Assembly (NCBI GenBank): GCA_000965745.1
Contig: CP009479.1
Location: 186,001 to 250,000 of the forward strand
DNA from: an uncultured archaeon
GTDB lineage: Archaea > Thermoplasmatota > Thermoplasmata > Thermoplasmatales > Thermoplasmataceae
DNA length: 64,000 nucleotides
Reading direction: 5' to 3'
Positions 1 through 64,000 of the stretch are shown piece by piece. A program made the position numbers and the translations under genes. The notes below the pieces were generated by a model, which was not told where the DNA came from, made no database searches, and worked only from the letters and a program-made list of their open reading frames with translations. Each line of letters starts with the position of its first letter. Positions within the stretch are counted from its first letter, which is position 1.

Positions 1-1
1 G

Positions 2-541
2 AAAGCCGGCCTCTTTCCGATAAAGATCAATTTTGTTGTCCTGAAGGATGTAAACATTGACCAGATACCGAAGATGATAGAGCTAGCTGCAAAAGAGGAT
101 GTGATCCTTCAGCTCATTGAGTTTGAGACAACACGGGAAGGGGAAGATTCCGATGAGTTCCTCAAGTACCACATGCCGCTGGAAGGCATAGAAAGAGAGG
201 TGTCAAAGTCCTCTTTCAAGGTGGTGAAGAATGAGCTGCACAACAGGCCAAAATACTCAATGGAAACTGAAGACGGCATCGCCGAGGTGGAATTTGTAAA
301 GCCCATGAGGAACGCAGATTTCTGCAGCCACTGCACAAGGATGAGGCTTACGTCCACGGGCCTGCTTAAGCCATGCCTCATGAGGGATGACAATTACACC
401 AACATGATCGCCGGGATCAGGAACAGGAAAGATGATGGCTACCTTGATGATGTATTCATAAAAGCAGTCAAGAAGCGGGAACCATACTGGAAGCCGGAGG
501 ATGAAATTGAAGGTAAAGATAAGATACTTCGCACTGTATAG
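2..541 (+). CDS. moaA: GTP 3',8-cyclase MoaA, C-terminal part (5' end outside window)
   Basis: Radical SAM enzyme of the first step of molybdenum-cofactor synthesis (GTP to 3',8-cyclo-GTP). The frame is open from the window edge, so the N-terminal SAM-binding CxxxCxxC is not visible. What remains is the C-terminal half with the family's second cluster signature CSHC followed by 13 residues and another Cys (around 330-380), which binds a 4Fe-4S cluster that contacts GTP. The last 41 bases overlap moaD, implying translational coupling. The family assignment is secure; only the missing 5' end limits it. Confidence 0.95.
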   Translation, partial: KAGLFPIKINFVVLKDVNIDQIPKMIELAAKEDVILQLIEFETTREGEDSDEFLKYHMPLEGIEREVSKSSFKVVKNELHNRPKYSMETEDGIAEVEFVKPMRNADFCSHCTRMRLTSTGLLKPCLMRDDNYTNMIAGIRNRKDDGYLDDVFIKAVKKREPYWKPEDEIEGKDKILRTV

Positions 542-752
542 AGACCTTTCAGGAAAGTCTGATGAGACAATGGACCTGAAAGACGGTTCAACCCTTGATT
601 CACTCCTTGATGAGGTCAGGGAGTCTCACCCGATATTCAGAAAGCAGTCCGGGGAGTTCCTTCTGGCAGTCAATGAAGAGTATGCGGCGCCTGAGACTGT
701 CCTGAAAGACGGTGATGAAGTTGCTATTTTCCCGAACGTAAGCGGGGGATAG
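501..752 (+). CDS. moaD: Molybdopterin synthase sulfur-carrier subunit MoaD
   Basis: Small ubiquitin-like protein of 83 residues ending in Gly-Gly (NVSGG), the tail that is thiocarboxylated and donates sulfur to precursor Z in molybdopterin synthesis. Length and the C-terminal VAIFPNVSGG match MoaD rather than longer ThiS-like proteins. It starts inside the end of moaA. A GGAGG stretch lies directly before the ATG. A MoaE partner is not in this window. It converges with mobA, only 4 bases away. Confidence 0.92.
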   Translation: MKLKVKIRYFALYRDLSGKSDETMDLKDGSTLDSLLDEVRESHPIFRKQSGEFLLAVNEEYAAPETVLKDGDEVAIFPNVSGG

Positions 753-756
753 GCGG

Positions 757-1308
757 TTATTTTTTCAGTATCTTCAGGCTCTCGAGGTCCTCCTTGTAGT
801 TTATGTTAAAGAAGGAGTTCTCGTATACTGCCCCAATGAGGACAGTGTCGTGCCTGCAGGACCTTATCAGTCCCCTCAGGCTTTTGCACCCGGATTCCCT
901 GTATTCCCCGAGAGCCGCAGCCATTGTTGAATTGTAAATTCCATGCAGAGGCTCGATCCGCCCGTCTGAATGCACCGGGAACAGCGGATAGCCCCTGTAC
1001 ATTGAGAGCATCTCCCTTATGAAGTCCCGGCTGATCAGCGGCATGTCACCCGCCGCCACAAACACTTCCCCGAATGATTCCAGCAATGAGGCTATTGAAT
1101 CCAGTGCCGTACCCGAAGCGGTGTCGCGAAGTATCCGTGCCCCCTCAGCTTTTACATCTGGGTCCTTCGTGAAGACCACAACGTCATCAAAAGTGCCAGC
1201 GGCGAGAAGGGCACTCACTACGGTGCCGATAAGTGTGCCCCCGTCAATCCTGCACATATGCTTTCCGGGAAAACGCCCACTCCTCTTGGCAAGTACTGCA
1301 GCGATCAT
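757..1308 (-). CDS. mobA: Molybdenum cofactor guanylyltransferase MobA-like
   Basis: Predicted to attach GMP to molybdopterin, making the guanine-dinucleotide form used by formate dehydrogenase-type enzymes. About 183 residues. The start at 1308 gives the usual N-terminus MIAAVLAKRSGRFPGKHM; a longer reading from 1359 adds an unlikely leader. The nucleotide loop is unusual: the family consensus LAGGxSxRxGxxK appears as LAKRSGRFPGKH, without the double Gly. Downstream GDMPLIS, EPLHGIYN and FFNINYKEDL are typical of MobA. The loop also resembles sugar cytidylyltransferases, so substrate is inferred from context (moaAD, fdhD and moeA nearby). Confidence 0.8.
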   Translation of the reverse strand: MIAAVLAKRSGRFPGKHMCRIDGGTLIGTVVSALLAAGTFDDVVVFTKDPDVKAEGARILRDTASGTALDSIASLLESFGEVFVAAGDMPLISRDFIREMLSMYRGYPLFPVHSDGRIEPLHGIYNSTMAAALGEYRESGCKSLRGLIRSCRHDTVLIGAVYENSFFNINYKEDLESLKILKK

Positions 1309-1440
1309 ACCCAAACCACGACTGAAAAATATCTCAAAAAGGTATTTGAAATGATGCAATCATTGGAAATGGTGAGATATCCGGTGTGGATAACCCATTG
1401 AAAAATTCAGTGTTGCTGAAAGCATCAGGCAGGGAGAAAA

Positions 1441-1498
1441 GTTTATTTTAGCACTCGCCGAATAGCACCAGGTGAGGCAGTATGATGAAGAGAGGGGG
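1441..1498 (+). promoter_or_regulatory. Promoter and ribosome-binding site of fdhD
   Basis: A TATA-like run (gtttatttta, 1441-1450) would place transcription start near 1470. GAGGGGG at 1492-1498 lies five bases before TTG 1504 and supports that start. An ATG pair at 1482/1485 opens a 20-codon frame that overlaps the fdhD start out of frame. Confidence 0.45.
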
Positions 1499-1503
1499 TT
1501 GCC

Positions 1504-2361
1504 TTGAGCAAAACGGGAAAGGCGCCCGACGGAAGATCGACCGTTGAAGTCAGCATCATGGCGTTCGTGGAACGAAATATGCCACGTGGTGCGAGGGATG
1601 AGCTGACAGTCGAGGAACCCATGGAAATAAGGATCTGCAGGGAAGGGATGGCAGACTGCAGGACCATCTCAGTTACGATGAGAACTCCCGGCAGGGATGT
1701 GGAGCTTTCCGCCGGGTTCCTTTTCACAGAAGGGATCATAAAGAGTGTTGAAGACATTTTATCCATAGGGCATCCAGGTCCGGACGATCCAAACAGCAGG
1801 AACGCGGTTGAGGCCAGCATTTCGGATGAGCGGTACAGGGAGAGTTCGGGTTACACCAGAAGCTTTAATGCCAATTCCAGCTGTGGTGTCTGCGGCAAGA
1901 GCAACATAAACGAGATATTCCTGAAAGGAAGAAAAGTCATCAGGAGCACCCTTTCTGTTTCAGCATCGACAATATTGTCACTTCCGGGAATAATGACAGG
2001 GGAGCAGGCAATTTTCTCAAAAACCGGTGGGGCACATGCTGCGGCCCTTTTCAGCGTGGAAGGCAAATTGCTGGCCGTGGAGGAGGATGTCGGAAGGCAT
2101 AATGCAGTTGACAAGGCGATAGGAAAGTTGCTCCTCGGCAAACTCGCGGACCCTTCAGGCTGCATATTGCAGGCCAGTGGACGGGCCGGATTCGAGATAG
2201 TTCAGAAGGCCATAGTGGCCGGCATCCCGGTCATAAGCTCAGTCTCCGCTCCCACATCGCTCGCGGTTGAGGCTGCGGAGGCATTCAATGCCACCGTAAT
2301 CGGCTTTGCAAGGAATGGCAGGTTCAATGTTTACACACACAGTGAAAGGGTCGTTCCGTGA
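1504..2361 (+). CDS. fdhD: Formate dehydrogenase accessory sulfurtransferase FdhD
   Basis: FdhD carries sulfur from a cysteine desulfurase to the molybdenum cofactor of formate dehydrogenase. The CGVCG pair of catalytic cysteines is visible in SSCGVCGKSN near residue 128, followed by the conserved TGGAHAAALF and EDVGRHNAVDKAIG segments. 285 residues from TTG 1504, slightly long for the family; an internal ATG at 1558 is the alternative. With mobA and two moeA genes it implies a molybdo- or tungsto-enzyme of the formate dehydrogenase class encoded elsewhere. Confidence 0.93.
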   Translation: MSKTGKAPDGRSTVEVSIMAFVERNMPRGARDELTVEEPMEIRICREGMADCRTISVTMRTPGRDVELSAGFLFTEGIIKSVEDILSIGHPGPDDPNSRNAVEASISDERYRESSGYTRSFNANSSCGVCGKSNINEIFLKGRKVIRSTLSVSASTILSLPGIMTGEQAIFSKTGGAHAAALFSVEGKLLAVEEDVGRHNAVDKAIGKLLLGKLADPSGCILQASGRAGFEIVQKAIVAGIPVISSVSAPTSLAVEAAEAFNATVIGFARNGRFNVYTHSERVVP

Positions 2362-2534
2362 AAGTATAGTTTCAGTGATTCAGGTAACCGGATACATTTT
2401 GAAGATTTCAACAACTTCCATGATTGGAAACAAGAAGAGTCCAGGCCTGCAGTTCCATAGGGTGCAGTCCGTGCTGCGCCCTGATGCATTCGGCCATGGG
2501 GATTTTCAGGCTTATGCGGCCAAAACGGCCTGCA

Positions 2535-4367
2535 TCATTCCATGAGCCGCTCAATGAACTTCATTTCAGCAAGCCGATCCTCTCTGCATATCACATGATA
2601 ATAATACGTTCCCAGGGGGGAAAAATTCAGCTTGTATTTTTCGGCGGTCTCATAGTTTGAAATGCCTGCAACGTAATAGCCCTCGGCGACCGCATATGAT
2701 ACCGAGTTGAAGTTTCCGACCTCAGCAGTCAGGCCATAGAACTCGTCCTGTGAAATGCCCGATGATTCTGCAAGTCCGTCAAGCATCTGGTATGCCCCTT
2801 CTCCACTGCCCGGTATTGCTATGGCACTTCCCGTGTCGATGAGCGATTTGAGTTTTGAGGCCCCTTCAGAGACGGGTTCCCTTGAAACTATCCCTATATC
2901 CTTTTTTGTCTTCCATATGCCGGCCAATCCGGAACCGCTTTCATCCGGAGCATACACTGGCAAATCTGCAGCTTCCGACCCCGTAATGATTCCCGCGGCA
3001 TCTGCGTACCCTTTCAGTACGGAGTTCAGGGCCACGTGGTGCCCGGTCTTGATTACTTTAAGCCTGTTATCCGCTGCGAGCCTGTCCAGGGATTCATCAT
3101 TCTCTCCAGTTACTACATACTGTGAATCTTCCACGCTCCTTCCGAACAGGACTATCTTCACACTTTCGCCTTCTTCGACCGTTCTCGTGTCCCCCTCCAC
3201 TGAAATGTAACCGTCTGCCCTGAGCAATCTCGATATAGAGCCTGAGCCGCCATGGATTGGAAATGCAATGACCCTGTCCCTCCTGACCACCGAAACAGGG
3301 ATGAGGTTCAGTTTTCCAAGGTCAAGGCTGAACTTTCCGGCGAGTTCCCCCTCAATGTATCGGTCCTCGGACCTGAGGCCGGCCTCCCTCAGTATCTGCG
3401 GGAAGAATATGGTGAGGAACGTCATCATTGCAGACACCGGGAACCCCGGAAGGCCAATGATGATCTTGTCCCCTTTCCGGGAAAGCAGGGTCGGTTTCCC
3501 CGGCTTGATCTTTATTCCATGGAAAACTATGCCCGGGTCATACTCGCCGAGTATCCTGTACACCATATCCTTTTCCCCGGCAGATGTGCTGCCTGAAACA
3601 ATCAGGATGTCATTTTCCTCGCTGTACGAGTTGAGGCTTGACCTTATCAGGTCCTCCCTGTCAGGCAGGGTTCCGTAAAGGGTTATGTCGAACGCAGGCC
3701 CTTCGGACTCTATGATCGATTTTATTGCCCTACCGTTAGACTCGTAAATCCTGCCCTTTTCAAGTGCTTCGCCCGGCTGAATCAGCTCGTCGCCGGTTGA
3801 GACTATTCCAATCTTCATCTTCCTGATGACCTCAACCTCACTGATCCCTAGTGTCGAAATCACAGCCAGCTCCCTTGGGCCTATACGGGCACCCTTTCTT
3901 ACGATAAGTTCGCCTTCCGGCACATCCGAGCCTGCCAGCGCTATGTTCTCGCCCTTCCTGACAGGCCTGTACACCCTCAAGGTGCCTTCATCCTCGTGGG
4001 TGTATTCAACCATTACAACCGCGTCAGCCCCTTCGGGCATGACCGCTCCAGTGGGAATGTAAACACAGGTCCCCGGCTCCACCTTTGCCGCCGGAGGGCT
4101 GCCCATAAGGATCCTTCCTGAGACCTTCAGTTCAGAGGGGCTGCTCTCCGAAGTGTCCTCAAGGTCTTCCGATCTCACTGCAAAGCCGTCCTTTACCGAC
4201 CTGTTGAATGGAGGGGAGTTTATTGGGGATATTATGCCGGATGCGAGAACCCTTCCAAGGGATTCGTCAAGCGATATACGCTCCGGAGGGAGTGAAAGAA
4301 CAATATTTTCAGAAGCAAGCCTCTTTGCATTTTCCGTATCGATAAGGCTGTGGAAAATATGGGCCAT
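2535..4367 (-). CDS. moeA: Molybdopterin molybdenumtransferase MoeA fused to a PBP-like domain
   Basis: 610 residues in two parts. Residues 1-400 are MoeA (inserts molybdate into adenylylated molybdopterin), with PPFNRSVKDGFAV, STGDELIQPG, SGSTSAGEKD and GLPGFPVSAM. Residues about 410-610 form the periplasmic-binding-protein-like domain often attached to archaeal MoeA and thought to sense or bind molybdate/tungstate (family knowledge, not proven here). Its ATG abuts the stop of the upstream second moeA without any gap, so the two are translated from one message. Convergent with fdhD. Confidence 0.92.
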   Translation of the reverse strand: MAHIFHSLIDTENAKRLASENIVLSLPPERISLDESLGRVLASGIISPINSPPFNRSVKDGFAVRSEDLEDTSESSPSELKVSGRILMGSPPAAKVEPGTCVYIPTGAVMPEGADAVVMVEYTHEDEGTLRVYRPVRKGENIALAGSDVPEGELIVRKGARIGPRELAVISTLGISEVEVIRKMKIGIVSTGDELIQPGEALEKGRIYESNGRAIKSIIESEGPAFDITLYGTLPDREDLIRSSLNSYSEENDILIVSGSTSAGEKDMVYRILGEYDPGIVFHGIKIKPGKPTLLSRKGDKIIIGLPGFPVSAMMTFLTIFFPQILREAGLRSEDRYIEGELAGKFSLDLGKLNLIPVSVVRRDRVIAFPIHGGSGSISRLLRADGYISVEGDTRTVEEGESVKIVLFGRSVEDSQYVVTGENDESLDRLAADNRLKVIKTGHHVALNSVLKGYADAAGIITGSEAADLPVYAPDESGSGLAGIWKTKKDIGIVSREPVSEGASKLKSLIDTGSAIAIPGSGEGAYQMLDGLAESSGISQDEFYGLTAEVGNFNSVSYAVAEGYYVAGISNYETAEKYKLNFSPLGTYYYHVICREDRLAEMKFIERLME

Positions 4368-5603
4368 TTACACAGTTCCCCCGGTAAGGGTAACCCAGAC
4401 ATATTCGCCTTTTTCCATGCCTTCCACCGATTCCGGCACTACTGCGAGGCCGTTTGACATGAGAAGCGTGGATATCATTCCCGAGCCTGTAGACCTGAGA
4501 GGGGTGGCGTCAAGGGAATCTGTTGACCTTGAAAGAGCTATCCTCACAAAGGACCTCATGCCACCATTGTTTATCAGCCTCTCTGTAAGCCTTGCCCGTA
4601 TGACCTGCCTGCTGTCATTGTATTCCAGGATGTCGATCATGAAGCGGTCAAAGAAAGCCTCGAATGAAGTAAGTGCTGCAACCGGAAGGCCCGAAACGGA
4701 GAATACAGGCTTTCCACTTATCTCGAAGAGGGCTATTGTCCTTCCCGGCTTTATCATTACTCCCCTGAAGACCTGTTTCCCGATGTCCGAAAGGACTGCT
4801 GCGGAATAATCGCTCCTGCCTATGCTTGAACCTCCTGTTACAACAAGTATGTCCACGTTTTCAAGCGCATTCTGGACCCCCTTCTTTATGGCATCATATT
4901 CATCCGGGCAGACTCCCTCGTTTGTTGTGTTGATGTGCCCCTGCCTGAAGTAATTTATCAGCAGAGGCTGCGTAGTGTTCCTTATGCCGGAGAGTGAGCC
5001 CGGGACAATTTCATTCCCTGTCGAAATCACCCCAAGGTTGATTCTCCTGTAAACTTTTACCCTCTGCCTGCCCACTGCGATCATTGCAGCCACGTGCCAG
5101 GATTTGATCACATCGCCCCTGGCGATAATCCTCTTTCCCGACGCTATATCTTCGCCCTTTCTGGATACATTCTCCCATATTCTCGCGGACTGCTCCACGA
5201 AGAGAGTATCGCCGTACAACGATGCGTATTCAGCCATTATGACGGCATCTGCTCCGGGTGGCAGCCTTGCCCCGGTGTTAATCTCGCTGCATGTCCCGCG
5301 TTCAATTCGTGATGAGCCTTCAAATCCTGAGCTTCCTGTTACCGTGAGCGAAACAGGATTCTCTGCACTCGCACCCGAAACATCCCTCCGCCTCAGCGCG
5401 AACCCGTCAACTGCGCTTCTGTCGTAAGCGGGAACATCCTTCCCCGCCTTGACATCCTCCGCGATAACCATGTCCATGGATGATTCCACATCCACTTCAA
5501 TAATGCTGATTTTTCTCCAGGGGATGTCTTTGACTCTTGAGGTTGCCTCCTCGAAGGAGATAAGGTGCCTCAAACCGGACATTTTCCCCTTGACTCCGGC
5601 CAT
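4368..5603 (-). CDS. moeA: Molybdopterin molybdenumtransferase MoeA, single-domain copy
   Basis: 411 residues with the MoeA signatures VPAYDRSAVDGFALR, STGNEIVPG, VTGGSSIGRSDYS and SGLPVAALTSFE. It is the first gene of a two-gene message with the PBP-fused copy. Paired moeA paralogs are common in archaea and may separate molybdenum from tungsten insertion or adenylyl hydrolysis from metal insertion; the sequence does not tell which. Starts at ATG 5603, with an AT-rich gttaatga about 26 bases upstream fitting leaderless transcription. Confidence 0.92.
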   Translation of the reverse strand: MAGVKGKMSGLRHLISFEEATSRVKDIPWRKISIIEVDVESSMDMVIAEDVKAGKDVPAYDRSAVDGFALRRRDVSGASAENPVSLTVTGSSGFEGSSRIERGTCSEINTGARLPPGADAVIMAEYASLYGDTLFVEQSARIWENVSRKGEDIASGKRIIARGDVIKSWHVAAMIAVGRQRVKVYRRINLGVISTGNEIVPGSLSGIRNTTQPLLINYFRQGHINTTNEGVCPDEYDAIKKGVQNALENVDILVVTGGSSIGRSDYSAAVLSDIGKQVFRGVMIKPGRTIALFEISGKPVFSVSGLPVAALTSFEAFFDRFMIDILEYNDSRQVIRARLTERLINNGGMRSFVRIALSRSTDSLDATPLRSTGSGMISTLLMSNGLAVVPESVEGMEKGEYVWVTLTGGTV

Positions 5604-5732
5604 AAGTACACTAACACCTTCTCGTTAATGAATGATTCCAACCTTGAAATCAATAGAGGCGGCATTGATTCCTGCATACCATTACTGCAATAAGGAAATC
5701 ATTTGGAATAAATGCTAAAATGCCCCTGCAAT

Positions 5733-5740
5733 GGTTATAT
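5733..5740 (+). promoter_or_regulatory. TATA box of the aldehyde dehydrogenase gene
   Basis: ggttatat ends 22 bases before ATG 5762; the TATA centre is about 26 bases upstream, the spacing of leaderless archaeal promoters. This favours ATG 5762 over the in-frame TTG at 5756. Confidence 0.55.
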
Positions 5741-5761
5741 CCGCCCACAGGCTAGTTGTCC

Positions 5762-7078
5762 ATGTCCACAAGGACAGTGAATCCGTATAGCGGAGAAACA
5801 CTGGAAGAATACGAGGAGGACAACGATTCTGAAATCCGCAGGAAAATAAGCGGCCTGAGAAAGTCCCAGGCGGAATGGGGCAGAGACGTGGATGAGAGGA
5901 TAAGGTATCTTGAAAAGGAGCTGAGGCCGAGGCTTCAGAACAGCAGGATGAAACTTGCGAAGCTCGTCTCGACCGAGATGGGCAAGCCGATACAGCAGAG
6001 CATCTCGGAAGTTGACAAGTGCATAAGCCTCATAGATTATGGTGTCAGCAATTACAGAAAGTTTCTGGAGAATGAGGAAGTGGAGACTGAGGCGGAAAAG
6101 AGTTACATCAGGTTCGACCCCCTCGGTATTGTCCTGCTGATAATGCCATGGAATTTTCCGCTATGGCAGGTCATGACAGCCGCCGTACCTGCAATGGCAG
6201 CCGGGAATGCAGTCATATTGAAGCACGCGTCCATCGTTTCAGGGACGAGCCTGAAGCTCGAGGAAATCTTCAGCTCCGATCTTTTCAAATCGTCAATAGT
6301 TCCCGGGTCCAGGGCAATAAAGCTCATCAGGCATGCCGATGCGGTCTCATTCACCGGCTCAACCGGTGTAGGAGCAGCAATTGCTGAGGAAGCAGGCAGG
6401 CACATAAGGAAAGTTGTGCTGGAACTCGGCGGGTCTGACCCATTCATAGTCCTCAAGAGCGCTGACATTGACCAGGCCGTTGAAGAAGCCACTTTGGGAA
6501 GGCTGAAGAACAGCGGGCAGAGCTGTACGGCTTCCAAGCGGTTCCTTGTCCATGAGGATGTGTTCGAAGAGTTCAGGCGGAAGGTCATGGAAAGGTTCGC
6601 CTCCGTAGAGATCGGCGATCCGCTGAAAGACAGGACTTTCCTGGGGCCGTTATCCTCCATGCAACAGACGAGGCTCGTCCTCACCCAGATAGAGCACCTG
6701 AAATCGCTCGGGAGAGTGGACATGCTGGGCAAGCCCAGGGGCGGCATAGTGCCTCCCACCATCGCGGTTCCCCGGAGGAGGTTTGATGAGGAGATCTTCG
6801 GCCCCGTGGCCATCATGAAGAAGTTCAGGGACAATGACGAGGCGGTGAGGCTTGCCAATGAGACAGACTACGGCCTTGGGGCCTCGATATGGGGAGACCC
6901 CCTGGAGGCTGAGATGATGGTTCCACGCATTGAGGCGGGAATGGTATTCATAAACAGGCTCGTAACATCCGATCCGGGACTGCCTTTCGGAGGGGTGAAG
7001 AAGAGCGGAATAGGGAGGGAGCATTCACGATACGGCCTGATCGAGTTTGCCAACATAAAGACCGTGTGGGTACAGTAG
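5762..7078 (+). CDS. NAD(P)-dependent aldehyde dehydrogenase (SSADH-like family)
   Basis: Oxidises an aldehyde to the acid. About 438 residues with PWNFPLWQ, FTGSTGVG, the catalytic Glu in VVLELGGSDPF (near 220) and catalytic Cys in SGQSCTASKR (near 254), and the closing LPFGGVKKSGIGREH. Shorter than the usual 480-500 residues, as in the compact succinate-semialdehyde group. Thermoplasmatales use an enzyme of this superfamily as glyceraldehyde dehydrogenase in the non-phosphorylating Entner-Doudoroff pathway, so glyceraldehyde is a candidate substrate besides succinate semialdehyde; the sequence alone cannot decide. Confidence 0.9.
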   Translation: MSTRTVNPYSGETLEEYEEDNDSEIRRKISGLRKSQAEWGRDVDERIRYLEKELRPRLQNSRMKLAKLVSTEMGKPIQQSISEVDKCISLIDYGVSNYRKFLENEEVETEAEKSYIRFDPLGIVLLIMPWNFPLWQVMTAAVPAMAAGNAVILKHASIVSGTSLKLEEIFSSDLFKSSIVPGSRAIKLIRHADAVSFTGSTGVGAAIAEEAGRHIRKVVLELGGSDPFIVLKSADIDQAVEEATLGRLKNSGQSCTASKRFLVHEDVFEEFRRKVMERFASVEIGDPLKDRTFLGPLSSMQQTRLVLTQIEHLKSLGRVDMLGKPRGGIVPPTIAVPRRRFDEEIFGPVAIMKKFRDNDEAVRLANETDYGLGASIWGDPLEAEMMVPRIEAGMVFINRLVTSDPGLPFGGVKKSGIGREHSRYGLIEFANIKTVWVQ

Positions 7079-7083
7079 ATCAC

Positions 7084-8253
7084 TCATATGCTGAGCGAAT
7101 CCTTCCTGAAGGTTCCGGAAAACCTCGAGTAGAATATCACTGCACTGAGGAATCCTGGAAGGGTGACCATGAGCCATATCTCATATGGTGAGGCCAGGTA
7201 TCCAAGCGCAAAGCCTCCAAGTGCCGGGCCCATTGACCTGCCAAAGGAGAGGAACGCATTGTATACGCCCATGTAGAAGCCGGTATTCCGGTCTCCATAC
7301 AGTTTCGACACTATCACGTTCCCCATGGGGAAAGCAAAGTCCTCCCCGAGGGATATGAACGCCATGGATAGGAGGAATGCGGGGAGAACCGTGTCGAAAG
7401 ACATAGTGAAGTAGCCGAAAGAGTATATCAGGGAACCAATGACAAAGCTCGTGGTTAGCGAGATTCGGCTGGAAATCCTGTATGCAATTCCCTGGAATGC
7501 CAGCACCGAAAGCCCGTTTGCCATGTAAATGAAGCCAAGCTCCGAGGTGTAAAGGTGGCGTATTGATGATGCGTAATTGGCGAGAGTCACGGATTCCTGT
7601 GCCTGAACCATGAAGAGGAGCATTCCGGACACGCCAATGATGATGAAGGCAATTGGAAGGGAAGACAGTTTCGGGCTCTTCTTTTCAATTACTTCTGGCC
7701 TCCTGTCTTCCAGTTTCAGGACGAATGCCCCGGAAACGAGTGACATTATGGCACCCATTGCATATATTGACGGATAGCCAAGGAAGAATATCACAAAGCC
7801 TCCCGCCGCAGGCCCGATTCCCCAGCCGATGTTGGCCCCCACCCTCAGGAACGAGAAACTCCTCAGGGGCTTGTTGCTGGACAGTGCCAGGAGCGCGTTC
7901 GATGATGGCCTTTGAATTGAGCTGAGCGTCTGGCCGATGATGAAGAGCGATGAAACAAGAACCGGGAAATTCCCGGACGAGGTCACGAAAAAGAGGGAGC
8001 CGTACGAAAAAGTCCCGAGGAAGAACGTGGTGAGAATGATCCTCCTGTATCCGAACCTGTCTCCAAGCCTTCCGCCATACACCTGTGAAGATGCCGCTAT
8101 GACCCCGCTGACCGTGTATATTATTCCCACAAGGTAGAGCGGTATTCCGAGTACCTCATACATGTACACAGAGGTGTAAACCCAAGATGACGCGAGGCCG
8201 AAAACCCTCATGAGGGCGGCTGAAGAAATGATGGAGACATTGGTCAGCTTCAA
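7084..8253 (-). CDS. MFS transporter (tandem copy A)
   Basis: 389-residue, 12-helix major facilitator protein with the loop 2-3 motif GGRLGDRFGYRRI. Starts at TTG 8253; gcttatacca about 26 bases upstream on the minus strand supports a leaderless TTG start. It is a clear paralog of the neighbouring 8293-9492 gene (shared SSWVYTSVYMYEVL / STWVFTSLYMHDAL, LFMVQAQESVTL / LFMIQGQESVTL). Substrate unknown; similar proteins are annotated as drug or sugar exporters. Convergent with the aldehyde dehydrogenase. Confidence 0.88.
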   Translation of the reverse strand: MKLTNVSIISSAALMRVFGLASSWVYTSVYMYEVLGIPLYLVGIIYTVSGVIAASSQVYGGRLGDRFGYRRIILTTFFLGTFSYGSLFFVTSSGNFPVLVSSLFIIGQTLSSIQRPSSNALLALSSNKPLRSFSFLRVGANIGWGIGPAAGGFVIFFLGYPSIYAMGAIMSLVSGAFVLKLEDRRPEVIEKKSPKLSSLPIAFIIIGVSGMLLFMVQAQESVTLANYASSIRHLYTSELGFIYMANGLSVLAFQGIAYRISSRISLTTSFVIGSLIYSFGYFTMSFDTVLPAFLLSMAFISLGEDFAFPMGNVIVSKLYGDRNTGFYMGVYNAFLSFGRSMGPALGGFALGYLASPYEIWLMVTLPGFLSAVIFYSRFSGTFRKDSLSI

Positions 8254-8292
8254 CAGGGAAGGAGAACTGGCAAAATGGTATAAGCAATTGCT

Positions 8293-9492
8293 TCAGGAAG
8301 GCAAATCAACAGTTTCCGAAGCCTGTTTCTCTTCGGCATTTACTATGCGGGAGAGCTTAATCATGTAAATCAGGATGGCTACGACCCCTGAGACAGTTGC
8401 CAGGCTCCAGATCTTTACAGGGCTTGCAAACAGCGTGAGTGCCGTCCCGCCGACCACAGGCCCCATCGACCTGCCCATGGATATGAAGGCATTGAATACG
8501 CCCATATGGTGCCCGATGTTCTCGTTCCTTGAAAGGGTGGTTACAATTGCATTACCAGCAGGAAAGCCAAAGTTCTCCCCTATTGTGGCCACAACCATCG
8601 ATATGACGAATTCAAGAAGGTTGTAGTCGAAAGCCATGGTGAAGAATCCAATCGTGAACAGAGCTATCCCTATTGTATACCCCTTCGAGAGGCCGATCCT
8701 CGATGTTATCCTTGTTATCGGCACCTGCAGCAGGATGACGCAGAGGCCGTTGACAAAGAATATGATGCCAAGCCCGAAGGCGGTGATATCCCTGAATGAT
8801 CCTGCAAAGTTGGGCAGCGTAACCGATTCCTGCCCCTGTATCATGAAGAGCAGTAGCGCAGACATTCCGAGGTAGAAGAAGAGCGGGTTTATGCGCCCTC
8901 TAGCTTTCACCGGATTCCGGGTTGTCCTGCCCCTTACATTCAGTATTGATAATGCGACAAATGCGTTTGCCACGTTCATGGCAACCCCGAAGAGGTAGAG
9001 GTACGGATAGCCGTAAAGTGAAACAATTGTTCCTCCGATCACCGGGCCGAACCCCCACCCGACATTGTTGCCCATCCTGAGGTATGAGAATCCCTTCAGC
9101 GATGAAGAGGAAGATAATGATACAAGCGAGTTCAACGGTGATAATATCGCAGAGTTGATCGAGATGTTTACAACAAATAGGATGGAAAAAACAAGGGGGG
9201 AATGCAGGAAGTATGAGACGTAGAAAATCAGGAAATACGCGACTCCACTGAGGCCAATGAGAGCCAGGAGTACGTTCCTGTGACCAAACCTGTCACCGAG
9301 GCGCCCGGCAAGAACCTGCGACATTGCTGCAGACAGGCCGCTTACAGTGAATACAAGGCCCGCAAACAAATAGCTTATGCTCAGGGCATCGTGCATGTAC
9401 AGCGAGGTGAATACCCATGTGGAAGAAAAGCCCATTCCTGCCAGTGATGACGAGACTGGAAGCAACAGATCATTGGTTTTTCTCAATATCAC
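8293..9492 (-). CDS. MFS transporter (tandem copy B)
   Basis: 399 residues with 12 predicted membrane segments and the family loop AGRLGDRFGHRNV. Begins with GTG at 9492. Tandem paralog of the next gene with the same segment order and conserved QESVTL and GRSMGPVVGG stretches, so the pair arose by duplication. Forty bases separate the two genes and the downstream copy has its own TATA-like box, so they may be separately transcribed. No substrate can be named from sequence. Confidence 0.88.
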   Translation of the reverse strand: MILRKTNDLLLPVSSSLAGMGFSSTWVFTSLYMHDALSISYLFAGLVFTVSGLSAAMSQVLAGRLGDRFGHRNVLLALIGLSGVAYFLIFYVSYFLHSPLVFSILFVVNISINSAILSPLNSLVSLSSSSSLKGFSYLRMGNNVGWGFGPVIGGTIVSLYGYPYLYLFGVAMNVANAFVALSILNVRGRTTRNPVKARGRINPLFFYLGMSALLLFMIQGQESVTLPNFAGSFRDITAFGLGIIFFVNGLCVILLQVPITRITSRIGLSKGYTIGIALFTIGFFTMAFDYNLLEFVISMVVATIGENFGFPAGNAIVTTLSRNENIGHHMGVFNAFISMGRSMGPVVGGTALTLFASPVKIWSLATVSGVVAILIYMIKLSRIVNAEEKQASETVDLPS

Positions 9493-9569
9493 TTGTACTG
9501 CTCCGACACTTGTACGGGAGTTGAAAGTGATAATTATGCATTTTTATTTTCGGCCAGAGAGTATTCCGG

Positions 9570-9794
9570 TCATTCACCCGATCTTCGGAAAAGGACTTTT
9601 GAACCGGAACATTCTGCAAGAATGAGTTCGTACCCGTCCTCGAATCCGGCAGGTGTCACTGTAAGCCTTGTTGAAGCCACCGGAACATTTTCACCAGTGC
9701 TGTATTCGCCGAAGGACTCCCCATGGCAGGATGGGCATACCTTTCTTTTCCCGAATGCTTTCCTTCCGCAGCCGTTGCATCTGTAAAGCATCAT
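9570..9794 (-). CDS. DUF35-type zinc-ribbon/OB-fold protein, thiolase partner
   Basis: 74 residues. The N-terminus holds CNGC and CPSC, a rubredoxin-like zinc ribbon; the rest (VPVASTRLTV...GYELILAEC) fits a short OB fold. In archaea DUF35 proteins bridge acetoacetyl-CoA thiolase and HMG-CoA synthase and help channel acyl-CoA. Its ATG overlaps the TGA of the thiolase gene, so the pair is translationally coupled. No HMG-CoA synthase gene is near, so this pair need not serve the mevalonate pathway. Confidence 0.85.
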   Translation of the reverse strand: MMLYRCNGCGRKAFGKRKVCPSCHGESFGEYSTGENVPVASTRLTVTPAGFEDGYELILAECSGSKVLFRRSGE

Positions 9795-10927
9795 GGCGCA
9801 TCACCCAGTACTGCTGCAACAGCAGAGTTTCCAAAACCCGCCATGCCAATCGTGAAACCTGTGGAGTGGTTCTTTATCTGCCTGCTTCCGGCATTGCCGT
9901 TGATCTGCTGGTACGCCTCGAAGATCTGTGACACTCCGGTTGCTCCTATGGGGTGGCCCCTCGATATCAGACCGCCGCTGCTGTTTATGGGAAATTCCCC
10001 GTTTATCTCCGTGATGCCGTTTTCCAGTGCCTTCCACCCTTCGCCTTCCCCGAAGAAACCCAGGGCCTCTGCCTCAACGATCTCAAGTATGCTCGACATG
10101 TCGTGGAGCTCTGCGAAATCAGGCTTACTTGTCCCCGCCTGCTTCAATGCGGACTTTCCGGCGTCCCTGACGGCCTTAAGCGCAAGCAGGTCCTCCCTGT
10201 CAGTCACGTAGGATGTGTCTGATCCCATTCCAATTCCCCTGACATAAACAGGTTTCCCTGAATAGCTGGCTGCATCTTCATCCCTCACCATCAGGAGCGA
10301 TGATGAGCCGTCGCTTACAGGGCAGAATTCGTACAGCCTGAGTGGATCGGCAATAACCCTGGATTCAAGTATCTGCTTAACGGTCACAGCCTTGCTGATG
10401 TGCGAGACCGGATTAAGTGCGCCGTTCCTGTGGTTCTTCTCCGATACCATGGCTATGGATTCCCTAGTTGCAGGGTATTTCTTCATGTAAAGCGCTGCAA
10501 GCAGCCCTGCAAGTGATGGCAGTGAAGGCCCCGCTTCCCGTTCCCTCCTGCCCAGAAGAGTAGCTATTGTTCCTGCCACTTCCCTGGTTGGCTTTCCAGT
10601 CATCTTCTCTGCCCCTATGAGCAGAACTGAGCTTGCAAAACCGGATTCAAGCATCGACGAGGCGGCCAATACCGCTGCCCCTCCTGAGGCGCTTGTCTTG
10701 TCCACCCTGAAGGATGGGGTGTTGTCCAGTGCGAGGTATGTTGTAATAAGTTCATTCAGCCCGGAAATGCTGTTGAATTCACCTGAATAGGCGTTTGATA
10801 CGATCACGAAATCGATCTGGTCCCTGTTTTTCCTCACTATTGGCAGGGCAGACTCCGCGGCAATGTCAAGAATATCCTCTTCGCTCCTCCCGAATTTTGA
10901 GTGTTCAGCGGAGACTATCGCCACCAT
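9791..10927 (-). CDS. Thiolase-family protein lacking the nucleophilic Cys
   Basis: 378 residues, SCP2/archaeal acetyl-CoA acetyltransferase type, with GAEKMTGKP, EFCPVSDGSS, ELHDMSS and the catalytic-His motif RGHPIGATG. At the place of the usual nucleophile (family consensus CASG) it reads KTSASGGAAV, with Ser instead of Cys, near residue 80. Either the protein has lost Claisen-condensation or thiolysis activity, or the family branch works differently. Own promoter likely: ggtttaatac sits about 26 bases before ATG 10927. Co-transcribed with the DUF35 partner. Confidence 0.85.
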   Translation of the reverse strand: MVAIVSAEHSKFGRSEEDILDIAAESALPIVRKNRDQIDFVIVSNAYSGEFNSISGLNELITTYLALDNTPSFRVDKTSASGGAAVLAASSMLESGFASSVLLIGAEKMTGKPTREVAGTIATLLGRREREAGPSLPSLAGLLAALYMKKYPATRESIAMVSEKNHRNGALNPVSHISKAVTVKQILESRVIADPLRLYEFCPVSDGSSSLLMVRDEDAASYSGKPVYVRGIGMGSDTSYVTDREDLLALKAVRDAGKSALKQAGTSKPDFAELHDMSSILEIVEAEALGFFGEGEGWKALENGITEINGEFPINSSGGLISRGHPIGATGVSQIFEAYQQINGNAGSRQIKNHSTGFTIGMAGFGNSAVAAVLGDAP

Positions 10928-11004
10928 GGTTGGTATTGGAGGGGAGAGTATTAAACCCTTTGAGAAAAAGAGGTCCCCCCGTTGCCAGTTCCTGCAACAG
11001 AGGG

Positions 11005-12234
11005 TTAATCTTTCTGTTCCGTGCAGGAAAAAACCACTTTTCCGCGGATCAGGCCCCGGATTTCATGTTCCCCGAATCCCGCATCCAGGAGAATCTCCCC
11101 GGTATGTTCCCCAAGCAGCGGTGGAGGTAGCCTGATGCTGCCAGGTGTCCTGCTCATCCTGAAGGGTGTCCCCAGTGACTTCACCTTGCCGTATCCCGGA
11201 TGGGACACTTCAGTTATCATGTTTCTCGCCGTTACCTGTTCGTTGCGCTCGAGATCGCTTATCCTGTTGATGGGGGACACCGGAATCCCATGGTTTTCAA
11301 GGAGGTTCACCAGCTCGGATGTGGCCTTCGCACTGAAAAGCGGCCCAAGCTTTTTGTTGAGGTAATCCCTGTTTTTCACGCGCTCCCTGTTCCCCATGAG
11401 CAACGGGTCATCCGCCATGGCGGGAGACCCGAGTGCGGTGCAGAACGATTTCCACAGCTTCTCGGTCCCCACCGCCACGGATATGTATCCGTCGCTGGTT
11501 TCATAGACCTGGTATGGAGCTATGCTGGAGTGGGCAGAGCCCATCGGCTCAGGGTCGATTCCGGTGGCAAAGTATGCTGTCGCCTGGTGTGTTAGGGTAA
11601 GCATGCTCGAATCCATCATGGAAGTGTCAATGTACTGGCCTTTCCCGGATACTGACCTGTAATGAAGGGCTGAGAGTATGGAGATTACTGCAAACATACC
11701 TCCTGTAATGTCCGTGACTGGGACTCCGAATTTCACCGGCGGCCTTCCCGGTTCACCAGTGAGGTCCATGAGCCCGCTGCTTGCAAGCACGGTAAGATCG
11801 AAGCCTGATTTCTCTCTGTAAGGCCCGGTCTGGCCAAAGCCTGATATGCTGCAGTATATGAGATCCTCCCGGTACTTCCTCATGGTGTCATAATCGATTC
11901 CCAGCTTCTCAGCAGTCCCTGGCCTGAAATTCTCCACTACTATGTCGCTTCCCTCAACCAGCTTTTTCAATATGGCTCCCGATTCCTCCCTTTTCAGGTC
12001 CATGGATATGCTCTTCTTGTTCCTGTTCGCACTCATAAAATATGATGAGATCCCGTTTACTTCCGGGGGCGCCCAGTTCCTGGTATCATCCCCAGCCGGG
12101 GGCTCCACCTTTATCACTTCTGCACCAAGATCGCCAAGGAGCATTGTGCCAAAAGGGCCCGCCATTGCCCTGGTAAAATCAAGCACCCTTAAGCCTTCGA
12201 GAGGTGAATGCAGTGTTTCTGATGGAATGCCCAT
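11005..12234 (-). CDS. Class III (CaiB/BaiF family) CoA-transferase
   Basis: Transfers CoA between carboxylic acids through an aspartyl-CoA intermediate. Family segments: LEGLRVLDFTRAMAGPF, LGDLGAEVIKVEPP, NRNKKSISMDL, SISGFGQTGPYR, and the likely catalytic Asp in TSMMDSSML. About 409 residues from ATG 12234, which places the usual ten or so residues before the first conserved strand; ATGs at 12261 and 12294 would add a non-conserved leader. Adjacent to the thiolase pair and divergent from an HxlR regulator, suggesting acyl-CoA metabolism. Substrate unknown. Confidence 0.88.
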   Translation of the reverse strand: MGIPSETLHSPLEGLRVLDFTRAMAGPFGTMLLGDLGAEVIKVEPPAGDDTRNWAPPEVNGISSYFMSANRNKKSISMDLKREESGAILKKLVEGSDIVVENFRPGTAEKLGIDYDTMRKYREDLIYCSISGFGQTGPYREKSGFDLTVLASSGLMDLTGEPGRPPVKFGVPVTDITGGMFAVISILSALHYRSVSGKGQYIDTSMMDSSMLTLTHQATAYFATGIDPEPMGSAHSSIAPYQVYETSDGYISVAVGTEKLWKSFCTALGSPAMADDPLLMGNRERVKNRDYLNKKLGPLFSAKATSELVNLLENHGIPVSPINRISDLERNEQVTARNMITEVSHPGYGKVKSLGTPFRMSRTPGSIRLPPPLLGEHTGEILLDAGFGEHEIRGLIRGKVVFSCTEQKD

Positions 12235-12353
12235 TTGCCTGATCAGCTTTTCGAAGGTCATAATGATTTTCCAAGGTTTTGCAAAACTCCACATTTCCAA
12301 CTGTTTCCCGCCATCACAGAGTTACATTCGGGAAACTGCTTTCCCGGGAGAAA

Positions 12354-12370
12354 GCTTATATGTTATATAT
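12354..12370 (+). promoter_or_regulatory. Two TATA-like boxes before the HxlR gene
   Basis: cttatatgttatatat contains two overlapping TATA elements spaced about 26 bases from the alternative ATGs 12380 and 12395 respectively. It lies in the divergent region shared with the CoA-transferase gene, a likely place for regulator binding. Confidence 0.45.
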
Positions 12371-12394
12371 CTCCCGCCTATGTTATTCCCTGTA

Positions 12395-12763
12395 ATGTCC
12401 ACGCGACCTGGAGACGGGCCTCAATCCATTGAAGGATTGCTGAAGACCATTAACAAGAAATGGACTATCCTAACAGTGATCGCAATTGGGAACTGCAGGA
12501 GGGTCAGGTTCAACGAACTCAGGAGGGAGCTTTCCGGCATAAGCCCCAAGACGCTGATTGAGACTCTGAGGGAGCTTGAGAAGCTTGGCGCGGTCACTTC
12601 AGAGCAGTTTGTCGATTTGCCACCGAAGGTGGAATACTTTCTTACAGAAGATGGAGATCAATTGAGAAAGGCACTCATACCACTGGTAAGATGGATGGCG
12701 TCCAGGTGCGAACCGATGAACTCACGCGTTGTCGGCAATGCGCTGCAAATAAGGGGGAAATGA
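12395..12763 (+). CDS. HxlR-family winged-helix transcriptional regulator
   Basis: About 122 residues with the HxlR layout: INKKWTILTVIAI (helix 1), RVRFNELRRELSGISPKTLIETLRELEKLGAV (helix-turn-helix) and the wing KVEYFLTEDG. ATG 12380 would add five residues (MLFPV). HxlR proteins are usually local regulators, often of redox or aldehyde metabolism. Being divergent from the CoA-transferase gene, it may control that gene and itself, but no operator repeat is evident. Confidence 0.85.
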   Translation: MSTRPGDGPQSIEGLLKTINKKWTILTVIAIGNCRRVRFNELRRELSGISPKTLIETLRELEKLGAVTSEQFVDLPPKVEYFLTEDGDQLRKALIPLVRWMASRCEPMNSRVVGNALQIRGK

Positions 12764-12863
12764 TTTTTCCATGCCTCGCAATTCAGTCATTCGGGCATGA
12801 TGAATCAATACCGCACGGGCAGAAAACCGGAATTTATTAGGTACAAAATAATGTTCATTCCGG

Positions 12864-14147
12864 ATGATCCTTGATTCCCTTGAGGACAGAGTCATAAAGT
12901 ATTACAGCGATTCAAAGAAGGTCCTGCCACGCTATGACGGGCATTCCCTCACAAACATCCCGTCAACTGTTTCAGAAATGCTTGCCCCGGGAAGCGGAAC
13001 AGACAGCATAGGAAAGGAGCATTTCAATGATGTCGCCCCGGGTGATGCGTCAAAGGTTGTTCTCTTTTATATTGATGGAATCTCATACGATTTCACCAAG
13101 ACCCTGTCATCCGACATAGGGTTTCTCGGAAGGCTGGTAAGGAAGGGGGCAGTTTCCCCGATCACCGCCGTTTTTCCCACGACTACCGCAGCTTCTTGCA
13201 CTTCGCTCAACACCGGGCTTTCACCAATGGAACATACGCTGCTCGAATGGGAACTGTATTTCCATGAAACCGGCGCACTGATGTACACGCTCCCGTTCCG
13301 CGCAGTGACCAGCAAGTATTCAAGGAGAGCCAGAAAGCTGAGCCCTGATGCGCTTTTCAAAGGGGAAACGATATATTCAAAGATGAAGAGGCAGGGAGTC
13401 AGGAGCTTTGTCCTTGTAAACAGGAACATTTCTAAGGGGGCGTACAGCGACAGGGTTTTCGAAGGCGGTACCGTTGTTCCCTATTCATACATCACTGACT
13501 GCATTATACAGTTGAGAAACATCCTGGAACACGAGGAGGGCCCGCTGTACATCTATGTGTATATTGAGAGCGCAGACAGCGTTGGGCATACCTACGGCCC
13601 CGACACAGAGATGTACAGGGCAGAAGTTCGAAGCATTTCCAGGATCATAAGGTTCGAGCTCCTTGAAAAAATAGATCCGCTTGCTGCAGCAGACGTTTCG
13701 ATAATAATGACATCAGATCATGGGCAGGTCCAGATCGATCCTGCCAGAACTCGCTACCTCAACAGGATAAGCGGGCTGTGGGACAGCTTTGAAACACACC
13801 TCGGAGACCCAATACCTCCTGTTGGCAGCCCCAGGGACCTCTTCCTGCACGTCAGGAGTGACAGCCTTGAGGGTACGAAGGGCATCCTTGAGGATCATCT
13901 TGCCCGGATGGCTGCAATCATGACGGTTGACGATGCCATAAAGTCAGGTATATTCGGGCGCGGAATCCCTTCTGACCTGTTTCACATGCGGGCAGGGAAC
14001 CTGATGATCCTTCCCGACGATGGCAAGACGATCTGGTACCGGATAAAAGGCCAGGTCCCAATGCACCTCAGGGGGCTGCATGGCGGACTGAGCAGGGATG
14101 AAATGGTCATCCCGTTCGGGATTGCCAATCTCAGCCACCTCATCTGA
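12864..14147 (+). CDS. Type I phosphodiesterase/nucleotide pyrophosphatase-fold hydrolase
   Basis: 427-residue alkaline-phosphatase superfamily enzyme. Two-metal site elements are visible: YIDGISYD (first Asp), the nucleophile region FPTTTAASCTSLNTG, ESADSVGHTYGP (Asp/His), TSDHGQ, and a late LRGLHGGLS His. Expected to cleave phosphodiester or pyrophosphate bonds; substrate unknown. No signal peptide is obvious, so probably cytoplasmic. tttattagg centred about 26 bases before ATG 12864 fits a leaderless promoter. Confidence 0.88.
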   Translation: MILDSLEDRVIKYYSDSKKVLPRYDGHSLTNIPSTVSEMLAPGSGTDSIGKEHFNDVAPGDASKVVLFYIDGISYDFTKTLSSDIGFLGRLVRKGAVSPITAVFPTTTAASCTSLNTGLSPMEHTLLEWELYFHETGALMYTLPFRAVTSKYSRRARKLSPDALFKGETIYSKMKRQGVRSFVLVNRNISKGAYSDRVFEGGTVVPYSYITDCIIQLRNILEHEEGPLYIYVYIESADSVGHTYGPDTEMYRAEVRSISRIIRFELLEKIDPLAAADVSIIMTSDHGQVQIDPARTRYLNRISGLWDSFETHLGDPIPPVGSPRDLFLHVRSDSLEGTKGILEDHLARMAAIMTVDDAIKSGIFGRGIPSDLFHMRAGNLMILPDDGKTIWYRIKGQVPMHLRGLHGGLSRDEMVIPFGIANLSHLI

Positions 14148-14253
14148 CAGGAAGATGCATGGACAATGTGGCTCAAAACCGGGGGTGAAAGGTCCACTGA
14201 AGGCTTATGTTTTAGTTAGGTTTTTATAATTTTGATATCATTATATCCGTGGA

Positions 14254-15558
14254 GTGATCCATCTGGACAGGAAGGCGTCGATAGCAATGGCATTGGTCTT
14301 GATTGTGGTATTTTCCGGGCTTGCTGCCATCATGCATGCCAATGGGCAGCGAAATGCCGGCGTCAGTTCACCAAAAGTGTCCTACAAACCTTCCACGACA
14401 CACTATTATCCGATCCGCCTTGTTGAGCATGGGCTGCCTGAATACTGGTACTGGTATGCGGAGATAGGGCCTGCCAATGGAACAAACTACGGGTCATACT
14501 CGCCAACAGATGCCAAAACGATGACATACTACGAATCTCCGGGAAACTATTCACTGGAAGTGTGGGCATACGGCTACAACTACCAGACACAAAAGGCGTT
14601 TTACCATGCAAACGTCGTTAACTCCATTGTTGTTGTGAATGTCACGTTCATAGAGCAATACAACGTAACTGTATTCGAGAAGGGGCTGCCGAACGGTACC
14701 GGCTGGGAAATGAACCTTATTCCAGATGTACAGTATCCGCCTACCTACTCTGCCTCAACCCCGCCGTTCAGAAAAAGCCTGTGGACATGGGTGCCTAACG
14801 GGACTTACACACTACAGGTCGGAGAGATGGAAGATTACCAGCTCACACCCTATGCGTTCAGCACACAGGTGAATGTTAACGGAAGCAACCTCAACTATAC
14901 AATTCCATTCAATGGTGTCAAGATTACCGAATCCGGGCTCGATAACAACACTTCGTGGGGCCTGTACAGGTCAAGCGGCTACGGAAGCTATATCGCTGGC
15001 CCAACAACGAACAGGTCGATCAGCCTGTACCTGCCGGCAGGGGGCTTAAAGATGAGGTTTGTTGCGGATGGGTATTACTCAAGCACACTCAATTTCAACA
15101 ACGATGTTCCCAATCGGACAGTAATTGCCCATTTCGAGAAAGGTTACAATGTCACCTTTGTGGAGCACGGGCTGCCGGATATTGCCCATAATTCTTGGTA
15201 CGTGAAAGGATTCGCGGTGGCATTCCACGGCGGAAATTCTTACATATACGGGAAGAACAGTTCCACATTCCTGGTCCCTGATGGAACCTACGGGTACAAT
15301 ATATCTTTTGGCCAGCAAGCTTGGGACGTCAATGGGAACATGTATTTACTCAACATAACAAGAAATGCCACAGGCAGTTCCTTCACGGTGGACGGAAGCA
15401 ATGTTACCGTGAATGTCTACTTCAATGCCGTAGTCGTGAAGAATCTCTCATACCGGCCCCCGGTTACTGCAGGTAAGCTTGTTTTATACGCCTTCATGGG
15501 GTTCATCGCTGCGGGGGTGGCTGTAGAGGCGATCTATTTCAGAAGAAGGAGAATCTGA
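14254..15558 (+). CDS. Surface protein with four GLP-type repeats and C-terminal anchor
   Basis: 434 residues from GTG 14254, supported by tttataat about 27 bases upstream. N-terminal membrane segment (residues about 8-27, likely signal anchor), then four copies of a beta-rich repeat begun by the motif F-x-E-x-G-L: VEHGLPEYW (near 55), FEKGLPNGTGW (139), ITESGLDNNTSW (223), VEHGLPDIAHNSW (299), spaced about 80 residues. Many N-x-S/T sequons. Ends with a hydrophobic helix and basic tail RRRRI. This repeat is common in exported proteins of Thermoplasmatales; function unknown, probably cell-envelope. Confidence 0.8.
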   Translation: MIHLDRKASIAMALVLIVVFSGLAAIMHANGQRNAGVSSPKVSYKPSTTHYYPIRLVEHGLPEYWYWYAEIGPANGTNYGSYSPTDAKTMTYYESPGNYSLEVWAYGYNYQTQKAFYHANVVNSIVVVNVTFIEQYNVTVFEKGLPNGTGWEMNLIPDVQYPPTYSASTPPFRKSLWTWVPNGTYTLQVGEMEDYQLTPYAFSTQVNVNGSNLNYTIPFNGVKITESGLDNNTSWGLYRSSGYGSYIAGPTTNRSISLYLPAGGLKMRFVADGYYSSTLNFNNDVPNRTVIAHFEKGYNVTFVEHGLPDIAHNSWYVKGFAVAFHGGNSYIYGKNSSTFLVPDGTYGYNISFGQQAWDVNGNMYLLNITRNATGSSFTVDGSNVTVNVYFNAVVVKNLSYRPPVTAGKLVLYAFMGFIAAGVAVEAIYFRRRRI

Positions 15559-15646
15559 TGCCCGGACCCGTTCGGGAGCCTCCTTCCAGGGTAGTTTCTT
15601 AGAATTATGGTGCATAGCTTATAAAGGAACAACAGGTAATTGGTTT

Positions 15647-16588
15647 GTGCCTTCTGACCGCGTCAAGAGTTTTATCGTAATACTCATACTGGCAACCACT
15701 GCCACAATGGGGTACATCCTGACTGAGCAGTCCCTCTTCCCTGTGTATCTTGCGAAGCCTTTTCAGATGGCCGTGTCGATCTTGATAGGGCTAGTTTTCT
15801 ATTACTTCATATCTGGACTTTCACCCGCCATAAAGGACCGGAGGATGAGGTTCACCCTTCGCAAGATTGCAGCATTTATCGCGGTAAGCGTGATCCTTGT
15901 CGGGTTCCTGGCGACATGGATCCATGAGGTCACCATACTTGCGCTGTCCGCAGGCCTTGTTGCCGCAGGGGTGTCATTCTCGCTGAGGGAGCCTATCACC
16001 AGCCTCGTTGGGTGGTTCATAATAATCTTCAACCGCCCATTTTCTGTGGGTGACCGGATCAACATGAATGCCGTGGAGGGAGATGTTATTGATTACAACC
16101 TCTTCCAGATCAAGCTGATGGAGATCGGCCAGTGGACTGATTCCAATATGTACACCGGAAGAATATTAAGTGCCCCAACAAGCTGGGTTCTGACCCACTC
16201 CATATACAACTATACACAAGATTTCAGCTTCATCTGGGACAGGATCTGGGTTGGCCTGCTTTACGGGGAGAATTACGAGAAGGTGAGCGCGGATTTGAAG
16301 GAAATCACCGAGAAACATGTCCAGGACATTGTTGAAGGGGCAGAGAGATCCTATAAGCGGCTTTCGAAGAAATATTTCTCTCATGTCTCGAATTTTGAGC
16401 CTTCCGTTTATCTAAGCTTCAACAGCAACTGGGTCGAGCTCAACATAAGGTACGTAACTGATGCCAGAACCAGGACCAGAACGAGAAGCATGATATCCAG
16501 AGACATCCTGGACTACATTTCAAAAAACGGCATCAGGGTTGCGTCAACCAGCATGAACATCAACCTGACCGGTGAGGAAAAAAGCTGA
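15647..16588 (+). CDS. MscS-family mechanosensitive channel
   Basis: 313 residues. Three to four N-terminal membrane helices, then the pore-lining helix and beta domain: ILALSAGLVAAGVSFSLREPITSLVGWFII, FNRPFSVGDRI, GDVIDYNLFQIKLMEI, NYTQDFSFIWDR. These match the MscS core; the protein should act as a tension-gated channel protecting against hypo-osmotic shock. GTG 15647 is supported by cttataaa about 26 bases upstream, so it is probably leaderless. Monocistronic, convergent with pirin. Confidence 0.88.
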   Translation: MPSDRVKSFIVILILATTATMGYILTEQSLFPVYLAKPFQMAVSILIGLVFYYFISGLSPAIKDRRMRFTLRKIAAFIAVSVILVGFLATWIHEVTILALSAGLVAAGVSFSLREPITSLVGWFIIIFNRPFSVGDRINMNAVEGDVIDYNLFQIKLMEIGQWTDSNMYTGRILSAPTSWVLTHSIYNYTQDFSFIWDRIWVGLLYGENYEKVSADLKEITEKHVQDIVEGAERSYKRLSKKYFSHVSNFEPSVYLSFNSNWVELNIRYVTDARTRTRTRSMISRDILDYISKNGIRVASTSMNINLTGEEKS

Positions 16589-16626
16589 AAGGCCGCCCTC
16601 CCATGCCTTTTATAAAAAGAGGAGGA

Positions 16627-17559
16627 TCAGCCCACGAATATCGGGTTCCTTTCCCTGACAAAGGTTCCCTTCTGGAGGTCAAGCATTGCCTCTCTAATCT
16701 GCTCATCCGAATTCATGACAATGGGGCCGTACCAGTGTACAGGTTCCTTCAAGGGCTTTCCTGAAAGCAGTATGAATCTGGCGGGCGAATCTTCCGTCCT
16801 CACGGATACATATTCGCCGTCTTCTGAAAATACCAGTGCCTGGCCGGGGTTGTACGAGCCTTCCTCGCCGTAGTCGAAGTAAGCCTTGCCTCCGATTATG
16901 TAAAGCAATGATGTATATCCGGGATTGATCCTGTAGTGGAATTCTGACTCGACCGGCATCTTGACGTCGAGATAGGTGGGATCTACCCCGTATGCGCCTT
17001 CAAATGGCCCCTTAACGCCGTTTATCTCTCCCGAAACCACCTTGACGCTGGCGGCGGAGTCTGTTTCCACTACCGGAATGTTATGGCCCTTCATGTCTCT
17101 GTAAGTGGGAGTTGTCATCTTGTGCTTCGCAGGGAGGTTGATCCAGAGCTGGAATCCAGTTACGTTGGTCGGCAGGCCCACTGCCTTCAGCAATTCATCA
17201 GGGTCGTTCTCATCGAGCGGCTTCGGCATTTCCTGGTGGAAAATCCCGCTTCCCGCGGTCATCCACTGCAAGTCCGAGGGGAAGATCACTCCGCTGTTTC
17301 CCTCGCTGTCTTCGTGGTATACCTTTCCCTCAAGGAGATATGTTACAGTCTCTATCCCCCTGTGGGGATGCCAGGGGAATCCTGAAAGATACTCTTCCGG
17401 CTTTGAGGAACCGAAGTGGTCAAAGAGCAGGAAAGGATCGGTTATTGAAGCCGAGTACTGTCCGCCGAGGACCCTTTTTAGTCTCACCCCGGCACCGTCA
17501 ATTGCATCCTTTCCTGTGAATACCTGTGAAATTTTCTTTATCTTCATATTTTCTGCCAT
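16627..17559 (-). CDS. Pirin-family cupin protein
   Basis: About 310 residues. Pirin core: SITDPFLLFDHFG, FPWHPHRGIETVTYLLEGKVYHEDS, SDLQWMTAGSGIFHQEM, with the metal-binding His/His/Glu set, and a second cupin half ending HWYGPIVMNS. Some pirins have quercetinase activity, others act in regulation; which applies is unknown. ATG 17559 (MAENMKIKKI) is preferred; GGGGG lies just upstream. An in-frame start at 17643 would add 28 residues without pirin character. Confidence 0.88.
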   Translation of the reverse strand: MAENMKIKKISQVFTGKDAIDGAGVRLKRVLGGQYSASITDPFLLFDHFGSSKPEEYLSGFPWHPHRGIETVTYLLEGKVYHEDSEGNSGVIFPSDLQWMTAGSGIFHQEMPKPLDENDPDELLKAVGLPTNVTGFQLWINLPAKHKMTTPTYRDMKGHNIPVVETDSAASVKVVSGEINGVKGPFEGAYGVDPTYLDVKMPVESEFHYRINPGYTSLLYIIGGKAYFDYGEEGSYNPGQALVFSEDGEYVSVRTEDSPARFILLSGKPLKEPVHWYGPIVMNSDEQIREAMLDLQKGTFVRERNPIFVG

Positions 17560-17739
17560 TTTTTGCCCCCTTGTGATTATTGAATTCCAAACTGGTATAT
17601 GTCCGTTAGGCGACCTGAAAACAATCAGGTAGTAGCCATGCAATCAGGTGGCGCATCTGCAATCCTGCCCGGAATGAATGCCGGAAACACAGGTATGAGG
17701 TCGTGATGCCTGCATTGCCAGATTACTGTCTTCCTTGAT

Positions 17740-18309
17740 TCAACTTCCCATGGATTTCAACTTTTCAATCAGTTCGCTTGCCTCTTTCCTGCTCAGATCG
17801 TCCTCTGACAGTTTTCCATGATCCTTCATGTACTTGCTGGCTGCTGCAACACTATCCTCATTCTTCTGAAGGCTCTTAATGAACTTGACCTGCTTCGGCG
17901 TGGCTTTCAGCTGGGTGGGGTCCAGGCGCTCGCCCTTGGGTGTCTGCATAAGCCTGTCTATGAGGTCTGATGCCTCCGGTATTGACAGGACGTTGACAGA
18001 ATCCTTGCCGTGATCCTTGAGGTACTGGCTCACCATCTCTATTCGTTCTTCAGTATCCTGGAGGGATGAGAGGAAATTTATCTGCTTTCCTGTTGCAATT
18101 CCCCCGCCCGACTGTTCCCCTTCCACCTTAATGCTTTTCATTGCATCTATCAGTTCGGATGTCTCGGGAACCGACAGTTCACTTATATCGGACTTTCCTT
18201 TTGAAGAAAGGTATGACTGCAGTTTCTCTTCCCTTTCCTCGGATGCTTCCCTGAGTTTCTTTATAAAATCAAGCTGTTTTCTTGTTGGAGAGGACCTGTT
18301 TTCTTCCAT
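17740..18309 (-). CDS. Protein of three tandem T-x-K-Q...E-A-S-E-L-I helical modules
   Basis: About 189 residues from ATG 18309. Three copies of a 50-60 residue, all-helical unit: each opens with TRKQLDFIKKL, TGKQINFLSSL or TPKQVKFIKSL and closes with VPETSELIDAM, IPEASDLIDRL or RKEASELIEKL. The middle two share YLKDHGKD / YMKDHGKL. Single units of this kind occur at the ends of nucleic-acid-related proteins in many microbes, but the function is not established. Highly charged, no membrane segment, so cytosolic. An in-frame longer reading to 18429 is not supported. Divergent from the next small gene. Confidence 0.65.
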   Translation of the reverse strand: MEENRSSPTRKQLDFIKKLREASEEREEKLQSYLSSKGKSDISELSVPETSELIDAMKSIKVEGEQSGGGIATGKQINFLSSLQDTEERIEMVSQYLKDHGKDSVNVLSIPEASDLIDRLMQTPKGERLDPTQLKATPKQVKFIKSLQKNEDSVAAASKYMKDHGKLSEDDLSRKEASELIEKLKSMGS

Positions 18310-18534
18310 GATAATACACACCGGTGAATCGTGGCGGCACCTCTTCTTCAGAAAGATGCCATTAATCGCTATACGAATACTTCCTATAAATGTTAGATCT
18401 AGAGGAGCAAATCCAACCTTTGCCTCCAACCCTGCCTTGATTTTTGCACGTCCCTTGTTTTAGCCGGTTCTGGCTCAATTCCTCATTTCATGGAGTCACA
18501 GGAACCGTTTTTCCCGTAAAGCAATTATAAGAGC

Positions 18535-18708
18535 ATGGTAACAAAGCGCGAGTACGAAAAGATTTACAATGCAGCACGCAAGGAGCAGCTTGAGCAGGAT
18601 ATCGCCATGATAAAGGATATAGTGGAAAGGAGCGAGGATTACATGGATTTCAGGGCCAAGCTTTCTGATGAGCTGAGGAAACTCGACCTGAATGTAATAG
18701 AGGAGTGA
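18535..18708 (+). CDS. Small charged helical protein, 57 residues
   Basis: ATG 18535 to TGA 18708 encodes MVTKREYEKIYNAARKEQ and continues as an uninterrupted charged, helix-forming sequence (Glu, Lys, Asp rich) ending NVIEE. Codon use is like that of neighbouring genes. No family is recognised. It lies alone between a divergent gene and an MFS gene. No clear TATA at the leaderless distance, so transcription may begin further upstream. It could be a small regulator or adaptor; that is not shown. Confidence 0.5.
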   Translation: MVTKREYEKIYNAARKEQLEQDIAMIKDIVERSEDYMDFRAKLSDELRKLDLNVIEE

Positions 18709-18784
18709 ATTTTAACTCCCCCCGTGAAATCTGAATTCGTTTTAGGCATAACCCTAATAAATCGCAAGCTCCTGATATGTGATT

Positions 18785-20143
18785 ATGCAGAGTGAGGCCG
18801 GCGGCTCGGGCGCGTACCGGAATTCTGTTTCCCTTGGCAGGGATTCCAGGAAAGCTGTTATCTCACAGTTTTTCGGTTTTTTTGCGGATGCGTATGACCT
18901 GACACTTGTTCTTGCTTCCTCACTCATTCTCACTGCAGTCTTCCTGCCTCCGGAAATACCAGAGCTTGTCAGGGCTTTTGAGCTGGTATTCTCGTATTCC
19001 CTTACCATTATCGCCAGGCCCCTTGGGTCAGCAATATTCGGCAACTATGGGGACAGGATAGGCAGGAGGAGGATACTCCTCATTACAGTATACAGCGACA
19101 TAATCTTTGCCGCCGCCATAGCACTTCTCCCGGACTACAGGCAGGCAGGGTACCTGGGCTTCATCCTGTATTCAGTCATCAGGTTCGGCCTTGGCATATT
19201 CCTTGGCGGGGAATATTCTGCCGGGCACCCCTACGCGATGGAGTGGACACCAGAAAGGCTCAGGGGGAGAATGAGCGGCCTGGTCCAGGGAGGCTTCTCG
19301 CTCGGAGCTGCCCTTTCTGCAGGAGTAGTTGCGCTTTTCATAAATTTCTTCGGTTTCGATGCCCTTGCCGGTTATGCGTGGAGACTGCTCATAATAACGA
19401 TCTTCATCCCACTCATCCCTGTCCTCCTGATCAGGTTCTCAATCAGGGAAAGCCCGGTCTTCGAAGCCATACTGAAGGAGGAGAGAAGGGAGAAGTTCCC
19501 AATAATGGCACTGTTCAGAAAGCCCGTTGTAAAGGACCTTCTGCAGGTCATGACCGTGATGACCGGACTTTTTTTCCTTTCCTATGTGCTCTTTGCCTAC
19601 GTCCCCATAATTCTTGGCAGTGCCCCGTCAACACTGAGCTCCGGGCAGGTTTCGATAGTTCTTGTTGCCTCGTACACAGCAGCTTTCTTTGGCGCCTTTG
19701 CCACAGGGTCAGCATCCCAGAAATACGGCCGCAGGACTATGGGGATGGTAATTGCCGCTATCTCCGGCATACTGGCAGTCCCGCTGTACTATCTCCTTTT
19801 CACTCTTCCGTCCTCGGGAGAAATATATCTCACAATCCTAGCAGGAATGGCGACAGGCATAATAACGCAGGCTGCCTGGGGGCTTGTTCCGGTGTACCTC
19901 ACAGAGAGGTTCAGCGCAACCCACCGTGCATCGGGGGCAGGATTCGGATACTCTTCGGGAATATTTGTCGGCGGGTGGTTCAGCGTGTACATTCCACTGA
20001 TGCACACCTACCTGTTCGGAGCGGTTGACACCTCAACGAATGTGTGGTTTTCCACTGCAGTGCTGATGATCATAGGCGCCCTTCTGACCGGCATTGGCTT
20101 CTACAAAGGACCGGAAACCGCAGGCTCAAACCTCGGGAAATGA
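18785..20143 (+). CDS. MFS transporter, metabolite:H+ symporter type
   Basis: About 452 residues with 12 predicted membrane helices. Loop motif FGNYGDRIGRRRIL, followed by GLGIFLGGEYSAGHPYAMEW and, in the second half, GSASQKYGRRTMG, all typical of the MHS/sugar porter group that takes up organic acids, betaine or proline with protons. ctaataaa lies about 26-28 bases before ATG 18785; GTG 18779 is the in-frame alternative adding two residues. Substrate unknown. Confidence 0.85.
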   Translation: MQSEAGGSGAYRNSVSLGRDSRKAVISQFFGFFADAYDLTLVLASSLILTAVFLPPEIPELVRAFELVFSYSLTIIARPLGSAIFGNYGDRIGRRRILLITVYSDIIFAAAIALLPDYRQAGYLGFILYSVIRFGLGIFLGGEYSAGHPYAMEWTPERLRGRMSGLVQGGFSLGAALSAGVVALFINFFGFDALAGYAWRLLIITIFIPLIPVLLIRFSIRESPVFEAILKEERREKFPIMALFRKPVVKDLLQVMTVMTGLFFLSYVLFAYVPIILGSAPSTLSSGQVSIVLVASYTAAFFGAFATGSASQKYGRRTMGMVIAAISGILAVPLYYLLFTLPSSGEIYLTILAGMATGIITQAAWGLVPVYLTERFSATHRASGAGFGYSSGIFVGGWFSVYIPLMHTYLFGAVDTSTNVWFSTAVLMIIGALLTGIGFYKGPETAGSNLGK

Positions 20144-20307
20144 TGCGGCTCCACTCAGACAGTTCAGGAATGAACTGCGGGAACGAGAACAAAAGTTGCC
20201 GTATACACCATACAGGCACGGCGAATATAAGGAGTCTGAAACTACCCCATGCCGCGGAAGAAAGTGTAATCACCTCTTACTGCGGCAATCGCGTTTTATG
20301 GTTCAGT

Positions 20308-20328
20308 ACACTATTGAAGGAATAGTGT
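20308..20328. repeat. Perfect 8-bp inverted repeat with 5-base spacer
   Basis: acactatt, gaagg, aatagtgt. It sits 165 bases after the MFS gene and about 100 before the radical SAM gene in an otherwise featureless 283-base gap. It could be an operator or an RNA hairpin; no T-run follows, so a terminator is less likely. Confidence 0.45.
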
Positions 20329-20426
20329 GCCGGATGTCGTTCCAGGGGCCCATATAGAAAACTCTCAACTATAATCCCTCAAGTGTTAGGGTCTATGGTT
20401 TAAAAACACACACAAATATTTTTCAT

Positions 20427-21515
20427 ATGAATGATTCCCGATCGACCGAAAACCTTCCGAGAATGCAGATAAACGACATCTCGAGATATCTGGGGACAGC
20501 CGGCTCCATGATAAGGTCCAGGTTATTCACCCATACGCCGTTCTTTCTTGCCCATGCCGTAACATTCGGTTGCAATTCGAGATGCCAGAGCTGCACCTAC
20601 TGGAAGCTTACTCCCAAGATGAAGTATGACCTGCCTACAGAGGAGGTTTTCCAGCTTCTTGATGAGGCTTACGCCGCTGGAATGCGTGGATACTACATGT
20701 TCGGCGGTGAACCTCTTGTAAGGAGAGATATCGGTGAGATCGTCGATTATGCCAAACACAAGGGCTTCGTTACGGTGATGAACACCAACGGATCATTCCT
20801 AGAAAAAAAATCACGTGAACTCGAAAACCTTGATTTTGCTTTTGTCTCTGTGGACTACTTCAACGATTACGACGACATAATCCGTGGAAGATCAGGCACC
20901 TTCAACGAAGCGATGAGAGGCATCGGAGTAATGAGAAGCACCACTAATGCCAAGATAGCACTCGTTACAACCATAAGCAGGCTGAACTGGACAGCAATCG
21001 AGCCAATGGCGAAGCTTGCCAGGGGAATGGGCATTGGCATATCCTTCAACTCCATCGAGCAGTCAATGGACTTCGGGCTCACCACCAACGAGACAACACC
21101 TAATTTTGATATCGGGCTCAGCAGTGAAAGGCTCCAGGAATTCTACAGAATCCTGCTGAAACTGAAGAGGGAAGGTTATCCCCTGATGGAGACCGAGAAG
21201 GTCCTGAGGGAGTACGTTGAGGGGAAACCCTGGAAGTGCGACTTTCCCAAGATGTTCGTGTATGTAACGCCCGACAAGAAGATCTACAACTGCAACTACG
21301 CCTACCACTATGACCTGAAGGAAGGGAGCTTCAGTGACTACTTCAGTGGGCAGGATTTCACAAATTATGTGAAGGAGGCAGAGTCTTGCAACAGGTGCGT
21401 GAGGACCTGCGTCAGAGGTTACTCCTACACCTACAACATGCTTCCGGCCCAGATTCTTGGGCTTGCAGGGCAGGCAAAGAGCCTCTTCAACACCGAGAAG
21501 CCTGTCAAGCTCTGA
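20427..21515 (+). CDS. Radical SAM protein with SPASM/twitch-like C-terminal cysteines
   Basis: 362 residues. The SAM-cluster motif CNSRCQSC (CxxxCxxC) lies near residue 50, then MFGGEPLVRRD for SAM binding. The C-terminal part has further cysteines (KCDFPK, YNCNY, CNRCVRTC) suitable for one auxiliary 4Fe-4S cluster. The layout recalls the HpnH/heme-biosynthesis side of the superfamily, but reaction and substrate cannot be named. gtttaaaaac about 26 bases before ATG 20427 suggests leaderless transcription. No partner genes adjoin. Confidence 0.8.
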   Translation: MNDSRSTENLPRMQINDISRYLGTAGSMIRSRLFTHTPFFLAHAVTFGCNSRCQSCTYWKLTPKMKYDLPTEEVFQLLDEAYAAGMRGYYMFGGEPLVRRDIGEIVDYAKHKGFVTVMNTNGSFLEKKSRELENLDFAFVSVDYFNDYDDIIRGRSGTFNEAMRGIGVMRSTTNAKIALVTTISRLNWTAIEPMAKLARGMGIGISFNSIEQSMDFGLTTNETTPNFDIGLSSERLQEFYRILLKLKREGYPLMETEKVLREYVEGKPWKCDFPKMFVYVTPDKKIYNCNYAYHYDLKEGSFSDYFSGQDFTNYVKEAESCNRCVRTCVRGYSYTYNMLPAQILGLAGQAKSLFNTEKPVKL

Positions 21516-21600
21516 GCAGTAACCGCTTAATCAAGAAATCTTAAGTAAGATTCAGGCTTATTTGCATGTACAACACAGAAGTGTTTGGAGATTTGGTAAA

Positions 21601-22173
21601 ATGGCTAAAATATTGATTCTGACCGGCGATGCCGGAGAAGCCCTGGAAGTCATGTACCCGTACCAGCGACTCATGGAGGAGGGCTATGAGGTTCACATAG
21701 CAGCTCCACAGAAGAAGACGATAAGGACAGTAATACACGATTTCGAGCCAGGTTTTGACACCTACACCGAAAAGCCGGGATACAGGGTGGAAGCAAACCT
21801 GTCGTTCAAGGAAGTCGAGCCCTCAGACTACGTTGCCCTGGTAATACCGGGAGGAAGGGCACCTGAATACATCAGAAATGACCCTGATTTTCCACGTATT
21901 GTTCAGTATTTCTTCGACAGGAACCTCCCGGTGGCAGAACTCTGCCACGCGCCACTTGGACTCGCCAGTGCGGGAGTATTGAAAGGAAGGACAACTGCTG
22001 CCTATCCGGCACTGGAACCTGATGTCAAGGCCGCGGGAGGAATATTCAAGGACGGTGCGGCTGTAGTGGATGGCAACCTGGTGTCTGCCAGGGCCTGGCC
22101 TGACCACCCGGAATGGATGAGGGAGTTTATCAAGCTTCTGAAAAAAAAGAGCGCGGCAAAGGCAGTAGCCTGA
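21601..22173 (+). CDS. DJ-1/PfpI family protein
   Basis: About 190 residues of the class I glutamine-amidotransferase-like fold. The nucleophile elbow ELCHAPLGLASAG holds the reactive Cys followed by His, as in PfpI-type intracellular proteases/deglycases; VIPGGRAPEYIR supplies the conserved Glu/Gly-rich turn. ATG 21601 gives the normal start MAKILILTG; an upstream ATG at 21562 would add 13 non-conserved residues. Protease versus glyoxalase or stress function is unresolved in the family. Confidence 0.88.
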   Translation: MAKILILTGDAGEALEVMYPYQRLMEEGYEVHIAAPQKKTIRTVIHDFEPGFDTYTEKPGYRVEANLSFKEVEPSDYVALVIPGGRAPEYIRNDPDFPRIVQYFFDRNLPVAELCHAPLGLASAGVLKGRTTAAYPALEPDVKAAGGIFKDGAAVVDGNLVSARAWPDHPEWMREFIKLLKKKSAAKAVA

Positions 22174-22235
22174 TTCGCCGCAGCTTGCCAATTTTTCCCA
22201 GTGGCTGCCAGCCAGGAGTGCATGTTGACTCTGTG

Positions 22236-23402
22236 CTAACTGGAAAGAAGTTTAAGCGATGTCCTGACGAGTATCTCTGTTCCATATTTCATGGCACTTT
22301 CGTCGACGTCATAGGTAGGGCTGTGCTGTGGGCTTGTTATCCCCTTTTCATCGTTTCTCACGCCAAGGAAGTAAAATGCCCCGGGAACCTCTTTCACATA
22401 ATACGCGAAGTCCTCGCCACCCATATCCGGCTCGGGATGCAGTATTGAGCCTTCGCCTAAAACTTCCTTTGCCACATCCTCTATGACCAGTGCGATGTCA
22501 TTGTTGTTTATGAGTGCAGGGTATCCCTTGGCGTACTCAAACTCATATTCACAGCCTGTTGATTTGCTGATTCCTTCAAGCATCCTTTCGAGTTCATGCC
22601 TGACAGTCTCCCGGGTCTCTTCGTCAAAAGTCCTGACAGTCCCCGTAAGTTCCGCGTAGGGAGCTATTATATTGTACCTGTACCCGGAATTCATTGTGCC
22701 GAATGTCACCACTGCAGATTTGAACGGAGGTATTCTCCGGGAAATTATAGTCTGGGCCTGCACCACATACTGGCAGGCAATTGCCAGTGCATCCACGGCT
22801 TCCTGAGGTGCTGAACCATGCCCGCCGATTCCCTTGATCTTAATGGTGAACTGGTCCGCGTTGGCCATCATCGGGCCATAATTTATGGCAGCTGTTCCGG
22901 CAGGATATCGTGATATTGAATGCTGGCCGATCACGTAGTCCACACCCTTGAGTGCGCCTCCCCTGATCAGCTCTACCGCGCCTCCCGGAGGGCTCTCCTC
23001 GGCTGCCTGAAACAGCATCCTCACGGTACCCCTGAATTCATCCCTTTTTCCGGCAAGGATTTTCGCCGCCCCAAGCGCCATCGCAATATGGGAATCGTGG
23101 CCGCAAGCATGCATCACGCCTTCTGTTCCTGACGCAAAATCGAGATCATTCTCCTCCTTTACGGGGAGGGCATCAATATCTGCCCTGACGGCAACCGTCT
23201 TCCCGCCGGAAGAGCCACTGATGTCTGCAACAACACCAGTTTCCCCTGTCCTTTTTGGCTCCAGGCCGAAAGACTTCAGCTCCTCCTCTATCCTGCCGGC
23301 AGTCCTGAATTCCTTGAAACTGAGTTCAGGGTTTGCATGAAAGTGCCTCCTCATTCTGACAACATAATCCTCTACTTCCAGAGAGTCCATTTTTCCAGCC
23401 AT
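22236..23402 (-). CDS. M20D-family amidohydrolase (aminoacylase/carboxypeptidase type)
   Basis: 388-residue zinc hydrolase that removes acyl groups from amino acids or short peptides. Conserved: RMRRHFHANPELSFKE, VAVRADIDALPV, HACGHDSHIAM (metal His/Asp), FQAAEESPPGGA (catalytic Glu and metal Glu), GQHSISRYPAG and a late PDMGGEDFAYY. Length is normal. ATG 23402. Neighbours are unrelated, so the natural substrate is not suggested by context. Confidence 0.9.
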   Translation of the reverse strand: MAGKMDSLEVEDYVVRMRRHFHANPELSFKEFRTAGRIEEELKSFGLEPKRTGETGVVADISGSSGGKTVAVRADIDALPVKEENDLDFASGTEGVMHACGHDSHIAMALGAAKILAGKRDEFRGTVRMLFQAAEESPPGGAVELIRGGALKGVDYVIGQHSISRYPAGTAAINYGPMMANADQFTIKIKGIGGHGSAPQEAVDALAIACQYVVQAQTIISRRIPPFKSAVVTFGTMNSGYRYNIIAPYAELTGTVRTFDEETRETVRHELERMLEGISKSTGCEYEFEYAKGYPALINNNDIALVIEDVAKEVLGEGSILHPEPDMGGEDFAYYVKEVPGAFYFLGVRNDEKGITSPQHSPTYDVDESAMKYGTEILVRTSLKLLSS

Positions 23403-23548
23403 TTAAATACTCCGTATCCACATATGGCGTGCATTAATATTTTTGCCTCAACCGGAAGGCCAGTGTCAACTTATGGATGGGACCAAAACTGGTATGAACG
23501 GAAAGAAGCTATCCTAAATACCTTCAGCGATATGGGAGCAAGCACATC

Positions 23549-23791
23549 ATGATAGGACTGGTTGACGGCCTGGGTTTCTTCGCTGACGCACTAATCCTGG
23601 TTGGAGTGTGGATGGTCGGGGACAGGAGGATAGCAGGCTGGTACATCGGCCTGGCGGGAGTGGTTCTATCCCTCTGGTATGCAGCAATCATAAACTCGTA
23701 TCCCATTGTTTTCATAGAAATTGTCTTCATTGGCATCTACGTGAGGAATATTTTCCTGTGGAGGAAGAAGCCTACTTCCGGTTCTTCATGA
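23549..23791 (+). CDS. Small membrane protein of about 80 residues
   Basis: Three hydrophobic segments (residues about 2-22, 30-50, 50-68) separated by short charged loops (GDRRIAGWY), ending in RKKPTSGSS. The pattern resembles half of a PnuC-type nicotinamide riboside carrier but is too short to assign. ctaaatac lies about 30 bases before ATG 23549. The 145 bases upstream hold no other gene. Confidence 0.6.
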   Translation: MIGLVDGLGFFADALILVGVWMVGDRRIAGWYIGLAGVVLSLWYAAIINSYPIVFIEIVFIGIYVRNIFLWRKKPTSGSS

Positions 23792-23875
23792 ACCGATCTG
23801 TTTTCCAATTTTAATCCCTACCATGTAGTAACAGTTTAGAGGTAGAAAGTGATTGCATAAGCCGTAGCAGATTGG

Positions 23876-24253
23876 ATGATTTGTATGGCTAAGGATTTCT
23901 TTTTTGACCTGGAATCGGCGAAGGAAGTGCTCCCCTGGCTCAAAGAGAAGATTGCCAGGCTCGAGGAGCTCGGGATAAGGGGACGGAAGGCCATGGAAGA
24001 GTATGATATTGACTCAGCTGACACATTCACTGTTGAAATCCAGGAAATCCTGGGGCAGATACACGGCAAGGGGATAATTTTGAGAGACCTTTCAGAGATT
24101 CTTGTCGATTTCCCCGCTGTGATAAATAACATGCCCTCCTACCTCTGCTGGCTGCCTGAGGAAGAGGGCATAGAGTACTGGCACTACGCAGACGAGGGTT
24201 TTGCCGGTCGGAAGAGAATTTCTGGAAATGAAAGAATATTGAGTTATCTCTAA
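23876..24253 (+). CDS. DUF2203 family protein
   Basis: About 125 residues. Begins FFFDLESAKEVLPWLKEKI and ends with the family signature LVDFPAV...SYLCWLPEEEGIEYWHYADEGFAGRKRI. DUF2203 proteins are small, cytosolic and of unknown function, found in bacteria and Thermoplasmata. The start may be ATG 23876 or, three codons later, 23885. Confidence 0.82.
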   Translation: MICMAKDFFFDLESAKEVLPWLKEKIARLEELGIRGRKAMEEYDIDSADTFTVEIQEILGQIHGKGIILRDLSEILVDFPAVINNMPSYLCWLPEEEGIEYWHYADEGFAGRKRISGNERILSYL

Positions 24254-24295
24254 ATTCCGTGAGCGATGACCAGAAAGCCGATCTGATGAGGCTAT

Positions 24296-24916
24296 TCACC
24301 TTTGCTTTCCGAGATCTTCCTCGTGTGCAATATTCCTTGATACAGCCATGGCAAGAAGCACCGTACCCACAAGAGCCATGCCAATGCCTGTCCCTCCTAC
24401 GTATCTGGAAGAGTGTTCCACGAGTGTGATGGTGTTGCTTGCCACAATCTGGACATGGACAGGGGAGCCTGAGTTTGCCGTCAAGTTAATTGCGTACTGC
24501 TGGCCCTGAATATTCGGCGTAGGCCCGATACTTATCGTAGAATCGTTGGAGGCGTTGCCCTGGCCCCTGTAGATGTACTGGATCATGTTCAGCAGCTTGT
24601 AGTGCACGTTGTTGTATACGAAAAGCCTGTAGTGCACAGACGACTGCGGCTGTAATTCAAAAGTCACGTTTTCAGTCACGTTGTAGGGCTGGCTTATTAC
24701 AATGGAGGATATGCTCCCGTTTCTCAAAGTTTCGTTAAACCTGCTTACATTTGTTGTTTTCAAGAAATCAGTATAGTTGTAGGATACCTTGATAAGCGAC
24801 AGGCCCAACACTATCAGTACCATGGAAATGACAAAAACCCTGTTTTTCAGAAGCCTCGCCAGAAAAATCCTGGGAGGCGTCATGTGTTTCCTCTTACGTA
24901 TTCTGGTCTTAGGCAA
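24296..24916 (-). CDS. Membrane-anchored glycoprotein, tandem paralog 1
   Basis: 206 residues. Basic N-terminus, membrane helix (residues about 27-47), an outside domain of about 130 residues with many N-x-S/T sequons (QPYNVTENVTF, GQGNASNDST), and a second helix before a charged tail (SRYVGGTGIGMALVGTVLLAMAVSR). TTG 24916 is supported by an AT-rich box about 26 bases upstream. Clear paralog of 24995-25615. No known family; probably part of the glycosylated surface of a wall-less archaeon. Confidence 0.7.
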   Translation of the reverse strand: MPKTRIRKRKHMTPPRIFLARLLKNRVFVISMVLIVLGLSLIKVSYNYTDFLKTTNVSRFNETLRNGSISSIVISQPYNVTENVTFELQPQSSVHYRLFVYNNVHYKLLNMIQYIYRGQGNASNDSTISIGPTPNIQGQQYAINLTANSGSPVHVQIVASNTITLVEHSSRYVGGTGIGMALVGTVLLAMAVSRNIAHEEDLGKQR

Positions 24917-24994
24917 CGATATCAGGAACGTTGACTATATTAAAGTATTTAAGTTTTACTATTCATGGCCGAGACTGCATGGATTTCATGGCTG

Positions 24995-25615
24995 TCATTG
25001 ACGACCGGACATCTCCTCTTCAGATCCGATCCTCCTGGAAATCGCATATGCCAGAAGGACTATACCGGATACTGTCAGGCCTATCCCGGTACCCCCGATG
25101 TACCTTGAAGAATCCTTGGTCACGGTGATGTTATAGGCTATGGAAAGCTCAACAAGGGATGAAGAATTGCTGCTTGATGTGAGGTTGAGCATGTACTCTT
25201 GCCCCTGAAGGTTCGGTGTAGGACTGATGCTTATCATGGTGCCGTTTGAGGCGTTGCCCTGCCCTACAGTGTGATAGGTTGAAACTTCATTGGTCCGGGA
25301 CTGAAGGTGATCGTACTGCAAAAGAGTGTAATGCACGGAACTCTCAGACATTCTATCGAAGTTGACGTTTTCAGTAACATTATATGGCTGGGTGAAGCTC
25401 ACGCTTGAGACACTGTCATTCCTGACTGTCGTGTTGAAGGTGTGCACGTTCTTGTTAACAATAACGTCCTTGTAATTGTACGAGAGATTTATCAGGCCAA
25501 CTCCCACAACCATCATTACAATGGAGGCTATGAAAACCCTGTTCTTCAGGACCCGCAAGAGAACTTCCTTAGGCCGGTCCCTGTGTTCCAGCAGCTTGAT
25601 TCTAGTCCTGGGCAA
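24995..25615 (-). CDS. Membrane-anchored glycoprotein, tandem paralog 2
   Basis: 206 residues, the same length and layout as its neighbour: membrane helix near residues 27-47, sequon-rich outside domain (QPYNVTENVNF, GQGNASNGTM, ISPTPNLQGQ), helix SRYIGGTGIGLTVSGIVLLAYAISRR and acidic tail. Begins with TTG 25615, with tattataat-like sequence about 26 bases upstream, as in the paralog. About 40 percent of positions look identical by eye. Function unknown. Confidence 0.7.
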   Translation of the reverse strand: MPRTRIKLLEHRDRPKEVLLRVLKNRVFIASIVMMVVGVGLINLSYNYKDVIVNKNVHTFNTTVRNDSVSSVSFTQPYNVTENVNFDRMSESSVHYTLLQYDHLQSRTNEVSTYHTVGQGNASNGTMISISPTPNLQGQEYMLNLTSSSNSSSLVELSIAYNITVTKDSSRYIGGTGIGLTVSGIVLLAYAISRRIGSEEEMSGRQ

Positions 25616-25784
25616 CTAATATCAGGACATGAGAGTATAATAACATTATTAACCGTATTGCCTGATATTTTGCCCCGGACTTCGCATGATTGCGGTTCTC
25701 TAGCTGCCTCACATGAATGTATTGCAGGAAGTTTTGACCTGAGAAATGGTTAAATTGTAGAGATGCTCGTGGTATTGCATACCC

Positions 25785-26600
25785 GTGGAATTCAGGATTG
25801 GATGCTCAGGATGGAGCTACAAGGGATGGAACGGGGCATTCTACCCGAAGGGAACGAAGCCGTCGGACTATCTGGAACTTTATTCAAGAGCCTTCGACAC
25901 GGTAGAGATAGATTCGACCTTCTATGCAATCCCAGATTCCGGTACAGTCAGGAGTTGGAGAGAGCGGACCCCGGATAATTTTCTCTTCACGGCCAAAGTT
26001 CCTAAGATTGTAACTCACGAAAGGAAACTGGAGAATACCGAAGTACACATGGGATATTTCCTTGAATCCATAGGTAAACTTGGCGACAAGCTCGGCATGA
26101 TCCTTGTCCAGTTCCCCCATGGGTTCACCTATGACTCAGGTGCTGAAAAGTTCAGGAAGTTTCTGGAAAGGCTCCCGACGGATGCCAGGTTTGCAGTGGA
26201 GTTCAGGCATGATTCGTGGTTCAACGATGCTGCATATGCCTGTTTGAAGGAAAACAACGTGACACTTGCATGGTCTGAAATGCCAATGACAGGTTCCACC
26301 AACATAACAACATCATCCTCTGCATACGTCAGGCTGGTAGGGGACAGGTCAATAAAAGAGGAGGATTTTGGAACAGTCCGGAGGGACAGGACAGATGTTA
26401 TCAACAGGTGGGCCAGGGAGCTTGAAAACAAGAAGAATGTGATAGACCACACCTTTGTGTTTTCGAACAACCACTTCCAGGGTTTCGGGCCTGCCACTGT
26501 TAACTTTTTCAGGCAGGCAGTGGGCGTTGAGCCTGTTAATTGGGAAATCAGGATGAAGAATACTTCCACTGGCGAGCAGAAGTCCCTTTTCGACTGGTAG
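25785..26600 (+). CDS. DUF72 family protein (TIM-barrel fold)
   Basis: 271 residues. Opens with the family pattern RIGCSGWSYKGWNGAFYP, then YSRAFDTVEIDSTFYAIP, ILVQFPHGFTY, FAVEFRHDSWF and the late TFVFSNNHFQGFGPATV. DUF72 is widespread and structurally a TIM barrel; no biochemical role is settled. GTG 25785 is the only start that gives the conserved N-terminus. Confidence 0.88.
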   Translation: MEFRIGCSGWSYKGWNGAFYPKGTKPSDYLELYSRAFDTVEIDSTFYAIPDSGTVRSWRERTPDNFLFTAKVPKIVTHERKLENTEVHMGYFLESIGKLGDKLGMILVQFPHGFTYDSGAEKFRKFLERLPTDARFAVEFRHDSWFNDAAYACLKENNVTLAWSEMPMTGSTNITTSSSAYVRLVGDRSIKEEDFGTVRRDRTDVINRWARELENKKNVIDHTFVFSNNHFQGFGPATVNFFRQAVGVEPVNWEIRMKNTSTGEQKSLFDW

Positions 26601-26765
26601 GGAGTGTCCTGCCTGCCACACCATTGATAAGCGGAACAGGCCGGAGCGTTCATCATTCAAATGCGTTTCCCGCGGATTCGAGGGAGAAGCGGATTTCGTC
26701 GCTTCCCTCAACATCAGGAACAGGGCTGCCGCTAGCCAGCCTATTGTAGCGGGTGCTATTTTTGA

Positions 26766-27250
26766 TCAGTCTTTGATCCCCCAGCTGCAAGCCCCATCCG
26801 TCAGGGTGGGGTAGTTGACATCAACGCCGATCTTCCTTTCCCTGATCTCCTTCTGATCGGGCTTCCTGATAGGACAACCTTCCTGTCTCTGAGGAGGAGT
26901 TCAGATACACCATATTGGCTGTATTCGCTGTACTTGGAATGGTTGCTGTTGACGGGAATGTACTCGTATTCGTGGGGTTGGAACGTGATCCTGATGAAAC
27001 CGTCCTGAAGCTTGACGAGTTCACTGTCAAGAGGATTGACATGATGCTTCGTATGATCGTATGTGGAGTCAAACCACTGTTTAATCTCCCTTCTTAGGTC
27101 TATGGGTAACGGCATCTTTCCGTTGGTTCTTCTCAGTTCTTCCGCCTTCAGAACGCCGTAATGAACGGCATCACGCATGTCATTCAGGTATGTCACTATA
27201 TGATCAGACGGCTCATAGTACCACCATATGGTGCGTTTCTCACCCGATGA
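26766..27250 (-). pseudogene. tnpB remnant of an IS607-type element
   Basis: On the minus strand the frame SGEKRTIWWYYEPSDHIV (near 27230) runs through LNDMRDAVHYGVLKAEEL and HEYEYIPVNSNHSKYS, which is the N-terminal region of TnpB. A frame change then gives RERKIGVDVNYPTLTDG, the first RuvC motif (GVD), followed within about 15 residues by a stop at 26766. The rest of the nuclease, including the later RuvC motifs and zinc finger, is missing, apparently by internal deletion up to the element end. Confidence 0.7.
26792..26811. repeat. Terminal hairpin of the IS607/IS605-type element
   Basis: ccccatcc-gtca-gggtgggg forms an 8-bp stem with one G-U pair and a 4-base loop. Such a hairpin is typical of the right end of TnpB-carrying elements, where it also forms part of the guide RNA scaffold. 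It lies just beyond the truncated tnpB. Confidence 0.5.
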
Positions 27251-27264
27251 AGACCATGCGTGGC

Positions 27265-27845
27265 TCAGGATTTGACAGCCTCCGGTATTCTCCTGGTTTT
27301 GTGTGAGCGGAGACCATACAGGCGTGCAGAAAAGGACGTGATGATCGATATGAGATCACGTGATAGCTCTTCATGTGATGTCAGAATCTCATCGCCATCG
27401 GTTACAATCTCGACGCTGTGCGTTTAACAGATTTTCTCAACAAGATCGTATCCGAATCGTGCAAGACGATCCTTATGGATGATACATATCCTTGAAGCCC
27501 TGTCCGCTTCTATTTCATTCAGCAATCTGACGAACCCCTTGGGATCAAACCTCATGCCGCTTCTGATATCTGAAATAATATCAGGATCCGGCGATATTGA
27601 TTTCAGGCGTTGAACCTGCCTGGCAAGGTCTTCTTTCTGGTCCTGTAATGATACCCGTGCATAGATTATGACCATCTCTCCTTCGCTATGCCTAGCATCC
27701 TGTTGATCTCGCTTTCCGGGACTCTCCTGAAGTTGTTCTGCAGCCTCACGCACTTTATCTTCATCTCTCTGTCCCATTTTCTAAGGGTAGGGGGGTCGAT
27801 CTGCAATATATCACAGACATCTCTGAGGGTGTAGAGTTTCTCCGT
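27265..27845 (-). pseudogene. IS607-type serine recombinase TnpA, broken
   Basis: Reading the minus strand from 27845: a MerR-like helix-turn-helix (EKLYTLRDVCDILQIDPP, LRKWDREMK) ends in a stop at 27667. The catalytic domain continues in another frame from 27676 (MVIIYARVSLQDQKEDLARQ, with the active Ser) and meets a stop at 27424, after which the same frame continues to 27265 (EELSRDLISIITSFSARLYG, GLRSHKTRR), the usual C-terminus. The expected start codon reads ACG. Frame change, nonsense codon and lost start make it inactive. Confidence 0.8.
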
Positions 27846-27912
27846 AACTTATAACAATATATCACAATAATAATTAATGTCTTTTTCCAGCTGTTAGGCC
27901 CCACAACAACTG

Positions 27913-28548
27913 TCAGATCTTTTCCTTGAGACCGCCGTATATATTTTGTCCATGTCCTGACAGAAGAACATCCGCCCCGGACTCCCTGACCACCCTGGCA
28001 AATTCTGTGCGGGCTTTACCATATGGCTTGTGGGGCGGATCGTGTGGGAACCATTCGGGGGCAACCACCAGGTTTCCCGCCGAATCCCCTATGGCAATAT
28101 CCCCGACTATGAGCTCTTCCTCCGGTGTGAGGAATGCGTACTCATCAATACAGGGAACCCCAGATGTCCTTTCAGATGCCACCGTTATCCTGAATGGCTT
28201 CAGCCCGTAGATTTTATCCATGCCGTATCTCTCGAATTCCCTGATTTCTTTCTGCTCCAGTATAGCTTCCGGGTTGACGGAGATTGACTCATGCTGATCC
28301 GGGATGAGCAGCCTTGCGCCGGTTTTCTTCGAGATGTAACGGGCTCCCCGTGTGTGGTCCAGCGTGGTCAGCATTATTGCCTCCAGCTTACCAAGCCTGC
28401 TGATGGAATCAATCAGGCCGGGAACCAATGGCGGATCGATGGCGATGCACTTACTTTCATCGAGAATGAGGTGGCCGTACATGATCCAGTCGCCTTCTGG
28501 GTCTGGCGTCCCCCATCTCAGAATTCTCCTGGTTACTGGGATGAACAT
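27913..28548 (-). CDS. Metallo-beta-lactamase-fold protein with degenerate metal motif
   Basis: About 211 residues from ATG 28548. The fold is suggested by ESKCIAIDPPLVPG, IMLTTLDHTRGARYISKKTG, EEELIVGDIAIGDSAG and VLLSGHGQNIYGG. The canonical HxHxDH reads TTLDHTRG, keeping Asp-His but not the first two His, so a normal two-zinc site is unlikely. cataatatcc about 26 bases upstream supports this start over an in-frame one at 28662. Function unknown. Confidence 0.7.
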   Translation of the reverse strand: MFIPVTRRILRWGTPDPEGDWIMYGHLILDESKCIAIDPPLVPGLIDSISRLGKLEAIMLTTLDHTRGARYISKKTGARLLIPDQHESISVNPEAILEQKEIREFERYGMDKIYGLKPFRITVASERTSGVPCIDEYAFLTPEEELIVGDIAIGDSAGNLVVAPEWFPHDPPHKPYGKARTEFARVVRESGADVLLSGHGQNIYGGLKEKI

Positions 28549-29213
28549 GATACATACACCCGGGAGGTGGATATTATGTTTGACCCGCCATATGGCTGCA
28601 TTCAGGCAAGGAAGCGAAAGTGGCTGTGGACGAAGCCTTATACGCCGTGATTCCTGAGCCAACTGAAAACCAGAGTTGAGGTGCAGAATGTGTGCCGCTT
28701 CATTCTAATCATACATTAAGGGCTTGTCCTGCGGCGTGCGTGAATGGCCTCACTATTGTCCCGTTCTACCTGCATTGAACCGGTTCCTGCATTTGTGCTT
28801 GCAGAGTGCAATAGTCTCCAGTCTGCAAAGAATCCGGATATTGCATCACTTTTGAGAAAATGGTGTCCTGGCCCAACAGTTTCAGGGGAGGTATAATGGG
28901 GGAGTTCACTGCCTGTGTGCGGCCCTCCTCCTATCCGTACATCCTGCTTCATCAATGCCCCCTTACGCCTTCTTGATGATCTTGTCCGTGGATGAACTTC
29001 ACGAAATTTGAGGAAGTAGCCTCGATTTCGAGTGGGGAAAGAACTTGCCGTCGCAGGGTAAATCTCGAGAGCAGCAGTGTCCTGATGAAGCCCGTTCAGA
29101 GAAAAACTATTATAGATTCTGATATTAACCGACTTGCACAGGAGGAATGGCGTTTCCTCAAGAATGTGAACCGCCGGCGGCAGCTGGCTGATGACGCCTG
29201 AATTAAGCCGTAG
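28549..29213. other. 665-base gap without a confident gene
   Basis: Holds the minus-strand promoter of the preceding gene. A 69-codon plus-strand frame (28992-29201) ends just before the hydrogenase-like operon but shows no family features or clear promoter, so it is not called. The operon promoter should lie in its last part; no strong TATA is evident. Confidence 0.4.
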
Positions 29214-30167
29214 GTGATTCGCATTAACTTCGTAATGTTAGGGGAAACGTTGTCGCAGTACCTGTTCGTGGTATTCCTTTCTCCGCTCTTCACGGGAATA
29301 TTCTCAAAGTTCAAAAGCAGGATTGAGTCCAAAAAGGGGCCATCTATTTTTCAGCCGTATTACGATATTTTCAAGTTATTCAGGAAGGAAACGCTTATCC
29401 CTGAAGGTTCAGGAATACTTTTCAGATATGTCCCGTATGCTGCATTTGGCGTATATTCCCTAATATCCCTGATAGTTCCTGTCCTGATACCAGTTCCCGT
29501 ATTTTTTACAGCTTCTGCAGACTTCCTGGGTGGTGCAATACTCTTTTCCCTCGCTGCATTCCTGAAGATGTCCGCAGCCATGAATTCAGGCAGTAACTTC
29601 TCTGCCATGGGAACCTCCAGGATAATTTCCTTCAATTTCCTGGCCGAAGGGGCGCTCATAACAGTATTCTTTGGAGTGTCACTGATTACCGCAACAAACA
29701 ATCCCTATACGACACATTCATTCCTGTCGACAAACCTCCTGCAGAATTTCTCACTTGTTCACATCTTCTCAACACTTGCGTTCTTCATGCTTTTCCTGTA
29801 TGAAACAGGAAAAATACCCCTTCAGAGCGAAGGGCTGCCGGAGCTTGGAATGATCGATTCGGGCCTGAATTTTGAGTACAGCGGGAAACTGCTTGCCATA
29901 AACAGGTGGACGTCCCACATGAAGCAGTATCTTCTGGGGTCAATATTTCTTAATGTGTTCTTTGTCCCTTGGGGGCTCTTCAGCACATACCCGCTATTCC
30001 TTCTGGATTTTCCAGTCATGTTTCTCAAGTGGATGCTTCTGATCTTTATCGTCATCGTAATAGAGACCACCCTTGCCAAACTCAGGCTCTTCAAGGTGCT
30101 TGATTATCTTGCCACTGCTTTCACGTTTTCCGTCCTGTTCCTCATATTCAGCGAGGTGATAGTGTGA
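29214..30167 (+). CDS. Hydrogenase-4/complex-I-like membrane subunit (HyfC/NuoH type)
   Basis: 317 residues, about eight membrane helices. The quinone/hydrogenase-interface subunit pattern is clear: KSRIESKKGPSIFQPYYDIF, KLFRKETLIPEGSG and FLYETGKIPLQSEG followed by EYSGKLLAINRW, equivalent to the acidic loops of NuoH/HyfC. It should connect the soluble arm to the ion-pumping membrane arm. First gene of a six-gene operon whose members overlap by 4-14 bases. GTG 29214. Its last four bases overlap the next start (GTGTGA). Confidence 0.88.
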   Translation: MIRINFVMLGETLSQYLFVVFLSPLFTGIFSKFKSRIESKKGPSIFQPYYDIFKLFRKETLIPEGSGILFRYVPYAAFGVYSLISLIVPVLIPVPVFFTASADFLGGAILFSLAAFLKMSAAMNSGSNFSAMGTSRIISFNFLAEGALITVFFGVSLITATNNPYTTHSFLSTNLLQNFSLVHIFSTLAFFMLFLYETGKIPLQSEGLPELGMIDSGLNFEYSGKLLAINRWTSHMKQYLLGSIFLNVFFVPWGLFSTYPLFLLDFPVMFLKWMLLIFIVIVIETTLAKLRLFKVLDYLATAFTFSVLFLIFSEVIV

Positions 30168-30811
30168 ACGCGCTGATTGAGGTGCTGATATACCCAATCT
30201 CAAGCTTTATCCTGATATCGGCATTTTACCTTCAGGCCCAGGAGTTTGTCCGCTCAATGGTGATTGGGCAGATGATACAGTCGGCCCTTCTCGGTTTTCT
30301 CTCATTTGTTATAGGATTCGCCGAGTCCGATTACGACTTCTTCATACTTGGAGTGCTGATAGTCGTGCTCAGGGCATTCCTCGTAACTTACATGCTTGAG
30401 AGAAGGGTCCCGAGGGAGAAGATCCATCTCCATGAGAAGAAAGTGGATGTTGCCTTCACATTCCTTGTCAACCTGATCCTCGTCGTCACTGCTGTTTTCC
30501 TCATATATTTCCTGATTTTCAGGTCAATCCACCTCGTCCCTGATATAGGAAGCAGCACCATCTTCATCTTTCCCTTGACACTCTTCTTCCAGGGGCTATT
30601 CCTCATCGCATCCAGGAAGACCACATTTGCCCAGATAATCGGGTATGTGGAGGAGGAGAATGCGCTTGTCCTATTCGCCATGTTTCTTCTCCCGATTCCG
30701 CTGATCATTGAGGCAAGCGTGTTCCTGGATGTCCTCGCGCTCGTAGTGGTGTCGTCAATAGTTGTCATAGAGAAATTCGCCCATGAAAAAATGGAGGATT
30801 TGGTAGGATGA
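30164..30811 (+). CDS. HyfE-like (NuoK-related) membrane subunit
   Basis: 215 residues with about seven hydrophobic helices; IGQMIQSALLGFLSFVIGF and VEEENALVLFAMFLLPIPL match HyfE of hydrogenase-4 and the NuoK-like core. The GTG at 30164 overlaps the previous stop, preceded by GAGGTGAT, a strong match to the 16S anti-Shine-Dalgarno, as expected for an internal operon gene. Predicted to take part in ion translocation next to the antiporter-like subunits. Confidence 0.85.
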   Translation: MNALIEVLIYPISSFILISAFYLQAQEFVRSMVIGQMIQSALLGFLSFVIGFAESDYDFFILGVLIVVLRAFLVTYMLERRVPREKIHLHEKKVDVAFTFLVNLILVVTAVFLIYFLIFRSIHLVPDIGSSTIFIFPLTLFFQGLFLIASRKTTFAQIIGYVEEENALVLFAMFLLPIPLIIEASVFLDVLALVVVSSIVVIEKFAHEKMEDLVG

Positions 30812-32151
30812 TCGCACAGACACTTCTTGCGTTGCTTATCCTTTTCATTCCGGTTGCGTCGTACGCTGCCTATTGCTTCGCGGGAAAGTCCTCTCTTATT
30901 GTGGGCGGGGGACTGAACGTGGCAGTCGCAGGCCTGATGTACTTCGGACCGGACCTGTCGGGAATTTTCTACATAGATTTCACAACCTGGGTCTTCGTTA
31001 TCATGGTTGCTTCTGTCCATTTCCTGTCTGTCACATACGCGACAAAGTATTTTCATGGCACGGATCTCGGAATAAGGGAGAATACCTTCTACCTCCTCAT
31101 GAGCCTGTTCACAACATCGATGTTCTTCAGCCTTGAAATCAACAATTTCGGGTTGATGTGGGTAGGAATAGAGGCAACAACCATCTCATCGTCGCTACTC
31201 CTTATTGCGGAAAAAACAGAAACCTCGCTTGAAGCCACCTGGAGATATCTGGTTCTGGTATCAGCAGGCGTTACGTTTGCATTCCTGTCAATCATACTGA
31301 TATTCTATTCCCTTGGCACTCTCGATGTCTCGTCGATAATTTCCCATGGCCCCGAAGCATCCCCCGTTCTTGCACTTGCTGTTACGATAGCACTGATGGG
31401 CTTTGGAACAAAGGTTGGCATATTCCCAGTTCACACATGGCTGCCGGACGCGCACAGCGAGTCGCCTGCCCCGGTCAGCGCCATGTTCTCCGGAGTCCTG
31501 CTTCCAACTGCCCTGTATGTGCTCTACAGGGTATATGAAATTGATCCACTGACTCCTCTGTACCTGTGGGCAGGAGTCGTGTCAATAGCTGCCGCTTCCA
31601 TCTTTCTCGGGTACCAGACCAGGTACAAGCGCATGTTTGCCTATTCAACCATGGAGAACATGAACCTGGCACTCATAGGGTTTGCAATAGGCGGTACAGC
31701 CGGAATAACAGGCGCGCTACTTCTCCTCATTTCGCACAGTTTTGCGAAAGCAGGGGCTTTTTACACGTCAGGGTCAATTTTCAAGGCCTCCGGCCTCAAG
31801 AAGATCTCCGAGATCAAGGGCCTCTGGAAGTCAATGCCCGCATCCTCGGCATCACTCCTCATGTCCTCCCTTGCAGTTACAGGGGCGCCACCCTTTGGGA
31901 CTTTCTTCGGTGAATTCCTGATATTCTACGGCCTCCTGTCAATGCATTATTACTTTCCGCTGGCAATAATTGCATTCTTTCTAGTAACAGCATTCATAGC
32001 TGTCAACCATAACGTCTCCGGGATGCTGTTCGATGGGGAATCGTCCTACAGTGAGCCTGGAAAGGTGATGCCTTTCCTTGGAATACTGTCTTCTGCCATA
32101 CCTGTTCTGATAGGGTTGGTTTTCGTGGTGGTGTATCTTGAAACATTATAA
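30808..32151 (+). CDS. HyfF-like antiporter-type membrane subunit
   Basis: 447 residues, about 14 helices, of the NuoL/M/N-Mrp antiporter family. Key polar residues are in place: Glu in GLMWVGIEATTIS (helix 5), the Lys of FGTKVGIFPVHTWLPDAHSE and the following HSESPAPVSAMFSGVLL. Expected to carry protons or sodium. Overlaps both neighbours (4 bases before, 14 after). Confidence 0.9.
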   Translation: MIAQTLLALLILFIPVASYAAYCFAGKSSLIVGGGLNVAVAGLMYFGPDLSGIFYIDFTTWVFVIMVASVHFLSVTYATKYFHGTDLGIRENTFYLLMSLFTTSMFFSLEINNFGLMWVGIEATTISSSLLLIAEKTETSLEATWRYLVLVSAGVTFAFLSIILIFYSLGTLDVSSIISHGPEASPVLALAVTIALMGFGTKVGIFPVHTWLPDAHSESPAPVSAMFSGVLLPTALYVLYRVYEIDPLTPLYLWAGVVSIAAASIFLGYQTRYKRMFAYSTMENMNLALIGFAIGGTAGITGALLLLISHSFAKAGAFYTSGSIFKASGLKKISEIKGLWKSMPASSASLLMSSLAVTGAPPFGTFFGEFLIFYGLLSMHYYFPLAIIAFFLVTAFIAVNHNVSGMLFDGESSYSEPGKVMPFLGILSSAIPVLIGLVFVVVYLETL

Positions 32152-33313
32152 GTTCGGGGAAGCGAGGGGAAGATATATTGGCCCTGCCGGCGACATTCAG
32201 GTCTACTCTGAAGGGCTGGTGAGAGGTGAAAGCGGGTTCAGGAAGGAGCGTCACGACCATGAACACGACGGGCAACTCTGGTTTGATTACGGGCCGTCCA
32301 CAGGAGGAATGCTTGAATCGGTAGGGATAAGCTTTCTTACTCCCGGAGAGCTCATTTCGGAAACCCTGGTTGACCCTTCGTTCAAGAAGAGGACGCTTGT
32401 GGTAAAAGGAAAGAGCGTGGAAGATGCGCTGCTTACTGTGGAAAGGATAAACGGGTTTCATGCAGCCTCACACTCAATAGCTTACTGTTCGGCTGTGGAG
32501 GATGCCCTGGGCATTAATACGGATGCGGGGACGCGCAGCAGCAGGATTGTCATGCTGGAGATGGAGAGGGTGAGGAGCCACCTTGAAGTCATCAAGAGGC
32601 TATGCGAGCCGGCTGGCTTTGGTGTCCCCCACAGCCAGATCGGTTACATCAGAGAGAGGATGTCGAGGCTGATATCATCGGTATCCGGGCACAGATACTT
32701 CTTTTCAGCCAACAGCATTGGATCAGCCGCAATTGACTCCAAGAACCTTCTGGGTGAGACAGAGGCTATTGGGGCAGAGTTTGCCAGGGTTTATGACGGG
32801 CTTCTCCAATCAAAGATCTTTCTAAACAGGCTGCAGAACAATGGAAGGAATGAGGATGGGCAGCATCTCATCGGCCCTGCTGCCAGGGCATGCAACAGGA
32901 GGATAGACGCCAGGCTGGATTCTCCTTCCATGGATTATTCAGGCGCAGAATTTGAGGTGCCAGTTGCAGAAGAGGGAGACTCATTCGCCAGGTTCGCTGT
33001 CAGGAGTGGTGAAATCATGCAGTCCCTGTCAATCATAAGGAATATTGCAGAAGGACCGGAGGAGGAAGGAAGAGAGCACGACACAGGAGGAAGTGGAGAG
33101 GGGGCAGCCAGAGTTGAGAGCCCGCAGGGAGACCTGTTCTATTACGTGAATGTGCGGGATGGGATTCTTGAGGATATCAGGATGCTGTCGCCTTCCATGG
33201 TCAACATCAGTTCCTTTGAAGCCTCAATGAAGGGCAATATATTCACGGATTTCCACTTCAACTGGGAAAGTTACGGCATTTGGATATCTGAGGCGGGGGT
33301 GGAATTTGCATGA
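32138..33313 (+). CDS. Hydrogenase-type large subunit lacking NiFe ligands
   Basis: 391 residues related to HyfG/EchE/NuoD. The region that in hydrogenases reads R-x-C-G-x-C...H reads ERINGFHAASHSIAYC near residue 103, with no CxxC; the C-terminus has no DPCxxC and ends SYGIWISEAGVEFA. It therefore cannot hold a NiFe centre and resembles NuoD or the large subunits of energy-converting-hydrogenase-related (Ehr) complexes. The remaining framework (MLEMERVRSHLEVIKRL, SANSIGSAAID) is well kept, so this is a functional variant, not decay. Confidence 0.85.
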   Translation: MKHYKFGEARGRYIGPAGDIQVYSEGLVRGESGFRKERHDHEHDGQLWFDYGPSTGGMLESVGISFLTPGELISETLVDPSFKKRTLVVKGKSVEDALLTVERINGFHAASHSIAYCSAVEDALGINTDAGTRSSRIVMLEMERVRSHLEVIKRLCEPAGFGVPHSQIGYIRERMSRLISSVSGHRYFFSANSIGSAAIDSKNLLGETEAIGAEFARVYDGLLQSKIFLNRLQNNGRNEDGQHLIGPAARACNRRIDARLDSPSMDYSGAEFEVPVAEEGDSFARFAVRSGEIMQSLSIIRNIAEGPEEEGREHDTGGSGEGAARVESPQGDLFYYVNVRDGILEDIRMLSPSMVNISSFEASMKGNIFTDFHFNWESYGIWISEAGVEFA

Positions 33314-33942
33314 GCAGTTTCTGGTTTTTTGAAGGCTTAAGGAAGGGCAGGAAAACTGAGAAATTTCCCCGTGCACCTCCTGAATCACCGCCCCTAAGGC
33401 CATCAAGAATGAAAGGGGAAGGGTTCCATGAATGCCCTACCGATGCGATTGCGGAGGGCGAATGGGTGCAGGAAAAATGCATCTTCTGCAGAAGGTGTGA
33501 AGAACAGTTCAAGCCGACTGGGGAGCAAGACATATTCGACGTAAAGAGGACTGAAAAAATTCTCATGAGGTCAATACACCTCTACAGGCTGGACAGCGGA
33601 TCATGCGGAGCCTGCAACACGGAATTCTCAGCGATATTTGACCCACAGTATGACGCCCACAGGCTCAGGATATTTGAGACCAACACCCCGAGGCACGCAG
33701 ATGCGATCGTGATAATGGGAATTGCCACCGATGGTATGAAGGAGGCTCTTGACAGGGCATATGAGGCAATGCCTGAACCAAAACTCGTGATCGCGCTTGG
33801 TGCGTGTGCGGTCTCCGGAGGTGTGCTTGGCGACGCCCCGCTGGATCGTGACATGTACGACGTTGAGATAGCAGGGTGCCCGCCTTCACCATACACAATC
33901 CTTGAAGCTATAGACCGGGCAAGGGGCGATTCACATGATTGA
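33310..33942 (+). CDS. Hydrogenase-type small subunit (HyfI/NuoB) with ferredoxin-like N-terminus
   Basis: 210 residues. The C-terminal 120 residues are the small subunit that carries the proximal 4Fe-4S cluster: Cys99 and Cys102 (GSCGACNTEF), Cys166 (ALGACAVSGG) and Cys190 (AGCPPSP). The N-terminal part has Cys42 (CPTDAI) and Cys57/60/63 (CIFCRRC), enough for one extra cluster but only half of a usual two-cluster HyfH/NuoI ferredoxin. A fusion of a reduced ferredoxin with the small subunit is inferred. Overlaps both neighbours. Confidence 0.85.
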   Translation: MSSFWFFEGLRKGRKTEKFPRAPPESPPLRPSRMKGEGFHECPTDAIAEGEWVQEKCIFCRRCEEQFKPTGEQDIFDVKRTEKILMRSIHLYRLDSGSCGACNTEFSAIFDPQYDAHRLRIFETNTPRHADAIVIMGIATDGMKEALDRAYEAMPEPKLVIALGACAVSGGVLGDAPLDRDMYDVEIAGCPPSPYTILEAIDRARGDSHD

Positions 33943-35692
33943 TATGGTCCTTGTCCTGCTGTTCGGGCTATCCAGCATTCTGGGTGCAATGCACAGGAGG
34001 CTCGGGTATTATTCCATCATGGCGGTTTCTGCCGCCTTTCTGGTAAACACGGCCCTCGATCTTACCTACACCGGATATTTCTCCATGATTGCATCCACTG
34101 TGTGGATCCTTGTCTCCTTCTTCTCAATTTCCTACGGTGAACGGTACGGAAAATGGCTTTCATCAATGCTTGCCCTGACAATAATGGGCATGTCCCTGAT
34201 TCTTGTCTCTGACAACTACCTTTACCTGATTGTGGGGTGGGAAGTCATGTCAGTTCCTTCATACGTCATAATTGGGCTCAACAAGAGCGATTCAAGGCCC
34301 CCCTTCATATTCATGATGTTCAGCGAGATAAGCACCATTTTCATAATAACAGGGGCAGCCTACGCCTTCGTTGTGACCGGTACACTTGCTTTCCAGTCCG
34401 TAAGCTCATACGTCCCGATGCTCCTGCTTTCGGTCGGAGCACTCGTAAAGATGGGGATGTCACCTTTCATGATCAGCGAATGGCTCCCCATAGCACATGG
34501 AAACGCACCCTCAAATGCTTCGGCAGTTCTAAGTTCTACCATGACACTGATGGGCGTATACCTTATTGTCAGGATGATGCTTATTTCGCCCCACCAGGCA
34601 TATGTCGGGCTGTTCTTTCTGATAGTGGGTGCGATTTCGATCCTGTTTGCAGCCATGTACGCATATGTATCAGAAAACATGAAGATGCTTGCGGGTTTCA
34701 GCACAGTGGACAATAATGCAGCAATTCTCGCAGGCGCAGGGCTGTATCTGGTGGTATCTTCACCAACCTTGCAGGTGTTCATACTCGACACCATCCTCAT
34801 AATGTCCCTCGCCCATTCAGTCGCAAAGTCGGGCCTCTTCATGTCAATCGGGAACACCGATGGGGAATTCTTCTCCCAGATAAGGGCAAAATCGAATTCA
34901 TTGAACAACATTGGAACATTCCTGTCCACCATGTCGCTCTCAGGCCTGCTCCCGACAATAGGGGGACTCGGAGTATGGATGCTGCTTGAGGCATTCTTCA
35001 TGGAAGCATACACAGGCGGATTCACTGGAATAATATCAATTGTGGTGGGATCAGTCATCGCTCTCGGGGAAGGGCTTGCCACCGGGGCAATGCTGAAAGT
35101 GCTTGCTTTCGGAAGCCTTTTTCACAGGCCCCGGGAGATGAGGCATGACACGGGTGCATACGCAGTCCTTGCAACAGGTGCTGTCCTTGTCGCCCTTTTC
35201 GCCGTTTCAACACTCATGGTCAATTCAGCATACATAGGGGGCCTTCCCTCTGTCGCGGTTTTCAACGGCTTCACCATATTGTCGAAATTCACGGGTGTCG
35301 ACTTTGGCCTGATATCCCCCGGATACATCATAGTTCTGGTTGGCATTTTCACAGTCGCTGCATATTATTTGTTTGGCAAGCCCAGGTCACGACCCGCTCC
35401 TGTGTGGAACGGCGGGAGGAAGCTGAATGAGGTGTATACGTCCTATGCCTATTCCAACAACATCAAGCTGATGCTGAGTAAGATTCTCAGGACAAGAGTA
35501 ACAAGATCGGGACAGCACGTAAGCATCGTGGATGTATTCTGGGCAGCAATGACCGGAACAGGGATCGCCTACAGGAAAATGTGCAGGTTCGTGACGCTGA
35601 AAATCATGAACAGTTCCATAGGCTGGTACATGGTATACATGATGGCAGCTTTCCTGGGAACTCTCCTCATCTTCGCCTTTGCATACAGTTGA
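33935..35692 (+). CDS. HyfB/NuoL-like antiporter-type membrane subunit
   Basis: 585 residues with about 14-16 helices. LIVGWEVMSVPSYVIIGLNKSD has the conserved Glu, LVKMGMSPFMISEWLPIAHGNAP the Lys and following loop of the antiporter family. A long C-terminal part (KPRSRPAPVWNGGRKLNEVY, then a final helix) matches HyfB. Second ion-translocating subunit and last gene of the operon; starts 8 bases inside the small-subunit gene. Confidence 0.88.
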   Translation: MIDMVLVLLFGLSSILGAMHRRLGYYSIMAVSAAFLVNTALDLTYTGYFSMIASTVWILVSFFSISYGERYGKWLSSMLALTIMGMSLILVSDNYLYLIVGWEVMSVPSYVIIGLNKSDSRPPFIFMMFSEISTIFIITGAAYAFVVTGTLAFQSVSSYVPMLLLSVGALVKMGMSPFMISEWLPIAHGNAPSNASAVLSSTMTLMGVYLIVRMMLISPHQAYVGLFFLIVGAISILFAAMYAYVSENMKMLAGFSTVDNNAAILAGAGLYLVVSSPTLQVFILDTILIMSLAHSVAKSGLFMSIGNTDGEFFSQIRAKSNSLNNIGTFLSTMSLSGLLPTIGGLGVWMLLEAFFMEAYTGGFTGIISIVVGSVIALGEGLATGAMLKVLAFGSLFHRPREMRHDTGAYAVLATGAVLVALFAVSTLMVNSAYIGGLPSVAVFNGFTILSKFTGVDFGLISPGYIIVLVGIFTVAAYYLFGKPRSRPAPVWNGGRKLNEVYTSYAYSNNIKLMLSKILRTRVTRSGQHVSIVDVFWAAMTGTGIAYRKMCRFVTLKIMNSSIGWYMVYMMAAFLGTLLIFAFAYS

Positions 35693-35929
35693 GGCGGGCT
35701 GCATATCCAATTGCCTGCTGCATCGTGTTAATCTAGCACTTGCTGCTGGAATAGGTGCCTTTACGTATGTGGCAGGAGGAGGGTGATTAAAACCATCTAC
35801 ACTCCTTGATTTCCCCCGTCAGTTCTGATGGGCTGCAATTTGCTTATGCCATAAATCCACTTGATAGAGTAACTCCATGAAAAGCTGAAGTTGTCAAATT
35901 TCTTATAGTTCCACTAAGTAACCTTACAT

Positions 35930-36310
35930 ATGGAAATCTCCGCTTTTCTGAAGATTGTCGAAAATGAATATATGGAAGCATTGCGAAAGTTCAACTCCAA
36001 ATGGGAAAAAAATGGCAAAAGCCCGCCATCGTTTGTGGATTCGGCAGATTACGGGGATCTGAATCAGTTCAAGCAGTGGTTTGCATACGCTCTGGAAGTA
36101 ACTGAAATCAATTCCTCTGAGCCGACCACTCCTGAAGAGATAATATACAGAGCTGCCCTGCACAAATCCTCTATCAACCCTGAGAAGCCCGTATATCCAA
36201 GGATAATAAGCGCGCTATCCCTCTTCCAGGTGGAAGAGTTGGCAAAAATGTTCGGGCGGGAAAGGGCTGATGAATTGGCATATGCCATAAAAGAGCATCT
36301 GGAAAGCTGA
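35930..36310 (+). CDS. Uncharacterised family protein, copy 1
   Basis: 126 residues, no recognised family. Helical: FLKIVENEYMEALRKFNS at the start and ISALSLFQVEELAKMFGRER near the end, with Pro-rich linkers. It is a paralog of 37047-37538, with the same block order (FVKLVEEEYMNVLRESNS; ISALSLFSKDDFEAIFG). tcttatag about 28 bases before ATG 35930 fits leaderless transcription. The pair face each other across a 736-base gap. No membrane segment. Confidence 0.65.
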   Translation: MEISAFLKIVENEYMEALRKFNSKWEKNGKSPPSFVDSADYGDLNQFKQWFAYALEVTEINSSEPTTPEEIIYRAALHKSSINPEKPVYPRIISALSLFQVEELAKMFGRERADELAYAIKEHLES

Positions 36311-37046
36311 AGCTTGCCACGGATGCCTTCAACGTATTGGGAAACTCACCCTACATGCCTGACAGTAAGATACATAACCGGGCAGGATATTGAAGGGTTC
36401 TGTTCCGTGAAAGACACCATGGACAGGATGGGGGGACCATGCTGGACTATTCTGAAAGCAACCCATTTTTGGCATCAAGGCAAGGCCCATTTTTACACAA
36501 ATATCCTGCGCGGCAATACCGGGTGTTTTCTCCTATACAACTTTGTGGACCGTGGGCATCATCCCTGCACTATCTTCACCCTTTGATGGTCATTCATTTT
36601 TAAGGCGAGGACGTTTCCCTCTGGTTTATTCAACAAAACGTTCCTGTCAATTTGTAGTGATATTATTGACAGGTAGCTTGCTTATTCTATAACATGCAAG
36701 AGTGCTAATTTATTGGTTCAGGCACAACCTGCAGTAGTACAGGAAGGCAATGACAGGATGATTGGGAAAGCGGAGAGGATCCATCATAATCCGTTCAGAT
36801 CCATGAGGCGTCTTGCGGGAGTTCCTTTATTTAGCTTGAGTGTCGGCTTCATATGATGTTGTTAGGCGTAAAAAGAGACAGGCTGGTGATTTTCGTCATG
36901 GATATTGGAAAACGCAACAGCGTCAATGATGGCTATTAAGGGTAGGTAAATTTTTGGCCGGAATAAAACAAATGCAGGAGAACTGATATACTATGATTAT
37001 TGGACTGCCCCTATATGGAATTCCGCAATTCTTCCAATATGGCTTT
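36311..37046. other. 736-base gap between two inverted paralogs; one inverted repeat
   Basis: No frame here has family features. The only clear structure is cctgtcaat (36643-36651) and attgacagg (36665-36673), a perfect 9-bp inverted repeat around a 13-base AT-rich spacer. Weak open frames exist on the plus strand but without promoter or similarity. It may be remains of lost genes in the island. Confidence 0.4.
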
Positions 37047-37538
37047 TCACGCGTCGTTCACATATTCTGCGTCCGCGTTGCTAGGTCTCCAAAACGATTT
37101 CTTTCTGCCTATCTCCCTCATCACGAGTTCGCAATGTTCAAAACACACCCTGAACTGGCAGACAGAAACGTCCACATCAGTGCCCCTCTCAAACATGGAT
37201 TTCCTGGCAACCCCAAAAATGGCCTCAAAGTCATCCTTGCTGAAAAGGGACAAGGCGCTTATGAGCTTGGGGTGCCGGAGCTCATAAGGTTGAGCAAAGG
37301 ACCTTGAGATGGCTGCGTGTACGAGGACGTCCTCCGGACTTACGCTCACGTCATCTATTATTATATCGGCAGTCCTGAGAGCCATGGTCAACCAATTCCT
37401 GAATTTTTGAACTCCTGAACAAATATATTCCGGAAAATGTCCCTTGGTAAAACCATACTGATTCTTCAGCGAGTTGGATTCCCTCAGCACGTTCATGTAT
37501 TCTTCTTCTACAAGTTTGACGAATGCTGCGCTGTACAT
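37047..37538 (-). CDS. Uncharacterised family protein, copy 2
   Basis: 163 residues. The first 125 residues align by eye with copy 1 on the other strand (EEEYMNVLRESNSLKNQYG; PEDVLVHAAISRSF; HPKLISALSLF). After FGVAR the sequence goes on for about 45 residues (SVCQFRVCFEHCELVM...EYVNDA) that copy 1 lacks, which may be a divergent tail or a read-through after a frame change. Start ATG 37538. Function unknown. Confidence 0.6.
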   Translation of the reverse strand: MYSAAFVKLVEEEYMNVLRESNSLKNQYGFTKGHFPEYICSGVQKFRNWLTMALRTADIIIDDVSVSPEDVLVHAAISRSFAQPYELRHPKLISALSLFSKDDFEAIFGVARKSMFERGTDVDVSVCQFRVCFEHCELVMREIGRKKSFWRPSNADAEYVNDA

Positions 37539-37714
37539 AACGAAAGAAATACATTTATTAAGATAAGACGGGCATATTAATAGTAAGGTTAATCAAATTA
37601 TCTAGATTTATATAAATACTCCTCAGGCTGTGTGCCTGATTAGGAACGGATACTACCCTATACTGTGTTATTCCGACGAAAAACAGATATAGGCAAACTG
37701 ATAACCTGTTATTG

Positions 37715-37921
37715 ATGGACAGTACATACATTGAACTCAAGAAGAACATTCTGATGGGGATCCGGCTCGCCAGGGAGAAAACCAAAGAAATGCTTGCAAA
37801 TGCAATGGACAGCGAACAGTCTGCAATAAAAAAGGTGCTGCTTGAAATCGTGGGGCTGGAAGAGAGCATGAAAGGCTACGATCCGCTTGATGTAGCTGCA
37901 TTGGTTTCAAGGCTGAAATGA
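37715..37921 (+). CDS. Small helical protein, 68 residues
   Basis: MDSTYIELKKNILMGIRLAR begins a fully helical, charged sequence ending in DPLDVAALVSRLK. agatatagg centred about 26 bases before ATG 37715 supports a leaderless start there rather than at TTG 37712. No family recognised. Located at the left edge of the toxin-antitoxin island, just before an AbiEii fragment; it could be a small partner or antitoxin, but nothing shows this. Confidence 0.5.
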   Translation: MDSTYIELKKNILMGIRLAREKTKEMLANAMDSEQSAIKKVLLEIVGLEESMKGYDPLDVAALVSRLK

Positions 37922-37984
37922 AATTGGATTAAAGGATCGGTTTTGACTGTTCACTAGTCGCAAAAAAAAATTGAGTTTTACTCA

Positions 37985-38122
37985 ATAGAATATGATGAGA
38001 GCCTACTTATGGAAAGAGTGCGGAAGTTAAAGCCTCAATGGCTAAAGGAAATCCATGCTCTTGTAAGGGAAGTTCCTGATTTCGAAGGCATCATTTCAAC
38101 TTTGCAGGAATATTTCACCTGA
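37985..38122 (+). pseudogene. C-terminal fragment of an AbiEii-type toxin
   Basis: The frame IEYDESLLMERVRKLKPQW then LKEIHALVREVPDFEGIIS and a stop after LQEYFT matches, nearly residue for residue, the C-terminus of the AbiEii gene at 39.8 kb when that gene is read past its frameshift (YDEEALMKRV...VKEVPDFD...LREYFV). The rest of the toxin is absent here. It shows that a second abiEii copy once lay at this place. Confidence 0.6.
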
Positions 38123-38271
38123 TATAATTTTGTTTTTGGTGAGACTTGCATCGACAATCACCATTAAGATCGCGTCGAGATGGTTGAATAGAATTTACCT
38201 TGAGAACACGTTAAATTGATCTACCTGAAAATGACATAGGAAAATGGCTTGCTAAAAGAGGAAAACAATGA

Positions 38272-38490
38272 TGGGACCACTGGGGTTTGGACCCAGATCT
38301 GCTTGTTACTCCAGGATTCATAATTCTACTTGACACATCGCCATAATGCGTACAGGTTGTCACCATCAGCAGTTCTTGCACATGACCGATACTATTCTAT
38401 TCATCATGATATTTTTATATTTGTGTTCCTGCTTGATATATTATGCCCACCTCAGACTAATACAAGTCACTGGTGTCAAGATCAACTGAA
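38272..38490 (-). pseudogene. Degenerate copy of the tRNA-Trp 3' exon and intron
   Basis: 38272-38330 aligns without gaps to 41755-41813 (3' exon and start of the intron of tRNA-Trp); the first 29 bases differ at three places, the next 30 at about eleven. After an insertion of about 135 bases, agtcactggtgtcaagatca (38466-38485) resembles the next part of the intron. Same orientation as the intact gene 3.5 kb away. The acceptor-stem and T-arm mismatches and missing 5' half mean it is not a functional tRNA. Confidence 0.6.
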
Positions 38491-38525
38491 ATTTTTGACA
38501 CAGAAGAATTTCAGGTAGGGAAGGA

Positions 38526-38764
38526 TTCTACACTATAGCTGCATTCAGTCTGCACCAGTCACTCGAACTGTTACTGAAGGCCAATCTGTTTTCACCTGTG
38601 GCAAAGGAGCTAAGCAACTCATACCCCATGGAGTATGCGTTGCTGGAAGAGACTACCTAACCGCAAAGTGCTACTCACGTGACTTCTCAGGCGAGGAGGT
38701 GTCCAGGCTTGTGGAAGCAGTCAGAGAGAGTGAAAAGAATTGGAGAAACTTGCTGACCGTATAA
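38526..38764 (+). pseudogene. Broken HEPN-domain gene
   Basis: Frame from 38526 gives FYTIAAFSLHQSLELLLKAN, the HEPN helix pair, and stops after LLEETT; a shifted frame continues AGRDYLTAKCYSRDFSGEEV and SRLVEAVRESEKNW to a stop at 38764, which is the usual end of this HEPN group. A frameshift near 38650 and no clear start codon indicate decay. It overlaps the start of the nucleotidyltransferase gene by about 25 bases, the normal arrangement of HEPN/MNT toxin-antitoxin pairs. Confidence 0.55.
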
Positions 38765-39054
38765 AAAGGAGAAGAGATACATTCGAAAATCTTGAGGCCG
38801 GACTGGGCCTCATAAAAAAGGCAGCAGTTGATCTCGACCCCCATGCAGAGGTTTATCTTTTTGGTTCAACAGCATCAACAGGGAGTAAAATTGCAGGAGA
38901 CATTGACGTTCTCATAGTAACAGAGATGAAACCAGATGTGGTAATAACCCACTTCTGGAAAATGGGATTTTCTGACCCGTTTGAATTCCACGTCAGAACG
39001 GCGGATCAGGCAGCACCATATTTCAGGAGAGACAATCCCAGGAGAATACAATAA
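38740..39054 (+). CDS. Minimal nucleotidyltransferase (MNT) domain protein
   Basis: 104 residues from TTG 38740. Contains the polymerase-beta-type signature LFGSTASTGSKIAGDIDVLIV, with the Gly-Ser and Asp-x-Asp of MNT proteins. In HEPN/MNT modules the MNT protein neutralises the HEPN RNase, in some cases by adding AMP groups. Its HEPN partner just upstream is frameshifted, so this may be an orphan antitoxin. The AT-rich stretch after it has no gene before the AbiE pair. Confidence 0.7.
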   Translation: MEKLADRIKRRRDTFENLEAGLGLIKKAAVDLDPHAEVYLFGSTASTGSKIAGDIDVLIVTEMKPDVVITHFWKMGFSDPFEFHVRTADQAAPYFRRDNPRRIQ

Positions 39055-39158
39055 AATGTGATTATTATTTTATTTAACACAACAATAGCTACCCATACAT
39101 TTGTACGTAATCATCCATATTATAGTATGGTTTATAACGTACAGATGTGTATTTCATT

Positions 39159-39832
39159 GTGAAGAGGGAAGACTTCGTGGATTACCTTATCTCAAACAGA
39201 ATACGGGTGTCCATGTTCATGAAGCCGCCAGGATCTTCGGAAAACCGGAAAAATATGTTTCCATGAGACTTTCACAGATGCCAAGGATCAAGCGGGCTAC
39301 GCGCGGAATATATTATCTACAGGACACGGACATTGGTGAGATAGCCACCAGCATTGCTTCACCGTCCTATATAAGTCTTCTATCCGCATTCGCATTGCTT
39401 GTGGCAACTACACAGATTCCCCTGGAAATACAGGTAATCAGTCCTGTGCAGCGTGATTCGCTTTATTTGGAGGGCTACAGAATCAAATTCATAAAACTAG
39501 GCAGGGATCGGATCTTCGGGTACGCCAGAATTAACTCGACCATGATTGCAACACTCGAGAAGGCAATAATCGACTAGCTCTATCTTAACATGTACACGGA
39601 TGAAGCCCTGGAGGTTGCGGTTGAGAACATATCCGGAATCGATGCTGACAAACTCATGGAATACGGCATAAGGATGAAATCCCGGGCTGCTTTGAACAGA
39701 CTAGGCTTCCTTATGGAAAAAGCCGGGATGAATGCAGAAAAGATCATGCCCCTGAAGTCCGAAAGATACGTTAAGTTTGGCCACGAGGGAGATAAAAGGG
39801 ACAGAAAGTGGAGAGTAATACATGCTTACTAG
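39159..39832 (+). pseudogene. AbiEi-type antitoxin/regulator, broken
   Basis: Three pieces of one gene. From GTG 39159: VKREDFVDYLISNRIRVS (helix-turn-helix start); a frame change gives HVHEAARIFGKPEKYVSMRL and RATRGIYYLQDTDIGEIA to a TAG at 39575; the same frame goes on as LYLNMYTDEALEVAVENISG to 39832. Together they make a full-length AbiEi layout. One frameshift plus one nonsense codon make it probably inactive, unless ATG 39590 restarts a C-terminal piece. It overlaps abiEii by 11 bases. Confidence 0.65.
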
Positions 39833-40573
39833 AGAAGAGCTGGCAGAGACGCCCGTTGATTTTAACCTGTACCAGAAGGAAAAGGACTACCTCCAGCATA
39901 TCGTTCTCTCCAGAATATACTCATGGGCTGGCACAGGATTCACTTTCAAAGGTGGTACATCCCTGCAGAAATGCTACGGACTGGACCGGTTTTCAGAAGA
40001 TCTTGACTTTACAGCAGCTGGGGAGTTCAAAAAGGAATCAATTGAAAAGTCCCTGGAGGAAGTCAGAAGATACTACCCGGCTACAATAGAGCAGAAGGAT
40101 AACCCATTTTCAGTCAGCTACAGACTCAAGATTGAGGGTCCTTTGTACCATGGACCCCTCTCACTTCAGACCATAAGGGTGGAGATAAGCATGAGGGAAA
40201 ACGTTTTGCTGGAGACAATAAACCGCACTGTTACACCACTCTACGGCGATCTGAGGCCCTACACAGTTCTGTTCATGAACCCTAGGGAGATACTGGCAGA
40301 AAAGATAATGGCGCTGATGACGCGCACCAAGACAAGGGATCTTTACGACGTAAATTTCCTGATCCGGAAGAAAGTGGAACTCGATGTTTCACTGGTAGAA
40401 AAAAAGCTTGACTATTATTCCATGAAATATGATGAAGAAGCGCTGATGAAGAAGCGCTGATGAAGAGAGTCGGAACTTTGAGATCACAATGGGTGAAGGA
40501 GATTCCCGCCCTTGTGAAAGAGGTACCGGATTTTGACGCCACTGTATCAGTGCTGCGGGAATATTTTGTATGA
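39822..40573 (+). pseudogene. AbiEii-type nucleotidyltransferase toxin, C-terminus frameshifted
   Basis: The type IV toxin of the AbiE system. FKGGTSLQKCYGLDRFSEDL is the family nucleotidyltransferase signature near residue 47; RPYTVLFMNPREILAEKIMA and RTKTRDLYDVNFLIRKK follow. The open frame ends at 40460 after 212 residues because a 14-bp unit (gaagaagcgctgat) is present twice at 40434-40461. Removing one copy restores a frame through LRSQWVKEIPALVKEVPDFD to a stop at 40573, the normal family C-terminus. The catalytic part is intact, so some activity is possible. Confidence 0.75.
40434..40461. repeat. 14-bp tandem duplication inside abiEii
   Basis: gaagaagcgctgat occurs twice head to tail. 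The second copy adds 14 bases and shifts the reading frame, ending the toxin early. Confidence 0.85.
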
Positions 40574-40753
40574 TCTGCATTATGATGCCATCGATAACGC
40601 CATAAGATCAGAAAAGTAATAGTTTCGGAGTTGCATTGTAGTGATTTTGTATGAAAACTGCAAATAAGTCTTCCTTGTTAAAAATAAAAACAATGGTTGG
40701 AGAACTGTGATCTTAACCTTAATTCAAAGGATTGTTATGATTCTGGGAGAGAC

Positions 40754-41191
40754 TCATGAACCTTCCTTGAGGAAGTGCCTGATATGTTCATTGAAAACAC
40801 TGAAGTCATCAAGTCCTTCGTTTAAGAGGTTGTAAGCTACAATGTCGTCTATTTTTCCATATCTGTGTACTACAATATTTCGGAATTTTCTCATAGACAG
40901 GATCTTCAAGGAAAGGCTTGCGTGAAGTATTCCTTTATTCCTCAGGTTTTCAATTACGTCTTCTTCACTCGAAGGAATTCCAAGGGAAAGATCTGCATTA
41001 ATTATATGGCATATATCAAACACGTTTTCTATTGCGAATTCTGCCCGCTTGTATATCCCGTCCTTGATAATGCCAAGTCTGGAGAAATCATCAACATTGG
41101 CAGGGAGGTTCTCCTTTATGATCTCAACACTCTCCTCTATTTCTGTAATCTTTGTATAGATCAGGGTGTCCCTTATTCCGTCTGCCCTCAA
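40754..41191 (-). CDS. hepT: HepT-like (DUF86/HEPN) ribonuclease toxin
   Basis: 145 residues, all helical. KFRNIVVHRYGKIDD holds the RNxxxH active site of HEPN ribonucleases (here RNIVVH), in the DUF86/HepT arrangement with a following Tyr used for AMP modification. Its start overlaps the end of the upstream nucleotidyltransferase by 4 bases, typical of MntA/HepT pairs where MntA AMPylates HepT to silence it. Unlike the other toxin modules nearby, no lesion is visible. Confidence 0.82.
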   Translation of the reverse strand: MRADGIRDTLIYTKITEIEESVEIIKENLPANVDDFSRLGIIKDGIYKRAEFAIENVFDICHIINADLSLGIPSSEEDVIENLRNKGILHASLSLKILSMRKFRNIVVHRYGKIDDIVAYNLLNEGLDDFSVFNEHIRHFLKEGS

Positions 41192-41583
41192 TGAATCGCC
41201 TCTTTCCCTATGTAATCGAAGAACCTTGGCCTGAATTCATCGTAGTCCTCGATTGTTTCGTATGCCACGAGGTAAACCTGCTGCATATCCCTTGAATAAA
41301 GTAGCTTGCCCTTGAAAACTTCTATCTTTATGTAAAGAGGCAGCTGCCTGAATAACTTGATATCGAACAGATCGCTGCTGATCACTGACATAGCCTGCAA
41401 AACAAAATCGAAGGCTTCCTTATCGGTGCCTTTGATCCTTATGCAGAGATCGATATCCGAACCTTTGTGTGCTTTGTCAATAGCTACGGACCCGTAAAGG
41501 AATATGAATTCTATATTTTCGCTTTCATCAAGGGCGAGGATTTTATCCACCGCATCCTTTATCGTTTCCTCTCTGGTCTGCAT
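41188..41583 (-). CDS. mntA: MntA-like nucleotidyltransferase antitoxin
   Basis: 131 residues. FLYGSVAIDKAHKGSDIDLC is exactly the G-S-x10-D-x-D signature of MntA antitoxins, which add AMP to the Tyr of the cognate HepT. C-terminal EVFKGKLLYSRD fits the family. First gene of the two-gene message with hepT. The pair sits directly beside tRNA-Trp at the right end of the island. Confidence 0.82.
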   Translation of the reverse strand: MQTREETIKDAVDKILALDESENIEFIFLYGSVAIDKAHKGSDIDLCIRIKGTDKEAFDFVLQAMSVISSDLFDIKLFRQLPLYIKIEVFKGKLLYSRDMQQVYLVAYETIEDYDEFRPRFFDYIGKEAIH

Positions 41584-41754
41584 CTTGTATCAACCTGGGT
41601 TGCAGTGTTTACCTGCTTTATTCTAATAATCGGATTCGATAAAAATATATTGCAGGAACAATGGTGCGAGTGTTGACAGGAAAGAATTGAACCTGGCACG
41701 ACATTTGTGCTCAATTGAAGATTTATGAAAAACTGGTACATGACCTACAATATG

Positions 41755-41896
41755 TGGGAGCACTGGGATTTGAACCCAGATCTACGGGTCTCTTCCCGGT
41801 TCATAGTTCCAGTCACTCATCATCAAGATCAGTTGACCCATAGCTAATCATACCCTGACTGGAGCCCGCTAGGATGCCTGACTACCCCATGCTCCC
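41755..41896 (-). tRNA. tRNA-Trp (CCA) with 69-base intron
   Basis: Exon 1 is 41859-41896: acceptor gggagca, D arm with G18-G19, anticodon stem gcggg, loop C32 T33 CCA G37. Exon 2 is 41755-41789: A38, stem cccgt, variable agat, T arm ctggg-ttcaaat-cccag, acceptor tgctccc and A73. CCA is not encoded. The intron lies between 37 and 38, the usual archaeal place. A relaxed bulge-helix-bulge can be drawn: C32, T33 and C35 pair with G67, A66 and G64 of the intron (C34-A65 mismatched), bulges A36-G37-T1 and A68-G69-A38. TTTTT about 25 bases downstream may end transcription. Confidence 0.93.
41790..41858 (-). ncRNA. Box C/D guide RNA within the tRNA-Trp intron
   Basis: In order: box C atgatta (41851-41845), D' ctga (41832-41829), C' atgatga (41823-41817), D atga (41804-41801). 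The nine bases ctatgggtc, ending two bases before D', pair with gacccgtag of the 3' exon (one G-U); the fifth base before D' faces C39. The seven bases gactgga before D pair with tccagtc across exon 1 and the intron start; the fifth base before D faces C34. Thus it predicts 2'-O-methylation at 34 and 39, the same two positions guided by haloarchaeal tRNA-Trp introns. Confidence 0.8.
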
Positions 41897-41897
41897 A

Positions 41898-41966
41898 TTA
41901 GGTCTTGTTTGCTCTACGCTGCCTTTTCAGTCTTCTTATTTTCTTCTTTCTCCACTTCCATCGCAT
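41898..41966 (-). CDS. rpl41e: Ribosomal protein eL41
   Basis: ATG 41966 to TAA 41898 encodes 22 residues with 14 Lys/Arg. [18 protein letters not shown] matches eL41 (yeast and archaeal forms have KWRKK..RRLKRKRR), the smallest ribosomal protein, a single helix at the subunit bridge. An in-frame TTG at 42005 would give 35 residues and lies about 26 bases from a TATA-like run (aattaatatt, 42027-42036), so a longer form or a 39-base leader are both possible. The stop codon ends one base before tRNA-Trp begins. Confidence 0.85.
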
Positions 41967-42254
41967 TTTTCCGCGCTTTTTCCAGTCGCGTGAGCTTCTT
42001 TTCAACGTTTCACCTCAGTTTTGTAATTCAATTAATATTCAGGGAGAGATATTATTATCTCGTGCTTTTTGTAATCCCTTCTTATTATTTAATCATACTT
42101 CGTATTTCAGCGTCAGGAACAACTTTTGCATTGCTAAGCTGTTAATGCCCATCTCGAAGGTATGCAGTTCTGGGAAATAATCAGCACACTCTTAAGGTTT
42201 GCTCAACCGGAAGTGGTTCAAGAAAATTTATCTACCAGGTGCCATTGTTGATTC
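41967..42254. other. Divergent promoter region of eL41/tRNA-Trp and the 42.3 kb gene
   Basis: aattaatatt at 42027-42036 reads as a TATA box for the minus-strand eL41-tRNA message. aatttatct near 42226-42234 serves GTG 42255 on the plus strand. Nothing else is seen. Confidence 0.45.
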
Positions 42255-42596
42255 GTGGAAGACGAGATCAGCCAGTATCTGAAGAACATCTTCAAGACCA
42301 TGCCGTCTGAGGAGCTTTATTTTGAGGCGCTCAGAGACATAATGAAAGATCTGGTTAAGGAGTATCTGAGAAAGAAGATAAATGAAAATCCTGAACTCAA
42401 GAAATCCATTGCCGAAGTTCTCCAGGAATACATGGAAGGAAAGCTCAAGGAATACGATTCAATGGCCAAGATGGCAAAGATCACCGCCAAAATTGGAGTC
42501 CTGACAACACCTCAATCAATCAGGGATGAAGCAATAGGAGATTTCATGAACGTCTTCCAGAAGGAAATTGAGGAAATAATCAGGAAAACCTTCTGA
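42255..42596 (+). CDS. Uncharacterised helical protein, 113 residues
   Basis: Starts with GTG 42255, supported by a TATA-like box about 26 bases upstream. Entirely helical and charged (QYLKNIFKTMPSEELYFEAL, EYLRKKINENPELKKSIAEV, KEIEEIIRKTF). No domain recognised. It runs convergent and end to end with the DNA polymerase D subunit gene. Possibly a lineage-specific protein of Thermoplasmata. Confidence 0.6.
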   Translation: MEDEISQYLKNIFKTMPSEELYFEALRDIMKDLVKEYLRKKINENPELKKSIAEVLQEYMEGKLKEYDSMAKMAKITAKIGVLTTPQSIRDEAIGDFMNVFQKEIEEIIRKTF

Positions 42597-44003
42597 TCAG
42601 TCCCTTGCGAATTTTTTCATTACTGATGTCTGGGAGTTCAGGTCAAACACAGTCATGATAGACGGGTTCGGGCTGAAGTTCATCATCTTCTGGTAATCTG
42701 TCTGGGACTGCCATGTTGATGAGTTCACGTATCTCACTCCCCTGTAGTTTCCGATGTAATGCGAGTGAATGTGCCCCGTGATGAAAATGTCAGGGACTTC
42801 CTCAATCACGTGGTAGTCGTTGGGTGATGGTATCAGAGGGGTCTTCCCGCCGTATTTGGGGGCAAGATGCCTTCTCCTGAGAATCTCTTCCACCGCCTTG
42901 CCGATTGATTCATAATTTGCACCGGGAACAAGCTCCACCATATCGTTCAGGGACATCCCATGATACAGCAGAACCCTCTTCTTCTCCAGGGTGAGTGTGT
43001 ATGGGTTTGGCAACAGTGTGACGTTCCTGTTGAAAGCATTCCTGATCTTCTCGGGGAATGCAGGCTGGGGTTCCGCCAGCCTTACACTGTCGTGATTTCC
43101 GGGCATGACAAAGACGTTGATATCTTCCGGAACTTCAGCAAGGTATTCGCCCAGCTTTTCGTACTGCTCCAGGGGATTGAGTATCTCAAGGTCCTCTTCC
43201 TGTCCCGGATACACGCCTATTCCATCCACAACGTCGCCACTGAGGATGAGGTGCTTGAGGTCAGCAGCCTCCCCTTCCGACCTTTTGAGCCAGTTGATCA
43301 TGCTCTTGAATTCAGCTTCCCTGAAGGTCTTGCTCCCGACATGAATGTCGGATATCGACCCGACATAAACGGGCGGCTTCTTCTGGTCATCAATAACCTT
43401 GTATGGTATATCCGGCCTCACAATCTCATTTGCGAATATGACAGGGTCGCCTGTACCATTGCTTACATTTCCCACAATGCCGATAACCTCGTCCTGCAGG
43501 ATCAGTTCATCGGCAAGGCCCTTGCTCTTCATCAGGATTGCCTGTATCGAGTCCTCGAGGTCTTCTATTACTACCCGCTTGTGGCCATTCCTTGTGGTGG
43601 ATATGTCGGAGACCATCCCGACGACTTTTATTTCGCCGCCCGCCTTTCTGGCGTTCCTGATGTCCTGGGTCCCGCGCATTGTTCCGGACGCGGATATGAT
43701 CTTTGATAACTTCCTGTACCTGGATACAAACATCTGGCGGAAGTCCTCTACTGAACTGTTGACCTTTATGTCGGGGAGATAGACTTCAAAATCCTGGGAT
43801 TCCTGCTTCATCTGCCCCCTTAGAATTGATTTTACAGTTTTCTCGTCAATGTAACCGGCATCACTTATATCGTCTGATACGAGCCTGTGAATCATTGGCC
43901 CCATGCTCCTGTCAAGTATGTAGTTGAGAGCATCGGGCGAAACCAGGAGCCCGTGCTGATGAAAGTATTCGAGTATTGAAACACGATCTTCAAAAAGAGA
44001 CAT
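42597..44003 (-). CDS. polB: DNA polymerase D small subunit (DP1), 3'-5' exonuclease
   Basis: About 468 residues. After an OB-fold part (KVVGMVSDISTTRNGHKRVV) comes the calcineurin-like phosphoesterase core: GSISDIHVGSKTF, LILSGDVVDGIGVYPGQEED, VFVMPGNHDSVR, LYHGMSLND, FITGHIHSHYIGNY, all metal ligands present, so the proofreading exonuclease should be active. It pairs with the large subunit DP2, not in this window. ATG 44003 is preferred: aataaa lies about 26-32 bases upstream; TTG 44027 would add eight residues. Confidence 0.93.
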   Translation of the reverse strand: MSLFEDRVSILEYFHQHGLLVSPDALNYILDRSMGPMIHRLVSDDISDAGYIDEKTVKSILRGQMKQESQDFEVYLPDIKVNSSVEDFRQMFVSRYRKLSKIISASGTMRGTQDIRNARKAGGEIKVVGMVSDISTTRNGHKRVVIEDLEDSIQAILMKSKGLADELILQDEVIGIVGNVSNGTGDPVIFANEIVRPDIPYKVIDDQKKPPVYVGSISDIHVGSKTFREAEFKSMINWLKRSEGEAADLKHLILSGDVVDGIGVYPGQEEDLEILNPLEQYEKLGEYLAEVPEDINVFVMPGNHDSVRLAEPQPAFPEKIRNAFNRNVTLLPNPYTLTLEKKRVLLYHGMSLNDMVELVPGANYESIGKAVEEILRRRHLAPKYGGKTPLIPSPNDYHVIEEVPDIFITGHIHSHYIGNYRGVRYVNSSTWQSQTDYQKMMNFSPNPSIMTVFDLNSQTSVMKKFARD

Positions 44004-44221
44004 ACCGATTGTTTGAAAGATGTGCAAAAAATAAAGAGTTGTCGGTTGGCGGCAAACTACAAGATGTTTATCACGGATTTATCCTCATCAGGCATGATGT
44101 TTAATTAAGAGGGCCGGTGTCCTTTAAATCATCTGAGCCAGAAAGAAATTATGTTGCCAAAGTCCTTATTTTTCTTGGTTTCACGACAACAAATCTTTAT
44201 GACCGGGTTGTATGACCGTGC

Positions 44222-45091
44222 GTGGTGGATTCAAGGGATGTTGCTGCCTTCCTCTCAATGGCCTCATTCTGGGCGTTGAACTACCCACTTGTGAAGTTTG
44301 CCCTCATCTACGAGCCGCCACTCTTCATACTGGTATTCAGGGTGCTTTTCGCGGCAATATTCTCGGTGATCTTCCTTTCAAGAAATTTCAGCATCCCTAA
44401 GGACCTTAAGACCCATCTTTCAATCGCCGTTGTCGGTCTCCTGAACGTTGTCATGTTCATGGGCTTCTGGTTCACAGGAGAGTTGACGGAACCCTCATCC
44501 ATAAGCTCCATAATAGTATACACATACCCCATTTTTGCAATGGCGTTCTCCACTGCATTCCTGGGGGAGAGGCCAAGCAGGTACAAGATCGCCGGAACAG
44601 TGGTCGGTTTTGCCGGCATAGTTTTTGTTTTTGCCGACCAGTTATATATAAAACCCGGGATAGGCCTCGTCTTCCTCATATCGGGAGCGATAAGCTGGGC
44701 CGTCGGGACCATCTACTTCAAGAGGCACCTTTCCTCAGCCAACGTGCTCTCGGTGAATGCCCTCCAGTTTGTGTATGCCTTGCCGATAATCCTGGTATGG
44801 GCATTCATGATGCAGCCCTTCCGCATCAGCGGCTTCACCCCCCAGTTCTTTGTGATCACACTCTTCATGGGATCGCTCGGGTCGGCTGTTGCCTATTACA
44901 TCTACTTCCATCTCTTCAGGAAATATGATGTGTCCTCAATATCGTCCTTTTTTTTCATTGTTCCTGCCCTCTCCATTGTATTCGCATACCTCATACTCGG
45001 AGAAACAAACACTATATTCACCTACATCGGCTTCGCACTTATTTCCCTGGGAATTTACCTCACGTCAAGAAGCTCCAGGCGGTCAGGATGA
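44222..45091 (+). CDS. EamA/DMT-family transporter
   Basis: 289 residues with ten membrane helices in two EamA repeats. ASFWALNYPLVKFALIYEPPL starts repeat 1 and SGAISWAVGTIYFKRHL repeat 2; PALSIVFAYLILGETNTIFTY is the typical last part. Substrate unknown; relatives export amino acids or other metabolites. GTG 44222 has ctttatga about 26 bases upstream. Confidence 0.88.
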   Translation: MVDSRDVAAFLSMASFWALNYPLVKFALIYEPPLFILVFRVLFAAIFSVIFLSRNFSIPKDLKTHLSIAVVGLLNVVMFMGFWFTGELTEPSSISSIIVYTYPIFAMAFSTAFLGERPSRYKIAGTVVGFAGIVFVFADQLYIKPGIGLVFLISGAISWAVGTIYFKRHLSSANVLSVNALQFVYALPIILVWAFMMQPFRISGFTPQFFVITLFMGSLGSAVAYYIYFHLFRKYDVSSISSFFFIVPALSIVFAYLILGETNTIFTYIGFALISLGIYLTSRSSRRSG

Positions 45092-45139
45092 CCTTTTCAC
45101 AAAGTAATTTATAGACAGAGATACTTTTCAAATTTGCCG

Positions 45140-45754
45140 ATGGATCCCCTTTTGAACCTCTGTACTGATATAAAGAACTGCAAGAAATGTGATCTGCAGT
45201 ACTCTAGGAAAAACCCGGTCTGCGGTTTCGGGCGCCCTTCGCCTAAGATGATGCTGGTAGGTGAGGCTCCGGGATCAAAAGAGGATGATGCGGGAAAGCC
45301 CTTCGTGGGGAGAAGTGGCAAGGTTCTTACACTTGCCCTTGAAAAAGCAGGCGTGAAGAGCCATGAGGTGTACCTTACAAATTCCGTAAGGTGCAGGCCA
45401 AAGGTCGGGAGGACTCCCAAGGTATCCGAGATCAAGACCTGTTCAAGCTTTCTCCGGCTGGAGCTTGAGACGATAAGGCCAAGGCTGGTGGTGCCGATGG
45501 GGAATTCGGCAATACAGTCCATTTCCACCATCCTGAACCGGAAACTGGGGCGCATTTCTGAGGTCAACGACAAGGTTTTCCACTGCGGCAAATACTACAT
45601 AATTCCGCAGTACCACCCTTCAGCGATACTCAGAAACCCTAAGAAAATGGAGATGTTCAAGGACAGCTTTGCCAGAATAGCAGCGTTTCTTGAAGATCTT
45701 GAGACTAAAAAAATGGAGTATATTTTTAATAAATATCTTGTTCAGTCGATCTAG
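45140..45754 (+). CDS. Uracil-DNA glycosylase, family 4 (iron-sulfur type)
   Basis: Removes uracil from DNA after cytosine deamination, important in hot acid. About 204 residues. CKKC at the start plus two later Cys (SVRCRPK, KTCSSF) bind the 4Fe-4S cluster; active-site motifs are MLVGEAPGSKEDDAGKPFVG and IIPQYHPSAILRN. aatttata about 30 bases before ATG 45140 supports this start over TTG 45134. Its stop overlaps that of the convergent surface-protein gene. Confidence 0.92.
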   Translation: MDPLLNLCTDIKNCKKCDLQYSRKNPVCGFGRPSPKMMLVGEAPGSKEDDAGKPFVGRSGKVLTLALEKAGVKSHEVYLTNSVRCRPKVGRTPKVSEIKTCSSFLRLELETIRPRLVVPMGNSAIQSISTILNRKLGRISEVNDKVFHCGKYYIIPQYHPSAILRNPKKMEMFKDSFARIAAFLEDLETKKMEYIFNKYLVQSI

Positions 45755-46614
45755 TTGCGCTTTCTCCTCGCGGAAACCGCAACACCGAGTCCGACAGCAA
45801 TTATTACTACAACAACCGCGTAGTAGAGATATGGTGTAAGGCTGTTGCCTGGCGGATTCTCATAGGTCAGGGTGTTTGCACCGGCGGTTGCATATCCCGG
45901 CGTAACGATCGAGTACGACGGGTCAGACTTCACCGTTACGTTGAGGTATGTCCCCAGCACCGTAAGGTTGCCCGTGTAGTTCAGCGTGTATCCTGCATCC
46001 GTCGTGAACGTCGTGGTGTTTGACGCCTGGTTGTAGTCTCTCGTCCAGTTGCTCAGGGGCTTTGAGAAAGCCGTGAAGTTGAGTGAGTTGTAGTAGCCTA
46101 CGGTCTGGTTGTTAACCTGGAAATGGTTGTAGTTGACCTGGTTTATCACCACTGACTTATTGTCCGAGAACGCCCTCCAAGCTAGATCCAGTGTGCCGTT
46201 GTGATATATGTTCGTGACGTTCATGACGATCTTCATCGTGTGGTTCACCATGAGCTCCTGTGAACTGACCTTTGCAGAGGTTCTGTTTGCTTCAATGTTG
46301 AGGTAGTTTATCTTTGCGGATGTTGAATTGGCGTGTATTGCGTCCTGCATGTCCACGAATATCGGGTCACTTGAATTCAGTGTTATTGAAGTGTTCCTGT
46401 CCGTAAGATTGGCCAGAATGCTCGCAAAAGATATCAGGCCAGTATCGTTCGAGGTTATCGTTGCGGTAGTGTTCACGTATGCAGTCACATTGGCACTGTC
46501 CGTGCCCGGACTGACAACTGTCGTAATGTTTGAAGCGCTTGCCATCGGCACGGCTGCAGTGAGGGTCATCAGCGCGGCCATGAGGACAACAATGCCTCCT
46601 TTCTTTGACAACAT
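45751..46614 (-). CDS. Secreted, sequon-rich surface protein with C-terminal anchor
   Basis: About 287 residues. Signal peptide (LSKKGGIVVLMAALMTLTAAVPMASAS), an outside region very rich in Asn, Ser and Thr with more than a dozen N-x-S/T sites (ITTVVSPGTDSANVTAYVNT, NLTDRNTSITLNSSD), then a membrane helix YLYYAVVVVIIAVGLGVAV and basic tail RRKRN. No enzymatic motif. ATG 46614 begins the signal peptide directly; an upstream in-frame start would add 14 residues. Likely part of the glycoprotein coat. Confidence 0.75.
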   Translation of the reverse strand: MLSKKGGIVVLMAALMTLTAAVPMASASNITTVVSPGTDSANVTAYVNTTATITSNDTGLISFASILANLTDRNTSITLNSSDPIFVDMQDAIHANSTSAKINYLNIEANRTSAKVSSQELMVNHTMKIVMNVTNIYHNGTLDLAWRAFSDNKSVVINQVNYNHFQVNNQTVGYYNSLNFTAFSKPLSNWTRDYNQASNTTTFTTDAGYTLNYTGNLTVLGTYLNVTVKSDPSYSIVTPGYATAGANTLTYENPPGNSLTPYLYYAVVVVIIAVGLGVAVSARRKRN

Positions 46615-46679
46615 TGGGTCAAAATCAGGTTGAGGTATAAGAATGAAGTGGTACAATAGTTATAAAATGAGTATCAGGA

Positions 46680-48140
46680 TCAAACCTGATATATCTGGTA
46701 ATTCGGGGGCTCGGTGATTACTTTTATGTCGTGGGGGTGGCTCTCCCTAAGCCCGCTCGCGGTTATCCTGACAAATCTTGCGTTCTTCCTTAGCTCATCG
46801 ATGTTGGCTGCACCGACGTATCCCATTCCCGATTTCAAGCCGCCAAGCATCTGGAAGAGAACTTCGGATACCTTTCCCCTGTATGGGACTGCTCCTTCCA
46901 CACCCTCTGCGACAAACTTTCCTGATCCTGTTTCACCATATCTGTCGGAAATGCCTGTCTGAATGGCGCCGATTGAGCCCATCCCCCTGTATGCCTTGTA
47001 TTTCCTTCCGCTTATGATCATTTCGACTCCCGGGCTCTCCTCTGTTCCTGCAAGCATGGAACCGAGCATGACCGAATTTGCCCCTGCCGCCAGTGCCTTC
47101 ACAATATCTCCTGAGTACCTGATTCCTCCGTCTGCGATGACGGGAATGCCATGCTTCTCGGCAACCTCTGCAGTCTCAGTGATGGCTGTAACCTGAGGAA
47201 CTCCGACACCTGCAACTATCCTTGTTGTGCAGATCGACCCCGGGCCTATGCCGACTCTCAGGCCGTCAACCTCAAGTGCGATCATGTCCTCGGCGGCCTC
47301 GGCTGTTGCTATATTTCCAACTACAAGGTCCACGGAGAGGGCTTTCCTCATCTTCCTTATGGATTCCATTGCTTTGATGTTATGTGCGTGTGCGGTGTCC
47401 ACCACGATCGCGTCCGCGCCTTCCTTTTCAAGGTTTACTGCCCTGTCTATGTCGAACGGCCCCACTGCGGCACCGACAACTAGCTGCCCTTCCTCGTCCC
47501 TTGTGGCATTGGGGAACCTCTGCCTTGTGTAGATATCCTTGGCAGTGATGAGGCCGACAACCCTTCCTGAATCGTCTACGAGCGGAAGTTTCTCGATCCT
47601 GTTCTTGAAAAGTATCTCCTTTGCCTCATCGAGGCTGATGTTGTCCTTTGCGTAAATCACGTCCCTGACCATGACATCTTTCACTTTCAGGCCCTTCTTG
47701 CCGGGAACAAGTTCGAGGTCCCTCCTTGTGATTATCCCGACAAGCTTTTCGCCATGGACAACGGGAAGGCCGCCTATGTTCTTGGTCTTCATTATTGTCC
47801 TTACAACTTCAATGGGGGTGTCTGTGTCCACGGTGTGAACGTTCCTGATAATTATGGATTCTTCCCTCTTCACTTTCCTGATAATCTGCATCTGCTCGTT
47901 TGCGGATATATTCCGGTGGACGATTCCGATTCCGCCGTTCCTTGCCATGGAAACGGCCATTTCCCCTTCCGTGACTGTGTCCATCGGGGAGCTCACAATT
48001 GGGATCTTCAGTTTTATGTTTCTCGTAAAATAAGTCTCTATACCCACATTCTTCGGGTCCACTGCAGTCTTGGCCGGAGACAGGAGGATATCGTCATAGG
48101 TGAACCCTTCCCTGATCTCGAGCAACTTATCCTTAAACAT
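46680..48140 (-). CDS. guaB: Inosine-5'-monophosphate dehydrogenase
   Basis: Oxidises IMP to XMP, the committed step to GMP. About 486 residues. TIM barrel with an inserted pair of CBS domains (residues about 95-210), active-site Cys loop [40 protein letters not shown] and the flap [12 protein letters not shown] 48140 ([17 protein letters not shown]) is the family's usual start; tttatg about 26-30 bases upstream supports it. Confidence 0.95.
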
Positions 48141-48190
48141 GTTGTCGTTAGTAAAAACCACTACATAAAAATTGCCTGAGTGGTGATTTT

Positions 48191-48916
48191 TCAACTCCTC
48201 CCCAGGTGTTTCCTTACGAATTCCACCGTTCTGTCCAGGTGGGGAGGATAATCATACCTTATGAATGAATAGTATCTCCTCATCAGGCCCGGGTCCAGGC
48301 CAAGCTTTTCCGATGCCTCCCCGACAGAGGACTCAATGTCCTCTCTGGATGGGTGGACTGCTTCATTTACGGCTTCCATGTCATCGGGCTCACTCACTCC
48401 CTTGTACGCCAGTGCCGCATACAACGGCTGGAGATGGTACAACCTTGAAAATTCATAACCCGTGTCGAAGAGTATCCTCAGGCCTGAGCCGTAGACCCTG
48501 AGGGCTTCATCGCCTATCACGAGTGCATAGTCTGCGATCGAGAGTAGATCTTCCGCATACGTCTCATCGGCGTGTATCATTTTATAATTTATGCCGAGCC
48601 CTTTCAGCACCATCTCAGTGTAGAGTTCGGTAGTCCGGGTATGGGACGTCACCGCTATCTCCATGTCCTTACCCATCTGCTTCCCCCTTGAGACAAGGAT
48701 CGTGGACATTGTTGTGGAGATTGAGTGTATATTTGCACCCCTGGAGAGGTTAAGGCCGTTCTCGATCAGTGATACGAGGGAGACCATGCCTCCGTCCAAC
48801 TCATCGTCCAGTATCATCCCGAGAATCTTTGCAGGGGATTCCCTTACAATGATGTCCTTCCTCCTGATTGCAGAATAGAGTGGGTCGCTGTGAGTGAAGT
48901 TGATGATCCCGATCAT
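48191..48916 (-). CDS. mqnA: Chorismate dehydratase MqnA-like (futalosine menaquinone pathway)
   Basis: 241 residues of the MqnA/MqnD periplasmic-binding-like fold. MIGIINFTHSDPLYSAIRR is the conserved N-terminus; DDELDGGMVSLVSLI and YALVIGDEALRVYG follow. MqnA removes water from chorismate to 3-enolpyruvyl-benzoate. Two radical SAM enzymes of the same route lie at 50.8 and 54.8 kb, which supports MqnA. An MqnD role cannot be ruled out by eye. aatatattt about 26 bases upstream on the minus strand. Confidence 0.85.
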   Translation of the reverse strand: MIGIINFTHSDPLYSAIRRKDIIVRESPAKILGMILDDELDGGMVSLVSLIENGLNLSRGANIHSISTTMSTILVSRGKQMGKDMEIAVTSHTRTTELYTEMVLKGLGINYKMIHADETYAEDLLSIADYALVIGDEALRVYGSGLRILFDTGYEFSRLYHLQPLYAALAYKGVSEPDDMEAVNEAVHPSREDIESSVGEASEKLGLDPGLMRRYYSFIRYDYPPHLDRTVEFVRKHLGRS

Positions 48917-49012
48917 CAGACCGAGATGAGGAGAACGCTAAATATATTATGTCCGAATAAAAACTAAAAAATGGTGCTAATAGATGCCTGTTGAATGAAT
49001 CTTGCCTGGAAG

Positions 49013-49633
49013 TCACTTAACCGGCAGCCGTATTATCGTCCTGTATTTCTCAGGCGGAGTCCTGGAAGGGTCTGAAAGGTAGATTTCGTGGAATAGACCG
49101 TTTATCTCCAGCCCCTCTTCACTGATGAACTTCATCAGTTTCCCGTATGTTTCTCCCTCCTTTTCATAGGGGCCTACGTGGAGGATCTGTGCACACTTCC
49201 CCTCGGACATCCTTTCGTGTTCCACAAGTTGAAGAGCAGGCATGCCTTTCTTTTCCATGGACTTATTCCTCGCCTTCTGCACTTCATCCGGAGATACGTA
49301 GTCCGGGACCCTTATCATGACCTTCCAGGTCCACTCCTCCGGCGGCGCCTCTTCCGTTATTTTCCCGGATTTTGCCCACCAGAGTGCCTCAAGGCTGGAC
49401 ATTGAAAAATCATGGCCCATGGCCTTGTATGCATTCTTCAGTTGGTACGCGAGAGTAAACAACACGTTGATGTGGCTCTGGAACAATTCACCCCCGGGCT
49501 CTCCCTTCCCTTCCAGCGTTATGTATGATGCTTCCCCGAACTCAAGTATTTCAGGATCCTTTTCTGCAGTGTAATACTTCCTGTCCTCTTTCTTCAGCAC
49601 AATCTTCCCGTCCTGCATTGCTGTCACAGTCAT
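49013..49633 (-). CDS. GyrI-like small-molecule-binding domain protein
   Basis: 206 residues. EFGEASYITLEGKGEPGGELF matches the GyrI-like (SOUL/effector-binding) fold, and the C-terminal half has AQILHVGPYEKEGETYGKLM and LFHEIYLSDPSRTPPEKYRT, the typical effector-domain ending. Stand-alone forms of this family bind or hydrolyse small toxic compounds. Specific role unknown. No DNA-binding domain is attached. Confidence 0.8.
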   Translation of the reverse strand: MTVTAMQDGKIVLKKEDRKYYTAEKDPEILEFGEASYITLEGKGEPGGELFQSHINVLFTLAYQLKNAYKAMGHDFSMSSLEALWWAKSGKITEEAPPEEWTWKVMIRVPDYVSPDEVQKARNKSMEKKGMPALQLVEHERMSEGKCAQILHVGPYEKEGETYGKLMKFISEEGLEINGLFHEIYLSDPSRTPPEKYRTIIRLPVK

Positions 49634-49681
49634 TACTACGGCGGGATGATATTACTACATTACTTGTTACATATAACAGGA

Positions 49682-50653
49682 TCAGATCTTTCTCAGCAGG
49701 ATCTCGGTTGCCCTGTGGTGCGGACCCTTCCTGAGAATCAGGTCGGCGTGGTACTTGCTGGGCTCGATATTTTCCCTGAGGTTCACCGCGTTGATCTCCT
49801 CCCATATACCGTCAGCCCTGTCTACCGCTTCCTCTTCGCTGAGGTATGAGAACTTGTGGAAGTATGATCTCTCATTCCTGAAGGCGGTCTCCTTCAGCAT
49901 GAGAAACCTCTCGAGGTACCACCTCTTTATGTTTATCTCCTCGGCATCAACGTATAATGAGAAGTCAAAGAAATCAGATACAGAAAGGCCTGGGAATTTG
50001 TCTGAGACGTACCTTCCGCTGGTCTGAAGGACATTAAGCCCCTCGACTATGACAACGTCCGGGCTCACGAGCACGTTCTTCTCACCGGGAATGATGTCGT
50101 ATTCCAGGTGCGAGTAAACTGGCATAGAGACATCCTGCACACCGGACTTGAGCATCAGGAGGAAGTTCAGCAGGCTCTTCACGTCGAAACTCTCCGGGAA
50201 GCCTTTCTTGTTCAGAAGGTTCTTCTCCTCCAGAATCCTGTTGGGGAAGAGGAAACCGTCCGTGGGAACGAGGCTCACCCTGGGCTTTTCGTCCCACTTG
50301 GACACCAGGGACTGCAGTATTCTTGCGGTCGTGCTTTTGCCCACTGCAACACTCCCGGCAATGCCGATGATGTATGGCACCTTCACCCCGGTTTTGCCGA
50401 AGAATCTGTTCCTTGCCCCGTAGAGGCCGAGCGATGCGGTGAAGTGCAGGCTGAGAAGCCTGGAAAGGGGAAGGTATACCTCTTCCACTTCATCGAGGGC
50501 AATTTTCTCATTCAGCCCGAGAAGTTTCTGGAAGTCCTGCTCGGTAAGCGTCATTGGAGTAGAGTTCCTGAGGTCCGCCCATGCTTCCCTGTCGATCGAT
50601 ATGTAGGGGGTAAGATCCACCGGATTCCTTGCTTCCTGAGGCATAACAGTCAC
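49682..50653 (-). CDS. coaA: Type I pantothenate kinase (bacterial CoaA type)
   Basis: Phosphorylates pantothenate. 323 residues with Walker A GIAGSVAVGKSTTAR, VPTDGFLFPNRILEEKNLLN, KKGFPESFDVKSLLNFL, PVYSHLEYDII and VIVEGLNVLQ, as in E. coli CoaA. Most archaea use pantoate kinase and phosphopantothenate synthetase instead; a CoaA homolog with this activity has been described in Picrophilus torridus, so this fits Thermoplasmatales. GTG 50653 is chosen; ATG 50644 three codons later is possible. Confidence 0.92.
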   Translation of the reverse strand: MTVMPQEARNPVDLTPYISIDREAWADLRNSTPMTLTEQDFQKLLGLNEKIALDEVEEVYLPLSRLLSLHFTASLGLYGARNRFFGKTGVKVPYIIGIAGSVAVGKSTTARILQSLVSKWDEKPRVSLVPTDGFLFPNRILEEKNLLNKKGFPESFDVKSLLNFLLMLKSGVQDVSMPVYSHLEYDIIPGEKNVLVSPDVVIVEGLNVLQTSGRYVSDKFPGLSVSDFFDFSLYVDAEEINIKRWYLERFLMLKETAFRNERSYFHKFSYLSEEEAVDRADGIWEEINAVNLRENIEPSKYHADLILRKGPHHRATEILLRKI

Positions 50654-50772
50654 TTCACCGGAACAGCACTACTGGAAAATAGGATGTTCCACCCTGGTTC
50701 ATTGCAGCATAGATTATGAATTTTGATTTTGAGAATAATGGCAAAATGGGGAAGAAATGCAAAGCTGCCCGC

Positions 50773-51882
50773 TCAGTACGACTTTATGTTGTAGAATGTG
50801 TCTCTTTGGGCTGGTATTTTACCGATCTGCGACACAAGGTTGTTCAGTTCCTCGATGGTTGCCCCTTCTGTCCTGTCGGTTGCCCCGAAGACCTCCTCGC
50901 TGAAGGCTGTCCCTACAAGGTCGCTGCCTCCGCTGTTCAGTGCAACCTGTGCAGTGAGTTTTCCAAGCGCAACCCAGTAAACACTGACGTTCCTGATCTC
51001 CTTCCCTGCCAGAATCCTTCCCAGGGCTATGACCTTAAGGTCCTTCTCTGCCGATCCCGGCCCTGAGACCTTCTTCATCTTCATCAGGGGAGTGTTCTCG
51101 GGGCTGAACTTCAGTGGTATGAAAGACAGGAATCCGGGAACTTCGATCTGGTTGTCCCTCAGCCTGACTATGTGGTCTACGATGTGGCTCCATTTCTCAA
51201 CGTGCCCGTAGGTCATTGTTGAGTTTCCGGGTATGCCCAGGGAATGGATTATCCTGGCATCTTCCAGCCATTTCTCGCCGCTGATCTTCTGTGGGGTGGT
51301 GATCTGCTTCCTGACTTCCTGGTCGAATATCTCGGCCCCTCCGCCGGTGTGCGCATCCATTCCTGCCGCATGGAACCTCTTCACAACTTCCTGGATCGAG
51401 TTGCCGGTTGTTCTTGCTATGAAGTCTATTTCAGGTATGGTGAGAGTCTTGAGTGTTATGTCGGGCATGTATTTCTTCACGGTGCTGAAAAGTTCCTCAT
51501 AGTATTCCAGGGGAAGATCAGAGTTGAAGCCCCCGACAATGTGGACTTCAGTGACGTTGAGCGCTTTCGCCTTTGCGATTTCATTCCTGGCGTCCTCGAT
51601 CGACAGTTCGTATCCGCGGTCGCTCTTCCCCTTGAGTGACATAGGCACGTAGAAGGCGCAAATTGGGCAGCTGGCTGTGCAGTAATTCGAATAATTCAGG
51701 TTGTAAGATACAGCATACGTAACGGTATCTCCCACCTGCTCTGAAGTCAGGGAATTGGCCAATGACAGTAAAGAATGCGTGTCCAGGTCATCAAGCATGG
51801 CCGTTCCTTCCTTGAAGGAAATGGGCTTGTCGGCCCTTGCCCTTTCAGACCAGTAACTGAGATCATATGTTCCCGTTTGCAT
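50773..51882 (-). CDS. mqnE: Aminofutalosine synthase MqnE (radical SAM)
   Basis: 369 residues. Radical SAM cluster CTASCPICAF (CxxxCxxC), then EVHIVGGFNSDLPLEYYEEL, AGMDAHTGGGAEIFDQEVRK, TMTYGHVEKWSHIVDHIVRL and GFLSFIPLKFSPENT, the MqnE pattern. It adds the adenosyl radical to 3-enolpyruvyl-benzoate to give aminofutalosine. ATG 51882 has a TATA box (cggttataac) about 26 bases upstream. Separate from mqnA by two unrelated genes. Confidence 0.9.
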   Translation of the reverse strand: MQTGTYDLSYWSERARADKPISFKEGTAMLDDLDTHSLLSLANSLTSEQVGDTVTYAVSYNLNYSNYCTASCPICAFYVPMSLKGKSDRGYELSIEDARNEIAKAKALNVTEVHIVGGFNSDLPLEYYEELFSTVKKYMPDITLKTLTIPEIDFIARTTGNSIQEVVKRFHAAGMDAHTGGGAEIFDQEVRKQITTPQKISGEKWLEDARIIHSLGIPGNSTMTYGHVEKWSHIVDHIVRLRDNQIEVPGFLSFIPLKFSPENTPLMKMKKVSGPGSAEKDLKVIALGRILAGKEIRNVSVYWVALGKLTAQVALNSGGSDLVGTAFSEEVFGATDRTEGATIEELNNLVSQIGKIPAQRDTFYNIKSY

Positions 51883-51977
51883 TGATTCTGAAATGGATGT
51901 TCAGTTATAACCGTTATGATTTCTATTTTAGGCGCAGATTGCGTTCATTTTTGCTTGAATTCCGAGTTTCGGCGTAT

Positions 51978-52052
51978 TTTAAATATACATACCATAGCGG
52001 TAGAAGTGAAAGAGGAATCATGGCAGGACCTAAGCGCTTCGGGGGACGCTGA
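51978..52052 (+). promoter_or_regulatory. Strong promoter followed by a 10-codon frame
   Basis: tattttaaatatacat (51976-51991) is one of the best TATA boxes in the window. About 30 bases on, after agaggaatc, ATG 52020 opens MAGPKRFGGR and stops at 52052. The codons look like a gene start cut short. It may be a leader peptide or the remains of a lost gene. Confidence 0.4.
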
Positions 52053-52092
52053 GAAATGTTCATGTATTCCATGAATGTAACTTTTCATTGGC

Positions 52093-52466
52093 TTGAAGAG
52101 ATCAAGAAGGTTCCTGATCACTATCGGAGTCAATTTCCTTTTTCTGATACCCGTGATAGCTCTCCCTCATCTGATTAACGCCGGAATCATCAACCTTGCG
52201 GAAGGGTTCCTGACAGTCGAGCTGATAGTATTTTCATTAACATGCCTGCTGGTAAGCTGGTTGCCCCCTATATCGATCTCCTCATCGCCATGCCAATCCT
52301 GAAGGACGTGCTTCCATCCCTTAGTTTGGTATTCCCTGGCGTTGCAATTGCATCGTTTGTTCTGTTCTTGAGCCTTCCCTTCCATATGCTTTCCCTCTTT
52401 TCCCGTGCGGCTATCAGGGCGGATAGGAGCGCGGTTAGGTATTTGGCAACTCTGAAGACCTCATGA
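52093..52466 (+). pseudogene. Possible small membrane protein split by a frameshift
   Basis: Frame 1 from TTG 52093 gives RRFLITIGVNFLFLIPVIAL, another hydrophobic stretch (LTVELIVFSLTCLLVSWL) and a stop at 52302. Frame 3 from 52242 gives APYIDLLIAMPILKDVLPSL, FPGVAIASFVLFLSL and ends RYLATLKTS at 52466. Joined near 52260 they would make a four-helix protein of about 120 residues. Either a recent frameshift or two short overlapping genes; no family recognised. Confidence 0.4.
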
Positions 52467-52889
52467 ACCTGATAAGGAAAACATCTGATCTTCCCCTCCC
52501 TCCATCCACATTTTCTGGACGCCAGTCAGAAAGGTATAACAGAAGAAAGCGCAGAATCATGGATAGGAGAATATATGCCATAGAGAAGGTGGGAAATGGA
52601 GAAGGCATGCTTTCCTGAGTTTATCGCGGCCTGCCGACAATAAAGCAGAAACTGCCCAGCTCTCCTATCTGTAAAGTACATTCTCGGTTAAGATGTCAAT
52701 TTCCCTGTGCCGAACCGGACAGGCAATTTCTCGACCCCCTGACATTTTCTCAAGATGGGAGGCAGCAATTACAACGCGTAACATGCAATGCTCTTCGTAG
52801 TAAGCGGTGTCTGGAACCCTGAAATGCCTGCCCGCAGAGCAGTCCCCAAATATTAAGTCTATCCAGTTTTAAGGGGGCCGATCTTTTAA
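52467..52889. other. 423-base gap without a recognised gene
   Basis: No convincing frame, tRNA or repeat is seen. The last 30 bases hold agttttaagg (52865-52874), a likely TATA box for the permease gene. Confidence 0.4.
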
Positions 52890-54560
52890 ATGTTAATGGA
52901 TCCGGAAAAGAAGAGGAAGAAGCAGGTTGAGCTCAAAAGAGAACTTACGCTTACCCAGCTGGTTGTAATAGGAGTTTCTGGAGCTCTCGGGAATGGAGCG
53001 CTCTTTGGTGCGGTCGGCATGGTTACGACTGCAGGCTCCGGGGCAATAATAGCATTCATTTTTGGCGGTGTTATCTACATCAGCATCGCCCTCACGTACA
53101 TGGAGCTCTCCAGGGTGCATCCGGAAGCGGGTGCCCCATCGAGGTTCACACTGTACTCACACGGGCGTACAACAAGCCTCATAAACGCATTCGCCGATAT
53201 GGTTTGGTATATCTTCATACCGCCACTGGAAGCACTGTCCATCGTGGCAGGGCTGAACTACATAATACCGGGGTCACCGCTGATCATAGCATCGACCGGA
53301 TACCCGACAATCCAGGGTGTGCTTGTCGGTGTCGGGCTTGTTCTCGCATTTACCCCCTTCAACTACTTCGGTGTGGGCATGTTCGGGAAGAGCACCCTTT
53401 ACATTGGTGCAGTCAAACTGTTTTTCTACGTTTCCATGGGACTTGGGCTTATTTTCTTCGTGCACAACTTTGGGAACTTTGCCAACCCTGACTACGGCGG
53501 ATTCCTTCCATATGGAATCTCCGCAATACTGCTGATTATGCCCCTAACAATGTATGACTTCGGAGGTATACGCGTCATACCTGACCTGGCAGGCGAAACC
53601 AAGCTTAGCGAAGTAGAGAAAAAAGATGCCATTGTGAAGGCCGTTGCCTATACTGTCCTGTTTGAAACGCTTATTTACATCTCGATAGCTGTGGCAATTC
53701 TTGCCAGCATAAACTGGAGTGCACTCGGCATAGCACCGGGCGATTTCAGTTCACTGAAAGGGGCTATGGGCGGAAACAACCCATTCTTCATACTGGCAAA
53801 TTCGAACAACCTTGGCATCATATTTGCTTTTGCAGTTGTTGCAGGAATCATGGCGCCTTTCGTGACAGGTTATATATACACAGGCGCCGGGGCGAGAATC
53901 TTCTTCTCAAGCGCCAGATCAGGTTTCCTTGGAGGTGCGTTCAAGGAGCTTCATGCGAGGTATGCTGTCCCGTTCTGGGCACTGATCACCTTCGCTATTG
54001 TTGGCGCCATAACGGTCATGATTTCGGCCCCCGCACCAACTGTTTACAGCGTTATAGTTGATGCGACGGTGGCGGGATACCTCGGTTTCTCCACTCACCC
54101 TGTCGCCATGATCGTTCAGCGCAGGCAGGGAATTACCACAAAGGCTCAGAAATTCAGGGGTGCGTATATCTTCGGCCCGATCGCAATGGGGGTGTCCTCA
54201 CTCGTAGTTTACTGGAGCGGCTGGCCGTCTGATCCATACGCTATGCTCCTGATCCTGTTTGGAATCCTCATTTTCGGCATCCCCATGCGGGCGTTTGAGC
54301 AGATCAGGAACTCGCTCTGGTACATGTTCTACTTCGTGTTCCTGCTGCTCATAGTTGTGTTCTCCCATACAGTTGGTCCGGAACAGCTTTTTGGAATACA
54401 GGTTGGGTACATTCCGTTCGTGTGGGGTACGCTGATCGTGTTCCTGACCACAACCCTGGTGTTCTTTCCGTGGGGAGTACTTTCGGGGCTCAAGGAAGAG
54501 TACTACCATGAAGAATACACAGCACCTTACAGGGCACCGGTAAAGAGAGACCAGGAATGA
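52890..54560 (+). CDS. APC-family amino acid permease
   Basis: 556 residues with 12 to 14 membrane helices. LTLTQLVVIGVSGALGNGAL is the family's first helix with its Gly-rich break, and SIALTYMELSRVHPEAGAPS the consensus end of helix 2. IMPLTMYDFGGIRVIPDLAG corresponds to the helix 6 region that binds substrate. Probably imports amino acids with protons; substrate unknown. ATG 52890 or 52896. Confidence 0.88.
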   Translation: MLMDPEKKRKKQVELKRELTLTQLVVIGVSGALGNGALFGAVGMVTTAGSGAIIAFIFGGVIYISIALTYMELSRVHPEAGAPSRFTLYSHGRTTSLINAFADMVWYIFIPPLEALSIVAGLNYIIPGSPLIIASTGYPTIQGVLVGVGLVLAFTPFNYFGVGMFGKSTLYIGAVKLFFYVSMGLGLIFFVHNFGNFANPDYGGFLPYGISAILLIMPLTMYDFGGIRVIPDLAGETKLSEVEKKDAIVKAVAYTVLFETLIYISIAVAILASINWSALGIAPGDFSSLKGAMGGNNPFFILANSNNLGIIFAFAVVAGIMAPFVTGYIYTGAGARIFFSSARSGFLGGAFKELHARYAVPFWALITFAIVGAITVMISAPAPTVYSVIVDATVAGYLGFSTHPVAMIVQRRQGITTKAQKFRGAYIFGPIAMGVSSLVVYWSGWPSDPYAMLLILFGILIFGIPMRAFEQIRNSLWYMFYFVFLLLIVVFSHTVGPEQLFGIQVGYIPFVWGTLIVFLTTTLVFFPWGVLSGLKEEYYHEEYTAPYRAPVKRDQE

Positions 54561-54778
54561 TTGACCGCCCTTTTGAAGGGAGACAGGGCGCAGGACTCCC
54601 CCGCCCCACCCAACAATTTTTTTATCCTCCATTTCAGTGTGAATCCCCAATTCCTGTATTTGCCCGGGGCCATACTGTTTGCAGCCCCTGACATCCATTG
54701 AAGTTCTCCCGGGAAGAATGTGCCTTTTATGCAAATTTTGATAGAATATCTTATTATATTTTTTCAAGATTAGGAACT

Positions 54779-55882
54779 ATGCTGGGACTTGCAGATCCCC
54801 TTGAGGATCTCTTCCAGAAGATGAATTCGGGTGAGGACCTGGACGAAGACGATATAGTCTACATGTACGACATGGCAGACCTTATGTCGTTAGGCCGCAT
54901 GGCAAGATCTCTTACTGACAGGATCACCGGAAGATATACTTCATTCGTATCAAACATGATTCTGAACTACACCAATATCTGTAATGTCAGATGCAATTTT
55001 TGCGCCTTTTACAGAACCGGCAAGGAAGATGACTCATATTTGCTGTCCGGGGAACAGGTGCTCGAAAAGATCAGGTACCACTACGAGAATTTCGGGATAA
55101 GGCAGCTGCTTATACAGGGTGGAGTGAACCCGTCACTTGGCCTTGATTACTACACAGGCATGTTTTCCGCCATAAGGGATGAGTTTCCTGAGATCGGCAT
55201 ACATGGCCTTTCGACCTCTGAGATCTCCTTCATTTCAAAGAAGGAGAAACTTAGTTTTTACGACACTATCTCGGCACTTGCCGAGAGCGGACTGGAGTCC
55301 ATACCCGGTGCCGGAGGTGAAATACTGTCCTCCGATGTCAGGGTGAAGCTCGGAAGGCCCGCAAACAGCGGCGATGAATGGCTCAAGGTCATGGAGGATG
55401 CACACAGGCAGGGTGTAAGAAGCAGTGCCACCATGATGTTCGGCCACATTGAGCAGAGCAGGGACAAGGCCAGGCACCTGCTTTCGATCCTTGAGCTTCA
55501 GAGAAAGTACAAGGGCTTCATGTCATTCACAGCGTGGAATTTTGAGCCCGGAAGGACAAAGCTTGAGGAAACCGGACAGGTGAAGTACAGGGCCGGCGGT
55601 GCGGATGTTCTCAGAAACATCGCCATTGCGAGGATCGTGTTCAACAAGGACCTTCCCGTCATCCAGAGCTCATGGCTCACAAACGGCCTCGAGATGGGGC
55701 AGCTCGCAGTCCTCTTCGGCGCCAATGACTGGGGTGGAACAATATACGACGAGAAGGTCATTCCTGCAACCGGAAAGCAGGTCGGCAACCTCAGGAAGGA
55801 CTTCATTATAAACAACCTGAAGCAGATCGGCATGTCACCGGTCGAGAGGGACAACCTCTACAGAGTGGTGAAATATTACTGA
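54779..55882 (+). CDS. mqnC: Cyclic dehypoxanthinyl futalosine synthase MqnC (radical SAM)
   Basis: 367 residues from ATG 54779; ttatatt about 26 bases upstream supports it over the in-frame 54698. Radical SAM motif NICNVRCNFCAFYR, QGGVNPSLGLDYYTGMFSAI, SGLESIPGAGGEILSSDVR and FMSFTAWNFEPGRTKLEE are MqnC marks. It cyclises dehypoxanthine futalosine in menaquinone synthesis. truD follows three bases after its stop, so they share a message. Confidence 0.92.
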   Translation: MLGLADPLEDLFQKMNSGEDLDEDDIVYMYDMADLMSLGRMARSLTDRITGRYTSFVSNMILNYTNICNVRCNFCAFYRTGKEDDSYLLSGEQVLEKIRYHYENFGIRQLLIQGGVNPSLGLDYYTGMFSAIRDEFPEIGIHGLSTSEISFISKKEKLSFYDTISALAESGLESIPGAGGEILSSDVRVKLGRPANSGDEWLKVMEDAHRQGVRSSATMMFGHIEQSRDKARHLLSILELQRKYKGFMSFTAWNFEPGRTKLEETGQVKYRAGGADVLRNIAIARIVFNKDLPVIQSSWLTNGLEMGQLAVLFGANDWGGTIYDEKVIPATGKQVGNLRKDFIINNLKQIGMSPVERDNLYRVVKYY

Positions 55883-55884
55883 AG

Positions 55885-57129
55885 ATGTCAGACCCTTCAG
55901 AGTTATCCGTCGGTATAGATGGGCGGATTTCTTCAGTGCCGGGATTCCCGGGGAGCATCAAGGATGAGATATCAGATTTTATAGTCGAGGAGATCCCGGA
56001 CCCTTCCATAACAAGGTCGGAGGATGGAAAATACGGGTACCTCATGATAAAACTGACAGACTGGGATACGAACAAGTTTCTTTCCAGGCTGGCAAAGGAG
56101 CTTCATATCAGCAGGAAAAGAATAACCTACGCCGGGACAAAGGACAAGCGGGGAATAACTGTACAGTACTTCTGCGTGAATTCCCGGTTTTCTCCGGATG
56201 AAATAAGAATAAGTGATGCAGAGGTTCTCGAATATTTCCGTTCAGATCACTTCCTTAAGCTCGGTGATCTGGTGGGGAACAGATTCACCATCAGGATATC
56301 ATCGGAAGGGGAGAGGGAGAACGATATCCGGGAAATTTATGCATCGATAATGCGGGCGGGCGGTTTTCCAAACTTCTTCGGGATGCAGAGGTTCGGGTCG
56401 ATGAGGAGAAACACGCACAAGATTGGAAAATACATAGTTCAGGGAGACTACAGGAAAGCCGTTGAAACATACATATACGATCCAGAATTCGACACGGAAG
56501 ATTTCAGGGTGAGGTTTGGAGAAACACATGACGCTGCGGAAGCGCTGAAGGACTTTCCCCTGAGGCTGACTTTTGAGCGCTCAATTCTCGGCTACATACA
56601 GGAGAGCGGAAACTTCGAGGGTGCGTTCAGCGCGTTCCCAAAGAACCTCGGGATGCTGTTTGTCCATGCTTACCAGTCTTACATCTTCAACCGCATCCTT
56701 TCGGAAAGGCACAAGGCCATGGGAGACCTCAACGAGGCGGTCCCGGGGGATATAGCCTACGCGGTTGACCAGTACTTCAACCCCGTGGACAGGGAAGAGA
56801 TAAAAGTAAACAGGTACAACACCGATAAAATAAACCGCCTGATTGGCGAGGACAGACTCAGGCTCACCATCCCGCTGATAGGGTATGAAAGCAGGATGAC
56901 GGATAATTTCCAGGGAGAAATAGAGAGAAAAATAATGGAGGAGGAGAAGGTACTCTTCCCGCAGTTCCGTATAGGCGGTTATCCGGAACTTTCTTCAAAA
57001 GGCGACCGCAGGATAATTTCCGCAAAGCCCCTGGACTTCGAATATACTGGTGACAATACGATGAAGTTCTCCCTTGGGAGAGGTATTTATGCAACCTCTT
57101 TCCTGAGGGAGTTTCTTAAGCAGGATTAG
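55885..57129 (+). CDS. truD: tRNA pseudouridine(13) synthase TruD
   Basis: 414 residues. The catalytic loop reads RITYAGTKDKRGITVQYFCV with the essential Asp; GNRFTIRI, FPNFFGMQRFGSMRRNTHKI and the inserted TRUD domain (LFVHAYQSYIFNRIL) follow. Modifies U13 in tRNA. Co-transcribed with mqnC. Its TAG overlaps the TAA of the convergent TBP gene by 4 bases. Confidence 0.94.
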   Translation: MSDPSELSVGIDGRISSVPGFPGSIKDEISDFIVEEIPDPSITRSEDGKYGYLMIKLTDWDTNKFLSRLAKELHISRKRITYAGTKDKRGITVQYFCVNSRFSPDEIRISDAEVLEYFRSDHFLKLGDLVGNRFTIRISSEGERENDIREIYASIMRAGGFPNFFGMQRFGSMRRNTHKIGKYIVQGDYRKAVETYIYDPEFDTEDFRVRFGETHDAAEALKDFPLRLTFERSILGYIQESGNFEGAFSAFPKNLGMLFVHAYQSYIFNRILSERHKAMGDLNEAVPGDIAYAVDQYFNPVDREEIKVNRYNTDKINRLIGEDRLRLTIPLIGYESRMTDNFQGEIERKIMEEEKVLFPQFRIGGYPELSSKGDRRIISAKPLDFEYTGDNTMKFSLGRGIYATSFLREFLKQD

Positions 57130-57680
57130 ATAAGCCCTACTTTCTGGAGTTCTTTCTTTACCTTTATAACTGCCTGCTCTATTTCGCTCTCTTCCTTGGC
57201 GCCCGTGCATACGACCTTTCCGCTTCCGAACAGAAGGAGTACAACCTTTGGTTCCTCCACCCTGTAAACAAGCCCCGGAAACTGCTCAGGCTCATATTCC
57301 ACATTCTCAAGGCCCAGAGACATTGCTATGTCCGTAAGATTGAGATCTGCCTCCAGATCGTACACAGCAACAATGTTCTGCACAACAATCTCCGGAGTAT
57401 CATAAACTTCTATTCCGGCCTTCTTCAGTTTCTGTATAATTGTCTCTATGGTAAGTTTAACATTTGCCAGGTTCTTTGCCCCAGTACAGTTGACTTTCCC
57501 GCTCCTGAAAATAAGCACGGCAGTCTTTGGCTCCTGAAGCCTGTATATAAGGCCCGGGAACTGCTCAGGCTCGTACTCTGACCCATCAAGGGCGAGGGCA
57601 ATTCTGCTCAAATCTAGGTGCTCTGCAAGCGATGTCGAGGCAACTATGTTTTCAATGTTAATCTTTTCCCTTTCACTCAT
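57126..57680 (-). CDS. tbp: TATA-box-binding protein
   Basis: 184 residues in two imperfect repeats of about 90: NIVASTSLAEHLDLSRIALA...FPGLIYRLQEPKTAVLIFRSGKV and NIVAVYDLEADLNLTDIAMS...FPGLVYRVEEPKVVLLLFGSGKV. It makes the saddle that binds TATA boxes. An acidic tail is short. ATG 57680 (MSEREK) is preferred; cttataaag about 22-26 bases upstream is a good TATA box of its own. Confidence 0.96.
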   Translation of the reverse strand: MSEREKINIENIVASTSLAEHLDLSRIALALDGSEYEPEQFPGLIYRLQEPKTAVLIFRSGKVNCTGAKNLANVKLTIETIIQKLKKAGIEVYDTPEIVVQNIVAVYDLEADLNLTDIAMSLGLENVEYEPEQFPGLVYRVEEPKVVLLLFGSGKVVCTGAKEESEIEQAVIKVKKELQKVGLI

Positions 57681-58113
57681 GAACAACCCTTCTTGGCTTT
57701 ATAAGTAATGACTATTTAAAGATGTTTTTTGCAGGCATACCCTCCTGCCTGAGAAATGCCATTGAAATATGCCTGTTACATAGGCTACAGGCGTTGCGGA
57801 AAAGAGGGAGAGAAATATGGCACTGATGCATGAAGTTCAGCCCGCCTGTGCAGCCATTTCCTTTTAATCGCTTGCCCACGGACAATATGGTTATCCCGAA
57901 CATTGGCATCCCCTGGAATGCACGCCCTTCCTCTGGCATTCCCCGATAAGCCGGTCCAGTTCTGCCAGATAGGAATCCATTCCTGAAGCCATGAAAAACA
58001 TTAAGCGTCATGGTGGTAAAGGATTGCCTGCCCTCAATATATGCAGGAAACTGAACTTTCGGGTCGACTCTCCGGGAAGGGAGAAACCGGGCATAAAAAA
58101 TAGATTTGGTTTA
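57681..58113. other. 433-base gap without a recognised gene
   Basis: Holds the TBP promoter (57697-57706). Short inverted repeats occur (gcagg...cctgc near 57731-57750; ggaatgc...gcattcc near 57914-57943), which could fold as RNA, but no known RNA family is recognised. The minus-strand frame 57712-58011 has no protein features. Confidence 0.35.
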
Positions 58114-58413
58114 TTACATCATGTTGAGTGCTTCTTTTGCCTCATCGCTCATCAATTCAGGGTTCCACGGAGGTTCCCAGACCAGCTCAACATCTGCTGC
58201 CTCAACTCCTTCCAGGTTCTCGACAACTCTCTGTGCCTCAGAAAGTATCCATGGAGTGACTGGACAGGTTGGAGCAGTCATGGTCATCTTGATGTAAACT
58301 CTGTCATTATCAATTTTAACTTCATAAACGAGGCCCAGGTTAACAACGTCCATACCGATCTCAGGATCGGAAACCTGTTTCATTTCCTCGAGAACTTCTT
58401 CTTCTGTAACCAT
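58114..58413 (-). CDS. MIP18/SufT-like iron-sulfur assembly factor (DUF59)
   Basis: About 99 residues. EEVLEEMKQVSDPEIGMDVV, VNLGLVYEVKIDNDRVYIKM and MTAPTCPVTPWILSEA match the DUF59 family, in which the Cys of TxPxCP is key. Such proteins help deliver Fe-S clusters. ATG 58413 gives the normal start; an upstream in-frame start at 58506 adds 31 residues without similarity. AT-rich taagtatttg about 26 bases upstream. Confidence 0.88.
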   Translation of the reverse strand: MVTEEEVLEEMKQVSDPEIGMDVVNLGLVYEVKIDNDRVYIKMTMTAPTCPVTPWILSEAQRVVENLEGVEAADVELVWEPPWNPELMSDEAKEALNMM

Positions 58414-58538
58414 TTCTAGTCCCTCGTAAAAAAGTATTAACAAATACTTAACCGTTGTGTTAGCAAATTGAAAAACATAGGCACGTTTTTGACCGTAGGA
58501 ATTCATATACGAGTAATTGCTAGTTTAGGTGATGGCAA

Positions 58539-59192
58539 ATGTTCATGGACAGAAAGGAAGCAGGAGAAAGGCTTTCTGAGATCCTGAAGGGATTCAGGGG
58601 CAAGAAATGTGTGGTTTATGCACTCCCTAGAGGTGGACTGCCGGTAGCTTTTGAAGTTTCCAGAAACCTCTCACTCCCGCTGGATGTCCTTATTGTGAAG
58701 AAGATAGGAGCACCGTACCAGGAGGAGCTGGCCCTCGGGGCCGTCACAGAGGGAGACCCTCCCATCTTTTACTACAACAAGGATCTCATGTTCCGGATTG
58801 GTTACAGTGAGAAGGAAATTCAGCCGCTTGCCAGGAAAAAAGTAGAAGAGATAGGCCGGCTCAGGGAGTACTACCGGGAAGGTGAAGCCATGAAAATCGA
58901 CCCGGGCAGCATTGCAATAATAGTGGATGACGGAGTTGCAACTGGAGCAACTGTAAAGGCCGCTGTCAATTTCTTCAGGGAGAATGGCTACAGCAAGATC
59001 GTGGTGGCCGTGCCTGTAGCCCATGAAACAGTCCTTAGAGAGATAAAAAAGATGGCGGATGAGGTCTACTGCGTGGATGCAGTCCCGTACATGTCTGCTG
59101 TTGGAGAGTTCTACAGGGATTTCAGGGAAATATCCCATGAGCAGGCCCGCGAAATGCTGCTTGATGCACGCCGCATGATTAGCAGGGCCTGA
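58539..59192 (+). CDS. Phosphoribosyltransferase-family protein
   Basis: 217 residues. The PRPP loop IAIIVDDGVATGATVKAAVN and VYALPRGGLPVAFEV with VLIVKKIGAPYQEELALGAV define the group of ComF/predicted phosphoribosyltransferases often found fused to hydrolases in bacteria. Substrate base unknown. ATG 58539 or 58545. Divergent from the DUF59 gene. Confidence 0.85.
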   Translation: MFMDRKEAGERLSEILKGFRGKKCVVYALPRGGLPVAFEVSRNLSLPLDVLIVKKIGAPYQEELALGAVTEGDPPIFYYNKDLMFRIGYSEKEIQPLARKKVEEIGRLREYYREGEAMKIDPGSIAIIVDDGVATGATVKAAVNFFRENGYSKIVVAVPVAHETVLREIKKMADEVYCVDAVPYMSAVGEFYRDFREISHEQAREMLLDARRMISRA

Positions 59193-59202
59193 TCGGCCAC
59201 CT

Positions 59203-60168
59203 TCATGGGAGCAGAGGCTTCATCCTGGGGATCAGTGCGTTTCTTATTGATTCTGCAATCAGGTCAGATCTCAGTACCCTCTCATCCGACAGGAAACCTA
59301 CGAGACCTTCCCTGGCACCGATTCCCGCTGTGCCCTGGTGCTTCTCAAACGCTGAACTCAGGTCAAGCCCGCGCTTGACTTCCCTCACAAGGCTTTCTGG
59401 CACCTGGAAACCGCTGCTGAACCCTGTGGTAAGCTCGCCGTTCCTGTCGATCACAACCGCACAGTGGACGTCGTAGTAAGTGTCATTGAACCTGTTGCGG
59501 AAAAGCCCTGCCTCTATTCCCACGGAATAATCATAATCCTTCAGGCTGAAAATGGCCCTTTCGTATGCGAGTTCTATCACCTGGTCTCCCATGGGCTGGT
59601 TTTCTTCAGTGTTGAACTCACTGTTCTGTTCCACTGAAATGTTTGACATGAATGAAGAGAATACTGTTTTCACTGCCTCAACCTTCAGGCTGTTCCCTGT
59701 CGCGACGGCTATCCTGACGGGCTTTATCCTCCGGCCGTCTTCGTCTATTTCGCCTTCAATAATGCGTGTTGAGCTGATCGGAAACAGGTCCTCGGCAATG
59801 ACGTACGGGACGACCAATATCCTCATCGGCTCAAGCCCGTTCCTCTTCCTTGCCCCGTTTATCTTCTCCGCCCTGGAGTATGTCTCCCTCGATACAACAA
59901 TGCAGTCGTATTCCTTTCCGGTCATGGAGTTCCCCTCCCTTGAGGTGAGCGGGACAATTTCAAATTCTGCACCCAGGGATTCCAGGTATTCGGCTACCCT
60001 CCTTCTCCTCTCCTCGTAAGGGACTTTGCCGTACCTCTTGTTTTCCTCAAGGTATTCATCCGTAGTGAGGCCCACAACCACCCTGTTTCCGGTTTGCACC
60101 GCGGCCTTCAGAAGTTCCTTGTGCCCCGGATGCAGAAATGCAAATGTCCCTCCCAGGATGGTGATCAT
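59203..60168 (-). CDS. coaD: Phosphopantetheine adenylyltransferase fused to DUF84 NTP phosphatase
   Basis: 321 residues in two enzymes. Residues 1-150: archaeal/eukaryotic-type PPAT, with GGTFAFLHPGHKELL (nucleotidyl-transfer HxGH) and EDLFPISSTRII; it makes dephospho-CoA. Residues about 152-321: DUF84/YjjX inosine/xanthosine triphosphatase, with VRIAVATGNSLKVEAVKTVF, YSVGIEAGLFRN and EGLVGFLSDERVLRSDL. The reason for joining CoA synthesis and nucleotide-pool cleaning is unclear. A type I CoaA is encoded 9 kb away. Confidence 0.9.
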   Translation of the reverse strand: MITILGGTFAFLHPGHKELLKAAVQTGNRVVVGLTTDEYLEENKRYGKVPYEERRRRVAEYLESLGAEFEIVPLTSREGNSMTGKEYDCIVVSRETYSRAEKINGARKRNGLEPMRILVVPYVIAEDLFPISSTRIIEGEIDEDGRRIKPVRIAVATGNSLKVEAVKTVFSSFMSNISVEQNSEFNTEENQPMGDQVIELAYERAIFSLKDYDYSVGIEAGLFRNRFNDTYYDVHCAVVIDRNGELTTGFSSGFQVPESLVREVKRGLDLSSAFEKHQGTAGIGAREGLVGFLSDERVLRSDLIAESIRNALIPRMKPLLP

Positions 60169-60187
60169 GCTCTAGGAATCCCCTGGC

Positions 60188-61417
60188 TTATATTTTATTT
60201 TCAGCCTGGTTGCTGATCTTTGCCTCTTCTGCCTTCACCACTTCCGAAAGCCTCTTTATGCCTTCGATCAACTTTTCATTCTCCGGGAATGTGAAGTTCA
60301 GCCTCATCGACCTTGTGTGGCTGTTGTCGGCTGTGAACGCAGGGCCGCTAACATATATGACTCCTTTCCTGACCGCACTCATGAGCATCTTTGATGTGTT
60401 TATGTCTCCCTTCACGGTAGCCCATACAAACATGCCCCCTTCAGGCTTCGTCCAGGTTCCAACATCCGAAAAGTACTTCTCAAGGGAAGCCAGCATCACG
60501 TCCCTCTTATTCCTGTAGATCTCGATTGATTTCGGGACCTGCCGATCTATTATGTTCCTCTTGAGGTATTCGTAAGCTATGAACTGGGAGAGTGTGTTGG
60601 TCGAAAGGTCAAGTGCCTGCTTCAGAAGGTTGACCGTATTGGTAACCTCTTCCGAACTCACGATGTACCCCAGCCTCAGCCCTGGTGACATTATCTTTGA
60701 GAAGCTCCCCATGTAGATCACGTTCCCGTTCCTGTCGAGGCTCTTGATCGATGGTATCTTGCTGCCGGAATACCGGAGCTCGCCATAGGGGTTGTCTTCA
60801 ACGATCGGTATCTCGTGATTTTCTGAAATCTCAAGAAGATGCTTTCTCCTGTCCAGCGAGAGTGTCACACCAGTGGGATTCTGGAAATTTGGTATCACGT
60901 ATATGAACTTAGGCTTCCTTCCTTTCCCTTCAAGGTCCGTTATTCTCCGTTCGACCTCGTCTGTTACTATCCCGTTTTCATCCATCCTGATCTGGATCAT
61001 GTCCGCTGCATTGGCATTGAATGCAGAAACCGCCCCCACGTACGTCGGGGACTCTGTTATTATGGGATCGCCGGGGTCTGTGAAAATTCTTCCAATTGCA
61101 TAAAGTGCCTGCTGGGAGCCTGCTGTCACAATGATTTTGTCATCGTCGGTCTCTATGCCTTCCTTCCTGCTAACGAATTTCTTCAGCTCAGCCCTCAGGG
61201 TATCAAGGCCGGCGGTATTCCCGTATTGAAGCGCCTGGTCAGAGTTTTTCTCAATCACGTCATCGATAATCTCCCTGATTTCCTTTTTCGGAAATGTACT
61301 CGGGTCCGGCATGCCTCCGCCAAATGATACGATATCATTGCTGGTGGCGTATTTCAGGAGTTCTCGTATTTCGGAAGGCTTCATGTGTCCGACTATTTCT
61401 GATAACTTAAAATTCAT
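60188..61417 (-). CDS. PLP-dependent aminotransferase (class I/II, MocR-like subgroup)
   Basis: 409 residues. Segments ISFGGGMPDPSTFP-like (IVSFGGGMPDPSTFPKKEI), TAGSQQALYAIGRIFTDPGD, YVIPNFQNPTGVTLSLDRR, VEDNPYGELRY and the Schiff-base Lys in YMGSFSKIMSPGLRLGYIV. It resembles 2-aminoadipate/aromatic aminotransferases; the exact amino acid is not evident. ATG 61417. Twenty bases upstream of the PPAT gene start, so possibly one message. Confidence 0.88.
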   Translation of the reverse strand: MNFKLSEIVGHMKPSEIRELLKYATSNDIVSFGGGMPDPSTFPKKEIREIIDDVIEKNSDQALQYGNTAGLDTLRAELKKFVSRKEGIETDDDKIIVTAGSQQALYAIGRIFTDPGDPIITESPTYVGAVSAFNANAADMIQIRMDENGIVTDEVERRITDLEGKGRKPKFIYVIPNFQNPTGVTLSLDRRKHLLEISENHEIPIVEDNPYGELRYSGSKIPSIKSLDRNGNVIYMGSFSKIMSPGLRLGYIVSSEEVTNTVNLLKQALDLSTNTLSQFIAYEYLKRNIIDRQVPKSIEIYRNKRDVMLASLEKYFSDVGTWTKPEGGMFVWATVKGDINTSKMLMSAVRKGVIYVSGPAFTADNSHTRSMRLNFTFPENEKLIEGIKRLSEVVKAEEAKISNQAENKI

Positions 61418-61507
61418 ACAGCATCTCCCAATAAGTCAGGTCTACAGCATATAAAAATAATCCGCCAGTCATAGTATAGCACGCTTTTCTGATGAGCAGG
61501 GAATCCG

Positions 61508-61523
61508 TAAAATATAATATACA
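61508..61523 (+). promoter_or_regulatory. TATA box of the GTPase gene
   Basis: gtaaaatataatatac is centred about 26 bases before ATG 61543, which selects this start over the in-frame ATG 61492 that lies upstream of the box. Confidence 0.6.
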
Positions 61524-61542
61524 ACTACAAATAACTCGGCGG

Positions 61543-62073
61543 ATGGATCAAGAAAGAGTAACCTGGAAGATTACGGTCCTTGGCCAGCCCGATGCGGGCA
61601 AATCATCACTCATATCCAGGATTGTGTATGATTCAGATTCAGGCGTTATAAAGCAGCGTGGGCTCATCAAGAAGAAGATGACCCTCGAGAAGGAAGGGCG
61701 GAAAGTCATAGCGGACCTCCTGTTCCTGGAGCTTAAGGACGAGGAAGGCGTGGAGAAGCTCCTCACCGGTTCAAACTGCGTTCTGGTGGCAGTCGACATC
61801 ACCAAGAATGAAGAGCTTGAGGTTGCCGCCGATATAGTGAGATACCTGTATAGCTTTGAGGAGAGCCCCCTGGTCATCCTCATTGGCACGAAATCCGACC
61901 TCAGGTATGAGGCAGTTGTGTGGGAAAAGGATTTTGACAGAGTCAGGCAGGACCTTGGAGTGGACTACTTCCTTGTCAGCGCGAAGACCGCAGACTCGAT
62001 CCCTGAACTTGTCGATCATATGGCAGAAAAACTCCTTGAAAGGTTCTATGCAAAGAGGAAAGCCAATGCATAG
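61543..62073 (+). CDS. Ras-like small GTPase
   Basis: 176 residues. P-loop LGQPDAGKSSLISR, a short switch region (KQRGLIKKKMTLEKEGRKVI), base-recognition TKSD in ILIGTKSDLRY and the SAK motif in FLVSAKTADSI. The Walker B/DxxG motif is weak (LLFLELKDEEG in its place), so GTP hydrolysis may need a partner. Archaeal Ras-superfamily proteins of this kind are poorly known. Its last 8 bases overlap the endonuclease gene, implying co-translation. Confidence 0.85.
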   Translation: MDQERVTWKITVLGQPDAGKSSLISRIVYDSDSGVIKQRGLIKKKMTLEKEGRKVIADLLFLELKDEEGVEKLLTGSNCVLVAVDITKNEELEVAADIVRYLYSFEESPLVILIGTKSDLRYEAVVWEKDFDRVRQDLGVDYFLVSAKTADSIPELVDHMAEKLLERFYAKRKANA

Positions 62074-63007
62074 GGCCATTTGCTCAAATATCCTTTTTTC
62101 AATAACCAATTCCAGGAGCCCTTCCTTTATCATGAACAGGTACAAGCTGGGCCGCCTTGTTGAAGACACCCTTTATGTCACGCCCTTTGAGTCACTGTTC
62201 CTGTTCATTAAAGGGAGGATCAGGCCTGAAAACCCTTTTTACAGCAACAGCCTCACCCTGATGAAGGAGCTCCTGCCCGGGAGCTCAGATCTGATACTCT
62301 ACACAGTCTATGAGCAGATGAAATTGAAGGGGCTGTACGTAAAGAAGGAATCCGACTCCCTGTTTTTCAGGAAAAGCCCCAGAAATGAGTACGACGGGCC
62401 CATGAAAGTGATGAGGGAGAGCAGGGATATTTCTTTTCAGGAACTGGCGAGCCTGTCCGGCTCACTTGTCGCCACAGTGGATGATGAGAACGACACGACG
62501 TTCTTCAGGGTTTATGGCGTTGAGCCGGAAGGGTCTGCAGACCTGGGGCTTCCGGGAGGCATCAGCACAGACAGGATATCTGACAGGCACGTTGCACAAT
62601 CGGAAGGGATGCCCGATTGGATAGGAAACGACTTCAGAGGTGTGAGGTTCCTCACCGAGCTTGAAGAGTGCCTTGTGAAGGAAGGAAAGGAAGGCGGCGT
62701 CGAGTGCTCGGAAAATCCCCTTTTCCGGATATACTCCGATCTCATAGGAAGGCGCCTGATCGTCAAGACGGGATTCAAGTACGGGACAAATTTCAGGGCC
62801 TACACGAAAACAATGGAAGAGCACGCGGATTACCTTATACACTTTCTTTCAGGCAGGGATGAATGGTATAAGATCAGCAGGGCGGTACGTGTTTCCCAGG
62901 GTGTTCACAAAATTATGATTTTCGCGGGATTTCTTGATGAAGAAATAAAATATGTAGCTGTTGAAAGAATAAGAGACCCGTTTTATAAGGGCCAAAAAAA
63001 CGATTGA
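62066..63007 (+). CDS. endA: tRNA-intron endonuclease EndA
   Basis: 313 residues from ATG 62066 (62132 is an alternative). The C-terminal catalytic part has Tyr239 (KTGFKYGTNFRAY), His253 (EEHADYLIHF) and Lys282 (VSQGVHKIMIFAG), the Tyr/His/Lys triad. The N-terminal half (KLGRLVEDTLYVTPFESLFL) is a degenerate repeat of the same fold, as in homodimeric alpha2 enzymes. It cuts bulge-helix-bulge introns such as that of the tRNA-Trp gene in this window. Overlaps the GTPase gene. Confidence 0.92.
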   Translation: MHRAICSNILFSITNSRSPSFIMNRYKLGRLVEDTLYVTPFESLFLFIKGRIRPENPFYSNSLTLMKELLPGSSDLILYTVYEQMKLKGLYVKKESDSLFFRKSPRNEYDGPMKVMRESRDISFQELASLSGSLVATVDDENDTTFFRVYGVEPEGSADLGLPGGISTDRISDRHVAQSEGMPDWIGNDFRGVRFLTELEECLVKEGKEGGVECSENPLFRIYSDLIGRRLIVKTGFKYGTNFRAYTKTMEEHADYLIHFLSGRDEWYKISRAVRVSQGVHKIMIFAGFLDEEIKYVAVERIRDPFYKGQKND

Positions 63008-63010
63008 AGT

Positions 63011-63613
63011 TCAGAGCTGAACTTCGAAATCATCTATTGTAAAGCTGAACTCTTCGTATGAGGATATGCGTCCCCTGTTCTTGAGTATCTCACGGGCAAG
63101 AAGCCAGTATATTACTGCCAGAGACCTTCTTCCCTTGTTGTTCGTTGGAATGACAAGATCAACGTAGTCGGTCTTGTTGTTTGCATCACAGAGTGCAATT
63201 ATCGGGACTCCCGTCTTCTTTGCCTCCTTCATGACCTGAGTATCTGCAAGCGGGTCTGTTACAACTATTGCCTTTGCCTCCCTGTAGCTGTCAAGCTGTG
63301 GGTTTGTCAGGGTTCCGGGTATGAATCTCCCGACTATTGAATTGGCTCCTACTACTTCGGAAAACTTGTTGACAGGCCTGAATGCGTACTGCCTCTGGGC
63401 GACCACGAGTATGTCGGAAGGCTCTATGCGCGAAAGTGTTCTGCCAGCTGTTACAAGCGCATCGTTTGTCTTTCGCACATCGAGTATGTAAAGACCGTCG
63501 TTTCTTATTTTGAAAATGTAATTCAGCATATCCTTTGATTTCATCTGTGTTCCAATATGAACACCGGATTTCTGATACTCTTCTTCTGTGATTAATAGCT
63601 CCTCATTGGTCAT
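63011..63613 (-). CDS. rps2: Small ribosomal subunit protein uS2
   Basis: 200 residues, archaeal length. Marks: SGVHIGTQMKSKDMLNYIFK, GLYILDVRKTNDAL, RFIPGTLTNPQLDSYREAKA, TDPLADTQVMKEAKKTGVPI and ALCDANNKTDYVDLVIPTNN. GTGATC lies a few bases before ATG 63613, matching the 16S anti-Shine-Dalgarno, and an AT-rich box (63655-63668) further up suggests a short leader. Convergent with endA. Confidence 0.96.
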   Translation of the reverse strand: MTNEELLITEEEYQKSGVHIGTQMKSKDMLNYIFKIRNDGLYILDVRKTNDALVTAGRTLSRIEPSDILVVAQRQYAFRPVNKFSEVVGANSIVGRFIPGTLTNPQLDSYREAKAIVVTDPLADTQVMKEAKKTGVPIIALCDANNKTDYVDLVIPTNNKGRRSLAVIYWLLAREILKNRGRISSYEEFSFTIDDFEVQL

Positions 63614-63819
63614 CAGATCACTCTTTTCTGGGATAATGTTTCCAGATATCCCGTTCTAATATATTTAATATTTTCTTTTGCTTTTTTAAATATAATTACA
63701 GGAATTATTAAAGACCGGCTTATATTGCAGGTCCCAGCAATGTTGAAATGCAATCTCCCACGGGGTGGGGAATATTCCGGGAACCACTGTGCAATGCTAA
63801 TATATGAGGATTCCTCTCT

Positions 63820-63826
63820 TTATAAA
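63820..63826 (+). promoter_or_regulatory. TATA box of the 2TM-domain gene
   Basis: tttataa centred about 23-26 bases before ATG 63845 fits a leaderless promoter. Confidence 0.5.
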
Positions 63827-63844
63827 CGCAAAGAATAAATTATC

Positions 63845-64000
63845 ATGAATGAGGAAGAGCTCAGGAGAAAGGCGGAGAAAATTGCAAAGGACAAGGTTGG
63901 GTTCCAGGTTCACCTTGGAATATACATTGCAGTCAACGTGTTCCTCATAGCCATCTGGTATTTCACAAGCCTCCCGCATGGGTCCTTCTTCCCATGGTTC
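63845..64000 (+). CDS. 2TM-domain protein, 5' part (cut by window end)
   Basis: 52 codons to the window edge: a charged helix (EEELRRKAEKIAKDKVGFQV) followed by the first membrane segment (HLGIYIAVNVFLIAIWYF), the pattern of small 2TM-domain proteins. The second membrane segment would lie beyond the window. Function of the family is unknown. Confidence 0.65.
   Translation, partial: MNEEELRRKAEKIAKDKVGFQVHLGIYIAVNVFLIAIWYFTSLPHGSFFPWF

Follow-up and report, generated by a model that had tools for sequence, protein, structure and literature searches.

Archaeal tRNA-Trp genes whose intron guides the modification of its own transcript are a known system. Intron guides of this kind have been described for Haloferax and Pyrococcus in reviews (PMC7994747, PMC4033218, PMC11408192), their mechanism is established in both organisms (PMC7994747, PMC2584109, PMC11408192), and PMC2584109 reports the tRNA-Trp intron guide from at least 29 archaea by 2008. 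The same source presents the Haloferax volcanii guide as a 37/38 intron that carries two guides for two targets and pairs with intron bases, such that methylation takes place before splicing. The tRNA-Trp gene analyzed here, which lies in a 64,000-nucleotide window of a complete 2.23-Mb archaeal chromosome (G000:C1:186001-250000), shares the intron position, the dual guide, the two targets and the intron-base pairing, but has an intron of 69 rather than 103 nt, and a C39 faced by a guide G at base 5 (G5) where H. volcanii has U39 (Um39). Judging by its guides, we take Rfam family RF01133 (sR3) to represent the tRNA-Trp introns of Pyrococcus. Its consensus can be aligned with our intron over the full length, and its D guide (carrying UGGAGC) and D' guide (CGGGUC) stand in the same register; the intron nevertheless scores only 23.3 bits against a gathering score of 41 (E 5.6e-4, 401-base search), and Rfam at gathering thresholds returns no match at the intron locus. 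The Pyrococcus guide (sR50) differs further in having canonical terminal boxes, as opposed to UGAUUA and AUGA in the source archaeon. In Methanomicrobiales, Archaeoglobi and Aciduliprofundum, the guides encoded in tRNA-Trp introns resemble ours in C39 with guide G5, in spacing and in the joints used, yet they carry canonical UGAUGA and CUGA boxes and a D guide that pairs with intron CGG or TGG rather than TCA or TTA.

Run with anticodon-loop introns allowed, ARAGORN places a tRNA-Trp(CCA) gene at 41896..41755 on the minus strand (the strand of every element of this gene given below), interrupted at 37/38 by an intron of 69 nt; when the intron is constrained to this position, the split reads 'tccag-Intron-acccg', whereas the default mode misses the gene because it ignores the intron. 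A whole-genome search with our own covariance model detected this as the single tRNA-Trp locus of the genome. Exon 1 (positions 1-37; 41859..41896) ends in CTCCAG, which supplies the anticodon CCA, with C34 at 41862, and G37; exon 2 (positions 38-73; 41755..41789) starts with ACCCG, putting A38 at 41789 and C39 at 41788. The intron between them (41790..41858), which is conserved in relatives, reads from 5' to 3' TCAGGGT-ATGATTA-GCTATGGGTCAA-CTGA-TCTTG-ATGATGA-GTGACTGGAACT-ATGA-ACCGGGAAGAG, and so comprises box C (ATGATTA, 41845..41851), the D' guide GCTATGGGTCAA (41833..41844), a canonical box D' (CTGA, 41829..41832), a canonical box C' (ATGATGA, 41817..41823), the D guide GTGACTGGAACT (41805..41816) and box D (ATGA, 41801..41804).

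Both guides are 12 nt long and set the fifth base before their boxes opposite positions 39 and 34 of the tRNA. Bases 3-11 of the D' guide form a 9-bp duplex (eight Watson-Crick pairs and one G.U, which falls at G42) with a target at 41782..41790 that crosses the intron/exon 2 joint and consists of the last intron nucleotide, A38, C39, C40, C41, G42, U43, A44 and G45, with G5 facing C39. Bases 4-11 of the D guide form eight contiguous Watson-Crick pairs with a target at 41856..41863 that crosses the exon 1/intron joint (U33, C34, C35, A36, G37 and intron nucleotides 1-3), with G5 facing C34. The initial annotation had described a 69-base intron with boxes C, D', C' and D in order, a nine-base D' pairing aimed at C39 and a D pairing aimed at C34 across the exon 1/intron joint; ARAGORN and the sequence confirm this anatomy, including its coordinates, and only the length of the D pairing, put at seven bases, needed to be corrected to eight. 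Taken with the comparative data below, these features make us highly confident that the sole detected tRNA-Trp intron is a dual-guide box C/D sRNA for predicted 2'-O-methylation of C34 and C39 on its own precursor, before splicing.

Examination of 190 distinct introns parsed from relatives bears on the RNA that these guides would act upon. At the exon 1 joint, intron nucleotides 1, 2 and 3 are matched by bases 9, 10 and 11 of the D guide in 188/188, 181/188 and 181/188 cases, respectively, by way of T-A, C-G, A-T and G-C pairs and through intron/guide combinations that include TCA/TGA, TTA/TAA, CGG/CCG and TGG/CCA; guide base 12 does not track intron nucleotide 4, and the D duplex therefore ends there. 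At the other joint, the last intron nucleotide is paired to base 3 of the D' guide in 181 of the 190 (C-G, T-A or A-T; shuffle maximum 122). We also considered that this guide base might follow G37 of the spliced tRNA; it tracks the intron base (T with A 52 times, A with T three times), which favors the precursor as substrate. As the parser demanded G or A at guide base 5 and a D guide containing TGGA or TGAA, columns fixed in this way are not counted as evidence; the covarying columns quoted here were left free in BLAST- and model-derived sequences, and their counts are of sequences, not of independent events. Because guide bases covary with intron bases at both splice joints, the alignments indicate that both guides of the tRNA-Trp intron read sequence present only in the unspliced precursor, in agreement with the statement in PMC2584109 that methylation at 34 and 39 must come before splicing.

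The genome encodes fibrillarin, Nop5, L7Ae and a splicing endonuclease. On the unspliced precursor, or alternatively once it has paired in trans with a second precursor, both kink-turns (C/D and C'/D') would be bound by L7Ae, and Nop5 and fibrillarin would then join the L7Ae-bound intron. Each guide would present its target opposite the fifth base before the box, the D' guide C39 and the D guide C34, to be 2'-O-methylated, a step predicted to precede splicing since both guide duplexes use intron bases of the splice joints. After methylation, the pre-tRNA would refold to a bulge-helix-bulge, from which the splicing endonuclease would remove the intron. In the splice motif (41790-41865), the central helix of CUCC against GAAG forms three of four pairs with a C34.A mismatch, as compared with the 4-bp helix and two 3-nt bulges of a canonical hBHBh' motif. 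Among distinct introns, 74 have GAAG as the helix partner, with the C34 mismatch, 61 have the fully paired GGAG and 43 have GTGG; a protonated A.C pair at C34 is conceivable in acidophiles. The enzyme expected to excise the intron is represented by a tRNA splicing endonuclease catalytic domain (PF01974, 63.4 bits) at 62723..62953 on the plus strand, inside a long reading frame. Some 21 kb separate this domain from the tRNA-Trp gene within the window, and its frame exceeds 380 codons, with a start that may overlap an upstream gene. The window also holds a fluoride riboswitch (RF01734) at 29134-29207 on the plus strand (38.4 bits, gathering score 34).

The pairing at position 39 separates two forms of the system. 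All 190 distinct parsed introns (Thermoplasmata, Methanomicrobiales, Archaeoglobi and others) have C39 with guide G5, the parser having allowed G or A at guide base 5, whereas U39 with guide A5 is seen only in haloarchaeal-type genes (3.7-4.1-Mb genomes of the Methanocorpusculum phylum), which have A38 U39 and the D' guide CTGATATA, with A5 opposite U39. C39 with guide G is thus the common state and U39 with guide A the odd one, probably derived, and the co-change of guide and target is most likely to be placed on the branch leading to haloarchaea and not in the source lineage. The initial annotation had rightly compared the locus with the Haloferax Cm34 and Um39 and had proposed that guide and target changed together; the covariation stands (U39/A5 versus C39/G5), while the implied direction is probably reversed, and the covariation is not special to this lineage. 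The C39 variant is itself already in the literature, a 2018 review giving 'Cm34 and Um39 (or Cm39)' (PMC6313347), and C34 and C39 of Pyrococcus furiosus tRNA-Trp are predicted targets (PMC7668247).

Cm34 is reported in archaeal tRNAs (PMC7668247), while other predicted sites, apparently including C39 of P. furiosus tRNA-Trp, went undetected by mass spectrometry in the same work, and C39 methylation could thus be absent or partial here too. An alternative, which we regard as unlikely though worth weighing, is that only Cm34 is made and that the D' guide/C39 pairing is kept for pre-tRNA order or assembly, disrupting the anticodon stem and holding exon 2 without efficient methylation of C39; in keeping with this, when the precursor is folded by itself, its minimum-energy structure has the D' guide paired in cis to exon 2. 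Such a role fits poorly with the invariant G opposite C39, with the switch of that same guide base to an A facing U39 in the haloarchaeal type, for which experiments have established Um39 (PMC2584109), and with the fixed 12-nt spacing to D', which is what fibrillarin needs. The cultured relatives Thermoplasma, Ferroplasma and Cuniculiplasma would permit a direct look for Cm39, the mark predicted for C39-type tRNAs.

The distribution of the gene is broad. Across 60 relatives, BLAST recovered the tRNA-Trp gene from the majority of genomes at both family and order level. A covariance model (R1) built from 36 genes then found it in 299/349 Thermoplasmata genomes and in 264/296 genomes of a second phylum, that of Methanocorpusculum, both totals including weaker matches that were inspected only in part; among Thermoplasmata, the gene is present in 180/196 high-quality genomes and in 91/94 genera. 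A pattern scan of named genomes in the GTDB collection, in which part of the guide was fixed in advance, returned at least 119 stretches, at least 91 of them directly preceded by CTCCAG, and among the matches listed those with CTCCAG come from Thermoplasmata, Methanomicrobiales and Archaeoglobi. Alignment of relatives' introns, the check that had been proposed for this locus, shows conserved boxes and guide bases that covary with their targets over the 190 distinct introns. This settles that the self-guiding tRNA-Trp intron, among the most conserved, extends through the class Thermoplasmata in its C39 form.

Inspection of the terminal boxes revealed that ATGATTA and ATGA are each one base off the letter consensus, with U for G at base 6 of RUGAUGA and A for C at base 1 of CUGA. 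Box C base 6 and box D base 1 form the 4b:4n pair of the kink-turn (nomenclature of PMC5689011), and the combination of UGAUUA with AUGA swaps this pair from G-C to U-A, the box D change compensating that in box C. Watson-Crick pairing between the two positions is found in 180/190 introns (shuffle maximum 110), as T-A in 89, G-C in 84, C-G in 4 and A-T in 3; the exceptions are nine T.C, one of them a misparse in which box D of locus L169 was misread, and one C.A. The C-G pair is seen in members of families f11, f19 and f21, and the A-U pair in those of f12 and f17, so that independent changes, tallied roughly by family label and not on a species tree, number three families for C-G and two for A-U. 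The tandem G.A core is kept, box C base 4 opposite box D base 3 being A and G in 190/190 and box C base 3 opposite box D base 4 being G and A in 188/190. The source intron thus retains the core of a terminal kink-turn, comprising box C UGA, box D GA, the tandem G.A, a bulged U and a U-A closing pair at 4b:4n. By comparison, Watson-Crick pairing at 3b:3n is no higher than in shuffles (10 versus a mean of 8.7), and we therefore claim covariation for 4b:4n only. The first and second terminal-stem pairs exceed shuffles (L169 left out); in the source genome the first is G.A.

The initial annotation had called the terminal boxes imperfect, which holds with regard to the consensus; the two bases have changed together with Watson-Crick pairing kept, however, which argues against decay in the source genome. 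The exact letter consensus is in any case typical rather than strictly defining, as haloarchaeal-type introns deviate from it as well (box D is CCGA in L353, for example). In a sister genus (g3), L035 and L040 both have AAGA as box D, and L040 has ATGTTTA as box C, a drift that is possibly early decay of the terminal kink-turn. The off-consensus boxes of the source genome and this further drift are what might suggest that the guide has decayed, that its RNP no longer forms and that the intron is now a mere splicing substrate; we consider this very improbable given the compensation between the two altered bases, the retained G.A core, the canonical C' and D' boxes, and the covariation of guides and joint bases across the class.

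The only fresh detail is the paired change in the outer kink-turn of the tRNA-Trp intron. In human box C/D kink-turns, U:U at 3b:3n and G:C at 4b:4n show strong conservation; they also typify archaeal kink-turns and have been tied to L7Ae dependence (PMC5689011). In the literature searched, we found no description of a departure from G-C at 4b:4n with pairing retained, which is no proof of novelty. We suggest tentatively, and with more doubt than conviction, that the Thermoplasmata terminal kink-turn has left G-C at 4b:4n and drifts via U-A, C-G and A-U, with 3b:3n sometimes changed, and that this drift may retune L7Ae-dependent folding and with it a switch between the RNP and splicing folds. 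A homologous RNA that occurs naturally with four different Watson-Crick pairs closing its kink-turn lends itself directly to testing which bases are needed by L7Ae and the box C/D RNP.

Chance is the weakest explanation. The boxes are short, and with one mismatch per box allowed 459/40,000 dinucleotide-preserving shuffles of the intron (1.1%) held four box-like motifs in order; an ordinary tRNA intron with box-like motifs by chance is nonetheless a negligible prospect, already refuted by conservation in hundreds of genomes and by covariation, and at odds with the exact double register, for which no shuffle (0/40,000) reached the real 8 + 9 bp, none going beyond 4 + 5 bp for the two duplexes at 34 and 39 together. 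Across the 2.23-Mb genome, the four-box spacing pattern matches only the tRNA-Trp intron and one stand-alone sRNA, and a reversed control pattern has 0 matches in the same genome. That second match, at G000:C1:750080-750128 (L369), is a canonical stand-alone C/D sRNA (TGATGA..CTGA..TGATGA..CTGA). A separate stand-alone box C/D sRNA is found in Thermoplasmatota MAGs (L100, L126, L144, L156, L165 and L184), with GGGTC as its D' guide and, ahead of CTGA, CTATGAGTG as its D guide; its register fits C34 of a CAU anticodon, and it is probably a tRNA-Met guide.
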